Below, in pieces: positions 1 to 42,662 of a stretch of DNA of 42,662 nt; the stretch's first letter is position 1; each line of letters opens with the position of its first letter. The stretch is taken from NCBI GenBank assembly GCA_025059715.1, contig JANXCE010000018.1, positions 1 through 42,662 of the forward strand. The letters run 5' to 3'. The stretch is from Caldimicrobium sp. (lineage in GTDB: Bacteria; Desulfobacterota; Thermodesulfobacteria; Thermodesulfobacteriales; Thermodesulfobacteriaceae). The translations under genes were made by a program, and so were the position numbers. The notes under the pieces are model-generated. The model saw nothing but the letters and a program-made list of their open reading frames with translations, was not told the DNA's origin and searched no databases.

Positions 1-1015
1 CAAGGTAGTCACCTGTTGCTTCATAAGCCCTGGCTCTACAGCCTCCGCAAACTCTGATATATTCACATCTTCCGCATTTACCCTTGTAATTTTTAAAATC
101 CCTTAACTTGTTAAATATCTCTGAGCCCTCCCATACCTCTCTAAAGGAATTTTTCCGGAGATCTCCACAGGGTATCTCTAAGTATCCACAGGTTTGAACT
201 ACTCCTTGATGAGATATGAAGCAAAAGCCGGTTCCTGCAAGGCAACCTCTTGTAACTGCATCAAGACCAAAGGTTTCATAGGTTACTTCCTTTCCCTCCG
301 CTTTAGCCCTTTCCCGCAAAATTCTATAATAGTGAGGAGCACAAGTTGCCTTAAGATGAAGCCCCGATCTCTCTCTTTGCTCATAAAACCAGTGAAGAAG
401 GGCTTCATACTTTTCGGGAGAGAGCCCATCTTGCCCAAGATCTTTGCCCCTTCCTACAGGCACTAATAAGAATATGTGATGGGCCTCTGCTCCAAGATCC
501 TTTGCTAACTGATGGACCTTGGGTAACTCTTCTGCATTAACCCCTGTAATAGTGGTATTTATTTGAAAGGAAAGCCCCACCTCTCTTAGAATGTTGATAC
601 CTCTTAATGCCCCTTCAAAGGCTCCAGGCATCTTTCTGAAATCATCATGAGTTTTAGCCTCTGCCCCATCAAGACTAATACTAACCCTGGAAATGCCTAC
701 TCTCTTTAATTCTAAAGCAAGCTCTTTTGTAAGTAATGTGCCATTCGTTGCAAGAACGGGTTTCAACCCTAAGGTAGTTGCCCTTTGGGCTATCTCCAAA
801 AGGTCTTTGCGAAGTAATGGTTCTCCCCCAGTTAAAATAATGATAGGTTGTCCAACCTCCCTAATCTCCTCCAAGATCCGAAAAACCTCATCTGTAGTAA
901 GTTCTCCTTCATAGGTGCCCCTTGAGGCAGAGGCCCTACAATGGATACAATCAAGATTACAGGTCCGGGTAAGCTCCCAAGCTATAAGCCGAGGCACAAA
1001 ATTATTTGGCTTCAT
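1..1015 (-). CDS. ahbD: AhbD-type heme b synthase, radical SAM (3' end cut by window edge)
   Basis: A 338-residue open frame runs off the left edge, so the C-terminus is missing (family about 370-400 residues). Near residue 10 it reads RLIAWELTRTCNLDCIHC, the CX3CX2C site for the SAM-binding 4Fe-4S cluster in NirJ/AhbD proteins. Close to the cut end it has the SPASM-like auxiliary-cluster motif CGRCEYIRVCGGCRARAY. By family knowledge AhbD converts Fe-coproporphyrin III to heme b in the siroheme-dependent pathway of sulfate reducers. The short N-terminus and the RLIAWE signature favour AhbD/NirJ2 over AhbC/NirJ1. ATG at 1015 follows an AAGGAAG ribosome site and overlaps the MOSC gene by 14 nt, so it ends a co-transcribed group. 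MoaA-type or another SPASM function is less likely. Confidence 0.7.
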   Translation of the reverse strand, partial: MKPNNFVPRLIAWELTRTCNLDCIHCRASASRGTYEGELTTDEVFRILEEIREVGQPIIILTGGEPLLRKDLLEIAQRATTLGLKPVLATNGTLLTKELALELKRVGISRVSISLDGAEAKTHDDFRKMPGAFEGALRGINILREVGLSFQINTTITGVNAEELPKVHQLAKDLGAEAHHIFLLVPVGRGKDLGQDGLSPEKYEALLHWFYEQRERSGLHLKATCAPHYYRILRERAKAEGKEVTYETFGLDAVTRGCLAGTGFCFISHQGVVQTCGYLEIPCGDLRKNSFREVWEGSEIFNKLRDFKNYKGKCGRCEYIRVCGGCRARAYEATGDYL

Positions 1016-1460
1016 CTTTTCTTCCTTTAATAAGTTCTATTATATCCCCCACTTTTATTATACCTCCCTTTATAACCTTGGTAAAAACTCCTCTATTTCT
1101 CATTTCACATTTACCTACCCTCTCAAAAATAGCACATCCATGATGACACTTTTTTCCTATCTGGGTAACCTCAAATAGACACTCACCTGCTATAATTTTA
1201 TCCCCAACTTTAACTTGAGATAGGTCTAAGTCAGTGGTCACGTTTTCTGCTAACTCTCCATAGGCAAGAGGCCTTCCAATGAGATCTTTCATCCACTCTA
1301 AGGTATAGACATCAAGAAAACTTACCTGACGATGCCACGAACCAGCATGAGCATCTCCTTCAATGCCATAATTTTCAATCACTTTCACCTGAGAAACATT
1401 TTCTTTGGGCACTCCTTTCTCTCTACTGATTGAAAGGGCTATGACTTTCCCCCTTTTCAT
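1002..1460 (-). CDS. MOSC domain protein
   Basis: A 152-residue stand-alone MOSC domain. Family landmarks are the N-terminal strand KVIALSIS, the GIEGDAHAG motif near residue 33, and the conserved cysteine of KCHHGC near residue 105, followed by RGVFTKVIKGG. MOSC domains are the C-terminal part of molybdenum-cofactor sulfurases, and short bacterial versions are thought to move sulfur or bind molybdopterin; the substrate here is not visible. It overlaps the upstream FAH gene by ATGA and the downstream ahbD by 14 nt, indicating translational coupling. No other molybdenum-cofactor gene lies in the window, so the link to Moco is from family only. Confidence 0.85.
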   Translation of the reverse strand: MKRGKVIALSISREKGVPKENVSQVKVIENYGIEGDAHAGSWHRQVSFLDVYTLEWMKDLIGRPLAYGELAENVTTDLDLSQVKVGDKIIAGECLFEVTQIGKKCHHGCAIFERVGKCEMRNRGVFTKVIKGGIIKVGDIIELIKGRKDEAK

Positions 1461-2224
1461 AACCTTTCCCCTTCTAAGGATTCTACACTGTTTCTTAAGA
1501 CTCCTATGTGTTCGATCTCAACTTCCACTACATCTCCCGCCTTAAGAGGCCCAACTCCAGAAGGTGTTCCCGTAGCTATTACATCCCCTGGTAAAAGAGT
1601 CATTATCTGGGAAATGTAAAAAATGAGCTCTATCGGCTTAAATATCATCTGCTTAGTGTGCGAACTCTGAACTATTTTACCATTAAGTCTCGTCTCTATA
1701 CGCAAATTTTGGGGATCAATTCCCTTTACAATGAAAGGACCTATTGGGGCAAAGGTATTAAAGGACTTACTCCGAGTCCACTGAATGTCCCTGCGTTGAA
1801 GATCTCTTGCGGTGACATCATTAAAACAAGTATAACCAAGTATAGCCTTTTCTACCTCATCATAAGTATAGGGTCTATATAACTTTTGGCCTATCACTAC
1901 AGCCAGTTCTCCTTCATAATGAACCTCTTTACTTTCGGGTGGAAGAACTATACTCTCTTCAGGACCTATAACTGCAGTTGGGGGTTTAAGAAAAATCAAT
2001 GGTTCCTGCGGAAGAGCCATTTTCAATTCCTCCGCATGATCCCTATAGTTAAGACCTACACCAATAATTTTAGTGGGAATACAAGGTGCAAGTATTTTAA
2101 TATCCCTTAAAAACATCCTTTCCTTGGAAGTCCCATCTATACAAACAACCTCCTCTCCCAAGAGATATCCATAAAAAACTTCTTCTCCCCTTTTAAATCT
2201 TCCGATTTTAATTGGATAGGTCAT
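1457..2224 (-). CDS. fumarylacetoacetate hydrolase (FAH) family protein
   Basis: A 255-residue protein with a short N-terminal lid (about 1-55) and a complete FAH fold. HYEGELAVVIG supplies metal-binding acidic residues, DVTARDLQ follows, then FAPIGPFIV, and the C-terminal GDVIATGTPSGVG motif. Members hydrolyse or decarboxylate 2,4-diketo acids: acylpyruvases, oxaloacetate decarboxylases, hydroxyheptadienedioate isomerases. Oxaloacetate or acylpyruvate chemistry is the most usual for stand-alone enzymes of this length, but the substrate cannot be read from sequence. It lies 25 nt downstream of ferritin and is coupled through ATGA to the MOSC gene. Confidence 0.85.
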   Translation of the reverse strand: MTYPIKIGRFKRGEEVFYGYLLGEEVVCIDGTSKERMFLRDIKILAPCIPTKIIGVGLNYRDHAEELKMALPQEPLIFLKPPTAVIGPEESIVLPPESKEVHYEGELAVVIGQKLYRPYTYDEVEKAILGYTCFNDVTARDLQRRDIQWTRSKSFNTFAPIGPFIVKGIDPQNLRIETRLNGKIVQSSHTKQMIFKPIELIFYISQIMTLLPGDVIATGTPSGVGPLKAGDVVEVEIEHIGVLRNSVESLEGERL

Positions 2225-2249
2225 AGTTTGTTTTAAAATTATACCACAC

Positions 2250-2768
2250 TTAGACTTGAGTCATTAGTAAATTTAAGTCAAGGGGTCTTTGAGCAAGTTC
2301 ATTATCTAAATAGAAAAGTGCTTGAGGATCACCCTTTATTAGTTTTAGCTTGTTAAGAATGGCCTTAAAGGATGCCTCCTCCTCCACCTGTTCCTCCACA
2401 AACCACTGGAGAAAATTCTCGGTAGCATAATCTTCATGCTTTTTTGCTAAACTCATCAACTTGTTAATTCTGTCCGTTACCTCCTGTTCGTGTTTGTAAG
2501 CATGTTCAAAAACTGCCTCTGGGCTATCCCAGGTATATGGTGGTGCAGGGATTTCCTCTAATATAACCCTTCCATCTCTTTCAAAAATGTATTTGTAAAA
2601 CTTCATAGCATGCATGTATTCTTCCGCGGTTTGGGCCTTCATCCAGTGAGCAAATCCCTCTAATCCTTGATCTTCAAAATAGGCAGACATCGCTAAATAT
2701 AGATAACCAGAATATAATTCCCACTTCAACTGCTCGTTAAGCGCTTTCTCCAATTCCTGCTTTAACAT
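2250..2768 (-). CDS. ftnA: bacterial non-heme ferritin
   Basis: 172 residues, typical FtnA length. The four-helix diiron residues are in place: Glu in LKWELYSGYLY, the AEEYMHAMKF motif with Glu and His, Glu in HEQEVTDRI, and the QWFVEEQVEEE helix. It stores iron as a mineral core in the cytoplasm and consumes Fe(II) and peroxide. AAGGAGG sits 6 nt before the ATG, giving strong initiation, and a sigma-70-like promoter is visible upstream. In an anaerobe full of Fe-S and radical SAM enzymes an iron store and oxidant sink makes sense. Confidence 0.93.
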   Translation of the reverse strand: MLKQELEKALNEQLKWELYSGYLYLAMSAYFEDQGLEGFAHWMKAQTAEEYMHAMKFYKYIFERDGRVILEEIPAPPYTWDSPEAVFEHAYKHEQEVTDRINKLMSLAKKHEDYATENFLQWFVEEQVEEEASFKAILNKLKLIKGDPQALFYLDNELAQRPLDLNLLMTQV

Positions 2769-2802
2769 ATCTACCTCCTTTTAAAAATTTTAATTTAATA
2801 AA

Positions 2803-2830
2803 AATTTAAAACCGTAAGCAAAAATTTCAA
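2803..2830 (-). promoter_or_regulatory. candidate sigma-70 promoter for ferritin
   Basis: Read on the minus strand: -35 TTGAAA (2830-2825), 16-nt spacer, -10 TAAATT (2808-2803), giving a start near 2796 and a leader of about 28 nt containing AAGGAGG. Lies in the divergent ftnA/amrS spacer. Pattern match only; the region is very A+T-rich, so chance matches are likely. Confidence 0.4.
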
Positions 2831-2845
2831 GTTAATATTTTAATC

Positions 2846-2874
2846 TTGACTATCTGTTTTAAAAGTCTTAAATT
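2846..2874 (+). promoter_or_regulatory. candidate sigma-70 promoter for amrS
   Basis: -35 TTGACT (2846-2851), 17-nt spacer, -10 TAAATT (2869-2874). The predicted start is about 24 nt before the amrS ATG, with AAGGTAG as ribosome site. It is arranged back to back with the ferritin promoter. Confidence 0.45.
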
Positions 2875-2904
2875 GAAATATATTTTCTCTCTTAAGGTAG
2901 TCCC

Positions 2905-3921
2905 ATGAAATTGGCTTTACTTTATAAAACCTTAGAAGAAAACAAAGTTCGCTGTCATCTCTGTAATCACTACTGTATTATTCCACCAGGTAAGAGGGGG
3001 CTTTGTGGTGTTAGACAAAATGAAGAGGGAGTTCTTTATACCTTGGTATATGGAAAAGTTATTGCTCAGCATGTAGATCCCATCGAAAAAAAACCTCTCT
3101 ATCATTTCTTACCTGGAAGTTCTTCCTACTCTATTGCCACCATAGGTTGTAACTTTAGATGTTCCTTTTGTCAAAATTTTGAAATCTCGCAATACCCTCA
3201 TTTATATCCTCAGGATATCCCTGGAAGACCTCTAACCCCCAAGGACATCCTTAAGGCTACTTTACAATCAAACTCCAAAAGCATCTCCTATACATATACG
3301 GAGCCTACTGTATTTTTTGAATTTGCCTTAGATTGTGCCAAACTTGCGGTTAAAGAAGGCCTTAAAAATGTCTTTGTTTCAAATGGTTACATGACTAAGG
3401 AAGCCATTGAGCTGATTAAACCCTATCTCCACGGTATTAATGTAGATTTGAAGGCCTTTACTGAGGGGTTTTATCAAAGGTTTTGTAAGGCTAAGCTTAA
3501 ACCTGTTTTAGAAAACCTAAGGTATATAAAAGAATCTCAGATCTGGTTGGAGATAACCACCTTGATCATTCCCGGCGAAAATGACGATGAAGAGGAACTA
3601 AGAAACATAGCCAGATTTATTAGGGACGAGTTAGGGCCAGAAACTCCTTGGCATATTTCCCGATTTTACCCTCACTTTAAGATGCTTCATAAACCTTATA
3701 CTCCCATAGAGACCCTGCAAAAAGCCTATTTCATTGGTAAAGAGGAGGGACTTTATTACCTATACATTGGCAATGTTCCGGGAAATGAGACAGAAAATAC
3801 CTTTTGTCCTAAGTGTAATGCCCTTGTCATTGAAAGATATGGTTATGCGGTGATTAAGAATAATTTAAGAGAAGGCCTCTGCCCTCAGTGTAGCTTCAAA
3901 ATAGATGGGGTTTGGAGTTAA
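2905..3921 (+). CDS. amrS: AmmeMemoRadiSam system radical SAM enzyme AmrS
   Basis: 338 residues, matching AmrS (PflA-like, COG1180). An N-terminal CHLCNHYC zinc-ribbon-like motif precedes GKRGLCGVR. The radical SAM motif is GCNFRCSFCQN (CX3CX2C) near residue 81. The C-terminus carries CPKC ... CPQC and ends in the family-typical GVW. AmrS usually occurs with AmrA (AMMECR1) and AmrB (MEMO), neither of which is in this window; the reaction of the system is not established. The last 57 nt, encoding the C-terminal ribbon, lie antisense to the end of rlmN. Confidence 0.9.
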   Translation: MKLALLYKTLEENKVRCHLCNHYCIIPPGKRGLCGVRQNEEGVLYTLVYGKVIAQHVDPIEKKPLYHFLPGSSSYSIATIGCNFRCSFCQNFEISQYPHLYPQDIPGRPLTPKDILKATLQSNSKSISYTYTEPTVFFEFALDCAKLAVKEGLKNVFVSNGYMTKEAIELIKPYLHGINVDLKAFTEGFYQRFCKAKLKPVLENLRYIKESQIWLEITTLIIPGENDDEEELRNIARFIRDELGPETPWHISRFYPHFKMLHKPYTPIETLQKAYFIGKEEGLYYLYIGNVPGNETENTFCPKCNALVIERYGYAVIKNNLREGLCPQCSFKIDGVWS

Positions 3922-4968
3922 AAGCTCTCCTTCCAATCTTCTCCTTAATTGACCACATCCCGCACTGATCTTGACCCCTTTGCTTTTCCTGAGAGTGGTT
4001 AGCATTCCCTTTGAAAGTAAGTATCTTTGAAAATTATAAATAATCTCTTCACTGGGTCTCTCAAAGGGAATATCTGGATGAGGATTAAAGGGAATCAAAT
4101 TTATTTTAACGGGTAACCCTCGCAAAAGTCTATAGAGTTCCTCCGCCTCCCGAAGGGAATCATTCACATCCTTTATTAACAGATACTCAATGGTTATCCT
4201 TCCCTTTTTTACTCTGGGAAAGGTTTTTATGATTTCAATTAATTCAGAAAGGGAGTATTTTTTGGCTATGGGCATAAGTTGCCTTCGCAGTTCATCATTA
4301 GGTGCATGCAAAGAGAGAGCTAAGGCTGTGGGGAACTCCTTAGCTAAAGCCCTTAGTTCTCGCACTAAACCAACTGTTGAAACGGTAAGTCTTTTACGAG
4401 AAAAATTAAATCCCCTCTTGTCTTCAAGAATCTTAAGAACTTTTACTAAATTCTTATAGTTAGCTAAGGGTTCACCCATTCCCATAAATACGATATTTCG
4501 TAAAGGTAGAGATTCTCCTTTTAGTTTTAAAAATCTTTTAGCTATGACCACTTGGGCAAGAATTTCTCCTACGCTCAGATCTCGCTTAAATCCACTTTTG
4601 CCTGTCAGACAAAACTTACAACCAAAGGCACATCCAACTTGAGTAGATACACAAAGGGTATAGTGATCTCTTTCGGGGATTAGCACGCTCTCTATAATCT
4701 CTCCATCTTCAAGTCTAACAGCAAATTTTGTGGTGCCCTCATCATCGCTTTGAAGATCAACAACTGAGGGTAGGCTCAGATCGAAATGGTCTTCAAGCTT
4801 TAATCGCAAACTCTTCGGGATATCGGTCATCTCCATGAAAGATAGAGCCACTTTGCGGGTAAGCCATTGGTAAATCTGATCCCCCCGATAGGAGGGCTCT
4901 CCTAAGGAGGTTAAAAGGTCTCTGATCTCTTCTAAGGTATGTTCTCTAAGCTTAGTTCTAAAACTCAT
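3865..4968 (-). CDS. rlmN: 23S rRNA (adenine-C2)-methyltransferase RlmN
   Basis: 367 residues, full length. The N-terminal helical domain has YRGDQIYQWL. The radical SAM site is GCAFGCKFCLTG near residue 112, followed by the VFMGMGEPL motif, and the second catalytic cysteine lies in SAGCGQLR near residue 340. It methylates A2503 of 23S rRNA and A37 of some tRNAs. It overlaps serA by ATGA at its start. Its last 18 or so residues are encoded antisense to the AmrS C-terminal metal ribbon; a C-terminal tail after CGQLR is normal for the family, so the overlap does not imply truncation. Confidence 0.96.
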   Translation of the reverse strand: MSFRTKLREHTLEEIRDLLTSLGEPSYRGDQIYQWLTRKVALSFMEMTDIPKSLRLKLEDHFDLSLPSVVDLQSDDEGTTKFAVRLEDGEIIESVLIPERDHYTLCVSTQVGCAFGCKFCLTGKSGFKRDLSVGEILAQVVIAKRFLKLKGESLPLRNIVFMGMGEPLANYKNLVKVLKILEDKRGFNFSRKRLTVSTVGLVRELRALAKEFPTALALSLHAPNDELRRQLMPIAKKYSLSELIEIIKTFPRVKKGRITIEYLLIKDVNDSLREAEELYRLLRGLPVKINLIPFNPHPDIPFERPSEEIIYNFQRYLLSKGMLTTLRKSKGVKISAGCGQLRRRLEGELLTPNPIYFEATLRAEAFS

Positions 4969-6545
4969 AGTTCTAAGGGTTTTACTAAATAAACTGCTTC
5001 TTCATTTCTTAATTCCGCTAAGGCCTCAGGCGTGGGGGGTTGGTCTAAACTCAATAGGATTATATTTCTCCTTTTCATGGGATCTTGACCTACATGCATG
5101 CGCGATATGTTTAATTGATGTCTACCCAAAATGGTGCCGATCTTTCCAATAACCCCTGGTTTATCATCATTAAAAATATAGAGCATATATCCCTCAGGTA
5201 AAGCATCTAATCTAAATCCGTTAATGCGCACAATTCTTGGCTCTTTTTTACCAAAAAGAGTGCCCTCTACTAAGGTTTCACCATGAGTATGCTTTATCCT
5301 AAGACTTATAAGAGAGGTAAAATCTTCGGTTTCCTCAGTTTTTGCCTCAGTAATTTTGATATTTCTATCTTTGGCTCTAAAGAGGGCATTCACATAATTG
5401 ACATCTTCCTTGAGAAAGGGAGTTAGTAAACCTTTAACCAAGGACAGGGTTACTGGTTTAGTGTCAATCTTAGCTAATTCCCCTTTGTAGACTATTTCCA
5501 ACTCCTGAATAGCTCCCTCCGCAATTTGAGCGGATAGTAAGCCAATTTTTTCAGCCAGTTTTAAAACTGGTTGTAGAATCCGTAGGGCCTCTGCACTAAT
5601 GGAAGGAACATTCACTGCATTGCGCACCACTCCATGAATAAGATAATCTACCACTTGCTTTGCTATCTCAATCGCTACTACCCTTTGAGCTTCGATCGTA
5701 GAGGCTCCTAAATGAGGGGTTACAATTACATTTTCGAGCTTAATCAAAGGATGCTCCGGATCTGGTGGTTCTTTTTCAAAGACATCCAAGGCTGCTCCTG
5801 CTACTTTCCCTGAAATCAAAGCTCTATAAAGGGCCTCTTCATCGATGATACCTCCTCGGGCACAATTTATGATATAAACTCCCCTTTTCATCTTGGCAAA
5901 GGCGGCTTCATCAAGTAAGTGATAGGTCTCCTTGGTAAGTGGAGTGTGCAAAGTAATAAAATCCGCCCTACTATATAGTTCCTCTAAACTTACGAGCTCT
6001 ACCCCCATTTTGCTTGCCAAATCAGGCGAAACAAAGGGATCATAGGCAATAACCTGCATCTTTAAAGCCAGAGCCCTTTCCGCTACAATACTTCCTATTC
6101 GTCCTAATCCAATTATTCCCAAGACCTTTCCATTTAATTCTACCCCCATAAACTTTTTTCTCTCCCACTTTCCATCCTTTACCGAGTTGTTGGCTTGGGG
6201 AATTTTTCTTGCTAAGGCAAAAAGTAGAGCTAAGGTATGCTCCGCAGCAGATAAAGTATTTCCTCCAGGAACATTCATAACCACAATTCCCTTTTCATTG
6301 GCACTTTGAAGATCTACATTGTCAAGACCCGTTCCCGCTCTTCCAATTACCCTAAGATTCTTAGCCCTCTCAATTACCTCTTTGGTGACTTTAGTGCCAC
6401 TGCGAATTATAAGAGCTTCTACTTCTTCAATTTCCTTCATCAGTTCCTGTAAAGTTAAACCTGGTTTATAAATCACCTCAAGGCCAGCATTGCTGAGTAT
6501 CTCCAAGCCTTCTTCGGAAAGAGAATCAGAAATTAAAACTCTCAT
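4965..6545 (-). CDS. serA: D-3-phosphoglycerate dehydrogenase
   Basis: 526 residues, the long SerA type with substrate/NAD domains, an ASB (allosteric substrate-binding) domain and a C-terminal ACT domain. Visible landmarks are the Rossmann motif GLGRIG, catalytic Arg in NCARGGIIDE, Glu in DVFEKEPPD, His in VTPHLGAST and the ACT start YMLYIFNDDKPGVIG. It performs the first committed step of serine synthesis. I start it at the ATG at 6545 (MRVLISDSL), preceded by GGGGAGG at 9 nt; an in-frame ATG 36 nt upstream lacks such a site and would add a non-conserved tail. It is coupled to rlmN by ATGA and follows the NIL ferredoxin gene by 48 nt. Confidence 0.95.
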   Translation of the reverse strand: MRVLISDSLSEEGLEILSNAGLEVIYKPGLTLQELMKEIEEVEALIIRSGTKVTKEVIERAKNLRVIGRAGTGLDNVDLQSANEKGIVVMNVPGGNTLSAAEHTLALLFALARKIPQANNSVKDGKWERKKFMGVELNGKVLGIIGLGRIGSIVAERALALKMQVIAYDPFVSPDLASKMGVELVSLEELYSRADFITLHTPLTKETYHLLDEAAFAKMKRGVYIINCARGGIIDEEALYRALISGKVAGAALDVFEKEPPDPEHPLIKLENVIVTPHLGASTIEAQRVVAIEIAKQVVDYLIHGVVRNAVNVPSISAEALRILQPVLKLAEKIGLLSAQIAEGAIQELEIVYKGELAKIDTKPVTLSLVKGLLTPFLKEDVNYVNALFRAKDRNIKITEAKTEETEDFTSLISLRIKHTHGETLVEGTLFGKKEPRIVRINGFRLDALPEGYMLYIFNDDKPGVIGKIGTILGRHQLNISRMHVGQDPMKRRNIILLSLDQPPTPEALAELRNEEAVYLVKPLEL

Positions 6546-6593
6546 AAAGATTGGCCTCCCCTTGTTGTGTTGAGTCTCCAATCAATTTAAATT

Positions 6594-7016
6594 TTATAGG
6601 ACCTCACTATGGATGTGAATTTCCATAGCCTTTGTAATACAAGCGGAAACACAAAAGGCACAGGCAGTGCACCTATCGGGATCATAAATAACCCTAAAAG
6701 TTTTTCTATCCACAAACAGTGCACTAGTGGGACACACCGCCGTGCAAGCACCACAGTGGATGCACTTATCCTCATTTTTAAATACCTGTTGACCTAAGGG
6801 TTGAATCTCTACCCCCTCTTGTGTGAGAAAATTTAGGCCCTTTTCCAAATTTTCCCTTTCACCCATCAATTCAAGAATCATAATCCCCTCTTTACCGGGG
6901 GTTATAGTAGCTTTAAGAATATTAAAAATCAGATTAAAATCCTTGACTAAACGATAAACTATGGGCTTTTCCACTATATCAGGAGAAAACTTCAAAAATA
7001 ATCCCTTTTTCATCAT
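6594..7016 (-). CDS. NIL domain - 2x[4Fe-4S] ferredoxin protein
   Basis: 140 residues. An N-terminal NIL domain (about 1-75, the fold also found at the end of MetN) is followed by a ferredoxin domain with two complete cluster motifs, CIHCGACTAVCP and CTACAFCVSACI. By family knowledge NIL-ferredoxin proteins of the MA1822 type take part in homocysteine formation from aspartate semialdehyde and sulfide in methanogens, acting with a DUF39 (COG1900) protein; no DUF39 gene is in this window. GGAGG lies 6 nt before the ATG at 7016, and a second ATG follows directly. It sits 21 nt after the YcaO gene and 48 nt before serA. A role in sulfur transfer or assimilation is inference. Confidence 0.88.
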   Translation of the reverse strand: MMKKGLFLKFSPDIVEKPIVYRLVKDFNLIFNILKATITPGKEGIMILELMGERENLEKGLNFLTQEGVEIQPLGQQVFKNEDKCIHCGACTAVCPTSALFVDRKTFRVIYDPDRCTACAFCVSACITKAMEIHIHSEVL

Positions 7017-7037
7017 AATTATCCTCCACCTGAGGAC

Positions 7038-8777
7038 TTAGTTTTTACTGTGCAAAAAGGCTTCACAGTATTCAAGCCCCTTTTTAGCCATAACTAACTC
7101 AGGATCCAATGTTAAGGCTTTTACAAAGAAAACCTCTGCGGAAGATAGCATATTCAAATTTTTTAAGCAATATCCTATATTAGCATAGTCGATAGCAGAG
7201 GCGGGATTAAGCTCCGTTGCTCTCATAAAGGTCTTAAGCGCTAAAAAGTAATCACCCCTTTTATAAAGGGCTCTACCAAGTAAATTATAGACCTCCGCTA
7301 CTTCTTCAATGGACAGGGCTTTCTCACACATCTCTATACAGCTATCCCAGTGCCCCTTTCTAAAATAGGCATCCGCTAAGTTAGTGTAAAGGGCTACTTT
7401 ATCATTCTCAGGGGTAATGCACTGAAGGGCCCTTTCATAAGCTTTGATAGCCTCATCAAATTCCCCAAGCTCTTTTAACACATTTCCATAATATCCCCAA
7501 ACATAATATCTATGGTCCACTTCTTTTAAAATCTCTTCCAGAATCTCTTTATTTTTTTCGGGAGGTAAATATAACGGCATCACTCTACAAATTTGGAAAA
7601 GAAGTGGAATTCTTGTGCGCTCCCTAAAGAGTATACCAGGAATAATGGCATAAACCGCAGGCAGTTTAAGGCTCTCCTCTTCTATATCTATTAGGTAGAC
7701 TACCCAATCTCTCTCTTTTAAGGCTTGAGCAAGTAAAATTAATTCCTCCACATGATCACCCCTATATATATTTGGTAGAGCCTCTAAGGCTATTTCTCCC
7801 TCATGTCTTAAAACCAGGGAGGCCTCTTCAAGAGTTGCAAATTTGGGAAGTCCACTTTCTACGTATTTTCCCTCGGTATCAAAATCTCCAGCCAATTGAG
7901 CTACTTCAGTCAGGGCTCTAATCAGAGCTCTTTCGGGAGAAGTGCCAGTGCCTGCAGCGTAAACTATCTCACTTCTATGGGGAAAGGTTGAGGGATCAAG
8001 GGCCATCACTGCTATTGTAGGCACGGGCATCCCAAAGGTCATATCTCGAATCCAGAGCTTTATATCAAGCCTTTCAAAACAACTCAGAAGTTGTTCCGCT
8101 TCCCCTTTTATGGAAGTCCTGAGTATAGAAGGCATAGGCTTTTGACTTCTGATTGAGAGGGCATTGGTGTGTCTCTCTATTAATTCGCAGATGGCTTGAA
8201 CTGAAGCCTCAGGATAGGTATTTCCTCCAGCAGAACCATTGTATTCATAAAGGACCCAAAACCAATGAAAGGGAATGTATTTTGTCTCTCTGGTATACAC
8301 CTCAAGAGCTGGAACAAAGTAAAAGGGTATTTCTTTGAGGATTTCCAAGGCAAATTTCCTGAGGCTATCTTCCTCCTCATCTTCAACAGATTTGATAAAA
8401 ACATCCCAGGGCAGAGCCCTATCTCCAAGTTCCTTAAAGGAACTAAGGATACCGTGCTGAGGCACTCTCTGATAATAACTAAAAAGGGAAAAACGCTCTA
8501 CAAGCTCCACTAAGGCACTAGCTTGAGATAAAACGGGTGTTACTCCCTTACCCATTTGCTTGTAATTGCCAGTAATCTTTCTCCCATCTACATCATACAA
8601 ACTTAAATAGATGGGAATTCCCAGTCTACCCTTGTCTATTCTCTTTAAACCTTTGTATACTCTTAATCCACAAGAGCGCAGTCTTTCCTCTACCATTCTA
8701 ATGGTCTCTTCAGGGTAAAGGGCTTTATCCGCAATCACCTTAGGTGAAGGCTTCCAAAACTTTTCAAAATCCCTCAT
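7038..8777 (-). CDS. YcaO-like protein with C-terminal TPR repeats
   Basis: 579 residues. Residues about 1-400 form a YcaO domain: SALVELVERF near 85, QAICELIERH near 193 and AAGTGTSPERALIRALTEVAQ-like region near 275-292 carry the acidic ATP/Mg-binding residues typical of YcaO cyclodehydratases and thioamide synthetases. Residues about 425-570 contain four TPR units (GYYGNVLKELGEFDEAIKAY, TNLADAYFRKGHWDSCIEM and two more). YcaO enzymes activate a peptide amide with ATP for attack by Cys/Ser/Thr side chains or sulfide. There is no precursor peptide, E1-like partner or TfuA nearby, which argues against a RiPP cluster. GGGAGG precedes the ATG. It heads the operon with the NIL ferredoxin and is divergent from mnmA. 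Confidence 0.9.
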   Translation of the reverse strand: MRDFEKFWKPSPKVIADKALYPEETIRMVEERLRSCGLRVYKGLKRIDKGRLGIPIYLSLYDVDGRKITGNYKQMGKGVTPVLSQASALVELVERFSLFSYYQRVPQHGILSSFKELGDRALPWDVFIKSVEDEEEDSLRKFALEILKEIPFYFVPALEVYTRETKYIPFHWFWVLYEYNGSAGGNTYPEASVQAICELIERHTNALSIRSQKPMPSILRTSIKGEAEQLLSCFERLDIKLWIRDMTFGMPVPTIAVMALDPSTFPHRSEIVYAAGTGTSPERALIRALTEVAQLAGDFDTEGKYVESGLPKFATLEEASLVLRHEGEIALEALPNIYRGDHVEELILLAQALKERDWVVYLIDIEEESLKLPAVYAIIPGILFRERTRIPLLFQICRVMPLYLPPEKNKEILEEILKEVDHRYYVWGYYGNVLKELGEFDEAIKAYERALQCITPENDKVALYTNLADAYFRKGHWDSCIEMCEKALSIEEVAEVYNLLGRALYKRGDYFLALKTFMRATELNPASAIDYANIGYCLKNLNMLSSAEVFFVKALTLDPELVMAKKGLEYCEAFLHSKN

Positions 8778-8872
8778 AGGCCTCCCTTTAGTTGTAAGAT
8801 CTGAAATTGTGGAATAATTTAATTAATGTAATAGATTTTAAGAAAAACACAATCCTTTGTAGTAAGGAAGAT

Positions 8873-9919
8873 ATGGTTGACATGAAGAGGATTGCGATAG
8901 CCATGAGTGGAGGAGTAGATAGCTCCTATTCTGCCCTCCTTCTAAAGAAGACCTATGCACCAAAGGGAACCATAGTAGGAGTTAGTTTTTTACTCTTTGA
9001 GGAGCTTAGGCCCCAATTGGAGAAGGCAAGACAAATTGCGGAACATATAGGCATAGAACATCATATCATTGATTTAAGAGAGGATTTTCAGAGGGAGGTA
9101 AAGGACTATTTTCTAAGAAGTTATGCCCAGGGGCTTACCCCTAATCCCTGTGCCATCTGTAACCGGACAATCAAATTCGGTTTAGTTCCAAGGCTTATTC
9201 TGAAGAGTATAAGTGTTGATGGATATGCAACAGGGCATTATGTCTCAAAGGGCGAACACAAGGGCTATATTTTATTGAAGAGCTCCTCTAACAAAGCCAG
9301 AGACCAATCTTACTTTTTAGCCCTTATCGAGAGAGATCTAATTCCCTTGCTTCTTTTTCCTGTAGGCAATTTCTCCAATAAGGAGGAAGTTATTAAATTA
9401 GCGAAGGAGGAGGGATTAAATATCTTTCAATTCAAAGAATCACAGGATGTTTGCTTTCTACAGGGTAAAACCCTTCGAGAATATCTCAGAGAGTATCTGC
9501 CTGAAAGAGAAGGTGAGATCATATATAGAGGAAAAAGAGTCGGAACCCACATGGGCATTCATTTTTACACCTTAGGTCAAAGAAAAGGCCTAAGAATCCC
9601 CTTAGGTAGACCTCTATATATAGTAAGGATTGATGAAAGAGAAAATAAATTATACCTTGGAGATGAGCAGGAACTCCTGAGAGAAAGTTTTTATGTTAAG
9701 GATATAAATTTTCATCTGCCATTAGATAGATGGAACAGGGTCAGTGCCCAAATAAGATATAGAACTGAAAGGATTGTGATCTCGGATATAGTTCCAGAGG
9801 GTTCCCTTTGGAGAATAAAACTTGCAAAACCTACAAAGAGAATTACCCCTGGACAAATTTGTGCCTTCTACGAAGGAGACTATCTTTTAGGCGGAGGTAT
9901 AATTGCTAAAGATATTTAG
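8873..9919 (+). CDS. mnmA: tRNA-specific 2-thiouridylase MnmA
   Basis: 348 residues from the chosen start. The PP-loop SGGVDSS opens the protein; TPNPCAICN carries the first catalytic cysteine and ESQDVCFL the second, with the central and C-terminal beta-barrel domains complete. It makes 2-thiouridine at tRNA wobble U34. The start is uncertain: ATG 8873 has AAGGA ending 4 nt upstream; ATG 8882 (MKRIAIAMSGG) gives the family N-terminus but a longer spacing; extension to 8807 adds unconserved sequence. It is divergent from ycaO, and its last 14 nt overlap antisense the end of flgL. No cysteine desulfurase or Tus-relay gene is adjacent. Confidence 0.94.
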   Translation: MVDMKRIAIAMSGGVDSSYSALLLKKTYAPKGTIVGVSFLLFEELRPQLEKARQIAEHIGIEHHIIDLREDFQREVKDYFLRSYAQGLTPNPCAICNRTIKFGLVPRLILKSISVDGYATGHYVSKGEHKGYILLKSSSNKARDQSYFLALIERDLIPLLLFPVGNFSNKEEVIKLAKEEGLNIFQFKESQDVCFLQGKTLREYLREYLPEREGEIIYRGKRVGTHMGIHFYTLGQRKGLRIPLGRPLYIVRIDERENKLYLGDEQELLRESFYVKDINFHLPLDRWNRVSAQIRYRTERIVISDIVPEGSLWRIKLAKPTKRITPGQICAFYEGDYLLGGGIIAKDI

Positions 9920-10847
9920 CCAGATTCATATCGGAAAACATGGCAACCGCCCTAAGAGCTGCATCATAGGCAATACTTAGACTTTGGAGTTTGGTAGCAA
10001 GTTTAGCTAAATCGGCACTTTCTATCTGTCCCAGATTGCTTTCTATAGTTGCTTTAAAATCCTCATAGAGAATCTTTTTGGTCTCCAAATGGGCCATTTG
10101 AGCTCCGATTTTTCCTCTCTTTCCTGCTATATAGTTGTAAACTGCATCTAACTTTCCTATTATCTCTTGGATATTATACTGTTCAGTCTCATAATTAATT
10201 TCGTTGTTGGCAAGCAAGGTCCTTTTCAAACTTAAAAGGGCCTCAAAGATTCCTGAATCCATGAAAATCCTTTGTCCGCTTTCACCAAGGCTCATCTTCA
10301 TGTCTCGGTCATAACCAATTTCGAAGTCTTCCACTGACCCATGGTAAGTAATCCTTTCTATAATCTGACCGTCGGGCAGGGTCTCTCTTTCTAATCTAAA
10401 GGGGGCTTCTCCGGGTTTGTAACCTGTGGTTTTTTGACCGCCAAAAAGATATTTCTCTCCCAGTTGAGAATTAGCCAGCGCAAGGAGGCTCTTAAGGATA
10501 TGGTCAATTTCTTCGGCGGTAGCTTTGCGGGCATTTAGGTCTTGGTTAGCATTCGCTGACTGTAAGGCAAGAATCTTTGCTCGAGAAATTAAATCCTCCA
10601 CATTCATTAAAGTAGCTTCTTGAGCCTTTAAAAAGGCATATCCCTCATCTATAGCTCTCATGAAGCGTTCCATACGAGCAATACCTTGTTTATAATTCAA
10701 AGCCACTACCGCCGACGGCGGATCATCAGAGGGACGAAGAAAGTTCCTCCCCGAGGAAATTTTCAGCTGGGAGGTATTGATCTCAGAGGAAAGTCTTTCC
10801 AGATCAGCAAGAAAGGCTCCAAATTTAGTGTTCATACCTATTCTCAT
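9906..10847 (-). CDS. flgL: flagellar hook-associated protein 3 FlgL
   Basis: 313 residues. The flagellin-like N-terminal helix has LSSEINTSQLKISSGRNFLRPSDDP spread over residues 17-41, and the C-terminus has the matching coiled coil ending near AVAMFSDMNLAKYL. It forms the second hook-filament junction ring, exported through the flagellar type III apparatus. It is the last gene of the flagellar operon, 15 nt after flgK, and is convergent with mnmA with a 14-nt overlap. Confidence 0.93.
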   Translation of the reverse strand: MRIGMNTKFGAFLADLERLSSEINTSQLKISSGRNFLRPSDDPPSAVVALNYKQGIARMERFMRAIDEGYAFLKAQEATLMNVEDLISRAKILALQSANANQDLNARKATAEEIDHILKSLLALANSQLGEKYLFGGQKTTGYKPGEAPFRLERETLPDGQIIERITYHGSVEDFEIGYDRDMKMSLGESGQRIFMDSGIFEALLSLKRTLLANNEINYETEQYNIQEIIGKLDAVYNYIAGKRGKIGAQMAHLETKKILYEDFKATIESNLGQIESADLAKLATKLQSLSIAYDAALRAVAMFSDMNLAKYL

Positions 10848-10862
10848 AGGGCCTCACCTCAA

Positions 10863-13800
10863 TTACCTCTTGGCAGTAATTAATGCTTCAAACATGTCTT
10901 CTACTGTGGAAAGAATCTTAGCAGTGGCAGTGAAGGCTTGTTGATACTTTATCAGATTTGCCATCTCTTCATCTAAGGAGACCCCTGAAATACTATCCTT
11001 AATAGCGGAAAGCTGTCTTAAAAGATCTTGTAAAAAGGTCTTACTTTCATTCACTGCTTTAGTAGCTGTGCCTACTTCCCCGGTTATTGAAGCATAGTAA
11101 TTTTCCAGATTAGATAAATTTAAGGCCTCTCTGGTTTCTAAGGCAGAGTCCGCAATAGCTTGGGCTATCCTGTTATCTCCCCTTTTTAATTCATAGGGCT
11201 TTAATCTGTGGATTAACCCCTCAGAGGCCCTCTCTTTCCGAGAAAGTTTAGCTAAAAGGAAGGAGATGAAATTTTGACTTTGACCATCGCTCTCCATGCT
11301 AAAATACTGAAAGTTCCCATCTTTGAGATTAATTTTAAGTCTTCCCCAGGGGTCAAAGGAAGCCTCTATATCTAAGATGCCATTTCCATTCAGGTCAAGA
11401 CCATTTAACCAGGTAAGAATATTATTTAAGGTGGGATTATTGAAAGAAAAGGAAGTAGTAAGGGAATTACCTTCTGGGGTATAGAGAGTTAGAGTTATAG
11501 TTTGAGAGCCAAAGCTAAGATTTGGAGAAGGCACAGGATAATCACTCAAGTAGAAGTATTGATTACTTCTCTGATTATATCGCAAGTAATCCTTAGTGAG
11601 TTTAACTTCAATGAGAGGAAGGGAGTCAAAATTACTTTCTGGCTGTGGCCGTGTATCCTCAAGCACAAAACTTTTTGTTTTATAAAGTCCAGTAGTCTCA
11701 ATGATAAGCTTTCCCTCTCTATCCAGTCGAGCAGATAGGGCAAAGGGTGCATTTTCCACACTGTTTATGGTTCTAAGCACTTGAAAGAGAGAGCCACCGC
11801 TATAAAGCTCAATCCTAAAAGGATCTATTACTCCATCCTCACTCTCCTTGGTATCAAGGGCTCTTCCCTTTTCATCAAAGAGATAAGCAGAGATTTCACC
11901 TAATTTGAGAGCCTCAACTCCCGTTTGCGTCCTGATTAGATTCCAGGTTCCTTCATAGGGGCTATTGCCATCCTCCTCAATCTCAATAACAAAGTAGTTT
12001 GCACCAGAGGGTGCCCCTACCTCGGACCTATCAAGCCAAATGTAGAAATTATCGCCAAGCATCTGGGCCCTAAGTCCACTTACGCTGTCGAAATTAGTGA
12101 TTAAACCTTCTAAATTACTTGAGGGTGCGACCAGGCTTGAGGCAACTAAATTTCCTTGAGAGTCAAAAAACTTAACTCTATAGGAGGTTGAGGTAGAGGG
12201 ATCAATAGTGCTCTTTCCTAAATAGAGGGTAGGCCTCACCAAGGGCTCAAGTCCTGAAAGATAGGAGATTTCTTTAGCCCCTTGCCATCTTAAGGAAGGA
12301 ACTAAAATGTTTTGCTCCTTTAAAAAGGTGACAAAACTGTCACTACTTAAGGGATTTGCACCAACATAGCGCTCCCCTATCTCAAAGCCAAAAACCTTGC
12401 TCTGGTTAGGCTCCAATCGCAAGACCATCCTCTGAGATTCATCAAGATAGGCCCTGAAAAAGGGTAGGTGGTTAAGTTTTCTTAAAATATCTCCCAGGGT
12501 GTCAAAGGTATCCGCGGGATCGTTGGGATCATCATAATCTATTGGTATCTCGTAGGCTTTTAAAGTCTCATTCCACATTACAAGGGGATTTAAACCTGTT
12601 CCATTGTAATTTACCTCAAAGAAGACCGCTTCAGCAGGGGCTCTGCTCGTCACTAACTCCAACCTCAAAATTCCCCTTTCATAATAAGCCCTTATTCCAC
12701 CTTCTCCATTTAAGATTTCTGGAAACTCTTTAAAGGATGTGCCTGCCCTAATTATTAAGGGACCTCCGGTAGGATTCCCCTGGGCATCCTTAAAGGTGAT
12801 AATTAGATCACCATCTATGGCATTAGTAGTGGTTAAACCTTCGTATATAGATAGAGGAGGGTAGGGGAAAACCTCTCCTCTCTCATCCACTGGCCGCACA
12901 TAGAGCCTATCTATTTGAAAATTAATGTCTGTATTGAAAAGGGGATGCGAACTTCTAAAGCTTCCAAAGAAGGCTTCACTACTTCTTAAGGCATAAACAT
13001 CCATCTTTCCAGAAGCAATAAGTTCTGGTTTTCTGACAAGGAGGGGATTTACTTGAAACTCGGCGGGATCCAATCCCACGAAGAAAAGATTTATTCCTGT
13101 GGAGAGGAGAATTCCTGAGGTGTCATTGGAAAAGGCATAAGCCCAGCCCTCTTTTGCCTGAAACACAAGCTTTCCTCCCCTTACTATGACTCTAATTTGG
13201 TAGTTAGAGCCCGTCTCATAACCTGCCTCGGAAAGGGCTCGATTAATCTGATTAGCCAAATCCTCTATAGTTGAGTCCTCGTGAAGATGGAGATCTACCC
13301 TCACCGGGTTAAGTTGACCCTTATCATTTCTAACCCAAATATAAAAAAAGCCAGACCTATTGAGTTCTAAAAAATAGGGCAGTTCCTTGATATAACGAGT
13401 AGCCTGATAGGCCCCCTCCAGTTCCCCCTTAAAGAACTCTAAACCTACTCCTTGAGTGTGGAGCTCATTAACCGCCTTTATAAGTTCCTCGCCGAATAGC
13501 TTTAGTTTTCCAGCTAAATTTAGCTCTAAGACCCTTCGTTGATAGGCGGGATCATCAAAGGTGCCCCAACTTAGCTGAGGGGGTGCGGAAAGGATTTGAA
13601 ATTCAAGTCTTCCCGAGCCTCTAAAGGCATCTTCTATAAATAGTCTTCCCTCTTTAAGGTAAGCTCTAACGGTATAACTATACGCCCTTTCAATTTCATT
13701 CAAAAATTCTCTTAGAGTTTTATCTCCAGTGATAGTGAAGTTTCCCTGAACTTCCCTGCCAAAGTGGTCTCTTCCCTGAAAAACAATGGTGCCTGTGGAG

Positions 13801-14753
13801 ATTCCGAGGTCTTGAAAGGTATCTCTCTCTCCTAAGGGTCTTCCGCCCAAGTAGAGGGCAGAAGTGCTGGAAACGTATTCATAGTTGTAGCTATCGGAGA
13901 GTTGTTCCAAAAGCTTCAACCACCCTCCTAATTCTCCATTTGTAACCTCTTTGCCGGTTAGAGGCACTCTCTCTCCTTGGGACCCCACCCAATAAACATC
14001 GGTCCCCGAAATTTCAAGCTTCCAGCTATAACCCACATTAACCAAGTTAAAACCCTTTCCAAGGACTATATTATAAGCCCCTTCTTTAGTCTCAAAGTAT
14101 TGAAGCCCTGCCAGCTGAGAGAGTTCTCCCACTATACGATCTCTCTGATCTCGGAGATCGTTAGCAGTCCTACCCCCAGACTCCCTGGCAATCACCTGTA
14201 AATTTAATTCCGCAATCTGAGAAGAAAGTCTATTGATTTTATCTACTATCTCTTTCAGTTTAAGGCCTATCTGAGTTTCTAAATCTTTCATTCCTTGAAA
14301 TTTAGCTTGGAACGCCTCCACAATTAGCTTTCCAGTTTCAATAACCTGGGTCCTTGCAGATAGGTTCTCAGGATAGTTAGATAGATTCTGCCAGGAGCTC
14401 CAAAACTCTCTCAAAATTTTGGACAATCCGCTGTCTTGGGTTTCATTGAAGAGACTCTCCAGTATTCGGAGTCCAGACTCACTTGCAGAAAAAAGTCCTA
14501 AGTCCATCCTTTTTAGATTTATGTTTCTCTCTAAAAAGGCATCAAAGTAACGGATGATCTTTTCAATTTTAGACCCTGCTCCAAGGGAACCCACCGGGGA
14601 TGGACTTGGTGGATAAGTGGTTTCAACAGCCTTTTGTCTCGAAAAGGCTGGATTGTTTACATTAGCAACATTGTGGGAAATGACAGAAGTTGCGGTCTGA
14701 AAGTTTAACAGAGCATTTTTGGCAATATTTAAAGCAGAGGATAATCCAGCCAT
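10863..14753 (-). CDS. flgK: flagellar hook-associated protein 1 FlgK, giant form
   Basis: 1296 residues, roughly twice the usual 450-650. The N-terminus is standard (ALNIAKNALLNFQTATSVIS, then SHNVANVNNPAFSRQ), as is the VNELHTQGVGL segment near 428 and the C-terminal helix with SLDEEMANLIKYQQAFTATA near 1260. Between about 450 and 1190 lies a large insert built of beta-rich modules. At least seven places (about 345, 493, 672, 750, 880, 990 and 1107) repeat a short helix ending in IN/LN/IE followed by hydrophobic-A-hydrophobic, a turn, then G-x-L strand, like the flagellin hook-IN module. The insert should protrude from the hook-filament junction. The frame is open throughout, without sign of error. 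It follows flgN by 3 nt. Confidence 0.93.
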   Translation of the reverse strand: MAGLSSALNIAKNALLNFQTATSVISHNVANVNNPAFSRQKAVETTYPPSPSPVGSLGAGSKIEKIIRYFDAFLERNINLKRMDLGLFSASESGLRILESLFNETQDSGLSKILREFWSSWQNLSNYPENLSARTQVIETGKLIVEAFQAKFQGMKDLETQIGLKLKEIVDKINRLSSQIAELNLQVIARESGGRTANDLRDQRDRIVGELSQLAGLQYFETKEGAYNIVLGKGFNLVNVGYSWKLEISGTDVYWVGSQGERVPLTGKEVTNGELGGWLKLLEQLSDSYNYEYVSSTSALYLGGRPLGERDTFQDLGISTGTIVFQGRDHFGREVQGNFTITGDKTLREFLNEIERAYSYTVRAYLKEGRLFIEDAFRGSGRLEFQILSAPPQLSWGTFDDPAYQRRVLELNLAGKLKLFGEELIKAVNELHTQGVGLEFFKGELEGAYQATRYIKELPYFLELNRSGFFYIWVRNDKGQLNPVRVDLHLHEDSTIEDLANQINRALSEAGYETGSNYQIRVIVRGGKLVFQAKEGWAYAFSNDTSGILLSTGINLFFVGLDPAEFQVNPLLVRKPELIASGKMDVYALRSSEAFFGSFRSSHPLFNTDINFQIDRLYVRPVDERGEVFPYPPLSIYEGLTTTNAIDGDLIITFKDAQGNPTGGPLIIRAGTSFKEFPEILNGEGGIRAYYERGILRLELVTSRAPAEAVFFEVNYNGTGLNPLVMWNETLKAYEIPIDYDDPNDPADTFDTLGDILRKLNHLPFFRAYLDESQRMVLRLEPNQSKVFGFEIGERYVGANPLSSDSFVTFLKEQNILVPSLRWQGAKEISYLSGLEPLVRPTLYLGKSTIDPSTSTSYRVKFFDSQGNLVASSLVAPSSNLEGLITNFDSVSGLRAQMLGDNFYIWLDRSEVGAPSGANYFVIEIEEDGNSPYEGTWNLIRTQTGVEALKLGEISAYLFDEKGRALDTKESEDGVIDPFRIELYSGGSLFQVLRTINSVENAPFALSARLDREGKLIIETTGLYKTKSFVLEDTRPQPESNFDSLPLIEVKLTKDYLRYNQRSNQYFYLSDYPVPSPNLSFGSQTITLTLYTPEGNSLTTSFSFNNPTLNNILTWLNGLDLNGNGILDIEASFDPWGRLKINLKDGNFQYFSMESDGQSQNFISFLLAKLSRKERASEGLIHRLKPYELKRGDNRIAQAIADSALETREALNLSNLENYYASITGEVGTATKAVNESKTFLQDLLRQLSAIKDSISGVSLDEEMANLIKYQQAFTATAKILSTVEDMFEALITAKR

Positions 14754-14756
14754 AGG

Positions 14757-15086
14757 TTAGGCGCTCCTAACAATCAATCTACCCTCTGAGAAGGTTTTCT
14801 CGTTATTGTAGGTCTCCCTATTAATAAAAAAGCTATTTAACATACGATAGGCTTCCTCAATAAAACTTAATCCAGCTTCAATTATCTTGCGATTTTGCTC
14901 ATTCTTCTCTCTAAGTTCTTTTAAAATTTCTAACTCTTCTGAACTAAGATCACCCTGTTGAAGTAAGTGAAGTAGTCTAACTTTGTAAGCGGACCACTTG
15001 AGGATTTCATCCGCTGCTCCCTTAATCAAGGCACTTCTTTCCTCTTCTAAAACTCTTTTAAGTTCCAAAAGTTCCCTTCTTACCAT
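14757..15086 (-). CDS. flgN: FlgN-family flagellar export chaperone
   Basis: 109 residues, almost entirely helical with heptad-like leucine/glutamate spacing (LLELKRVLEEERSALIKG at the start, LKELREKNEQNRKIIEAGL near 65). FlgN binds FlgK and FlgL in the cytoplasm and delivers them to the export gate. Sequence identity in this family is low, so the call rests largely on helical make-up plus position directly upstream of flgK, where flgN normally lies. The anti-sigma factor FlgM, often next to it, is not seen. Confidence 0.75.
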   Translation of the reverse strand: MVRRELLELKRVLEEERSALIKGAADEILKWSAYKVRLLHLLQQGDLSSEELEILKELREKNEQNRKIIEAGLSFIEEAYRMLNSFFINRETYNNEKTFSEGRLIVRSA

Positions 15087-15101
15087 AAAAAGATGCCTCC
15101 T

Positions 15102-15431
15102 TTATCTATTTTCGGCTTTAAAAAGTTTGTTCTTAAAATAGGGGCTTTTCTCTAAGTTCTTTCTTAGGTAATCTCCCAAGCCTCCCTCTCTTCCGGAGAC
15201 TCTTCTTGCAATCTCCTGATATAGGTAGTCCTGAAATATTCTTCGCTCTAAGGTCTCAGGGAAAAAACCGCTTTTAATATCCCCTCTGTCCAATCCTTTT
15301 AAAATTTCATACCACAGCAGAGACTCAAACTCCGCACAAAGTTTTTTCAATGCAAGTTGAGGATCTCTCTTAGCAAGTTCCCTTATTTGAGTTAAGTTTT
15401 GAAAATGAAGGGTATAACTATCTACCTTCAT
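15102..15431 (-). CDS. flgJ: FlgJ rod-binding domain protein
   Basis: 109 residues. It has the rod-binding signature: LCAEFESLLWYEILKGL near 30-46 followed by the DYLYQEIARRVSGREGGLGDYL-type region near 70-90. Only the N-terminal rod-capping domain is present; the C-terminal peptidoglycan hydrolase domain of enteric FlgJ is absent, as in many non-enteric bacteria. It would act in the periplasm as the rod cap. It lies 16 nt after flgI and 15 nt before flgN. A separate muramidase must be encoded elsewhere if needed. Confidence 0.85.
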   Translation of the reverse strand: MKVDSYTLHFQNLTQIRELAKRDPQLALKKLCAEFESLLWYEILKGLDRGDIKSGFFPETLERRIFQDYLYQEIARRVSGREGGLGDYLRKNLEKSPYFKNKLFKAENR

Positions 15432-15447
15432 TGACTTTTTACTCCCT

Positions 15448-16566
15448 CTAAATAATAATTAAATCCGCATGTAGGGCTCCGGCAGCCTTAATAGCCTGTA
15501 AGACCGCTATAAGTTCCCTTGCGGTAGCTCCCACTGCATTTAGAGCTCTAATCAACTCTCCTAAGGTAGCTCCCTCCTCAAGAACCACAATTCGTGCCCT
15601 TTCCTCTTTAGCAGCTACCTCTGTTCTTGGCACAACTACAGTTTCCCCTCTTCCAAAGGGTAACGGTTGAACTACCTCCGGAGTTTCTCTTACCTCTACG
15701 CTTAAATTTCCATGAGCCACCGCAACCCTGGAAATACGCACATTTTCACCAATTATCACTGTGCCAGTTTTCTCATCTATAACTACTCTGGCTGGAACAT
15801 CGGGCTTAATAGCTATGTTTCCTATCTCTCCCAAAAGGGCAACAACCCTACCTCTATAATTTTCAGGCACACGAAGCTCAATAGTCTTCATGTCTACAGG
15901 ATTAGCAACTCTTTTCCTCAAGTAATTATTGATGGCTTCACTTGCCTGCACAGTAGTTGAAAAATCCTCTGTTTTTAAAGAGATCGTGACTTTCTCCAGG
16001 GAATTTAGGTCTTCCATGGGAACCTCTCTTTCAATGATAGCTCCATTGGGCACCTTTCCCACCGTAGGGTGATTAACTTGAGCCTGCGCTCCTGCTCCAG
16101 CCACGGCAAAGCCTCCAATGGAAACTGGTCCTTGAGCTAAGGCATAAACCTTGCCATCAGGTCCCATCAAAGGTGTCATTAATAAGGTGCCCCCTTGCAA
16201 ATTCTTAGCATCTCCCAGGGCCGAGACCTGCACGTCCACCCTCTGCCCCGGCTTCACATAAGGAGGAAGATAGGCAGTCACCAGAACCGCAGCCACATTC
16301 TTTAGTTTCACCTGCTCCTTGGGCACCCTGATGCCAAACTTCTCTAACATATTCACTACCGATTGCACGGTAAACTTGGTCTGATCCCCATCTCCAGTGC
16401 CCTTTAGCCCCACCACCAAACCATAGCCCACCAAATAGTTACCCCGCACACCCTCTATGTCCATAATATCCTTTAATCGCACCGATAAACCAACCACTGG
16501 AGTTAAAAGCGTAAATAATAGGGCCAATAAAATGTAATACAAGTAAGCACTAACTCTGACTCTCAT
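15448..16566 (-). CDS. flgI: flagellar P-ring protein FlgI
   Basis: 372 residues, the usual length. An N-terminal Sec signal (about 1-28, YILLALLFTLLTPVVGLS) precedes SVRLKDIMDIEGVRGN and the strongly conserved VGLKGTGDGDQT. The C-terminus ends IKAAGALHADLIII as in the family. It forms the ring in the peptidoglycan layer around the rod. The ATG at 16566 follows an AGAGG ribosome site located in the 15-nt gap after a 33-residue peptide gene. Confidence 0.96.
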   Translation of the reverse strand: MRVRVSAYLYYILLALLFTLLTPVVGLSVRLKDIMDIEGVRGNYLVGYGLVVGLKGTGDGDQTKFTVQSVVNMLEKFGIRVPKEQVKLKNVAAVLVTAYLPPYVKPGQRVDVQVSALGDAKNLQGGTLLMTPLMGPDGKVYALAQGPVSIGGFAVAGAGAQAQVNHPTVGKVPNGAIIEREVPMEDLNSLEKVTISLKTEDFSTTVQASEAINNYLRKRVANPVDMKTIELRVPENYRGRVVALLGEIGNIAIKPDVPARVVIDEKTGTVIIGENVRISRVAVAHGNLSVEVRETPEVVQPLPFGRGETVVVPRTEVAAKEERARIVVLEEGATLGELIRALNAVGATARELIAVLQAIKAAGALHADLIII

Positions 16567-16581
16567 GGAAGGCCTCTACCT

Positions 16582-16683
16582 TTAAATTTTAGTAAAAACA
16601 AAATGCACCAAGCCAAAGAGACTCAAACAGAAGAGAAGTGTTAAAATAAAAACCTTCTTAACTGTTCTCATAAAGGCTCTCAT
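16582..16683 (-). CDS. 33-residue predicted single-pass membrane peptide between flgH and flgI
   Basis: An ATG at 16683 preceded by a strong AAGGGGGTG ribosome site at about 6-7 nt opens a 33-codon frame. It starts MRAFMRTVKKV, continues with a hydrophobic segment of about 20 residues (FILTLLFCLSLFGLVHFVF) and ends TKI. The positive N-terminus and single helix suggest an inner-membrane peptide with the N-terminus inside, or an uncleaved signal-like sequence. It lies 27 nt after the flgH stop and 15 nt before the flgI start, so it fits the spacing of the operon. I know no family for it. The strong ribosome site and the otherwise unexplained 144-nt gap are the main support. Confidence 0.6.
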   Translation of the reverse strand: MRAFMRTVKKVFILTLLFCLSLFGLVHFVFTKI

Positions 16684-16710
16684 AATTTCACCCCCTTCTT
16701 TGACTTTTAA

Positions 16711-17424
16711 TTAAAAGAGCCAAAACAGCTGTAATAGTCTGGTTAAAATTCCTGGGCCACTTGCTGCCTCACTAGCTGGTCCCTTGCCACTATACTCCAC
16801 ATATAGGTCCGAAAGCTTAGTAGAGACCACAGAGTTATCCGCCTCTATGTCCTGGGGTCTAACAATTCCTGTAATAGTTATGTATTCGAGATCTCGGTTT
16901 CTTTTAATGCTTCGCACGCCCTGCACAACTAAATTCCCATTAGGCAAAACTTCGACAACTCGAGCAGATATTGTAGCCACAATCCTGCTTTCTCTCTGGA
17001 TTTGCCCCAGTCCAGAGGTGCTTGAGGTAATACCTGCATCTACAAGCTTAGTTGGGTCAAATCCTGTGGGCAAGGGCAAGGTCTTTTCAAGTTGATTCTC
17101 ATAGCCCAGGAGCCGATTTATACCCGCCTTTATAGAACTCGTCTTACCACTCCCTTGTTTCACATTATTTGAAGTCTGATAGGTTTCTACAATCTTGATA
17201 GTAAGAATATCTCCAACAAATCTTGCCCTATTGTCCGCAAAGGCAAAAATACTTGCTCCTTCTCTGAACAGCGAACCCTTACTCGGCAAAGTAGGTATAA
17301 TTGGCTCGGGAAAATCCACTTTCGGAGGTGGTGGCGGAGGTGGAGGGGTCTTAGGATCAAATTCCCAGCACCCACAAAGGACTAACATAGTAATCATACC
17401 AAGGGGAAGTAAAATTCCCTTCAT
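16711..17424 (-). CDS. flgH: flagellar L-ring lipoprotein FlgH
   Basis: 237 residues. A lipoprotein signal ends in LCGC with the lipidated cysteine at residue 19. It is followed by a linker with eight consecutive prolines (about 27-34), then SLFREGASIFAFADNRARFVGDILTIKI, and the C-terminal VRPQDIEADNSVVSTKL, both typical of FlgH. It forms the outer-membrane ring, which shows that the organism has an outer membrane. Its ATG overlaps the flgA stop by one base (TGATG). The octaproline linker is uncommon and may space the ring domain from the membrane anchor. Confidence 0.94.
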   Translation of the reverse strand: MKGILLPLGMITMLVLCGCWEFDPKTPPPPPPPPKVDFPEPIIPTLPSKGSLFREGASIFAFADNRARFVGDILTIKIVETYQTSNNVKQGSGKTSSIKAGINRLLGYENQLEKTLPLPTGFDPTKLVDAGITSSTSGLGQIQRESRIVATISARVVEVLPNGNLVVQGVRSIKRNRDLEYITITGIVRPQDIEADNSVVSTKLSDLYVEYSGKGPASEAASGPGILTRLLQLFWLF

Positions 17425-18119
17425 CAGAAGCTCACCTCCACTATACCTTCCGCTACTACCTTAGCCTGTATTACCCTCTGACTACTTAAATTCTTCACCT
17501 TTATAAACTCCGATAGCCGCCCATTTTGTAAGGCCACTCCCTTTGCCTTTACCATAAAGGCCTGACCCTTAGCTATTATCTCCACTTCTTGATTCCTTTT
17601 AACTAAGGTAGGTAAAGTTAAGTAGGAACTCCTTAGAACTGTTCCTGCTTTAAGGCCCATTCTTGTCTCTTTACCCAAGACTTCCTCACGCCTAAAAAAC
17701 ACATCATGAGGTAAGCGGGAAAGTGCTTTGACCTCCATCTCTATTTCATCCTCTGTAAGCACCGTCTTAGGACCTACATCTTTTTTAAGAGTCACCACTG
17801 GGACCTTTACCTCCACATAACCCCAAAGTCTCAAGATTCTATTTTCTGTTCCCTTCACTTGAAAGATTAAAAGAGCGAAATTAGAACCAGCCTTTGGTTT
17901 CCCTATCCACTCAAATTTATAAGGGGTTCCCTTAGGCACAGCCCTTTCAGAGGTTTCCACTCTAAACCTTTCTAAAAAAATCTCGCCTGAGAGATCCTTT
18001 AAGGCGCTTCTAATCTCCTGCAAAAAAATCTCTCTGTAATCCCTTTCCTCATAGTAATTAGCAAGGCCTAAATCACTAAATACCAGCAAAAATGGGATTA
18101 AGAGAAGTAAAATTTTCAT
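17424..18119 (-). CDS. flgA: flagellar P-ring assembly chaperone FlgA
   Basis: 231 residues with a Sec signal (about 1-20, ILLLLIPFLLVFSDLGLA) and the SAF domain toward the C-terminus: VVTLKKDVGPKTVLTEDEIE near 110-128, LGKETRMGLKAGTVLR near 150 and the VKAKGVALQNG segment near 190. It is a periplasmic chaperone for FlgI polymerisation. It lies 6 nt after flgG and is coupled by one base to flgH. Confidence 0.92.
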   Translation of the reverse strand: MKILLLLIPFLLVFSDLGLANYYEERDYREIFLQEIRSALKDLSGEIFLERFRVETSERAVPKGTPYKFEWIGKPKAGSNFALLIFQVKGTENRILRLWGYVEVKVPVVTLKKDVGPKTVLTEDEIEMEVKALSRLPHDVFFRREEVLGKETRMGLKAGTVLRSSYLTLPTLVKRNQEVEIIAKGQAFMVKAKGVALQNGRLSEFIKVKNLSSQRVIQAKVVAEGIVEVSF

Positions 18120-18125
18120 AGGCCA

Positions 18126-18908
18126 TTACCTCTTAAGATTATTTGCCATTTCCAGTAATTGATCCGCAGTAAGAACTCCTTTAGAGTTTGATTCGTAGGC
18201 CCTTTGAGTAATGATCATTTTTACCATTTCCTCTACTATATCCACATTAGACATCTCTAAATATCCCTGAGCAATAGTTCCAAAACCTCCCTGACCGGGG
18301 TTACCCTCAATCACATCTCCTGCGGCAGGAGTAGCTCTAAAGAGATTTCTTCCCACAGCATATAGACCTGCAGGGTTTGGAAAATCGTATATTAGTAACT
18401 GGGCCTGAGCCAAAACCTGTCCGGTTGGATCTAAGGCAGTTATAACTCCATCGGGGGTCACTTCAATTCTTGCGGTTCCTGTTGGCACAGCAAATTCAGG
18501 CTGAAGCCTTGCCCCATCGGGTGTCACTATGTATCCGTCTCGATCGAGTTTAAAGTTACCAGCTCGAGTGTAAAACTCCTCCCCGCCCATAACTACCCTA
18601 AAAAAGCCCCTTCCTTCAATTGCCCAGTCAAGCTCTTGATGGGTCAGTTGATACTCACCCTGAGTAAAAAGCTTAGAGATAGCAACTGGTCTTACTCCAA
18701 GGCCTACTTGCATACCCACTGGCGTTTGAACTCCATCCGCAGTTAAAGCTCCTGCCAACTTAAGACTCTGATAAAAGAGATCCTCAAACTCTACCCTACT
18801 CTTTTTAAAACCTGGGGTGGTCACATTAGCGAGATTGTTAGCTATGGTATCAAGCTGAAGCTGTTGGGCTTGCATTCCTGTGGCTGCACTCCATAAACCT
18901 CTTATCAT
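18126..18908 (-). CDS. flgG: flagellar distal rod protein FlgG
   Basis: 260 residues, the canonical length. It starts MIRGLWSAATGMQAQQLQLD and continues TIANNLANVTTPGFKKSR, both diagnostic, and ends with EMVKMIITQRAYESNSK followed by LTADQLLEMANNL. It builds the distal rod. It sits 5 nt downstream of the flgF-like gene and heads the ring-assembly genes. Confidence 0.96.
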   Translation of the reverse strand: MIRGLWSAATGMQAQQLQLDTIANNLANVTTPGFKKSRVEFEDLFYQSLKLAGALTADGVQTPVGMQVGLGVRPVAISKLFTQGEYQLTHQELDWAIEGRGFFRVVMGGEEFYTRAGNFKLDRDGYIVTPDGARLQPEFAVPTGTARIEVTPDGVITALDPTGQVLAQAQLLIYDFPNPAGLYAVGRNLFRATPAAGDVIEGNPGQGGFGTIAQGYLEMSNVDIVEEMVKMIITQRAYESNSKGVLTADQLLEMANNLKR

Positions 18909-18913
18909 TGCCT

Positions 18914-19678
18914 CTACCTCCTTGTAGTATCTATCAATTTCTCTGTTGCTTCATCTAAACCACTGATACTCTTCTGCACTGACTCAAAGGCCCTCTGAAT
19001 CTCAATCAGGGTAACCATTTCCCTTATAGGATCAACATTAGACTTCTCCACAAATCCCTGTTTGATTTCATAATTTATAGCCATGACCTCCTGAGCGCCC
19101 TCGGATATATAGAGATTTTCTCCAACCTTTTTCAACTTAGTGAAGTCGTCAAAGGTCACCACATCAAGCCTTGCAATCTCGGTTCCATCTATAGATAAAA
19201 TACCCTCCGGCGAAACCCTTAGCTTTAAATTCTCCAGAGTAACTAAACCCTCAACGGCCATACCAGGGTCAAGAACCACAGGAGCTCCATTAGCTAACAC
19301 TGGATAACCTTGCGGTGTAACAAGGCGCCTATCTCTATCTAAGGTAAAGTTCCCTGCCCGAGTATAGGCAACTCCCTGAGGAGTTTGGACCTTAAAGAAT
19401 CCCTCACCTACGATAGAAAAATTTAAGGGATTCTGGGTGGGCTCGAGATACCCCTGCTGGGTATCTACATAATAATAACTCTCTTTAAAGGCCTTATGAT
19501 AACGAGGACCAATCTTTCTCATCAACACCTCATGAAAGGTAACCCCATCTCTCTTATAGCCAGGAGTATCTATATTTGCCAGGTTGTTTGTGGTAGCGGT
19601 CAGCCTTCTATCTAAAAGTTGCCCTGCCTCCAGGGCCTCAAGCAACCCAACCTGAGGATTAATCCTTAACTCTCTCAT
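18914..19678 (-). CDS. flgF: flagellar basal-body rod protein FlgF
   Basis: 254 residues of the FlgF/FlgG family. It has TTNNLANIDTPGYKRDGV near 29-46, the central GEGFFKVQTPQGVAYTRAGNF-type region near 88-108, and the C-terminal REMVTLIEIQRAFESVQ. Position before flgG and weaker match to the FlgG N-terminus make it FlgF, a proximal rod component. It is the first gene of the operon: AAGGAGGA stands 7 nt before the ATG and a sigma-54-like element lies about 30-40 nt upstream. Confidence 0.92.
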   Translation of the reverse strand: MRELRINPQVGLLEALEAGQLLDRRLTATTNNLANIDTPGYKRDGVTFHEVLMRKIGPRYHKAFKESYYYVDTQQGYLEPTQNPLNFSIVGEGFFKVQTPQGVAYTRAGNFTLDRDRRLVTPQGYPVLANGAPVVLDPGMAVEGLVTLENLKLRVSPEGILSIDGTEIARLDVVTFDDFTKLKKVGENLYISEGAQEVMAINYEIKQGFVEKSNVDPIREMVTLIEIQRAFESVQKSISGLDEATEKLIDTTRR

Positions 19679-19704
19679 GGGTATCCTCCTTATTACGATT
19701 TTAT

Positions 19705-19720
19705 TTCAAAAAAGATGCCA
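19705..19720 (-). promoter_or_regulatory. candidate sigma-54 (-24/-12) promoter of the flgF operon
   Basis: On the minus strand 19720-19705 reads TGGCATCTTTTTTGAA, against the consensus TGGCAC-N5-TTGCA. The -24 TGGCA and -12 TTG are matched at the right distance; the highly conserved C at -12 is replaced by A. Transcription would begin near 19694, leaving a short leader with AAGGAGGA before flgF. Sigma-54 control of rod/hook genes is common in Gram-negative bacteria. No upstream activator gene is in the window. Confidence 0.4.
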
Positions 19721-19851
19721 ACTTTAAAAACTCAATCCATAAGTTACCCCTCCCCTAAAACTCCCCTCTAAAATATTAGAAAGCATCCCCAAAAAATCAG
19801 AGACTTGGGAAATTTTTTCCCCCTTTCTTGAGAACGGGAAAAGTTTTCTTA

Positions 19852-19890
19852 GTCAATTGTTTGACAGAATTTAAAGTTTGAATCTTGACA
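19852..19890. repeat. TTGAC inverted/direct repeats, possible operator
   Basis: GTCAA (19852-19856) and TTGAC (19861-19865) form a perfect inverted repeat around a 4-nt centre, and TTGACAGA recurs 24 nt further on (19885-19892). Such spacing, close to two helical turns plus a few bases, could suit a dimeric regulator. It lies about 175-210 nt upstream of flgF, a distance typical of an enhancer-type activator site. The regulator is unknown. Confidence 0.3.
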
Positions 19891-19969
19891 GAGCTCCCAA
19901 GGAGAGAAAGTTTTGTTTGGCAGCGCTAATTTTTTATATGAAGGCCCGAACCCAGAAAAAAGCGTTAGC

Positions 19970-20015
19970 CCCTGCAAGCACCATGGATTAGTAGCTCAGG
20001 GTCTGCTATAGCTAC
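19970..20015. other. possible H-type pseudoknot or structured RNA
   Basis: Plus-strand order is CCCTG (19970-19974), GTAGCT (19991-19996), CAGGG (19997-20001), AGCTAC (20010-20015). The first pairs with the third and the second with the fourth, giving two interleaved stems of 5 and 6 bp with stem 2a adjoining stem 1b. The complementary strand gives the same pairing. The stems are short and may be chance. Confidence 0.25.
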
Positions 20016-20099
20016 ATTAAAACTTGAATTTTCTCCCTTCGCCTCTGACACTTCCTCTAAGGTAAATAGTTAATGACTATGGAAATTGATGTTAGCTAT

Positions 20100-21116
20100 T
20101 TAAACCCTTAAATTAGATAGTTCCTCTACTACTTGTTCCGGAGAAAGGGAAATCATACAAGATAGAGATTTGCATTTTCTTTTGAAGCAAGGTTGACAGG
20201 GAAGCTTTGCGGTCAAGGTTATGAATCTCTCGCTCCAGGGACCTGTTCTTTGGGGAGAAGTGGGACCAAAGAGAGCTAAAATAGGTTTATTTAGTAAACT
20301 TGCCAGATGCATTGGTCCGGTATCAATGGTTATAACTCCTTCACTTCTCTTAATCACATACACAAGTTCCGGTAGATCTAATTTTCCCACCAGAGAAAAG
20401 ACCCCTGTATATCTTTCCGACATGGTTTCGGCAAACCTTCTTAAGGCTTCTTCTGTCTTTGCACCAATAAAGTAAAAGTCTAAGTTCTTTCTTTGATCTT
20501 CAGTTAGTTTTAAAAGGGTCTCCCAGTGAGAATAGGGCCATATTTTGGTTTCCCAACGAGCTCCTGCAACTAAAAGCATATAGGGTTTGGGAAATTCCAT
20601 AGGAGGTCTTTTCTCCGGGAGCGGTATCTCTCGAGGTATCTCCCTTTCAACCTCTACCTCTATCTCTTTACCAAAGGTAAGATAGGATATAGTCTTTCTG
20701 GCAAGAAGTAAATATCTTCTTACCGCATGAAGGTCAGGATCATAGGGCCTTAGTTTTACATTGTAAAAAAGGGGGCTTCCCTCTCGGTGATTAGCAAAAC
20801 CAATTTTATATTGAGCTTTTGAGAAAAGAACAAGAAAGGCACTCTTAAAAAGTCCCTGAAAATCAACTACCGCGGTATATTTTTCTGAACGTAACTTTCT
20901 CAGAAAAAAAGCAAACTCTTTGGGTTTAGTAAAAAGCTCCCTTTTAAAGAGGAGGGTATTACTTACAAAGGGATGAGCTATTAAAAGTGCACCATTTCTT
21001 TCTTCCACAACCCAATCAATTTTCACAAAGGGCCATTCTTTCTTCAAAAGAGCTATTGCGGGTAGGGTTTGAATTACATCGCCTAAGGCTGAAAGTTTGA
21101 CGATTAGGAGGCGCAA
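20100..21116 (-). CDS. waaC: lipopolysaccharide heptosyltransferase (WaaC type)
   Basis: 338 residues of the GT9 family. The N-terminus has VKLSALGDVIQTLPAIALL, the donor-binding half has MLLVAGARWETKIWP near 198, and the C-terminal half has TIDTGPMHLASLLNKP and LFGPTSPQRTGPW. It adds L-glycero-D-manno-heptose to the LPS inner core. The KLSALGD start and GPTSP-xRTGP ending favour heptosyltransferase I over WaaF. The start codon is TTG, two bases after the gmhB stop and without a clear ribosome site, suggesting translation by coupling to gmhB. Four cysteines cluster near the C-terminus (CQPCFKRKCKSLSC), as seen in several WaaC/WaaF proteins. Confidence 0.88.
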   Translation of the reverse strand: MRLLIVKLSALGDVIQTLPAIALLKKEWPFVKIDWVVEERNGALLIAHPFVSNTLLFKRELFTKPKEFAFFLRKLRSEKYTAVVDFQGLFKSAFLVLFSKAQYKIGFANHREGSPLFYNVKLRPYDPDLHAVRRYLLLARKTISYLTFGKEIEVEVEREIPREIPLPEKRPPMEFPKPYMLLVAGARWETKIWPYSHWETLLKLTEDQRKNLDFYFIGAKTEEALRRFAETMSERYTGVFSLVGKLDLPELVYVIKRSEGVITIDTGPMHLASLLNKPILALFGPTSPQRTGPWSERFITLTAKLPCQPCFKRKCKSLSCMISLSPEQVVEELSNLRV

Positions 21117-21118
21117 AG

Positions 21119-21682
21119 CTAAGGGGTGGCTTTAGTATCTGCAAGTATAAAAGTAACTGCCTCTGGAAGGTCTCTGGCAATAAAATCAGGCTTAACTTTA
21201 CTCTGAGGTAAGAGATATTCCGCTTCCCCTCTTCCATAGCCTGTTAAAACCAAGATACCCTTTAGACCTGCCCTCTTGGCAAGCTCTACATCATTAAGCC
21301 TATCTCCTATGACATAGGATTTATCTTTATCTATGGGATACATAGCAAAAGCCCTTTCCAGAAGACCCGTTTTAGGTTTTCTACAGGAACACTCTTCCTG
21401 AGGATGATGAAAACAAACAAAAAAATTCTCAATAACTACTCCCTTACGCCTAAGGCGTCTCCCTATTTCCCTATTTATTTGATGGACAACTTCCTCCGGA
21501 AAGTATCCTCTAGCAGGACCACTTTGATTAGTTACCACAAAGAGCTTAAAACCAGCTTCTTGAAGTCTTTTCAATGCCTGAGGAACTCCCCTTAAAATTC
21601 TCAATCGGGAGATGTGGTTAAGATAGCCCATTTCTTCATTTATAGTTCCATCCCTATCAAGAAAGATGGCTGGAAACTTCAA
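21119..21682 (-). CDS. gmhB: D-glycero-beta-D-manno-heptose-1,7-bisphosphate 7-phosphatase
   Basis: 187 residues, HAD family (HisB-N type). FLDRDGTINEE holds the nucleophile and acid aspartates, VVTNQSG is motif II, and the zinc site is CFHHPQEECSCRKP. GDRLNDVELAKRAG gives the final acidic motif. It provides ADP-heptose precursors for the LPS core, fitting the heptosyltransferase downstream. The start is TTG at 21682 with AGGAGG 8 nt upstream, so initiation is credible despite the rare codon. Its first 26 nt lie inside the 3' end of rng. Confidence 0.92.
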   Translation of the reverse strand: MKFPAIFLDRDGTINEEMGYLNHISRLRILRGVPQALKRLQEAGFKLFVVTNQSGPARGYFPEEVVHQINREIGRRLRRKGVVIENFFVCFHHPQEECSCRKPKTGLLERAFAMYPIDKDKSYVIGDRLNDVELAKRAGLKGILVLTGYGRGEAEYLLPQSKVKPDFIARDLPEAVTFILADTKATP

Positions 21683-23162
21683 CTACTTTACCTCCTCTTG
21701 TAGAGCTTGTGACAAGATGGAATTTATATTCCCAGGGTAAAAGCTCCTGATTAGACTTCAAAACCGCCTTAAAATTAAATCTCTTCTCTAAATCTTCAAG
21801 ATAGTAAATCTCCTCTCCAATCATCTCGGTAAGATGGGGATGAACTTCTATCTCCAGTTTTTTATTCTTCAAGTGGGGGCCCATCCTAATAATCTTTCGC
21901 AAGATCTCATAATATAAAGTTCTCTTACTCTTAATTTTCCCCTCGCCTCCACAAAAGGGACAGGTCTCATAAAAGATTTCATAAAGGGAATCTCTTTTTC
22001 TCTCCCGAGTCATTTGAAGTAGTCCAAAGGCGGTAATAGGAAGAAAACTGTGTTTAGCTTTGTCCTTCTTTAGGGCGCTTTTTAAAGTCTCTAAGACCAG
22101 CTCCTGATGCTTGGGATCTTCCATGTCAATGAAGTCTATAACAATCAGACCTCCGATGTTTCTCAGACGTAGCTGATAGGCTATTTCCTGGGCTGCCTCT
22201 AAATTTATCTTTAATATAGTTTCTTCGAGCTCTTGCTCTCCTAAATATTTTCCCGTATTAACATCAATGGCGGTAAAGGCCTCACAGGGTTCAATCACAA
22301 TAAAACCTCCAGATTTGAGCCAAATCTTTCTGGCTAATAACTTTTTTACATCCACTTGAAAACCGTGAACATAAAAGAGATCCTCTCTACCTTCGTAGAG
22401 CTCAAGTTGAGGTAAAAACTCTGGAAAGTATCTCTCAAGAAACTCTTGAAGCCTTTGATAAAACTCACGATCATCAACAATTATGGAAGAAATTTCCTTG
22501 GTAAAGAGATCTCGTATTGCACGAAAGGCAATGTTTAAATCTTCGTATACGAGGGCTGGAGCCTTTAGTTTTTTTGACTTTTCTTTTATCTCTTCCCAGA
22601 GACAAAGGAGAAACTCCATCTCCCGTTTCAGAGCCTCTTCATCTGCCTCTACCGCCACTGTCCTTATAATCCAGCCAGTCTCTGGAGGTCTCAATCTTTC
22701 AACTATCTCCCTTAATGCCTGCCTCTGCGATTCCTCTTTAATCTTCTTGGAAATGCCAACATGCTGAAAATAGGGTAGAAAAACCAGATAATGACCTGGT
22801 AAGGTAAGATTAGTAGAAACCCTTGCTCCCTTCTGGCCTATAGGCTCCTTGGTAACCTGCACCAAAATCTCCTGACCCTCTTTCAGGATTTCCTGAAGAT
22901 TGGATGGAGCAACTTCCCTTCCCCACTCAATATCCCCTGAGGGCACTAAATCATCTCCAAACAAAAAGGCCGTTCTCTCTAAACCTAAATCTAAAAAGGC
23001 AGAGTTTATACCGGGCACAATCTTTACTACCTTTCCTTTATATATATTTCCCACAAGACTTTTCTCTGAGTTTCTCTCCACATTAAATTCCACTAAGGTT
23101 TGATCCTCTACCAGACCAACCCTTATTTCAAAGGGTGTGTAACTTATTAAAAGTTTGCCCAT
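21657..23162 (-). CDS. rng: ribonuclease E/G family protein (RNase G)
   Basis: 501 residues, RNase G length without the long unstructured RNase E tail. The S1 domain starts at about residue 36 (VGNIYKGKVVKIVPGINSAF). The DNase I-like catalytic part has AIDVNTGKYLG and VIDFIDME, whose aspartates bind magnesium. The zinc link CPFCGGEG lies near residue 405, and a small domain follows. It makes 5'-end-dependent cleavages in rRNA and mRNA. It lies in the same operon as pnp, so endonuclease and exonuclease are co-expressed. Its end overlaps gmhB by 26 nt. Confidence 0.94.
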   Translation of the reverse strand: MGKLLISYTPFEIRVGLVEDQTLVEFNVERNSEKSLVGNIYKGKVVKIVPGINSAFLDLGLERTAFLFGDDLVPSGDIEWGREVAPSNLQEILKEGQEILVQVTKEPIGQKGARVSTNLTLPGHYLVFLPYFQHVGISKKIKEESQRQALREIVERLRPPETGWIIRTVAVEADEEALKREMEFLLCLWEEIKEKSKKLKAPALVYEDLNIAFRAIRDLFTKEISSIIVDDREFYQRLQEFLERYFPEFLPQLELYEGREDLFYVHGFQVDVKKLLARKIWLKSGGFIVIEPCEAFTAIDVNTGKYLGEQELEETILKINLEAAQEIAYQLRLRNIGGLIVIDFIDMEDPKHQELVLETLKSALKKDKAKHSFLPITAFGLLQMTRERKRDSLYEIFYETCPFCGGEGKIKSKRTLYYEILRKIIRMGPHLKNKKLEIEVHPHLTEMIGEEIYYLEDLEKRFNFKAVLKSNQELLPWEYKFHLVTSSTRGGKVVEVSSHLS

Positions 23163-23188
23163 ATAAGGAACCTCTTAAAAATTTTTTG

Positions 23189-24028
23189 TTATATCGTCAA
23201 TCTTTCAAGAAAACCCTTTATTAGCTTAGTTAGGCGCCTCTCTGCCCTTTGAGCCACTTCTACTACTTCTTCAAAGAAAATAGGTTTAAAATTATCAGGG
23301 TCATTCACATTAGAAATAACCGATATACCAAGCACTTTAAGCCCTGCATGCACTGCTACAATGACCTCTGGAACTGTAGACATACCTACCGCATCTGCAC
23401 CTATTAGACGCAAAAATCTCGTCTCCGCAGGAGTTTCAAGACTTGGACCTGGCACCGCCACATAAACCCCCTCTCTAATCTCTTCCCCTAACTCCTTGGC
23501 AACCTCTTTAAAAAAGTCTCTCAGCGCTTGATCATAGGCCTCTGACATATCGGGAAACCTAAGCCCCCATTCATCGTAATTAACTCCCCTTAGGGGATTA
23601 TCAGGTATAAGGTTTATGTGATCCCTTATTAGCATTAAATCTCCCGATTGAAAGGATAAGTTTAGACCTCCCGAGGCATTGGAGACCAGATAAAGCTTAG
23701 GTTTAAAGAGACTCAAAACCCTAATGGGAAAGGTTATCTCCTTTGCGCTGTAGCCCTCGTAGTAGTGAAAGCGTCCTCTGAGTAAAGCCAATCTTTTACC
23801 ACCAAAGATGCCAAAAATTAATTCGCCCCGGTGAGTCTCAACAGTAGAAAGGGGAAAGTGGGGAATCTCTTTATAGGGAATAATCTCTATTTTTTCAATA
23901 GCTTCCGCAAAATTGGAAAGTCCTGTGCCAAGAGTAACAATAATCTCAGGCTCAAAGGGAGCTATCCTTTGTAAGTAAGAAAAGGTTTCTTTGACCTGAC
24001 TATAATAAAGGTCCACTTGCCTGTTCAC
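23189..24028 (-). CDS. punA: purine nucleoside phosphorylase, trimeric type (PNP-I)
   Basis: 279 residues. Landmarks are VTLGTGLSNFA near 31 (phosphate site), the HRGELIFG region, GRFHYYEGY, the SNASGGLN purine-site motif near 115 and GADAVGMSTVPEVIVA near 190, which includes the ribose-contact Met. It cleaves purine nucleosides with phosphate. The upstream limit is a GTG start at 24028 lying inside the end of pnp (29-nt overlap); a second GTG at 24016 with AGG nearby is an alternative. Being co-transcribed with pnp and rng it could recycle nucleosides from RNA breakdown. An MTA phosphorylase activity cannot be fully excluded, but the sequence fits PNP. Confidence 0.9.
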   Translation of the reverse strand: MNRQVDLYYSQVKETFSYLQRIAPFEPEIIVTLGTGLSNFAEAIEKIEIIPYKEIPHFPLSTVETHRGELIFGIFGGKRLALLRGRFHYYEGYSAKEITFPIRVLSLFKPKLYLVSNASGGLNLSFQSGDLMLIRDHINLIPDNPLRGVNYDEWGLRFPDMSEAYDQALRDFFKEVAKELGEEIREGVYVAVPGPSLETPAETRFLRLIGADAVGMSTVPEVIVAVHAGLKVLGISVISNVNDPDNFKPIFFEEVVEVAQRAERRLTKLIKGFLERLTI

Positions 24029-26084
24029 CCATTATAGTGGTAAGCTTTGGCCTTCCCTGCTCATCTATTTCTAATACCTTTACTTGTATTCGATCTCCTA
24101 CTTTGTAAGTTGCTCTTAAATCCTTTGGTGGAGACTCCATCTTAGACACATGGAGAAGACCAATCTTTCCAGGCAGCACCTCAACAAAAAGACCGTAAGG
24201 CTCAATACGAGTTATTCTTCCCTCATATATGTTACCTACTTCTACTTGGGCAATCAGAGCTAAAATTTCTCTCTTAGCCCACTCCAGAGCTTCTTTGCTC
24301 GAAGCGGATATAGAAACTCTTCCGCCCTCCAAAACCCATATGGAAGTCCCTGTTCTCTCCTTTAACTCCTTAACGGTTTTGCCACCAGGCCCAATAATCA
24401 GATAGGCTTTATCTTCAGGCACAGTTATTATTTCAATTTTAGGAGCATAGGGTGAAAGCTCTGCCCGAGGCTCTTTGATTGCCTCATACATCTTCTCAAG
24501 AATAGCCAATCTTGCAGATTTAGCCCTCTCTAAGGCCTCTGCTAAAATTTCCTTCTTAAGACCTTTGATCTTGATGTCCATTTGAACGCTGGTTATACCC
24601 TCTTTTGTTCCTGCCACCTTAAAGTCCATATCTCCTAACTGATCCTCATCTCCAAGTATATCGGTAAGGATGATATATTTATCCCCTAAGGTAACAAGCC
24701 CCATAGCGATTCCTGCTACATGCTTTGGTAAGGGAACTCCTGCATCAAAGAGGGCAAGCGAACTTGCACAGACTGTAGCCATAGAAGAGGAGCCGTTTGA
24801 TTCTAAGACATTTGCCACCACTCTTACGATATAGGGAAAGACATCCTCTGGTGGAATTAGAGGCTCTAAGGCTCTCTCTGCAAGGGCTCCATGACCTATT
24901 TCCCTTCTACGGGGTGGACCCCAAGGTTTAGCATCCCCTGTGCAAAAGGGTGGAAAATTATAATGAAGCATAAACCTTTTAAAAGTCTCTCCTTCAAAGA
25001 TAGTCTCTACTAATTGAGCGGATTCACTGGAACCAAGGGTCACTGTAGCAAAAACTTGAGTTTGTCCCCGGGTAAAAATTGCGGAACCATGGGGCCTCTC
25101 AAAGGGATGAACCTCTATGGATATGGGCCTAATGTCCTCAGGCCCTCTTCCATCAACTCGTCTTCCAGTATCAAAAAGCTTTTCTTTCATTAGTCTCTGC
25201 AGAAGATTTTTGTATAGGAATGAAACCCTATATTTTTGGTCCTCGGTAAATACTCCCAGTATTTCCTCCAAGATCTGATTTAGTAGAGCCCTCCTCTCTA
25301 TCTTATCTGCAATCTCCAAAGCCCTTAAAATTTTATCCTTGGCCATCCCTTCTAATCTCTTCCTGAGCTCTATATCCTCAAGGGGCGAAGGAAAAGGATT
25401 TTTAGCTTTTCCCCAATTTTGGACCAACTCTTCCTGTGCCTTTATAAGGGGTTGAGCCTTTTCAAGGGCCAAGTATAGGGCCTTTAATAGCTCCTCTTCG
25501 GTAATTTCCTTTCCACCCCCCTCTACCATGACTATAGAATCCTTGGATACCGCGACAATCAAATCATACTCTGCTCTTTGTCTTTCCTCATAGGTAGGAT
25601 TAAGAATTACCTTTCCATCAACTTTAGCCACTCGTAGGCCTGCAATAGGTCCATCAAAGGGTATGGAGGATAAAGAGAGGCTGGCGGAAGCTCCAAGAAT
25701 AGCTAAGACATCAGGATCGTATTTATCATCTGCGGAGAGAGTTAGCGCAGTGAGAACTACTTCAAAGTTAAAGCCCTCTGGAAAAAGGGGACGAAGGGAG
25801 CGATCAATCACTCGTGAAACCAGAACTTCCCGATCAGAGGGCTTACCTTCCCTTTTAATAAAACCCCCTGGAATTTTGCCCCAGGCGGAACTTTGCTCTC
25901 GATAGTCAACCGAAAGGGGTAAAAAATCTACATTTTCTAAGGGTTTATCACTTACGCAGACACATACCAAAACTGCGGTTTCCCCTTGTCTAACCACCAC
26001 AGCAGATTCCGCAAGCTTAGCATAAACTCCAGTCTCAAGAATTAGGGGCGCACCCCCTTCCCAAATAACCTCCTTCCTCACCAT
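24000..26084 (-). CDS. pnp: polyribonucleotide nucleotidyltransferase (PNPase)
   Basis: 694 residues, full length. Two RNase PH-like cores are linked by a helical domain; TDILGDEDQLGDMDFKVAG near 475-493 is the active-site region of the second core. A KH domain (LIIGPGGKTVKELKERTG near 565) and an S1 domain (YEGRITRIEPYGLFVEV near 628) follow. It degrades RNA 3' to 5' by phosphorolysis. The common upstream partner rpsO is absent; instead pnp heads an operon with punA, rng, gmhB and waaC. The ribosome site is weak (GGGTG, 9 nt before ATG), and a long leader is present that could host autoregulation, as known for PNPase elsewhere. Confidence 0.97.
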   Translation of the reverse strand: MVRKEVIWEGGAPLILETGVYAKLAESAVVVRQGETAVLVCVCVSDKPLENVDFLPLSVDYREQSSAWGKIPGGFIKREGKPSDREVLVSRVIDRSLRPLFPEGFNFEVVLTALTLSADDKYDPDVLAILGASASLSLSSIPFDGPIAGLRVAKVDGKVILNPTYEERQRAEYDLIVAVSKDSIVMVEGGGKEITEEELLKALYLALEKAQPLIKAQEELVQNWGKAKNPFPSPLEDIELRKRLEGMAKDKILRALEIADKIERRALLNQILEEILGVFTEDQKYRVSFLYKNLLQRLMKEKLFDTGRRVDGRGPEDIRPISIEVHPFERPHGSAIFTRGQTQVFATVTLGSSESAQLVETIFEGETFKRFMLHYNFPPFCTGDAKPWGPPRRREIGHGALAERALEPLIPPEDVFPYIVRVVANVLESNGSSSMATVCASSLALFDAGVPLPKHVAGIAMGLVTLGDKYIILTDILGDEDQLGDMDFKVAGTKEGITSVQMDIKIKGLKKEILAEALERAKSARLAILEKMYEAIKEPRAELSPYAPKIEIITVPEDKAYLIIGPGGKTVKELKERTGTSIWVLEGGRVSISASSKEALEWAKREILALIAQVEVGNIYEGRITRIEPYGLFVEVLPGKIGLLHVSKMESPPKDLRATYKVGDRIQVKVLEIDEQGRPKLTTIMGEQASGPLL

Positions 26085-26163
26085 AGGATTTCACCCATAC
26101 AATTTTTCTTAAAGTTTAGAAATTGAAAAAAATTTTTCAAGGGCTTCTTTTTTGGGAAAAAAG

Positions 26164-26192
26164 GTTATAACTTAACTATATATGAGACACAA
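26164..26192 (-). promoter_or_regulatory. candidate sigma-70 promoter for the pnp operon
   Basis: Minus strand: -35 TTGTGT (26192-26187), 17-nt spacer, -10 TATAAC (26169-26164). Transcription would start near 26157 and give a leader of about 70 nt. The leader contains the perfect inverted repeat TTGAAAAA/TTTTTCAA (26124-26141), which might fold next to the pnp ribosome site. The -35 is weak. Confidence 0.35.
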
Positions 26193-26241
26193 ACACTACA
26201 AGGGGAATAAATGGGTAAATGAATATCTTAGTGTAAAATAA
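26182..26241 (+). CDS. possible 19-residue leader peptide upstream of smsC
   Basis: ATG at 26182 to TAA at 26241 encodes a basic 19-residue peptide starting MRHKHYKGNKWVNEY. It ends 29 nt before the smsC ATG. No ribosome site is visible; a TATATA sequence lies directly upstream, so only leaderless expression is plausible. The frame is short enough to be chance. Confidence 0.2.
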   Translation: MRHKHYKGNKWVNEYLSVK

Positions 26242-26270
26242 TCACCTACATGACATAGGGAGGTTTTGCT

Positions 26271-27020
26271 ATGGTAGAAAATCTTTTGGAAGTAAAAGAC
26301 TTGTGGGTAGAGGTAGAGGGAAGAGAGGTCTTAAGGGGTATAAACCTTACTATACCCCTTGGAGAGACCCACATAATCTTTGGGAGAAACGGCTCGGGAA
26401 AGACCTCTCTACTCATGACCATTATGGGTTTTCCTACCTATAAGGTGAAGCATGGTCAGATTCTATTTAAAGGAGAGGATATAACAAAAATGCCTCCCTA
26501 TGAAAGAGCCAAGAAAGGTATCGGCATTATGTTTCAAAGACCACCCACTATAAAGGGGGTAAAGGTAAGGGAAATTCTTAAACTTATTTCCAAGGAAAAT
26601 GGGGCAAAGATTGAAGAATTGGCGCGGGCCTTTCAATTTGAAGGTTTTCTGGGAAGGGAATTAAATAAGGGGTTTTCGGGAGGAGAACTAAAAAAGAGTG
26701 AACTCTTGCAACTTTTGATTCAGGATCCCCAGCTCGTGCTTCTTGATGAACCTGAATCAGGGGTTGATTTAGAAAACATTCATCTCATCGGACAAATGAT
26801 AAGGAAATTACTCCAAAAGGATCTTCACCGGAAAAGAACCAAAAGTGGACTCATCATTACTCATACGGGCTTTATTCTTCAGTATGTGCCTGCAGATTTA
26901 GGTTATGTAATTATGAATGGAGAAATCTACTGTAAAGGAAATCCCTTAGAAATCTTTGAAGGCATTCAAAAATTTGGCTACGAAGGTTGTCAACAATGTC
27001 TAAAAAGATGCGAATTTTAG
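26271..27020 (+). CDS. smsC: SufC-like Fe-S assembly ATPase (SmsC)
   Basis: 249 residues of the SufC ABC-ATPase family. Walker A is GRNGSGKT (near 38), the Q-loop region is MFQRPPTIKGV, the signature is FSGGELKKSELLQLL and Walker B is LVLLDEPESGVD. The FSGGE/KKSE wording is characteristic of SufC rather than transporters. Paired with a single SufB/D-like gene it fits the SUF-like minimal system (SmsCB) described for anaerobes and archaea. The C-terminus ends with three cysteines in CQQCLKRCEF, which could bind metal or cluster. GGGAGG precedes the ATG. No sufS, sufU or sufE is adjacent, so the sulfur source is open. Confidence 0.88.
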   Translation: MVENLLEVKDLWVEVEGREVLRGINLTIPLGETHIIFGRNGSGKTSLLMTIMGFPTYKVKHGQILFKGEDITKMPPYERAKKGIGIMFQRPPTIKGVKVREILKLISKENGAKIEELARAFQFEGFLGRELNKGFSGGELKKSELLQLLIQDPQLVLLDEPESGVDLENIHLIGQMIRKLLQKDLHRKRTKSGLIITHTGFILQYVPADLGYVIMNGEIYCKGNPLEIFEGIQKFGYEGCQQCLKRCEF

Positions 27021-27035
27021 AAAGGAGGAGCTTTT

Positions 27036-28193
27036 ATGGCAGAACATCTGTTAGACATCAAATCCTTTAAATCTGCAAAGGAGGCTCAGATTCCCGAGGA
27101 TCTTTCAGGGCTCTCCCCTGAGGAGCAGGAAAGACTAAAACTACTTGGTCTGGACGAAAAGCTACCCCATGAAGGAGAATATGTTCAGATAGATGCCAAA
27201 CCTATTCTTTGTAAAAGAAAGGTTGAAGGCCTTGAAATTATGCCTATTTCAAAAGCTCTAAAGACCTTTGATCGTATAGGGGATTATTTTTGGAAGGCTC
27301 TTTCTCCGGAAAAGGACGAATTTACGAAGGCTACCGCCGAGGACCTCGATGACGGATATTTCATCAGGGTGCTACCTAATCATAAACTTATTTATCCCGT
27401 GCAGACCTGCCTCTACATTCGCACTGACAATATAGCTCAAAAGGTGCACAACATAGTAATTGTAGAAGAAGGAGCAGAACTTAATTTAGTAACTTCTTGT
27501 TCCGTTCATCCTAACATTGGGTCTGCCTTACATATTGGAATTTCTGAATTTTATGTAAAAAGAGGAGGTAAGTTAACCTTTACTATGGTGCACATGTGGG
27601 CCGAAAACATAGCGGTTCGCCCAAGAACAGGAATCCTCGTTGAAGAAGGGGGCACATACATCTCTACCTATGTTAGTTTATTCCCGGTAAAAAGCATCCA
27701 ATCCGCACCAGTCTGCAGGCTTCTTGGGCCCTCGGCTACAGCCTCCTTTATAAGTATCATCGTCAATCACAAAGACTCCCATATAGATCTCGGGAGTGAA
27801 GTATATCTTGAAGGGGAAGATACCCGAACAGAGATAATTTCTCGTAATGTAGTCTATGGGGGAAAAAACATTGCCAGAGGTAAAATTGTAGCTAAAGCTC
27901 CCAAAGTAAAGGGACATTTAGAGTGCCAAGGGCTTATGTTAAGTGATGAGGGGCTTATGATGGCTATCCCTGAACTTGACAGCTATTATTCCGACGTGGA
28001 ATTGACCCATGAAGCAGCAGTGGGTAAGATTGCCAGAGAAGAGGTTGAATATCTTATGGCAAGAGGACTAACCGAAGAAGAGGCAACCTCTCTTATTGTG
28101 AAGGGGTTTCTTTCAGTCAAAATTGAGGGCCTATCACCAGAATTGCAAAAGCAGATTGACAAAACCTTGGAACTTGCTAAATTAGGCTTTTAA
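27036..28193 (+). CDS. smsB: SufB/SufD-like Fe-S assembly scaffold (SmsB)
   Basis: 385 residues. After a variable N-terminal part the SufBD beta-helix runs from about 130 (IVIVEEGAELNLVTSCSVHP) to 310. KGHLECQGLML near 298 carries the cysteine equivalent to the essential SufB core cysteine, and LTHEAAVGKI near 328 carries the conserved histidine; RGLTEEEATSLIVKGFL is the family C-terminal motif. It would form a homodimeric scaffold with SmsC. It begins 16 nt after smsC with AAAGGAGG, and its TAA overlaps the hisC ATG by one base. Single SufB-like protein rather than a SufB plus SufD pair is the distinguishing feature. Confidence 0.88.
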   Translation: MAEHLLDIKSFKSAKEAQIPEDLSGLSPEEQERLKLLGLDEKLPHEGEYVQIDAKPILCKRKVEGLEIMPISKALKTFDRIGDYFWKALSPEKDEFTKATAEDLDDGYFIRVLPNHKLIYPVQTCLYIRTDNIAQKVHNIVIVEEGAELNLVTSCSVHPNIGSALHIGISEFYVKRGGKLTFTMVHMWAENIAVRPRTGILVEEGGTYISTYVSLFPVKSIQSAPVCRLLGPSATASFISIIVNHKDSHIDLGSEVYLEGEDTRTEIISRNVVYGGKNIARGKIVAKAPKVKGHLECQGLMLSDEGLMMAIPELDSYYSDVELTHEAAVGKIAREEVEYLMARGLTEEEATSLIVKGFLSVKIEGLSPELQKQIDKTLELAKLGF

Positions 28194-29290
28194 TGAATGA
28201 GAAACCATGGTTAAAGAATATAAAGCCCTATCCTCCTGGTAAAACCTTAGAGGAATTAAAAAAAGAGCTTCAACTGGATGGGCCTATCTATAAACTCAAT
28301 TCTAATGAAAATCCCTTAGGTCCCTCACCAAAGGTAATCTCTGTGCTTGCTGAGGCCTTACAAGAGATCCATCTTTATCCCGAAGCAAGCTATTTATCCC
28401 TCAGAACTTCCATAGCAGAAAAGTGGAATATCTCTCCAGAGGAGATTATCCTCGGCAATGGCTCTAATGAGGTCATAGAGTTCATCTTTAAGGCCTATCT
28501 AAATCCTGAAGATGAGATTATCATTAGCACCCCTTCCTTTTTGATGTATGAGAAATTTGCAGAGATATACGGAGTTAGGGTAATTAAGATACCACTTGAT
28601 AAAAACCTCAATCACGATTTTGTAGCTATAATAGACTCTATCACCCCTAAGGTAAAGGCTATTTTTATTGATCACCCTCACAATCCTACGGGTCAAGTTC
28701 ACCCCAAGGAGATTTGGGAAAACCTCTTGAAAGCTTTACCCAAGGAAATTCTCTTGGTGATAGATGAGGCCTATGGAGACTTTATTGAAGATCCCGAAGT
28801 TCCACAGGGTATAGAATTTTTTAGAGCAGGCTATCAGGTATTAATCCTCAGAACCTTTTCCAAAGCCTTTGGACTTGCTGGATTAAGGCTCGGTTATGGC
28901 ATGGGACCAAGGGAAATAATCAATACCTTAAATAAGGTAAGACAACCCTTTAATGTTAATATATTAGCAGTTAAGGCTGGGCTTGCCTCGCTAAAGGATA
29001 GAGAGTATGCGGAAAATTATGTTAACTTAGTTAAAAAAGAAAGGGCCTATCTCACAAGGGCATTAAAGGAGCTTGGATTTAAAGTTTATCCCTCCCAAGC
29101 TAATTTCCTTATGGTTGACTTTGGCAAGCAATGTTCTTTAATTTACGAAGGCCTACTTAAAAGGGGTATAATCCTTAGACCTCTTAAGGCTTATGGATTC
29201 CCCACTGCCCTAAGAATTACCATCGGAAACGAAGAAGCAAATAGAGTTCTGGTTGAAAATTTGAATTGGCTTATTAAAGAGGTTAATTAA
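28193..29290 (+). CDS. hisC: histidinol-phosphate aminotransferase
   Basis: 365 residues, fold-type I PLP enzyme. LNSNENPLGPSPKV opens the enzyme core, NGSNEVIEFIF binds the cofactor phosphate, IDHPHNPTGQVH holds the conserved Asn, and the Schiff-base lysine is in RTFSKAFGLAGLRLGY near 224. It makes histidinol phosphate in histidine synthesis, and homologues also transaminate aromatic 2-oxo acids. It is translationally coupled to smsB (TAATG), an unusual pairing; no other his gene is in the window, so the assignment rests on sequence alone. Confidence 0.9.
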   Translation: MNEKPWLKNIKPYPPGKTLEELKKELQLDGPIYKLNSNENPLGPSPKVISVLAEALQEIHLYPEASYLSLRTSIAEKWNISPEEIILGNGSNEVIEFIFKAYLNPEDEIIISTPSFLMYEKFAEIYGVRVIKIPLDKNLNHDFVAIIDSITPKVKAIFIDHPHNPTGQVHPKEIWENLLKALPKEILLVIDEAYGDFIEDPEVPQGIEFFRAGYQVLILRTFSKAFGLAGLRLGYGMGPREIINTLNKVRQPFNVNILAVKAGLASLKDREYAENYVNLVKKERAYLTRALKELGFKVYPSQANFLMVDFGKQCSLIYEGLLKRGIILRPLKAYGFPTALRITIGNEEANRVLVENLNWLIKEVN

Positions 29291-29292
29291 AA

Positions 29293-31746
29293 ATGTCTAT
29301 GAAGGACTTACCCCTATCGCTAATATTTGATGAGAATTTTACTGTCCTAAAACACAACAAAAATATCGGAGAAATACTTGAATGTGACCTAAAGCAATGC
29401 CACCTCAAAGAGCTTTTGACTTACGAGAGTTTTAATAATCTGAAGAAGTTACTACTAAAGAGACCACCCAGCTATATCGAATTAACCTTCACTACACCTA
29501 AAGGGGAGTTCCTTCACTTCAGAGGAAGAATTAGAAAATTCCAAAGTTCTGGAAAGAATCTCTACTTATTGCACGGCTATGAACTATCTTCTTCAAAGCT
29601 TTGGGAATTTTATGTTAAGTTTTTATTGATTATCAATAGAATTATTATGCAAGCTAAAACAGAGGAGGAACTCTACCAACAAATCTGCAAAAGTTTAGTT
29701 GAAGATTTAGGCTTTAGATTTGTTTGGATCGGTATACCGGACTGGGATTCTAAAAAAGTAATTCCCAAATTTTACTATGGTTATGAAAGTGACTATCTAA
29801 GCAAAACTTCCATCTCCTTAGATCCTAATCTCCCAGAATGTAGAAACTTAATAGCTAAAGCTTTCCGAGAGGAAGAAATTTCCATAGATCTCGATAGCAG
29901 AGGTAATCTAGATAGTGTAGACTTTAGAGGGGGCAATTTAAAAGGAAAATACCTCTCCAGTGTAGCAATCCCCATTTTTGTCAAAGGATGCCTAAGAGCA
30001 ATCCTGAATATCAATTCCTCAGAGCCGCACTTCTTTACTGAAGAAGCTGAGATGCTTTTCCAGAAACTCAAAGAAAATATAGAATATGCTCTAGAGAAAA
30101 TAGATAGAGATATTGTTTACTATATTTTAAATCTTAGTATAGAAAATTCAGATTTATGGTTATTTGTTTTAAATGATCAAGGTAAGATCCTCTATGTAAA
30201 TCCTATCGTGAAAATACTTACTGGTTATGAAGAAGAGGAGATTTTGAATAGAACATTAGATGATATATCTGTTAAACAACAAATCCTTACTCCAGAAGTT
30301 TTGGATTTGCTTAGAAGTGGCGTAAGTCATAGTGGTGTCTACACCTTACTAAAAAAAAGTGGAGAAAATATATATTTAAATCTTAAACTGTTACCTGCCC
30401 ACCTATCCAGTGATAAACTCCACATTGTGGCCATAGGCAGAGACATCAATCTTGAATTAGCCCTAACGGAAAGTATTGAAAAATTACACCACACAGATGT
30501 GCTTACAGGTTGTTACAATTTAAAGGGTCTTAGCATGCTCATAAATAGGATTCTTCCTCTTTCAAAGAACTGGGCCTTAGTGGTGGTCATTGACATCTAT
30601 CAGTTCTCTTATATTAACGAGTATTATGGTTTTGACACAGGAGATGAGATACTAAGGAAGCTTGCTACGGCTCTAAAGGATCTTCTGAGAGATCTGTCTA
30701 AAAGTGAAGACCTTTTAGCGCGTGTTTCTGCAGATGAGTTCCTAATACTTATCTTCATGGAAGAACACGAGGATATTCCTAAATATTTAGGCCTACTTCT
30801 TTATCGTTTAAAGAAAATCTTTGCCTCTATAGCAAAAGTTCCACTAAAATTCAACCTTGGGATGTCTGTTTATCCCCAAGATGGGACAAATATGGAGGAG
30901 CTCTATCAAAAAGCTAAAGTAGCCTTAAATTTTGCTCAGAAGGAAGGGCCAGGGGTTACCAAATTCTATGGAAAAACCATGGAAATACAAGTTCAAAAGA
31001 CCTTAGAGGTTGAGTCTTTAATTGAAGAGGCTCTATCTAAAAATTATTTTGTCTTCTATTTTCAGCCCTACTTTTATACCACCACTCTAAACTTAGCTGG
31101 AGCAGAGGCCCTGGTAAGAATAAGAACTCCGGATGGTAGGATTATCCCCCCTGGGATGTTTATAGAAGTTCTTGAAAAATCTCCCTATCGAAGAGATTTT
31201 GAGATTTGGGCAATTCAAACTATTGTCCAAAAGATCAATCACTTTAATTTCTCCTTAGGATTAAATCTTTACCCAGAAACCCTTTTAGATCGTAACTTCT
31301 GGAAAGAGGTTGCACCAGCCCTTAACGAATTAAAGGCACCTCTTGTTTTAGAGATAACTGAAAGAGGTTTAATGAAGGAGCCAGATCTTGCCCTAAACAT
31401 AATCTCCGAATTAGTTACAGCGTATCCTATGATTAAATTAGCCCTGGATGATTTTGGCACAGGTTACAGTAATATGTCTTACTTAAGATCCTTCCCTATT
31501 AGCTATCTCAAAATCGATTACTCCTTTACTAAGGATATACTTCAGGGCAGTAAAGAGCAGGGATTAGTAAAGATCATCATTGATCTTGGTCACATTCTCT
31601 CCGCTAAGGTTTTAGCAGAAGGAGTGGAAACCTATGAGCAAGTAAAAGTCCTTGATATCATGGGTTGCGACTTAGTTCAAGGCTTCTATTTTGATAGACC
31701 TCTCCCTGAAGAGGAATTTATTAAGAAGTATATCCTAATTAACTAA
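29293..31746 (+). CDS. PAS/GAF/PAS-degenerate GGDEF-EAL cyclic-di-GMP protein
   Basis: 817 residues, soluble. A PAS-like N-terminus (1-105), GAF (about 115-275), PAS (about 285-390), GGDEF-type domain (400-560) and EAL domain (575-815). The GGDEF signature is VSADEF at about 479-484, so the glycines are lost and cyclase activity is doubtful. The EAL domain keeps its metal and base residues: AEALVR near 605, GLNLYPETL, LEITERG, ALDDFGTGYS, YLKIDYSF, LAEGVET and LVQGFYFDRPL. The protein is therefore likely a c-di-GMP phosphodiesterase controlled by its sensory domains, possibly with GTP binding to the degenerate domain. It lies 2 nt after hisC and overlaps tonB antisense by 12 nt. Confidence 0.93.
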   Translation: MSMKDLPLSLIFDENFTVLKHNKNIGEILECDLKQCHLKELLTYESFNNLKKLLLKRPPSYIELTFTTPKGEFLHFRGRIRKFQSSGKNLYLLHGYELSSSKLWEFYVKFLLIINRIIMQAKTEEELYQQICKSLVEDLGFRFVWIGIPDWDSKKVIPKFYYGYESDYLSKTSISLDPNLPECRNLIAKAFREEEISIDLDSRGNLDSVDFRGGNLKGKYLSSVAIPIFVKGCLRAILNINSSEPHFFTEEAEMLFQKLKENIEYALEKIDRDIVYYILNLSIENSDLWLFVLNDQGKILYVNPIVKILTGYEEEEILNRTLDDISVKQQILTPEVLDLLRSGVSHSGVYTLLKKSGENIYLNLKLLPAHLSSDKLHIVAIGRDINLELALTESIEKLHHTDVLTGCYNLKGLSMLINRILPLSKNWALVVVIDIYQFSYINEYYGFDTGDEILRKLATALKDLLRDLSKSEDLLARVSADEFLILIFMEEHEDIPKYLGLLLYRLKKIFASIAKVPLKFNLGMSVYPQDGTNMEELYQKAKVALNFAQKEGPGVTKFYGKTMEIQVQKTLEVESLIEEALSKNYFVFYFQPYFYTTTLNLAGAEALVRIRTPDGRIIPPGMFIEVLEKSPYRRDFEIWAIQTIVQKINHFNFSLGLNLYPETLLDRNFWKEVAPALNELKAPLVLEITERGLMKEPDLALNIISELVTAYPMIKLALDDFGTGYSNMSYLRSFPISYLKIDYSFTKDILQGSKEQGLVKIIIDLGHILSAKVLAEGVETYEQVKVLDIMGCDLVQGFYFDRPLPEEEFIKKYILIN

Positions 31747-32469
31747 AATACCCCCTTCAGCACGAAACTCTATCCGTAGTCTCATTTCTCTATCTACGGG
31801 CAATGGATTTACCGCAATTAAACATCGTTCTACAGCTTGATTAAACTGAGGGTCTTCCCCTTTTTTAAGATAGGTTATTTTCCTTATTACTCCTGTGGAA
31901 CTAATCTCTAACTCAACCAGAGCAAAGAGATTTTTCTTGTTCCTTAGATAGATGGGAATCTCAAAGTGGTTCTGAAACTTTCTTTTGATCAGAAAGAGAT
32001 ACTCCTCTGAGAGTTTTTCATCTGCTGCCGATGGCGGAGTCTGGGACTTAGATCCTCCCATGAGAGCCTGCGCTTCCTCATGTTTCTTTTCTCCCCCCCT
32101 CCTCTTCTCTAAGTGGGCTAATTTATCTCTTAGAAAACTGCTCTCATCCTCGGGGATATCTTTGATTTTTCTACTTCCCTTAAGCCTATTTAATCTCTCC
32201 TGCAAAAGGGATTCTTCCTCGTTATAACTTTTAGGGAATGGGATTTGTCTCTTTACAGAGGTTTTCATTTCAACCTCAGGTAAAGGAGTAGATTTAGTAG
32301 GTTCAGTTATAGAATTAGGTCTGGCAAGTTCCGCAGGGATAGAGGGAATTTCGATGAGGGTGATTTTGATGTTTTCTCTTGGTCTCATAGTGAAGGTGAG
32401 GCTTAGGAGTAAAGTTGTGAAGATAAGAAAATTTATAGCAAAGGAGAGGGAAAGCGATAAAAATTTCAT
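31735..32469 (-). CDS. tonB: TonB-family energy transducer
   Basis: 244 residues. One N-terminal membrane helix (about 5-28, LSFAINFLIFTTLLLSLTF), a charged proline-containing periplasmic linker with coiled-coil character (LQERLNRLKGSRKIKDI near 90), and a TonB C-terminal domain (about 155-244) with LFALVELEISSTGVIRKI and the family-type ending LRIEFRAEGG. It would couple the proton gradient, via an ExbB/ExbD motor, to outer-membrane transport. ExbD lies 24 nt upstream, but ExbB is missing here. A TolA-type role is possible given the ExbD/TolR ambiguity. Confidence 0.82.
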   Translation of the reverse strand: MKFLSLSLSFAINFLIFTTLLLSLTFTMRPRENIKITLIEIPSIPAELARPNSITEPTKSTPLPEVEMKTSVKRQIPFPKSYNEEESLLQERLNRLKGSRKIKDIPEDESSFLRDKLAHLEKRRGGEKKHEEAQALMGGSKSQTPPSAADEKLSEEYLFLIKRKFQNHFEIPIYLRNKKNLFALVELEISSTGVIRKITYLKKGEDPQFNQAVERCLIAVNPLPVDREMRLRIEFRAEGGILVN

Positions 32470-32493
32470 TATAATTTCGCTACAGTAATGCCT

Positions 32494-32892
32494 TTAATTA
32501 TCTGGTAGGGTTAACAATCCAATATGAGTAAAACCAGCTCTTTTAACTTCTGATAAAACCTTGGCCACAATTTCATATAGGGCTCTTCGGTCAGCCTCTA
32601 TTTGGACTTCCTCTACAAGCTTGTTTCGCTTTGCCTCTGCAAGCCAGCGTGAAAGCCTCTCTAAGGGAATTACCTGACCGTTAATCTTAATCTCTCCCTT
32701 TTCAGTGATAGTAATTTTAAGAGGTTTATTTTCTTTCTGAGTAATTGGAGAATCCTTTGTTTTAGGTAGTTCTACCTCCAAACCTGAGGTTAAAAGGGGA
32801 GCAGTGATCATAAAGATTATAAGTATCACTAAAACAATATCTACTAAGGGAATGACATTAATTTCCTCTTGAAGGCGAGGCCTTAATTTCAT
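32494..32892 (-). CDS. exbD: ExbD/TolR family protein
   Basis: 132 residues, standard length. INVIPLVDIVLVILIIFMIT near 11-30 is the single membrane helix with the essential aspartate; the periplasmic domain includes LKITITEKGEIKINGQ and VQIEADRRALYEIVAKVL. It forms the proton channel with ExbB or TolQ. It starts 1 nt after the ykgJ stop. The expected exbB/tolQ partner is not in the window. Confidence 0.92.
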   Translation of the reverse strand: MKLRPRLQEEINVIPLVDIVLVILIIFMITAPLLTSGLEVELPKTKDSPITQKENKPLKITITEKGEIKINGQVIPLERLSRWLAEAKRNKLVEEVQIEADRRALYEIVAKVLSEVKRAGFTHIGLLTLPDN

Positions 32893-32893
32893 A

Positions 32894-33634
32894 TCACCAG
32901 TTTAGGTTTTCCTCAGTAATAATTTTGTCTCTGATAATTATTAAAGCTTTCTGTAAAAGCCCTTCCGAATCCTTGGCTAAGTCCTCTTCTTGAAAAAAGG
33001 GGAGTTCCTTAGCTTTGATAAATTCTCTCAAAGCGTCTAAATCGTATGCCAGAACATATATCAGATCCAAAAGCTCACCGGTAAGAGGGATGTGGGCAAA
33101 CTTTTGTCGCTTTAGAACAATCTCTCCCCATAAGTCATTGTAATAATGATAGATCTCAAGCCCCTGTTCTTTGATGAAATCCTTTACTTGGATAGGTCTA
33201 TTTTCATAATGTCCTTTACAGTGTGTTTCTCTGATGATTTTGTAAAGTTCTATTCTATCGCCACTCTCACTTTCCGCAAAATACCTGGCAAGGGGATAGG
33301 TTCTACAAGAAGCAGGCCTGTGGGGGTATACTTCACAACCTTCTTTCACATTTAAAAAGGGACAGGAGTAATCGTAGGGATTCATATTTACGGAAATTAT
33401 AGGCAATTGTGTTACCTCTCCAATATAAAATTCCCCGTATCTTTCCAAAAATTCCTCGGTAGTAAGATTTAAGGCCGTTCTTAATCTCAACAAATCATAA
33501 GGGGAAAGCACTAATTTAACATCATAACAACATCGGTTGAAGCAGACTATATCTTTATGACAGGCAAAGGAAAAGGTATCTTCAAGGGTGAGATCCTTAG
33601 GGTCAAAGACTAAATTATAATGGGGAAGATGCAT
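32894..33634 (-). CDS. YkgJ-family cysteine-cluster protein
   Basis: 246 residues. CHKDIVCFNRCC near 25-36 is the YkgJ CX5CX3CC cluster; CPFLNVKEGCEVYPHRPASCRTYPL near 95-120 (positions given only) and THCKGHY continue the metal-binding cysteines. YkgJ proteins are predicted zinc or Fe-S proteins without known function. The gene is coupled by TAATG to the fbp stop upstream and lies 1 nt before exbD, so it is embedded in a four-gene transcript whose members have no obvious common job. Confidence 0.85.
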   Translation of the reverse strand: MHLPHYNLVFDPKDLTLEDTFSFACHKDIVCFNRCCYDVKLVLSPYDLLRLRTALNLTTEEFLERYGEFYIGEVTQLPIISVNMNPYDYSCPFLNVKEGCEVYPHRPASCRTYPLARYFAESESGDRIELYKIIRETHCKGHYENRPIQVKDFIKEQGLEIYHYYNDLWGEIVLKRQKFAHIPLTGELLDLIYVLAYDLDALREFIKAKELPFFQEEDLAKDSEGLLQKALIIIRDKIITEENLNW

Positions 33635-34773
33635 TATTCCGCTACTTCGCCCTCAGTAATAAATTTTGGTTTGCCTGTATCCACTAATTTAAATCTATCT
33701 TTTAGTTTTTCCAGCACCTTAGGTAAGGTTGTATATTCCATTTCTTCAGGAGGGAGTCTGTGGGGCTCAAAGATGCCTTGTCGACGGAGGTAGTTAGCCA
33801 TGTGGCTGGCATCCATTCTGGCATGATCAAAGGCTGGATCGTCAAAGAGATCCACTGGTCCAATAAGATGTCCCTCGCAAATCTGATAACCTGCCGCAAT
33901 GACCCTTGGTGGCCCGTCAAAGCGCGTGGGTTTTGCCTGAGCAAAGGAAACAGGCATAAGAGGTCCAGTATGAGACCCTCTCATCCAACCCTCGACGAAC
34001 CAGGGACGGGCAAAGGGCTCAAGCACCTCACCTACTGCAGGGAAACCACTTTGACACCTCACTATTAAAACAGGATCATCCTTTCCTACATATCTTCCAG
34101 CCATTAAAGAGAGCTTTTGAGTTGAAGCTACCGCTCCAATTTCTCCATCCTTTTTACGGTAAACCGCCCTTACACAATACCTACTGGTTGCTCCAATGAA
34201 CACCATGAGGTCATAGAGTTCCTCCGGAGTCTTAAGTTGTATACTCATTCCGCTATAAACATCCATAACCTCAAAGATGAAACCCTCATGCATGGAGGGA
34301 TCAATAACAAGTCCTGCGGTATTCATAGGATCGGCAAACATCTCATAAAGGGGTAAATTCCAAGCACTGGGAGAGGTCTTATCCGCAAAAAAGACAATAA
34401 CAGGCTCACTCTTTCTCTCTTCAAATTCCATTTCTGCAACCCCGGGGCCCATTCCCTTCACATTTCCAGAAAAGGCATCAGTCAAAAGATCTTGCCCCGC
34501 TCCATACATTTTCAATTTTTTAGCCACTTCGGTTCCCTCTTTGAAGGCATTCCAGGCTAACTCATGAACCTCCGTGGAATCTAACCCCCGTGTATGGGTC
34601 ATCACCAGAGCTATGTCATCACCACAGGAAATAACTGAGACATCCTTAAGAAGTCCACTGTCGCGACCTTCAAGAGCTACCTCTTTTACACGATTTAGGA
34701 CCTCAGAATGCACCGAAGAATGTCCTACAAAACCTCCAATATCTGCCTTGATTACTGAAAGGGTAAGCTTCAT
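33634..34773 (-). CDS. fbp: fructose-1,6-bisphosphate aldolase/phosphatase (archaeal type)
   Basis: 379 residues, matching the bifunctional FBPA/P (class V FBPase). The N-terminus LSVIKADIGGFVGHSSVH carries the first metal-binding residues; SCGDDIALVMTHTRG, GAGQDLLTDAFSGNVKGMGPG, FFADKTSPSAWNLPLYEMF and FDDPAFDHAR are family signatures. It condenses triose phosphates and dephosphorylates the product, making gluconeogenesis one-way. It is typical of archaea and of deep-branching thermophilic bacteria that grow autotrophically. GGAGG precedes ATG and a strong promoter is visible. It heads the fbp-ykgJ-exbD-tonB transcript. Confidence 0.95.
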   Translation of the reverse strand: MKLTLSVIKADIGGFVGHSSVHSEVLNRVKEVALEGRDSGLLKDVSVISCGDDIALVMTHTRGLDSTEVHELAWNAFKEGTEVAKKLKMYGAGQDLLTDAFSGNVKGMGPGVAEMEFEERKSEPVIVFFADKTSPSAWNLPLYEMFADPMNTAGLVIDPSMHEGFIFEVMDVYSGMSIQLKTPEELYDLMVFIGATSRYCVRAVYRKKDGEIGAVASTQKLSLMAGRYVGKDDPVLIVRCQSGFPAVGEVLEPFARPWFVEGWMRGSHTGPLMPVSFAQAKPTRFDGPPRVIAAGYQICEGHLIGPVDLFDDPAFDHARMDASHMANYLRRQGIFEPHRLPPEEMEYTTLPKVLEKLKDRFKLVDTGKPKFITEGEVAE

Positions 34774-34828
34774 AAAACCCTCCTTAATTAAAAATCTTTA
34801 TACTAATTTTTGAGCAATTATAGTATAT

Positions 34829-34856
34829 ATTATAACAAATACTATGCGAAAGTAAA
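34829..34856 (-). promoter_or_regulatory. sigma-70-like promoter for fbp
   Basis: Minus strand: -35 TTTACT (34856-34851), 16-nt spacer, -10 TATAAT (34834-34829), a perfect -10. A second TATAAT follows at 34822-34817. The start would be near 34822, giving a leader of about 50 nt with AAGGAGGG before the fbp ATG. Confidence 0.55.
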
Positions 34857-34861
34857 CCAGA

Positions 34862-35146
34862 ATGAAGGAAGAAAAAATAGCGGTTGCCCTAAGTTATCAA
34901 CCTGAAAAGGGAATTCCAGAGGTAATAGCCAAAGGTAAGGGCACCTTAGCGGAATTAATCTTAAAAATTGCAAGAGAACATGGCATACCAATAAAGGAAG
35001 ATGCTCAATTAGTAAAAGAATTATATAGATTAGAAATCAATAAACCCATCCCTCCTGAATTGTATCAAGCAGTTGCTTTAGTCTTAGCCTGGGCATTCAA
35101 GCTGAATAATAAATTCAAGGAAAAACTACTTTCTAAAAAATCCTAA
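34862..35146 (+). CDS. stand-alone FlhB C-terminal-domain-like protein (FhlB/YlqH type)
   Basis: 94 residues resembling the cytoplasmic domain of FlhB/EscU/YscU: IAVALSYQPEKGIPEVIAKGKG, then LAELILKIAREHGIPIKEDAQL, then IPPELYQAVALVLAW. The autocleavage site NPTH of true FlhB is missing and there is no membrane part. Small FlhB-C paralogues occur beside flagellar genes in many bacteria and can act as, or modulate, the export specificity switch. This one is about 15 kb from the flagellar operon, beside fbp. No clear ribosome site precedes the ATG. Convergent with the next gene (8-nt gap). Confidence 0.8.
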   Translation: MKEEKIAVALSYQPEKGIPEVIAKGKGTLAELILKIAREHGIPIKEDAQLVKELYRLEINKPIPPELYQAVALVLAWAFKLNNKFKEKLLSKKS

Positions 35147-35154
35147 AAGCTTCA

Positions 35155-35472
35155 TCAATCCATACTATACATAGGTTGACCACAACAAATAGGCGTAGGC
35201 CTATCTTCTGTATATTCCTCCATCCTATTACAGATCATACAGACATAACGAATCTTCCTCAATTCTACCTTAGGCTTCACCTCCGCCTTTAGTCCCTCCA
35301 CATAGAACTGTGCATACTCACTACTCCCCGGGACATACATTCCAAGGGGCAACAATTTACGATTTTCTTCCTCACACCGTGCTATTAGCTCCCAAAGGGC
35401 GTTCAATTCTTTAACTTCTCTATCGCTTTCGGGAATCAATCTTATTATTGCACCCTCTATCTCAATTTTCAT
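35155..35472 (-). CDS. uncharacterised protein with desulforedoxin-like metal ribbon
   Basis: 105 residues, no family recognised with certainty. The first 75 residues are mixed alpha/beta with a charged helix (SDREVKELNALWELIARCEE). The C-terminus has RYVCMICNRMEEY then TPICCGQPM, a CX2C ... CC pattern resembling the iron site of desulforedoxin/desulfoferrodoxin N-termini or a rubredoxin-like zinc ribbon. The strong GGAGGTG ribosome site and a TATAAT upstream indicate a real, separately expressed gene. A small redox or metal-binding function is likely but not proven. Confidence 0.75.
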   Translation of the reverse strand: MKIEIEGAIIRLIPESDREVKELNALWELIARCEEENRKLLPLGMYVPGSSEYAQFYVEGLKAEVKPKVELRKIRYVCMICNRMEEYTEDRPTPICCGQPMYSMD

Positions 35473-35524
35473 AAAACACCTCCTAATTTTTTTCTTTTTA
35501 AAACTTGATTTAAGACTAAAAATT

Positions 35525-35553
35525 ATTATATCATAAAAAATTTTTTTGTCCTT
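35525..35553 (-). promoter_or_regulatory. candidate promoter of the small metal-ribbon gene
   Basis: Minus strand: -10 TATAAT (35530-35525), perfect, with a poor -35 AAGGAC (35553-35548) at 17 nt. The start would be near 35518, about 45 nt before the ATG at 35472. The poor -35 might mean an activator or an extended A-tract contribution. Confidence 0.35.
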
Positions 35554-35582
35554 AGGATTAATAGAAGTTTCTTGGAATAAAT

Positions 35583-35622
35583 CTACAATTGTAGTTGTCT
35601 TTTTTTAAAAATCTGGTAAATA
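35583..35622 (+). promoter_or_regulatory. acpP-fabF promoter with adjoining palindrome
   Basis: -35 TTGTCT (35595-35600), 16-nt spacer, -10 TAAATA (35617-35622); the start would be near 35629, 26 nt before the acpP ATG. Directly upstream lies the perfect 12-bp palindrome CTACAATTGTAG (35583-35594), which abuts the -35 and could be an operator for a dimeric regulator of fatty-acid synthesis. The regulator is not identified. Confidence 0.4.
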
Positions 35623-35654
35623 GTGAGGGAAAAGGTGTGATAAAGGAGGGAAAT

Positions 35655-35888
35655 ATGTCTGTAGAAGAGAAGGTGATTGAGATTATCTCCCAAAAGCTCA
35701 ATCTTTCTAAGGATCAAATCAAGCCAGAAGCTTCCTTTGTAGATGATCTTGGTGCGGACTCCTTAGATCTCGTAGAATTGGTGATGGCTATGGAAGAGGC
35801 CTTTGGCATGGAGGTGCCCGATGAAGATGCGGAAAAACTCAGAACGGTAAAGGATGTGCTTGATTATATAAAATCAAAGGTGGGGTAA
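35655..35888 (+). CDS. acpP: acyl carrier protein
   Basis: 77 residues, usual length. The phosphopantetheine serine is in [19 protein letters not shown] near residue 37. I start at ATG 35655 (MSVEEKV), which has AAAGGAGGG 5-6 nt upstream; an in-frame ATG 60 nt earlier overlaps the likely promoter and would add a non-conserved tail. It carries acyl chains for fatty-acid and lipid A synthesis. Followed after 6 nt by fabF; acpS, which activates it, is in the same operon. Confidence 0.97.
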
Positions 35889-35894
35889 TATCTG

Positions 35895-37133
35895 GTGGAA
35901 AAGAGAGTAGTAGTTACCGGTCTCGGAGCTATCTCACCTCTTGGTATTGGAGTGGAGGAAACTTGGAGGGGAATTATCTCTGGCAAGTCAGGAATTACCA
36001 AAATTACTAAATTTGATGCCTCTAATCTTCCCAGCCAGATTGCCGGTGAGGTCAAAAATTTCAAGCCTGAAGAGTTCATGTCTTCAAAATTAGTATCTCG
36101 AGTGGATACCTTTATTCAGTATGCTATTGCAGCTACAGACATGGCTTTAGAGGATGCCAAACTTCCTAAGAATGACCTTGGAGAAGAAGTAGGAGTTGTA
36201 ATTGGTGTAGGAATGGGAGGGGTTGGCCAGGTTGAGTATTACACCAGGATATTTGATGAACGGGGTTACAAACGCATAACTCCCTTTTTCATTCCTATGA
36301 TAATTCCCAATATGGCCGCAGGTCAAGTAGCCATATTGTATGGTGCAAAGGGACCAAACATGGCAATATGCACCGCCTGTGCGGCAGGAAATCACGCTAT
36401 AGGGGAAGCCTTTAGACTCATTAAGGAGGGAATAGCTAAGGTTGTGATTTGCGGAGGCACAGAGGCCCTAATTACACCTCTCACCGTGGCAGGATTTTCT
36501 GTAATGAAGGCTTTATCCACGAGAAACAATGAGCCTGAAAGGGCAAGCAGACCCTTTGATGCCCAAAGAGATGGTTTTGTTATCGCGGAGGGATGTGGTA
36601 TCTTAATCTTGGAGGAACTGGGACATGCCTTGAGGAGAGGAGCCAAAATATATGCGGAAGTTCTGGGATATGGTGCTAATGCGGATGCCTATCACATGAC
36701 AGCTCCTTCTCCAGAAGGCGAGGGAGCAGCTAAATGTATGGAATTGGCCTTGCTTTCCGCAAACATTAAACCTGAGGAAGTAGATTACATTAATGCCCAT
36801 GGCACAAGCACCCCTCTCAATGATGTTGCGGAAACTAAGGCCATAAAAAAGGTATTTGGAGCACATGCTTATAAACTTTTAGTCTCCTCTACTAAATCCA
36901 TGACTGGACATCTTTTAGGAGGTGCTGGAGGTTTAGAAGCGGTATTGACAGTCAAAGCCTTAGAAACTGGGATAGTCCCTCCAACTATTAATTATGAAAA
37001 CCCTGATCCCGAATGCGATCTTGATTATGTTCCCAATACCGCAAGAGTAATGAATATAAAGGTAGCTCTTTCCAATGCCTTTGGTTTTGGAGGCACTAAT
37101 GCCTGTATTCTTTTCAAAAAATGGGAATCCTAA
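35895..37133 (+). CDS. fabF: beta-ketoacyl-ACP synthase II
   Basis: 412 residues. The catalytic triad is in place: Cys in [15 protein letters not shown] near 163, His in [11 protein letters not shown] near 304 and His in [15 protein letters not shown] near 341. It elongates acyl-ACP with malonyl-ACP. The start is GTG at 35895, 6 nt after acpP, with only a weak ribosome site, so coupling to acpP is likely. Confidence 0.97.
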
Positions 37134-37155
37134 GATTTATCATAGGAGCTAAGCT

Positions 37156-37605
37156 ATGAAAATTGTTATAGCCTCTGATCATGCAGGGTTTTTCTTAAAG
37201 GAGAAAATCAAAGATTATCTTCAAAACGAGGGCTATGAGATCCTAGATGTAGGGACTTATTCTTCAGTTTCTGTTGATTATCCTGAATTTGCCTTTAAAG
37301 CCATAGAAAAACTACTTCAAGGGGAAGCGGAAAGAGGTATTCTCCTGTGTGGAACAGGGATTGGAATGAGTATCTTTGCCAATCGTTTTCCTAAGATTAG
37401 AGCGGCCCTCTGTCATGAACCCTTTTCTGCCACTATGGCAAGGAAACACAATGATGCTAATGTGTTAGTTCTTGGGGGAAGACTTATTGGTGATGGCCTG
37501 GCAGTAGAGATAGTTAAAGCCTTTTTATCTACGGAATTTGAGGGTGGACGTCACGCCAGAAGAATTGCTTTAATTGATGAACTATCCTCAAAAATAGAGA
37601 GATGA
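37156..37605 (+). CDS. rpiB: ribose-5-phosphate isomerase B
   Basis: 149 residues. IASDHAGFFLKEKIKDYL at the start, the catalytic cysteine in ILLCGTGIGMSIFANRF near 72 and HNDANVLVLGGR near 102 are the RpiB signature. It interconverts ribose- and ribulose-5-phosphate; related LacA/B-type isomerases share the fold, but no sugar-catabolic genes are nearby. It sits inside the fatty-acid operon and overlaps acpS by ATGA. Confidence 0.93.
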   Translation: MKIVIASDHAGFFLKEKIKDYLQNEGYEILDVGTYSSVSVDYPEFAFKAIEKLLQGEAERGILLCGTGIGMSIFANRFPKIRAALCHEPFSATMARKHNDANVLVLGGRLIGDGLAVEIVKAFLSTEFEGGRHARRIALIDELSSKIER

Positions 37606-37985
37606 ACCCAGTTGGGGTCGGGATTGATCTTGTATATGTGCCTCGCCTTAAAAGAATCTATCTGGAATACAAAGATAAGTTTTTAAGTAGGGTATTTACC
37701 GAGGAGGAAATCGCCTACGCCCATAGTAAAAAAGAGCCCTTTTATTCCCTTGCCTCTGCCTTTGCTGTAAAAGAGGCCTTTTACAAGGCGGTTGGAGGAT
37801 ACTCTCCCTTTAGACTAAAAGAAATTTCCCTTCATAGATATAGAAATCAAAGACATCCTGAACTGAAACTCTCTGGAAAAGCCTTAGAAGTCTTCAAAAA
37901 TTTGGGTGGAAAAAAAATCTATCTTTCTCTTTCTCACGACCATAACTATGCTATAGCTATAGTATATCTCTGGGGAGAAGGGTAA
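37602..37985 (+). CDS. acpS: holo-[acyl-carrier-protein] synthase
   Basis: 127 residues. VGIDLVYVPRL at the start supplies the metal-binding aspartate and FTEEEIAYAHSK plus FAVKEAFYKAVG near 50-65 supply the Glu/Lys motif. It transfers 4'-phosphopantetheine from CoA to AcpP, which is encoded 1.7 kb upstream in the same transcript. It is coupled to rpiB (ATGA) and to nnr (2-nt gap), the latter a common acpS partner. Confidence 0.94.
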   Translation: MNPVGVGIDLVYVPRLKRIYLEYKDKFLSRVFTEEEIAYAHSKKEPFYSLASAFAVKEAFYKAVGGYSPFRLKEISLHRYRNQRHPELKLSGKALEVFKNLGGKKIYLSLSHDHNYAIAIVYLWGEG

Positions 37986-37987
37986 TT

Positions 37988-39595
37988 ATGCCCCTTTATG
38001 TAACAACCTCCGAGGGAATCCAAAGATTAGATAAATATGTAATGGAAGAATATGGACTTCTTCCAGAAATACTTATGGAAAGAGCTGGCTTAGGAGTCGC
38101 GCAAGTTGTAAGGGAATTTTTCCCAAAAGAGCACTTTTCCCTAGTAACAGTTCTCTCAGGTCCTGGTAACAATGGTGGAGATGGTTTTGTGTGTGCCCGC
38201 CATCTTTGGAATTGGGGATATGAGGTAGAGGTGCTCCTCTTTACCGAAGAGGAAAGATACAGAGGTGAAGCCCTTAGAAATCTTCAACTCCTTAGAAAAC
38301 TCGAGGTGCCCCTTTTCACTCTAAAAACCCTGGAAGAATTTCATGAATACATGTATCACAAGAAGCCCACTCTCCTGATAGATGCCCTTTTTGGAACTGG
38401 GCTTAAACGCCCCCTTGAAGGTATTTTTTACGAAGTTATTTCTTTTCTTAAGGATTTACGAAAAAATGAGTCTTTAAAGGTGGTAGCCGTAGACCTTCCT
38501 TCAGGAATTTCCGCGGACAATGGTCAGATATTGGGCATAGCTTTACCGGCAGACCTTACAGTAACCTTTGAATGTCCTAAATTTGGACATTTTATTTATC
38601 CAGGAAAGGAATATGTGGGGACCTTAAAGGTGGTAAGTATTGGATATCCCTGGAGATTTCTTAGTAACGAGAAAAATTTACTTCCCAAAGGGATTTATTT
38701 AGATGCCTCAACTGTAAGAGAAATGTATCGCCCCAGAAAGGGATTTTATCACAAAGGCAAGGCAGGGCACCTTTTAATCTTGGCAGGAAGTCAAGGTAAG
38801 AGCGGAGCAGGTTATTTAACTGCCCTTGGTGCTTTGAGAGGGGGAGCAGGGCTTGTGACACTTGCCTCCACCCAAAGTCTTCAACCTGTCTATTGTAGTC
38901 TTTTACCCGAAATCTTAACTTTAGGTCTACCTGAAAGTAAAGGAGAGGTATCTTACAAAGCCTTGGAGGTTATTCTAGAAAATTTGAAAGGTAAAAAAGT
39001 TTTAGTAATAGGACCTGGATTAGGTTTAGGAGAGGAAATTCAGCGCCTTCTTTTTGAACTTCTACCCGAGATCCACTTGCCAGTGGTTATAGATGCGGAT
39101 GCCCTTACTCTGTTAGCAAAAGAGCCACTAATTCTGAAGAGGATTAAAACAGAATTGGTATTAACTCCCCACCCAGGAGAGGCAAGCAGGTTGTTAAATA
39201 CTGAGGTAAGGGAACTTTTACGGGATCCCCTCACAGCACTTAAAAGGCTCACCGAGTTAGCAAATGGGGTGGTGGTCTTAAAGGGGCCCCATACCCTTAT
39301 AGGAACTCCCTCTGGAGATATATATGTCTCAAGCATTGATGAGCCTGGACTTTCTCAGGGAGGAACAGGAGATGTTCTAACGGGTCTTATTGGGGCCTTT
39401 ATTTCCCAGGGTTATTCGCCCTTACAGGCCTCAGCCCTAAGTGTATACCTTCATGGAGCTTCGGGACAACTTTTAAGCCAAACCTATGGACCCTTTGGAT
39501 ATACTGCTAAGGATGTAGCAGATAGAATACCTGCTATTATAAAAAGTTTGGAGAAAAATCATGATGAAGAAAAGACGATTTCCCAGATTTTTTAA
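37988..39595 (+). CDS. nnr: bifunctional NAD(P)H-hydrate epimerase / ADP-dependent dehydratase
   Basis: 535 residues. The N-terminal epimerase (YjeF-N, about 1-225) has LSGPGNNGGDGFVCARHL near 57; the C-terminal ribokinase-like dehydratase (about 240-520) has LAGSQGKSGAGYLTALGALRG-type region, VIDADALTLL near 365 and GTGDVLTGLIGAFISQG near 459. It repairs NAD(P)H damaged by heat or enzyme side reactions, which matters in a thermophile. It overlaps the PilZ gene by 35 nt. The extreme C-terminal 20 residues (EKNHDEEKTISQIF) lie in that overlap. Confidence 0.95.
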   Translation: MPLYVTTSEGIQRLDKYVMEEYGLLPEILMERAGLGVAQVVREFFPKEHFSLVTVLSGPGNNGGDGFVCARHLWNWGYEVEVLLFTEEERYRGEALRNLQLLRKLEVPLFTLKTLEEFHEYMYHKKPTLLIDALFGTGLKRPLEGIFYEVISFLKDLRKNESLKVVAVDLPSGISADNGQILGIALPADLTVTFECPKFGHFIYPGKEYVGTLKVVSIGYPWRFLSNEKNLLPKGIYLDASTVREMYRPRKGFYHKGKAGHLLILAGSQGKSGAGYLTALGALRGGAGLVTLASTQSLQPVYCSLLPEILTLGLPESKGEVSYKALEVILENLKGKKVLVIGPGLGLGEEIQRLLFELLPEIHLPVVIDADALTLLAKEPLILKRIKTELVLTPHPGEASRLLNTEVRELLRDPLTALKRLTELANGVVVLKGPHTLIGTPSGDIYVSSIDEPGLSQGGTGDVLTGLIGAFISQGYSPLQASALSVYLHGASGQLLSQTYGPFGYTAKDVADRIPAIIKSLEKNHDEEKTISQIF

Positions 39596-39854
39596 AAATC
39601 TTAAAGCCTATTTCCCAGGTGATCCCCAAGAATACCAAGTTACTAATGTTTCCTGGAAGGGGCTCTTTGTATCCACTACGAAAAGCTTTCCCAAAGATAA
39701 AAAACTCATATTCTTGGAATTAGAACTCCCAGATATTGGGAAAATACCCATTTATGGATACATTGTTCATTACGGCACTCCTGAAGAGCAAGGATATGCA
39801 TTGAAATTATCGAAATTGGGCAAAATTTCGCTCCTATCTGGGGAATCTTTATAA
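39561..39854 (+). CDS. PilZ domain c-di-GMP receptor, probably frameshifted near its 3' end
   Basis: 97 residues as read. KKRRFPRF gives the arginine-containing RxxxR-like site and TNVSWKGLFVSTT the N/DxSxxG site for c-di-GMP; the strand IPIYGYIVHYGTPEEQGY follows. After about residue 78 a second frame (-1/+2) shows strongly coding-like sequence, GQNFAPIWGIFIKALPFL then QEAKDEYERIKKQ, ending at 39925, 12 nt before pilD. Loss of one base near 39793 would join the two, giving a PilZ protein of about 120 residues. In the present reading the gene stops early with an unremarkable tail. It would sense c-di-GMP for type IV pili or another surface system. Confidence 0.8.
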   Translation: MMKKRRFPRFFKNLKAYFPGDPQEYQVTNVSWKGLFVSTTKSFPKDKKLIFLELELPDIGKIPIYGYIVHYGTPEEQGYALKLSKLGKISLLSGESL

Positions 39855-39937
39855 AAGCTCTCCCATTTCTTCAAGAGGCCAAAGATGAATATGAAAGAAT
39901 CAAAAAACAAAACACGGAAAATTGAGGCACTTAAGCA

Positions 39938-40723
39938 GTGATGAATTATCTGTTAATCTTCCTCTTTGGTTTAATTTTAGGAAGTTTTCTCAATGTAGTC
40001 ATTTATAGAATACCTCAGGGTGAGTCAATAATAATTCCTCCCTCTAAGTGTCCTAACTGTAAAACACCACTAAAATGGTATCATAACTTACCCTTAGTAA
40101 GCTATGTCTTGTTGAGAGGTAAATGTGCCTTTTGCAAGACTAAGATATCCTGGCACTATCCTTTAGTTGAGATACTCACGGCAACTTTATTGGTGGTTCT
40201 TTATTATAAGTTTTATAACTTATACGGTTACTCAGTATTTTTGGCTTATACTTATTTTGTCTCTCTACTTATAGGTATTTCCTTTATTGATCTTTTTCAT
40301 AGGGAAATACCTGATCTTTTGAGTTTTCCATTAATTTTTGGGGGCTGGCTCTTTTCCTTGATGGAAATAAATCCCTTTGTTTCTCACTTCTTTGACAGCC
40401 TGATTTCCGCCTTTGCAGGCATGGGCCTTTTATTTTTTATAAACGAATTCTACTATCTTTTTGCTAAACGGGATGGTATGGGTATGGGAGATTTCAAGTT
40501 AATGGGAGGCTTGGGGGCCTTTTTAGGATATAAAAGTTTTTTTAGCATCCTTTTCTTTTCCACACTAATAGCCCTCATGGTCTATGGTTTCCTCTTGATC
40601 TTTAAAAAGATAAGACATAAGGAACTTGAGGAGAAAAACCTTTTAAAAGCGGAAATACCCTATGGTCCCTTCCTTAGTTTATCCGCTCTTCTATATCTGT
40701 TCTATCCTCAAAGTCCGCTATAA
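39938..40723 (+). CDS. pilD: prepilin peptidase / N-methyltransferase
   Basis: 261 residues, A24 peptidase with about seven to eight membrane helices. LGSFLNVVIYRIP opens the protein, the zinc-binding CPNC ... CAFC pairs lie in the first cytoplasmic loop (near 38-72), and the catalytic aspartates are in FIDLFHREIPD near 117 and GMGMGDFKLMGG near 180. It cleaves and methylates type IV pilins and pseudopilins. Adjacent PilZ suggests a pilus context. Its final 50 nt overlap antisense the end of xthA. Confidence 0.95.
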   Translation: MMNYLLIFLFGLILGSFLNVVIYRIPQGESIIIPPSKCPNCKTPLKWYHNLPLVSYVLLRGKCAFCKTKISWHYPLVEILTATLLVVLYYKFYNLYGYSVFLAYTYFVSLLIGISFIDLFHREIPDLLSFPLIFGGWLFSLMEINPFVSHFFDSLISAFAGMGLLFFINEFYYLFAKRDGMGMGDFKLMGGLGAFLGYKSFFSILFFSTLIALMVYGFLLIFKKIRHKELEEKNLLKAEIPYGPFLSLSALLYLFYPQSPL

Positions 40724-41477
40724 CAGGAGCATGATCGGATGGTTTAGGCAAAGCCCTAATTTTTATATCAACTACAACTTCCTTAAGAATTTGCTTTAAA
40801 GGATTGGTTATCAAGAGGTGATCTAATCTCATACCTAAGTTCCTTTTAAAGGAGGAGAATTGATAATCCCACCAAGTAAAGATCCCTCTTTTGTGGGGAT
40901 ATAATACCCTTAGAGCATCATACAAGCCCCACTCCATTAGGTATTTTAATACCTTTCTCTCTCTTTCATGAAAACATATCTGTCCCTCAAGGAGAAGGGG
41001 ATCAAAGACATCCTCCGGTTCTGGCGCCACATTAAAATCACCTCCTAAAATTATTTTTTCCTGGGGTGTAAAAAACTTTTCTAATAATTCCCTTAATTTG
41101 TATAAAAATTGAATTTTATAGTAAAAATAATCGGAATTAACGGGGCTGCCATTGGGCACATATAGTGAAAAAATCCACAAATCCTTATACCTACCACCGA
41201 GAATTCTTTCCTTTGCTTGTTGATCATCCTCATCTAAGCCCTGAAAACCTATTTTAAGCTCCTCTAAGGGATATTTAGAGATTATGGCCACCCCATTTCT
41301 TCCCTTTCCACCCGCATGATATAAATAGTATCCTCTTTTTTGAAAGCCTTCCGGAGCAATAAATTCTACCTTAGTCTCCTGTAATAAGAGAAAGTCTGGT
41401 TCTTTTTCTTTCAATAAACTCTCAACTTGGGGCTTTCTAATGTTATAAGAATTTACATTCCAAGTAATAACCCTCAT
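40674..41477 (-). CDS. xthA: exodeoxyribonuclease III / AP endonuclease
   Basis: 267 residues from ATG 41477 (MRVITWNVNS). LLLQETKVE near 37 holds the metal-binding Glu, SLYVPNGSP the tyrosine, GGDFNVAPEP the Asp/Asn, MRLDHLLITNPL and SDHAPVIADF the final catalytic Asp-His. It processes abasic sites and 3' blocks in DNA. It has no ribosome site of its own and begins one base after the mscS stop (TAAAATG), so it is coupled; a TTG start 21 nt upstream is less likely. The tail is antisense to pilD. Confidence 0.95.
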   Translation of the reverse strand: MRVITWNVNSYNIRKPQVESLLKEKEPDFLLLQETKVEFIAPEGFQKRGYYLYHAGGKGRNGVAIISKYPLEELKIGFQGLDEDDQQAKERILGGRYKDLWIFSLYVPNGSPVNSDYFYYKIQFLYKLRELLEKFFTPQEKIILGGDFNVAPEPEDVFDPLLLEGQICFHERERKVLKYLMEWGLYDALRVLYPHKRGIFTWWDYQFSSFKRNLGMRLDHLLITNPLKQILKEVVVDIKIRALPKPSDHAPVIADFEDRTDIEERIN

Positions 41478-41478
41478 T

Positions 41479-42513
41479 TTAAGTGTGGGTTGTATCAACT
41501 GAATGGAGATATACTGTCCTTATAGGATAGGGAATTTTTATACCCTCTATTTGATAGCGCTTGTATAAGGTCTTTATGAAGTCATGGATTAATTTAAAAC
41601 GATTTTCCGCATTCTTACAGCGTAGAATTACATTAAAGTTTATACTATGGTCACCAAAGGAGTGAAATCTAACCAAAGGCTCAAAGTCAGGCACACCTAA
41701 GGGATGGGTTTGCATTAGTTCCTTGGCTACCTCTAAGGTAATTCTCTCTACTTGTTCTAAATCACTCTCATAACTTATCCCTATCTGAAAAAGAAGAGAA
41801 AGCTCCTCTTCAGGTAGTGTATAATTTAGGATTTTACTTTGAGCCAATTTGGCATTGGGAATAATCACAAGATTATTTTGTTGCGTAAGAATTGAGGTAG
41901 TCCTCCAATTAATATCTTTAACTATCCCTTCTTCCCCACTTTCAAGCCTTATGAAATCACCAGGCTTTATCTGTCTCGCCATAAGAATATGTATACCTGA
42001 GAAGAAATTCTCCAAGGTATCCTTTAAAGCTAAGCCTATGGCTAATCCTGCTATTCCAAGAGTGGTAACAAAAGGTGCTATGTTTATATCTAAAATATGT
42101 AAAATACTTATAAGGGCGATAGAGTAAATCAGCGCTTTGATAAAGATCTCAATAAGGGTTACCCTTGTGGGGACCCCTGTTTTTTGCAATAGAAATAAAT
42201 CCACAAGTCTAACCACTAAATTTGCCCCTCCTACTGCAAGAGAGATAACAAAAATAATGAGCAGTGCCTTGTTAATAACCTTTAAAAACTGAGGAGGAAT
42301 AGGGCTTATAGATATAGAAAGATGGAGGGCAAGAAGGATAGCCCAAAGGGGGATTAGTCTCTTTATATAATCGATAACTATTTCATCCCAGGGAACTTTA
42401 GTCTTTTTTGCTAAGCGCTGAAGAATTTTAAATAGAGTAATGCGGATAACTAAGGCTAAAGCAAGTATTCCTAAAAAAATAGCAACTGAGATAATAATCT
42501 CAGACCAAGGCAT
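41479..42513 (-). CDS. mscS: MscS-family mechanosensitive ion channel
   Basis: 344 residues. Four or five membrane helices lie in the first 180 residues, the last being the pore helix with LGIAGLAIGLALKDTLENF near 150-168; the beta domain follows (IKPGDFIRLESGEEGIVKDI, then NAKLAQSKILNY) and an alpha/beta C-terminal domain. It opens on membrane tension to release solutes. The N-terminal extra helices make it larger than E. coli MscS. The ATG at 42513 lacks a ribosome site and stands about 7 nt after a -10-like TAGATT, suggesting leaderless expression. Confidence 0.92.
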   Translation of the reverse strand: MPWSEIIISVAIFLGILALALVIRITLFKILQRLAKKTKVPWDEIVIDYIKRLIPLWAILLALHLSISISPIPPQFLKVINKALLIIFVISLAVGGANLVVRLVDLFLLQKTGVPTRVTLIEIFIKALIYSIALISILHILDINIAPFVTTLGIAGLAIGLALKDTLENFFSGIHILMARQIKPGDFIRLESGEEGIVKDINWRTTSILTQQNNLVIIPNAKLAQSKILNYTLPEEELSLLFQIGISYESDLEQVERITLEVAKELMQTHPLGVPDFEPLVRFHSFGDHSINFNVILRCKNAENRFKLIHDFIKTLYKRYQIEGIKIPYPIRTVYLHSVDTTHT

Positions 42514-42662
42514 GTCTTAAATCTATATTGTATAGGCTCCTTGTCAAGAGGTTTTGTATGAGTCCATAGGATTTTAGACTGAGGTGAATTCTCATAAAAT
42601 TTATAACAAATCCACTCCAAAGGCGATACATTCCCAAGACCACTATGCACCCTCTCCGTATT
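42471..42662 (-). mobile_element. transposase (integrase-core type) C-terminal fragment
   Basis: An open frame enters from the right edge and ends at TAG 42471-42473, giving 63 residues. It begins NTERVHSGLGNVSPLEW, then KFYENSPQSKILWTHTKP, typical of the end of DDE/integrase-core transposases (the RxHSxLGxxSPxE motif of IS481- or IS3-like enzymes). The last 20 or so residues read out of frame through the 5' end of mscS and do not look conserved, so the original stop may have been lost or the end truncated. Terminal repeats cannot be identified within the window. Whether the element is intact beyond the edge is unknown. Confidence 0.65.
42520..42547 (-). promoter_or_regulatory. candidate mscS promoter
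   Basis: Minus strand: -35 TTGACA (42547-42542), perfect consensus, 16-nt spacer, -10 TAGATT (42525-42520). The start would fall at or next to the mscS ATG (42513), giving a leaderless transcript, in line with the lack of a ribosome site. The -35 is part of the small palindrome CTTGTCAAG (42540-42548), next to a transposase fragment, so the promoter may lie in or next to element sequence. Confidence 0.4.

Follow-up and report, generated by a model that had tools for sequence, protein, structure and literature searches.

A YcaO–TPR protein tied to dissimilatory sulfite reduction in Desulfobacterota and its possible role in DsrC thioamidation

The window analysed here, a whole 42,662-nucleotide stretch of DNA from Caldimicrobium sp. 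(contig JANXCE010000018.1, assembly GCA_025059715.1), encodes on its minus strand a 579-residue YcaO–TPR protein (ycaO-TPR, 7038..8777), assigned from the open reading frame together with domain, fold and homologue comparison and the literature (PMC7774982). On the same strand, 21 nt downstream in the reading of the open reading frames, lies the gene of a 140-residue ferredoxin (NIL-Fd, 6594..7016) with a NIL domain (PF09383) at residues 8–72 and two [4Fe-4S] motifs, of the MA1822/DvMF_0262 kind that serves homocysteine synthesis (PMC5764234). An earlier note on this DNA had described exactly this arrangement, a full YcaO domain with four C-terminal TPRs, followed after 21 nt by a NIL/2x[4Fe-4S] protein, and the analysis of reading frames and domains confirmed it. 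A TGA codon flagged in NIL-Fd of several genomes as possible selenocysteine is the terminal stop codon. Divergent from ycaO-TPR is mnmA, the tRNA 2-thiouridine(34) synthase gene (8885..9919, plus strand, likely start 8885); its identity is given by an NCBIfam equivalog model and its opposite strand is as the note had it, whereas the distance between the two starts is 107 nt rather than about 95. NIL-Fd is followed by serA, encoding phosphoglycerate dehydrogenase (4965..6545, minus strand, likely start 6545), and by rlmN (3865..4968, minus strand). Within the window's genus (G001, G003, G005) serA adjoins NIL-Fd, which it does not in the other genera examined, and rlmN after serA was likewise seen in this genus only. 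Neither TfuA nor a cysteine desulfurase occurs among the open reading frames read in the window, in agreement with the note.

The YcaO family profile PF02624 matches residues 75–382 of the YcaO–TPR protein over nearly its full length (profile positions 1–324 of 325; 183.4 bits, E = 1e-54), far above the curated cut-off of 25.7 bits. In the overall layout, a YcaO amide-activating domain (residues ~18–390) precedes C-terminal TPR helices (~391–576), in which four TPR stretches were recognized at residues ~427–560 (PF00515, 2e-23). The ATP/Mg-binding motif Sx6-7Ex3Qx3ExxER, as quoted in PMC7774982, is present as SAGGNTYPEASVQAICELIER at residues 182–202 (approximately 8145..8234, minus strand). 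Among 86 homologues the motif, with Ser or Pro at its first position, is found in 84, and the active-site Glu, Gln and Arg are invariant in all 86, so that the check on ATP-binding residues suggested in the note came out in its favour. An AlphaFold2 model of the protein (mean pLDDT 90) has archaeal YcaOs that thioamidate McrA as its closest solved structures (6peu, Z = 37.8; 6cib, Z = 33.9), and a profile match to MJ1094 has E = 1.4e-43. The protein scores below the cut-offs of three functional models: TIGR03266 for McrA-glycine thioamidation (92.8 versus 365 bits), NF040716 for the uL16-type E. coli YcaO (44.2 bits in a partial match versus 700) and TIGR03604 for the SagD type that forms azolines in RiPPs (72.6 versus 219.25). 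Its pI of 5.41, with relatives at 5.0–5.9, differs from the strongly acidic value of uL16-type YcaO (about 4.4), and a PxPxP C-terminus is found in none of the 86 homologues. As judged from sequence, these data support a catalytically intact YcaO of non-RiPP type whose nearest solved relatives thioamidate proteins. It is the sole YcaO-domain match in this genome.

Strong YcaO–TPR matches, nearly all spanning the full 578-position profile, were found in 147 of 395 Desulfobacterota genomes. The gene dsrA is present in 143 of these 147 carriers versus 47 of the 248 non-carriers (phi 0.76), a co-occurrence that is partly due to shared ancestry. YcaO–TPR is a hallmark of sulfate reducers in this phylum. 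In an unbiased clustering of 880 open reading frames from 88 YcaO–TPR loci, the commonest neighbour was dsrC (11 loci). At one locus (L045), the dsrC copy near ycaO is a divergent paralogue. Within the 147-genome set, a same-strand dsrC lies within 410 bp of ycaO-TPR in 26 genomes of nine families, downstream in f31, f42, f50, f57, f63, f67, f80 and f85 and upstream in f18; one genome (G030) has a single gene in between, and another (G326) has no detectable dsrA, yet its ycaO and dsrC are adjacent. Most carriers do not have dsrC beside ycaO, the window's genome among them, where it lies on contig C18. In the downstream cases a TTGACA/TATAGT-like promoter occupies the gap, so that ycaO and dsrC need not share a transcript. 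The wider and stronger link of YcaO–TPR is with dissimilatory sulfite reduction and dsrC, not with NIL-Fd, a link that was out of sight for the note.

We propose that YcaO–TPR is an active, ATP-dependent backbone-amide-activating enzyme of the Dsr system that thioamidates DsrC with sulfide, a reading to which we give a probability of roughly 0.4. In this model the enzyme would phosphorylate a backbone amide of DsrC using ATP, and sulfide, plentiful in these cells, would displace the amide oxygen to yield a thioamide in or near the C-terminal arm. The TPRs may mediate dimerisation, DsrC docking or both. More tentatively still, sulfate reducers may carry the thioamide at the conserved glycine of the arm (GPG-K-GAC), the prime candidate being the Gly of GPG-K-GACKM, which is Gly90 in this genome. 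Position 90 is Gly in all 120 YcaO–TPR-positive genomes examined and Ala in 34 of 40 genomes without the enzyme, the other six keeping Gly; within one family (f40), a YcaO–TPR-positive genome (G112) has Gly90 and two negative ones (G077, G172) have Ala. On the DsrC tree, the residue changed twice and YcaO seven times, and further DsrC columns also separate the two groups. The correlation is accordingly neither significant nor statistically independent. A count of about two changes rules it out as proof of a modification site, and DsrC stays a hypothetical substrate. Desulfovibrio-type DsrC bearing the GPGKGACKM arm is present in PDB entries 2v4j, 2xsj, 3or1 and 3or2; to our knowledge, no thioamide has been reported in any of them. 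None of the papers searched mentions both DsrC and YcaO.

YcaO–TPR might instead act within the Dsr and sulfide economy on a protein other than DsrC, be it a ribosomal protein such as uL16, another protein of the Dsr complex or something else, with dsrC a neighbour through shared regulation. Such a substrate would agree with the thioamidation of uL16 by E. coli YcaO, which also bears TPRs (PMC13063428), with the normal sulfate respiration of a deletion mutant of DVU2210, a YcaO-like TPR protein of Desulfovibrio vulgaris (PMC7774982), and with dsrC being adjacent in only about one carrier in five. However, a universal substrate such as uL16 fails to explain the near-restriction to dsrA-positive genomes, and a uL16-type identity does not fit the model score and pI given above. 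The two Dsr subunits fare no better across 20 genomes: none of the 52 DsrA columns that differ in family f40 separates YcaO-positive from YcaO-negative genomes, and among 34 such DsrB columns a single gappy N-terminal one does. We consider a non-DsrC substrate fairly unlikely.

DsrC could also be a partner or sulfur donor instead of the substrate. In that case its persulfide would pass sulfur to an amide that YcaO activates in another protein, in the role of TfuA or ThiS. Proteins of the DsrC/TusE type relay sulfur, with TusE supplying MnmA (background in PMC3397948), and ycaO-TPR is associated with dsrC across many families and, in this order, with mnmA. The neighbourhoods read contained no TfuA. 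On the other hand, sulfate reducers hold plenty of free sulfide, which is enough for purified E. coli YcaO in vitro (PMC13063428), so that a sulfur donor is not needed. E. coli has TusE, yet we know of no link between it and YcaO. We regard a donor or docking role as rather improbable.

The earlier note had suggested that YcaO and the NIL-ferredoxin, acting as a dedicated pair, could thiolate a protein, a tRNA or the precursor of an amino acid. Within the order Thermodesulfobacteriales, the adjacency on which this idea was founded is indeed kept in 29 of 30 genomes, contrary to the note's refuting condition on adjacency, and mnmA joins the two genes in 23 of the 30, either divergent beside ycaO or as the third gene of a ycaO–NIL-Fd–mnmA run. 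NIL domains moreover occur where sulfur is incorporated, one example being a PALP/ThiS/NIL/ThiF-rhodanese cluster of this genome. However, NIL-Fd is the genome's only NIL-ferredoxin and HcyBio/DUF39 is encoded in the same genome; across the 395 genomes the two co-occur with phi 0.875, whereas NIL-Fd is found without YcaO–TPR in 138 genomes and YcaO–TPR without NIL-Fd in 19. Among dsrA-positive genomes NIL-Fd does not predict YcaO–TPR (OR 0.83, p = 1), and ycaO and NIL-Fd lie apart in the genomes that were inspected outside the order. A dedicated pair is therefore not the best reading, and we regard it as very unlikely: the co-occurrence survey proposed in the note bore out a link to mnmA within the order, but NIL-Fd follows DUF39, not YcaO. 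NIL-Fd belongs with methionine synthesis and YcaO–TPR tracks a different pathway. NIL-Fd would act in homocysteine synthesis with HcyBio/DUF39 encoded elsewhere, and the three genes ycaO, NIL-Fd and mnmA may have come together in this order as sulfide-using functions. What survives of the sulfur-transfer or thioamidation system envisaged in the note is the intact YcaO, its thioamidating relatives, the sulfide-producing lineage and the linkage to NIL-Fd and mnmA that is kept within the order. Finally, it is extremely improbable that YcaO–TPR modifies small peptides, for instance by making RiPP-like azolines or amidines: RiPPs are the targets of most YcaOs outside archaea and E. coli (PMC13063428 background), but the SagD-type score and C-terminus argue against it, the clustered neighbours of 88 loci included neither a conserved small precursor nor an E1/ocin-ThiF partner, and, unlike RiPP YcaOs, the protein usually has one strongly conserved ortholog per genome.

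DsrC is the substrate-carrier hub and central sulfur carrier of dissimilatory sulfate reduction. If the thioamidation of DsrC by YcaO–TPR holds true, it would add a third protein-thioamide system to those known and reveal a modification so far overlooked in a protein at the centre of the sulfur cycle. The thioamide would tune the arm that bears the sulfur during sulfite reduction. It would then be necessary to revisit models of DsrAB–DsrC chemistry, the structures of DsrC and the molybdate phenotype seen for DVU2210. Even with DsrC as a mere partner, the orphan DVU2210 family would have its specific place in the Dsr system and not in general metabolism.

Among known systems, DVU2210 of D. vulgaris Hildenborough (PMC7774982) shares the YcaO and TPR layout, the ATP motif and the phylum; its published motif SAGNTEEESILQGSCELVER fits the YcaO–TPR family, a likeness drawn from architecture and motif. 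Molybdate activation was proposed for it, with neither restriction to Dsr genomes nor dsrC linkage reported (PMC7774982), and mutations in it arose in cocultures during evolution without sulfate (PMC7774982, PMC8319347). The archaeal McrA-thioamidating YcaO (MJ1094; TIGR03266; PDB 6pe3, 6peu) is nearest to the catalytic domain in both fold and sequence (Z = 37.8, 25% identity) but lacks the TPR domain and is set apart by the TIGR03266 score. E. coli YcaO, the uL16 thioamidase (PDB 4q84–4q86; PMC13063428), likewise joins YcaO to a C-terminal TPR-type domain as a stand-alone, non-RiPP enzyme without TfuA, and matches the structure over nearly the whole length (4q86, Z = 30.2 over 439 residues, 6.1 Å); it differs in sequence (18–21% identity; a score of 44 bits where the cut-off is 700), in pI (4.4 versus 5.4) and in that the YcaO–TPR family co-occurs with dsr. 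The NIL-ferredoxins MA1822 and DvMF_0262 of the DUF39 homocysteine pathway (PMC5764234) share with NIL-Fd the NIL and 2x[4Fe-4S] make-up, the single copy and HcyBio/DUF39 in the genome, but are free-standing, whereas that of the window's order stands beside ycaO.

The ycaO-TPR gene of the window (7038–8777, minus strand), which is contig 9 of a 1.84-Mb genome from a thermophile of the family containing Thermodesulfobacterium, encodes a protein of 579 aa in which a complete YcaO domain is followed by C-terminal TPRs. On its 3' side, 21 nt away, lies the gene of a 140-aa NIL/2x[4Fe-4S] ferredoxin (NIL-Fd; 6594–7016, minus strand), followed by serA and then rlmN, and mnmA is divergent to ycaO at a distance of 107 nt; ORFs and domain matches bear out this layout as described in the earlier note. 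The adjacency is also kept in related genomes: within the order Thermodesulfobacteriales, NIL-Fd directly follows ycaO in 29 of 30 genomes, with the Thermosulfurimonas dismutans locus (L022) as the sole exception, and mnmA adjoins the pair in 23 of 30, divergently in 14 and as the third gene of a ycaO–NIL-Fd–mnmA run in 9. NIL-Fd is placed elsewhere in T. dismutans and in G030, another member of the order, and serA and rlmN are neighbors only in the genus of the window among the loci examined. Comparison of window positions 1–13000 with a congener (G003, locus L032) showed that nucleotide identity rises from 77% to 86% near 7700–7835, inside ycaO, which suggests recombination with a breakpoint within this gene; protein identities are 96% for mnmA, 93% for flgL and 73% for YcaO.

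To see what each gene tracks, 395 genomes of Desulfobacterota were searched for YcaO-TPR (profile A1), NIL-Fd, dsrA and the homocysteine enzyme HcyBio/DUF39, and the matches were cross-tabulated as raw counts without correction for shared ancestry. NIL-Fd and HcyBio occur together in 252 genomes and singly in 14 and 8 (phi 0.875). YcaO-TPR and dsrA coincide in 143 genomes, with 4 having YcaO only (two of them 62% and 76% complete), 47 dsrA only and 201 neither (phi 0.76). When only dsrA-positive genomes are considered, the presence of NIL-Fd is no guide to that of YcaO-TPR (odds ratio 0.83, p = 1). A sulfate reducer was shown to need DUF39, NIL/ferredoxin and COG2122 to make homocysteine (Price et al., PMC5764234). 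The source genome has a single NIL-ferredoxin, and its HcyBio sits on another contig; the economical reading is that the NIL-Fd of the window is a methionine-pathway protein. The earlier proposal of a YcaO and NIL-Fd thiolation pair is partly right, in that it has an amide activator using sulfide, but NIL-Fd, which tracks HcyBio and not YcaO, is probably not the partner. Separately, a cluster in G000:C6 (L053, 42–2875) comprises a PALP-type enzyme, a ThiS-like carrier, a 79-aa stand-alone NIL protein and a ThiF-rhodanese protein, placing a NIL domain within a thiocarboxylate sulfur-carrier setting.

An AlphaFold2 model of YcaO-TPR, built from 15 homologues, reached a mean pLDDT of 90 and a pTM of 0.87. 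Structure comparison revealed that its catalytic half is nearest the archaeal McrA-thioamidating YcaOs (6peu, Z 37.8; 6cib, Z 33.9), followed in kind by E. coli YcaO (4q86, Z 30.2). The ATP/Mg site residues, on whose conservation the earlier note had staked its reading, are invariant among 86 homologues, and thus YcaO-TPR is very probably an active enzyme. Membership of the McrA, uL16 and SagD types fell below the curated cut-off in each case, and the proline-rich C-terminus is absent. Clustering of the neighbors at 88 loci found neither a conserved precursor peptide nor an E1 partner beside ycaO-TPR. By its fold and active site, YcaO-TPR resembles a protein thioamidase, and we consider it a putative one.

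In prior-free clustering of 880 ORFs around the 88 loci, the commonest neighbor was dsrC (11 loci, one with a divergent paralogue). A search of all 147 YcaO-TPR genomes for canonical dsrC failed to find it in no more than a handful. In 26 of them, from 9 families, dsrC is 88–410 bp from ycaO-TPR and shares its strand, and in one further genome a single gene intervenes; random placement would give about 2 in 10,000 genomes, a significance overstated because the families are related. It is downstream of ycaO in eight families (f31, f42, f50, f57, f63, f67, f80 and f85), whereas f18 has it upstream; since both gene orders occur, the adjacency itself appears to be favored. Several of these ycaO–dsrC intergenic regions (L067–L106) carry a TTGACA...TATAGT-like promoter just 5' of dsrC, so dsrC is probably strongly transcribed on its own even where it adjoins ycaO.

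Several further arrangements were observed. A 100%-complete Desulfovibrio-like genome (G326:C24:13577-15787) has ycaO-TPR directly followed by dsrC, with dsrA undetected. Two Thermodesulfobacterium-type genomes (G015 and G021; loci L231 3440-5721 and L232 3186-5458) group dsrC, a ComEA-like gene and a second, shorter YcaO of 480–485 aa (the L232 copy scores 173 bits against the McrA-type model), one small gene separating dsrC from this YcaO. In family f20, a divergent DsrC paralogue (44–45% identity; its arm is FPTTSERAICKIAGLPKPTGCI in L045) lies some 3 kb away from ycaO-TPR, and canonical dsrC is elsewhere (L045 6068-6421 = G057:C3:205103; G094, G129, G184). Two genomes of f35 (G241 and G283, genus g156; reported 98% complete) have canonical two-cysteine DsrC and no dsrA or YcaO-TPR match.

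YcaO enzymes activate backbone amides in an ATP-dependent manner, sulfide is ample in a sulfate reducer, and DsrC has a flexible C-terminal arm on which it carries sulfur. Two protein substrates of YcaO are known, McrA and uL16; each is thioamidated, and the E. coli enzyme, when purified, functions with sulfide alone (PMC13063428). In YcaO-TPR genomes the DsrC arm reads GPGKGACKM in 120 of 120 sequences, whereas of 40 genomes that lack YcaO-TPR, 34 have Ala in place of the arm Gly. Within family f40, Gly is found in G112 and G144 and Ala in G077 and G172 (dsrC of G222 was not found), a state that tracks YcaO-TPR and not the shorter YcaO type, which all five genomes also possess. The same contrast gave no clear comparable site in DsrA or DsrB. 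Given this pattern and the ycaO–dsrC linkage, we propose that YcaO-TPR may thioamidate DsrC, with the arm Gly as the first candidate site. The Gly/Ala pattern supports this site as a lead rather than a test, because it reflects about two changes on the DsrC tree and other columns part the groups equally well. Four PDB entries hold Desulfovibrio-type DsrC with the GPGKGACKM arm, and we know of no thioamide reported in them; the thioamide of uL16 was likewise long overlooked.

The conserved link between YcaO-TPR and DsrC in sulfate reducers is a more interesting outcome than the gene pair. No paper mentioning both DsrC and YcaO was found in the literature searched. The likely D. vulgaris counterpart DVU2210 is a YcaO-like TPR protein to which its authors assigned no function; a point mutation in its ATP motif or deletion of the gene, combined with a sat deletion, confers molybdate resistance, and the single deletion leaves sulfate respiration normal and yields denser growth in fermentation (PMC7774982). 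Mutations also accumulated in DVU2210 in cocultures evolved without sulfate (PMC8319347). The authors of the deletion study emphasized the wide distribution of YcaO homologues (PMC7774982); new relative to that work are two points: in this phylum the TPR form is nearly confined to dsr genomes (143 of 147 with dsrA), and it is linked to dsrC.
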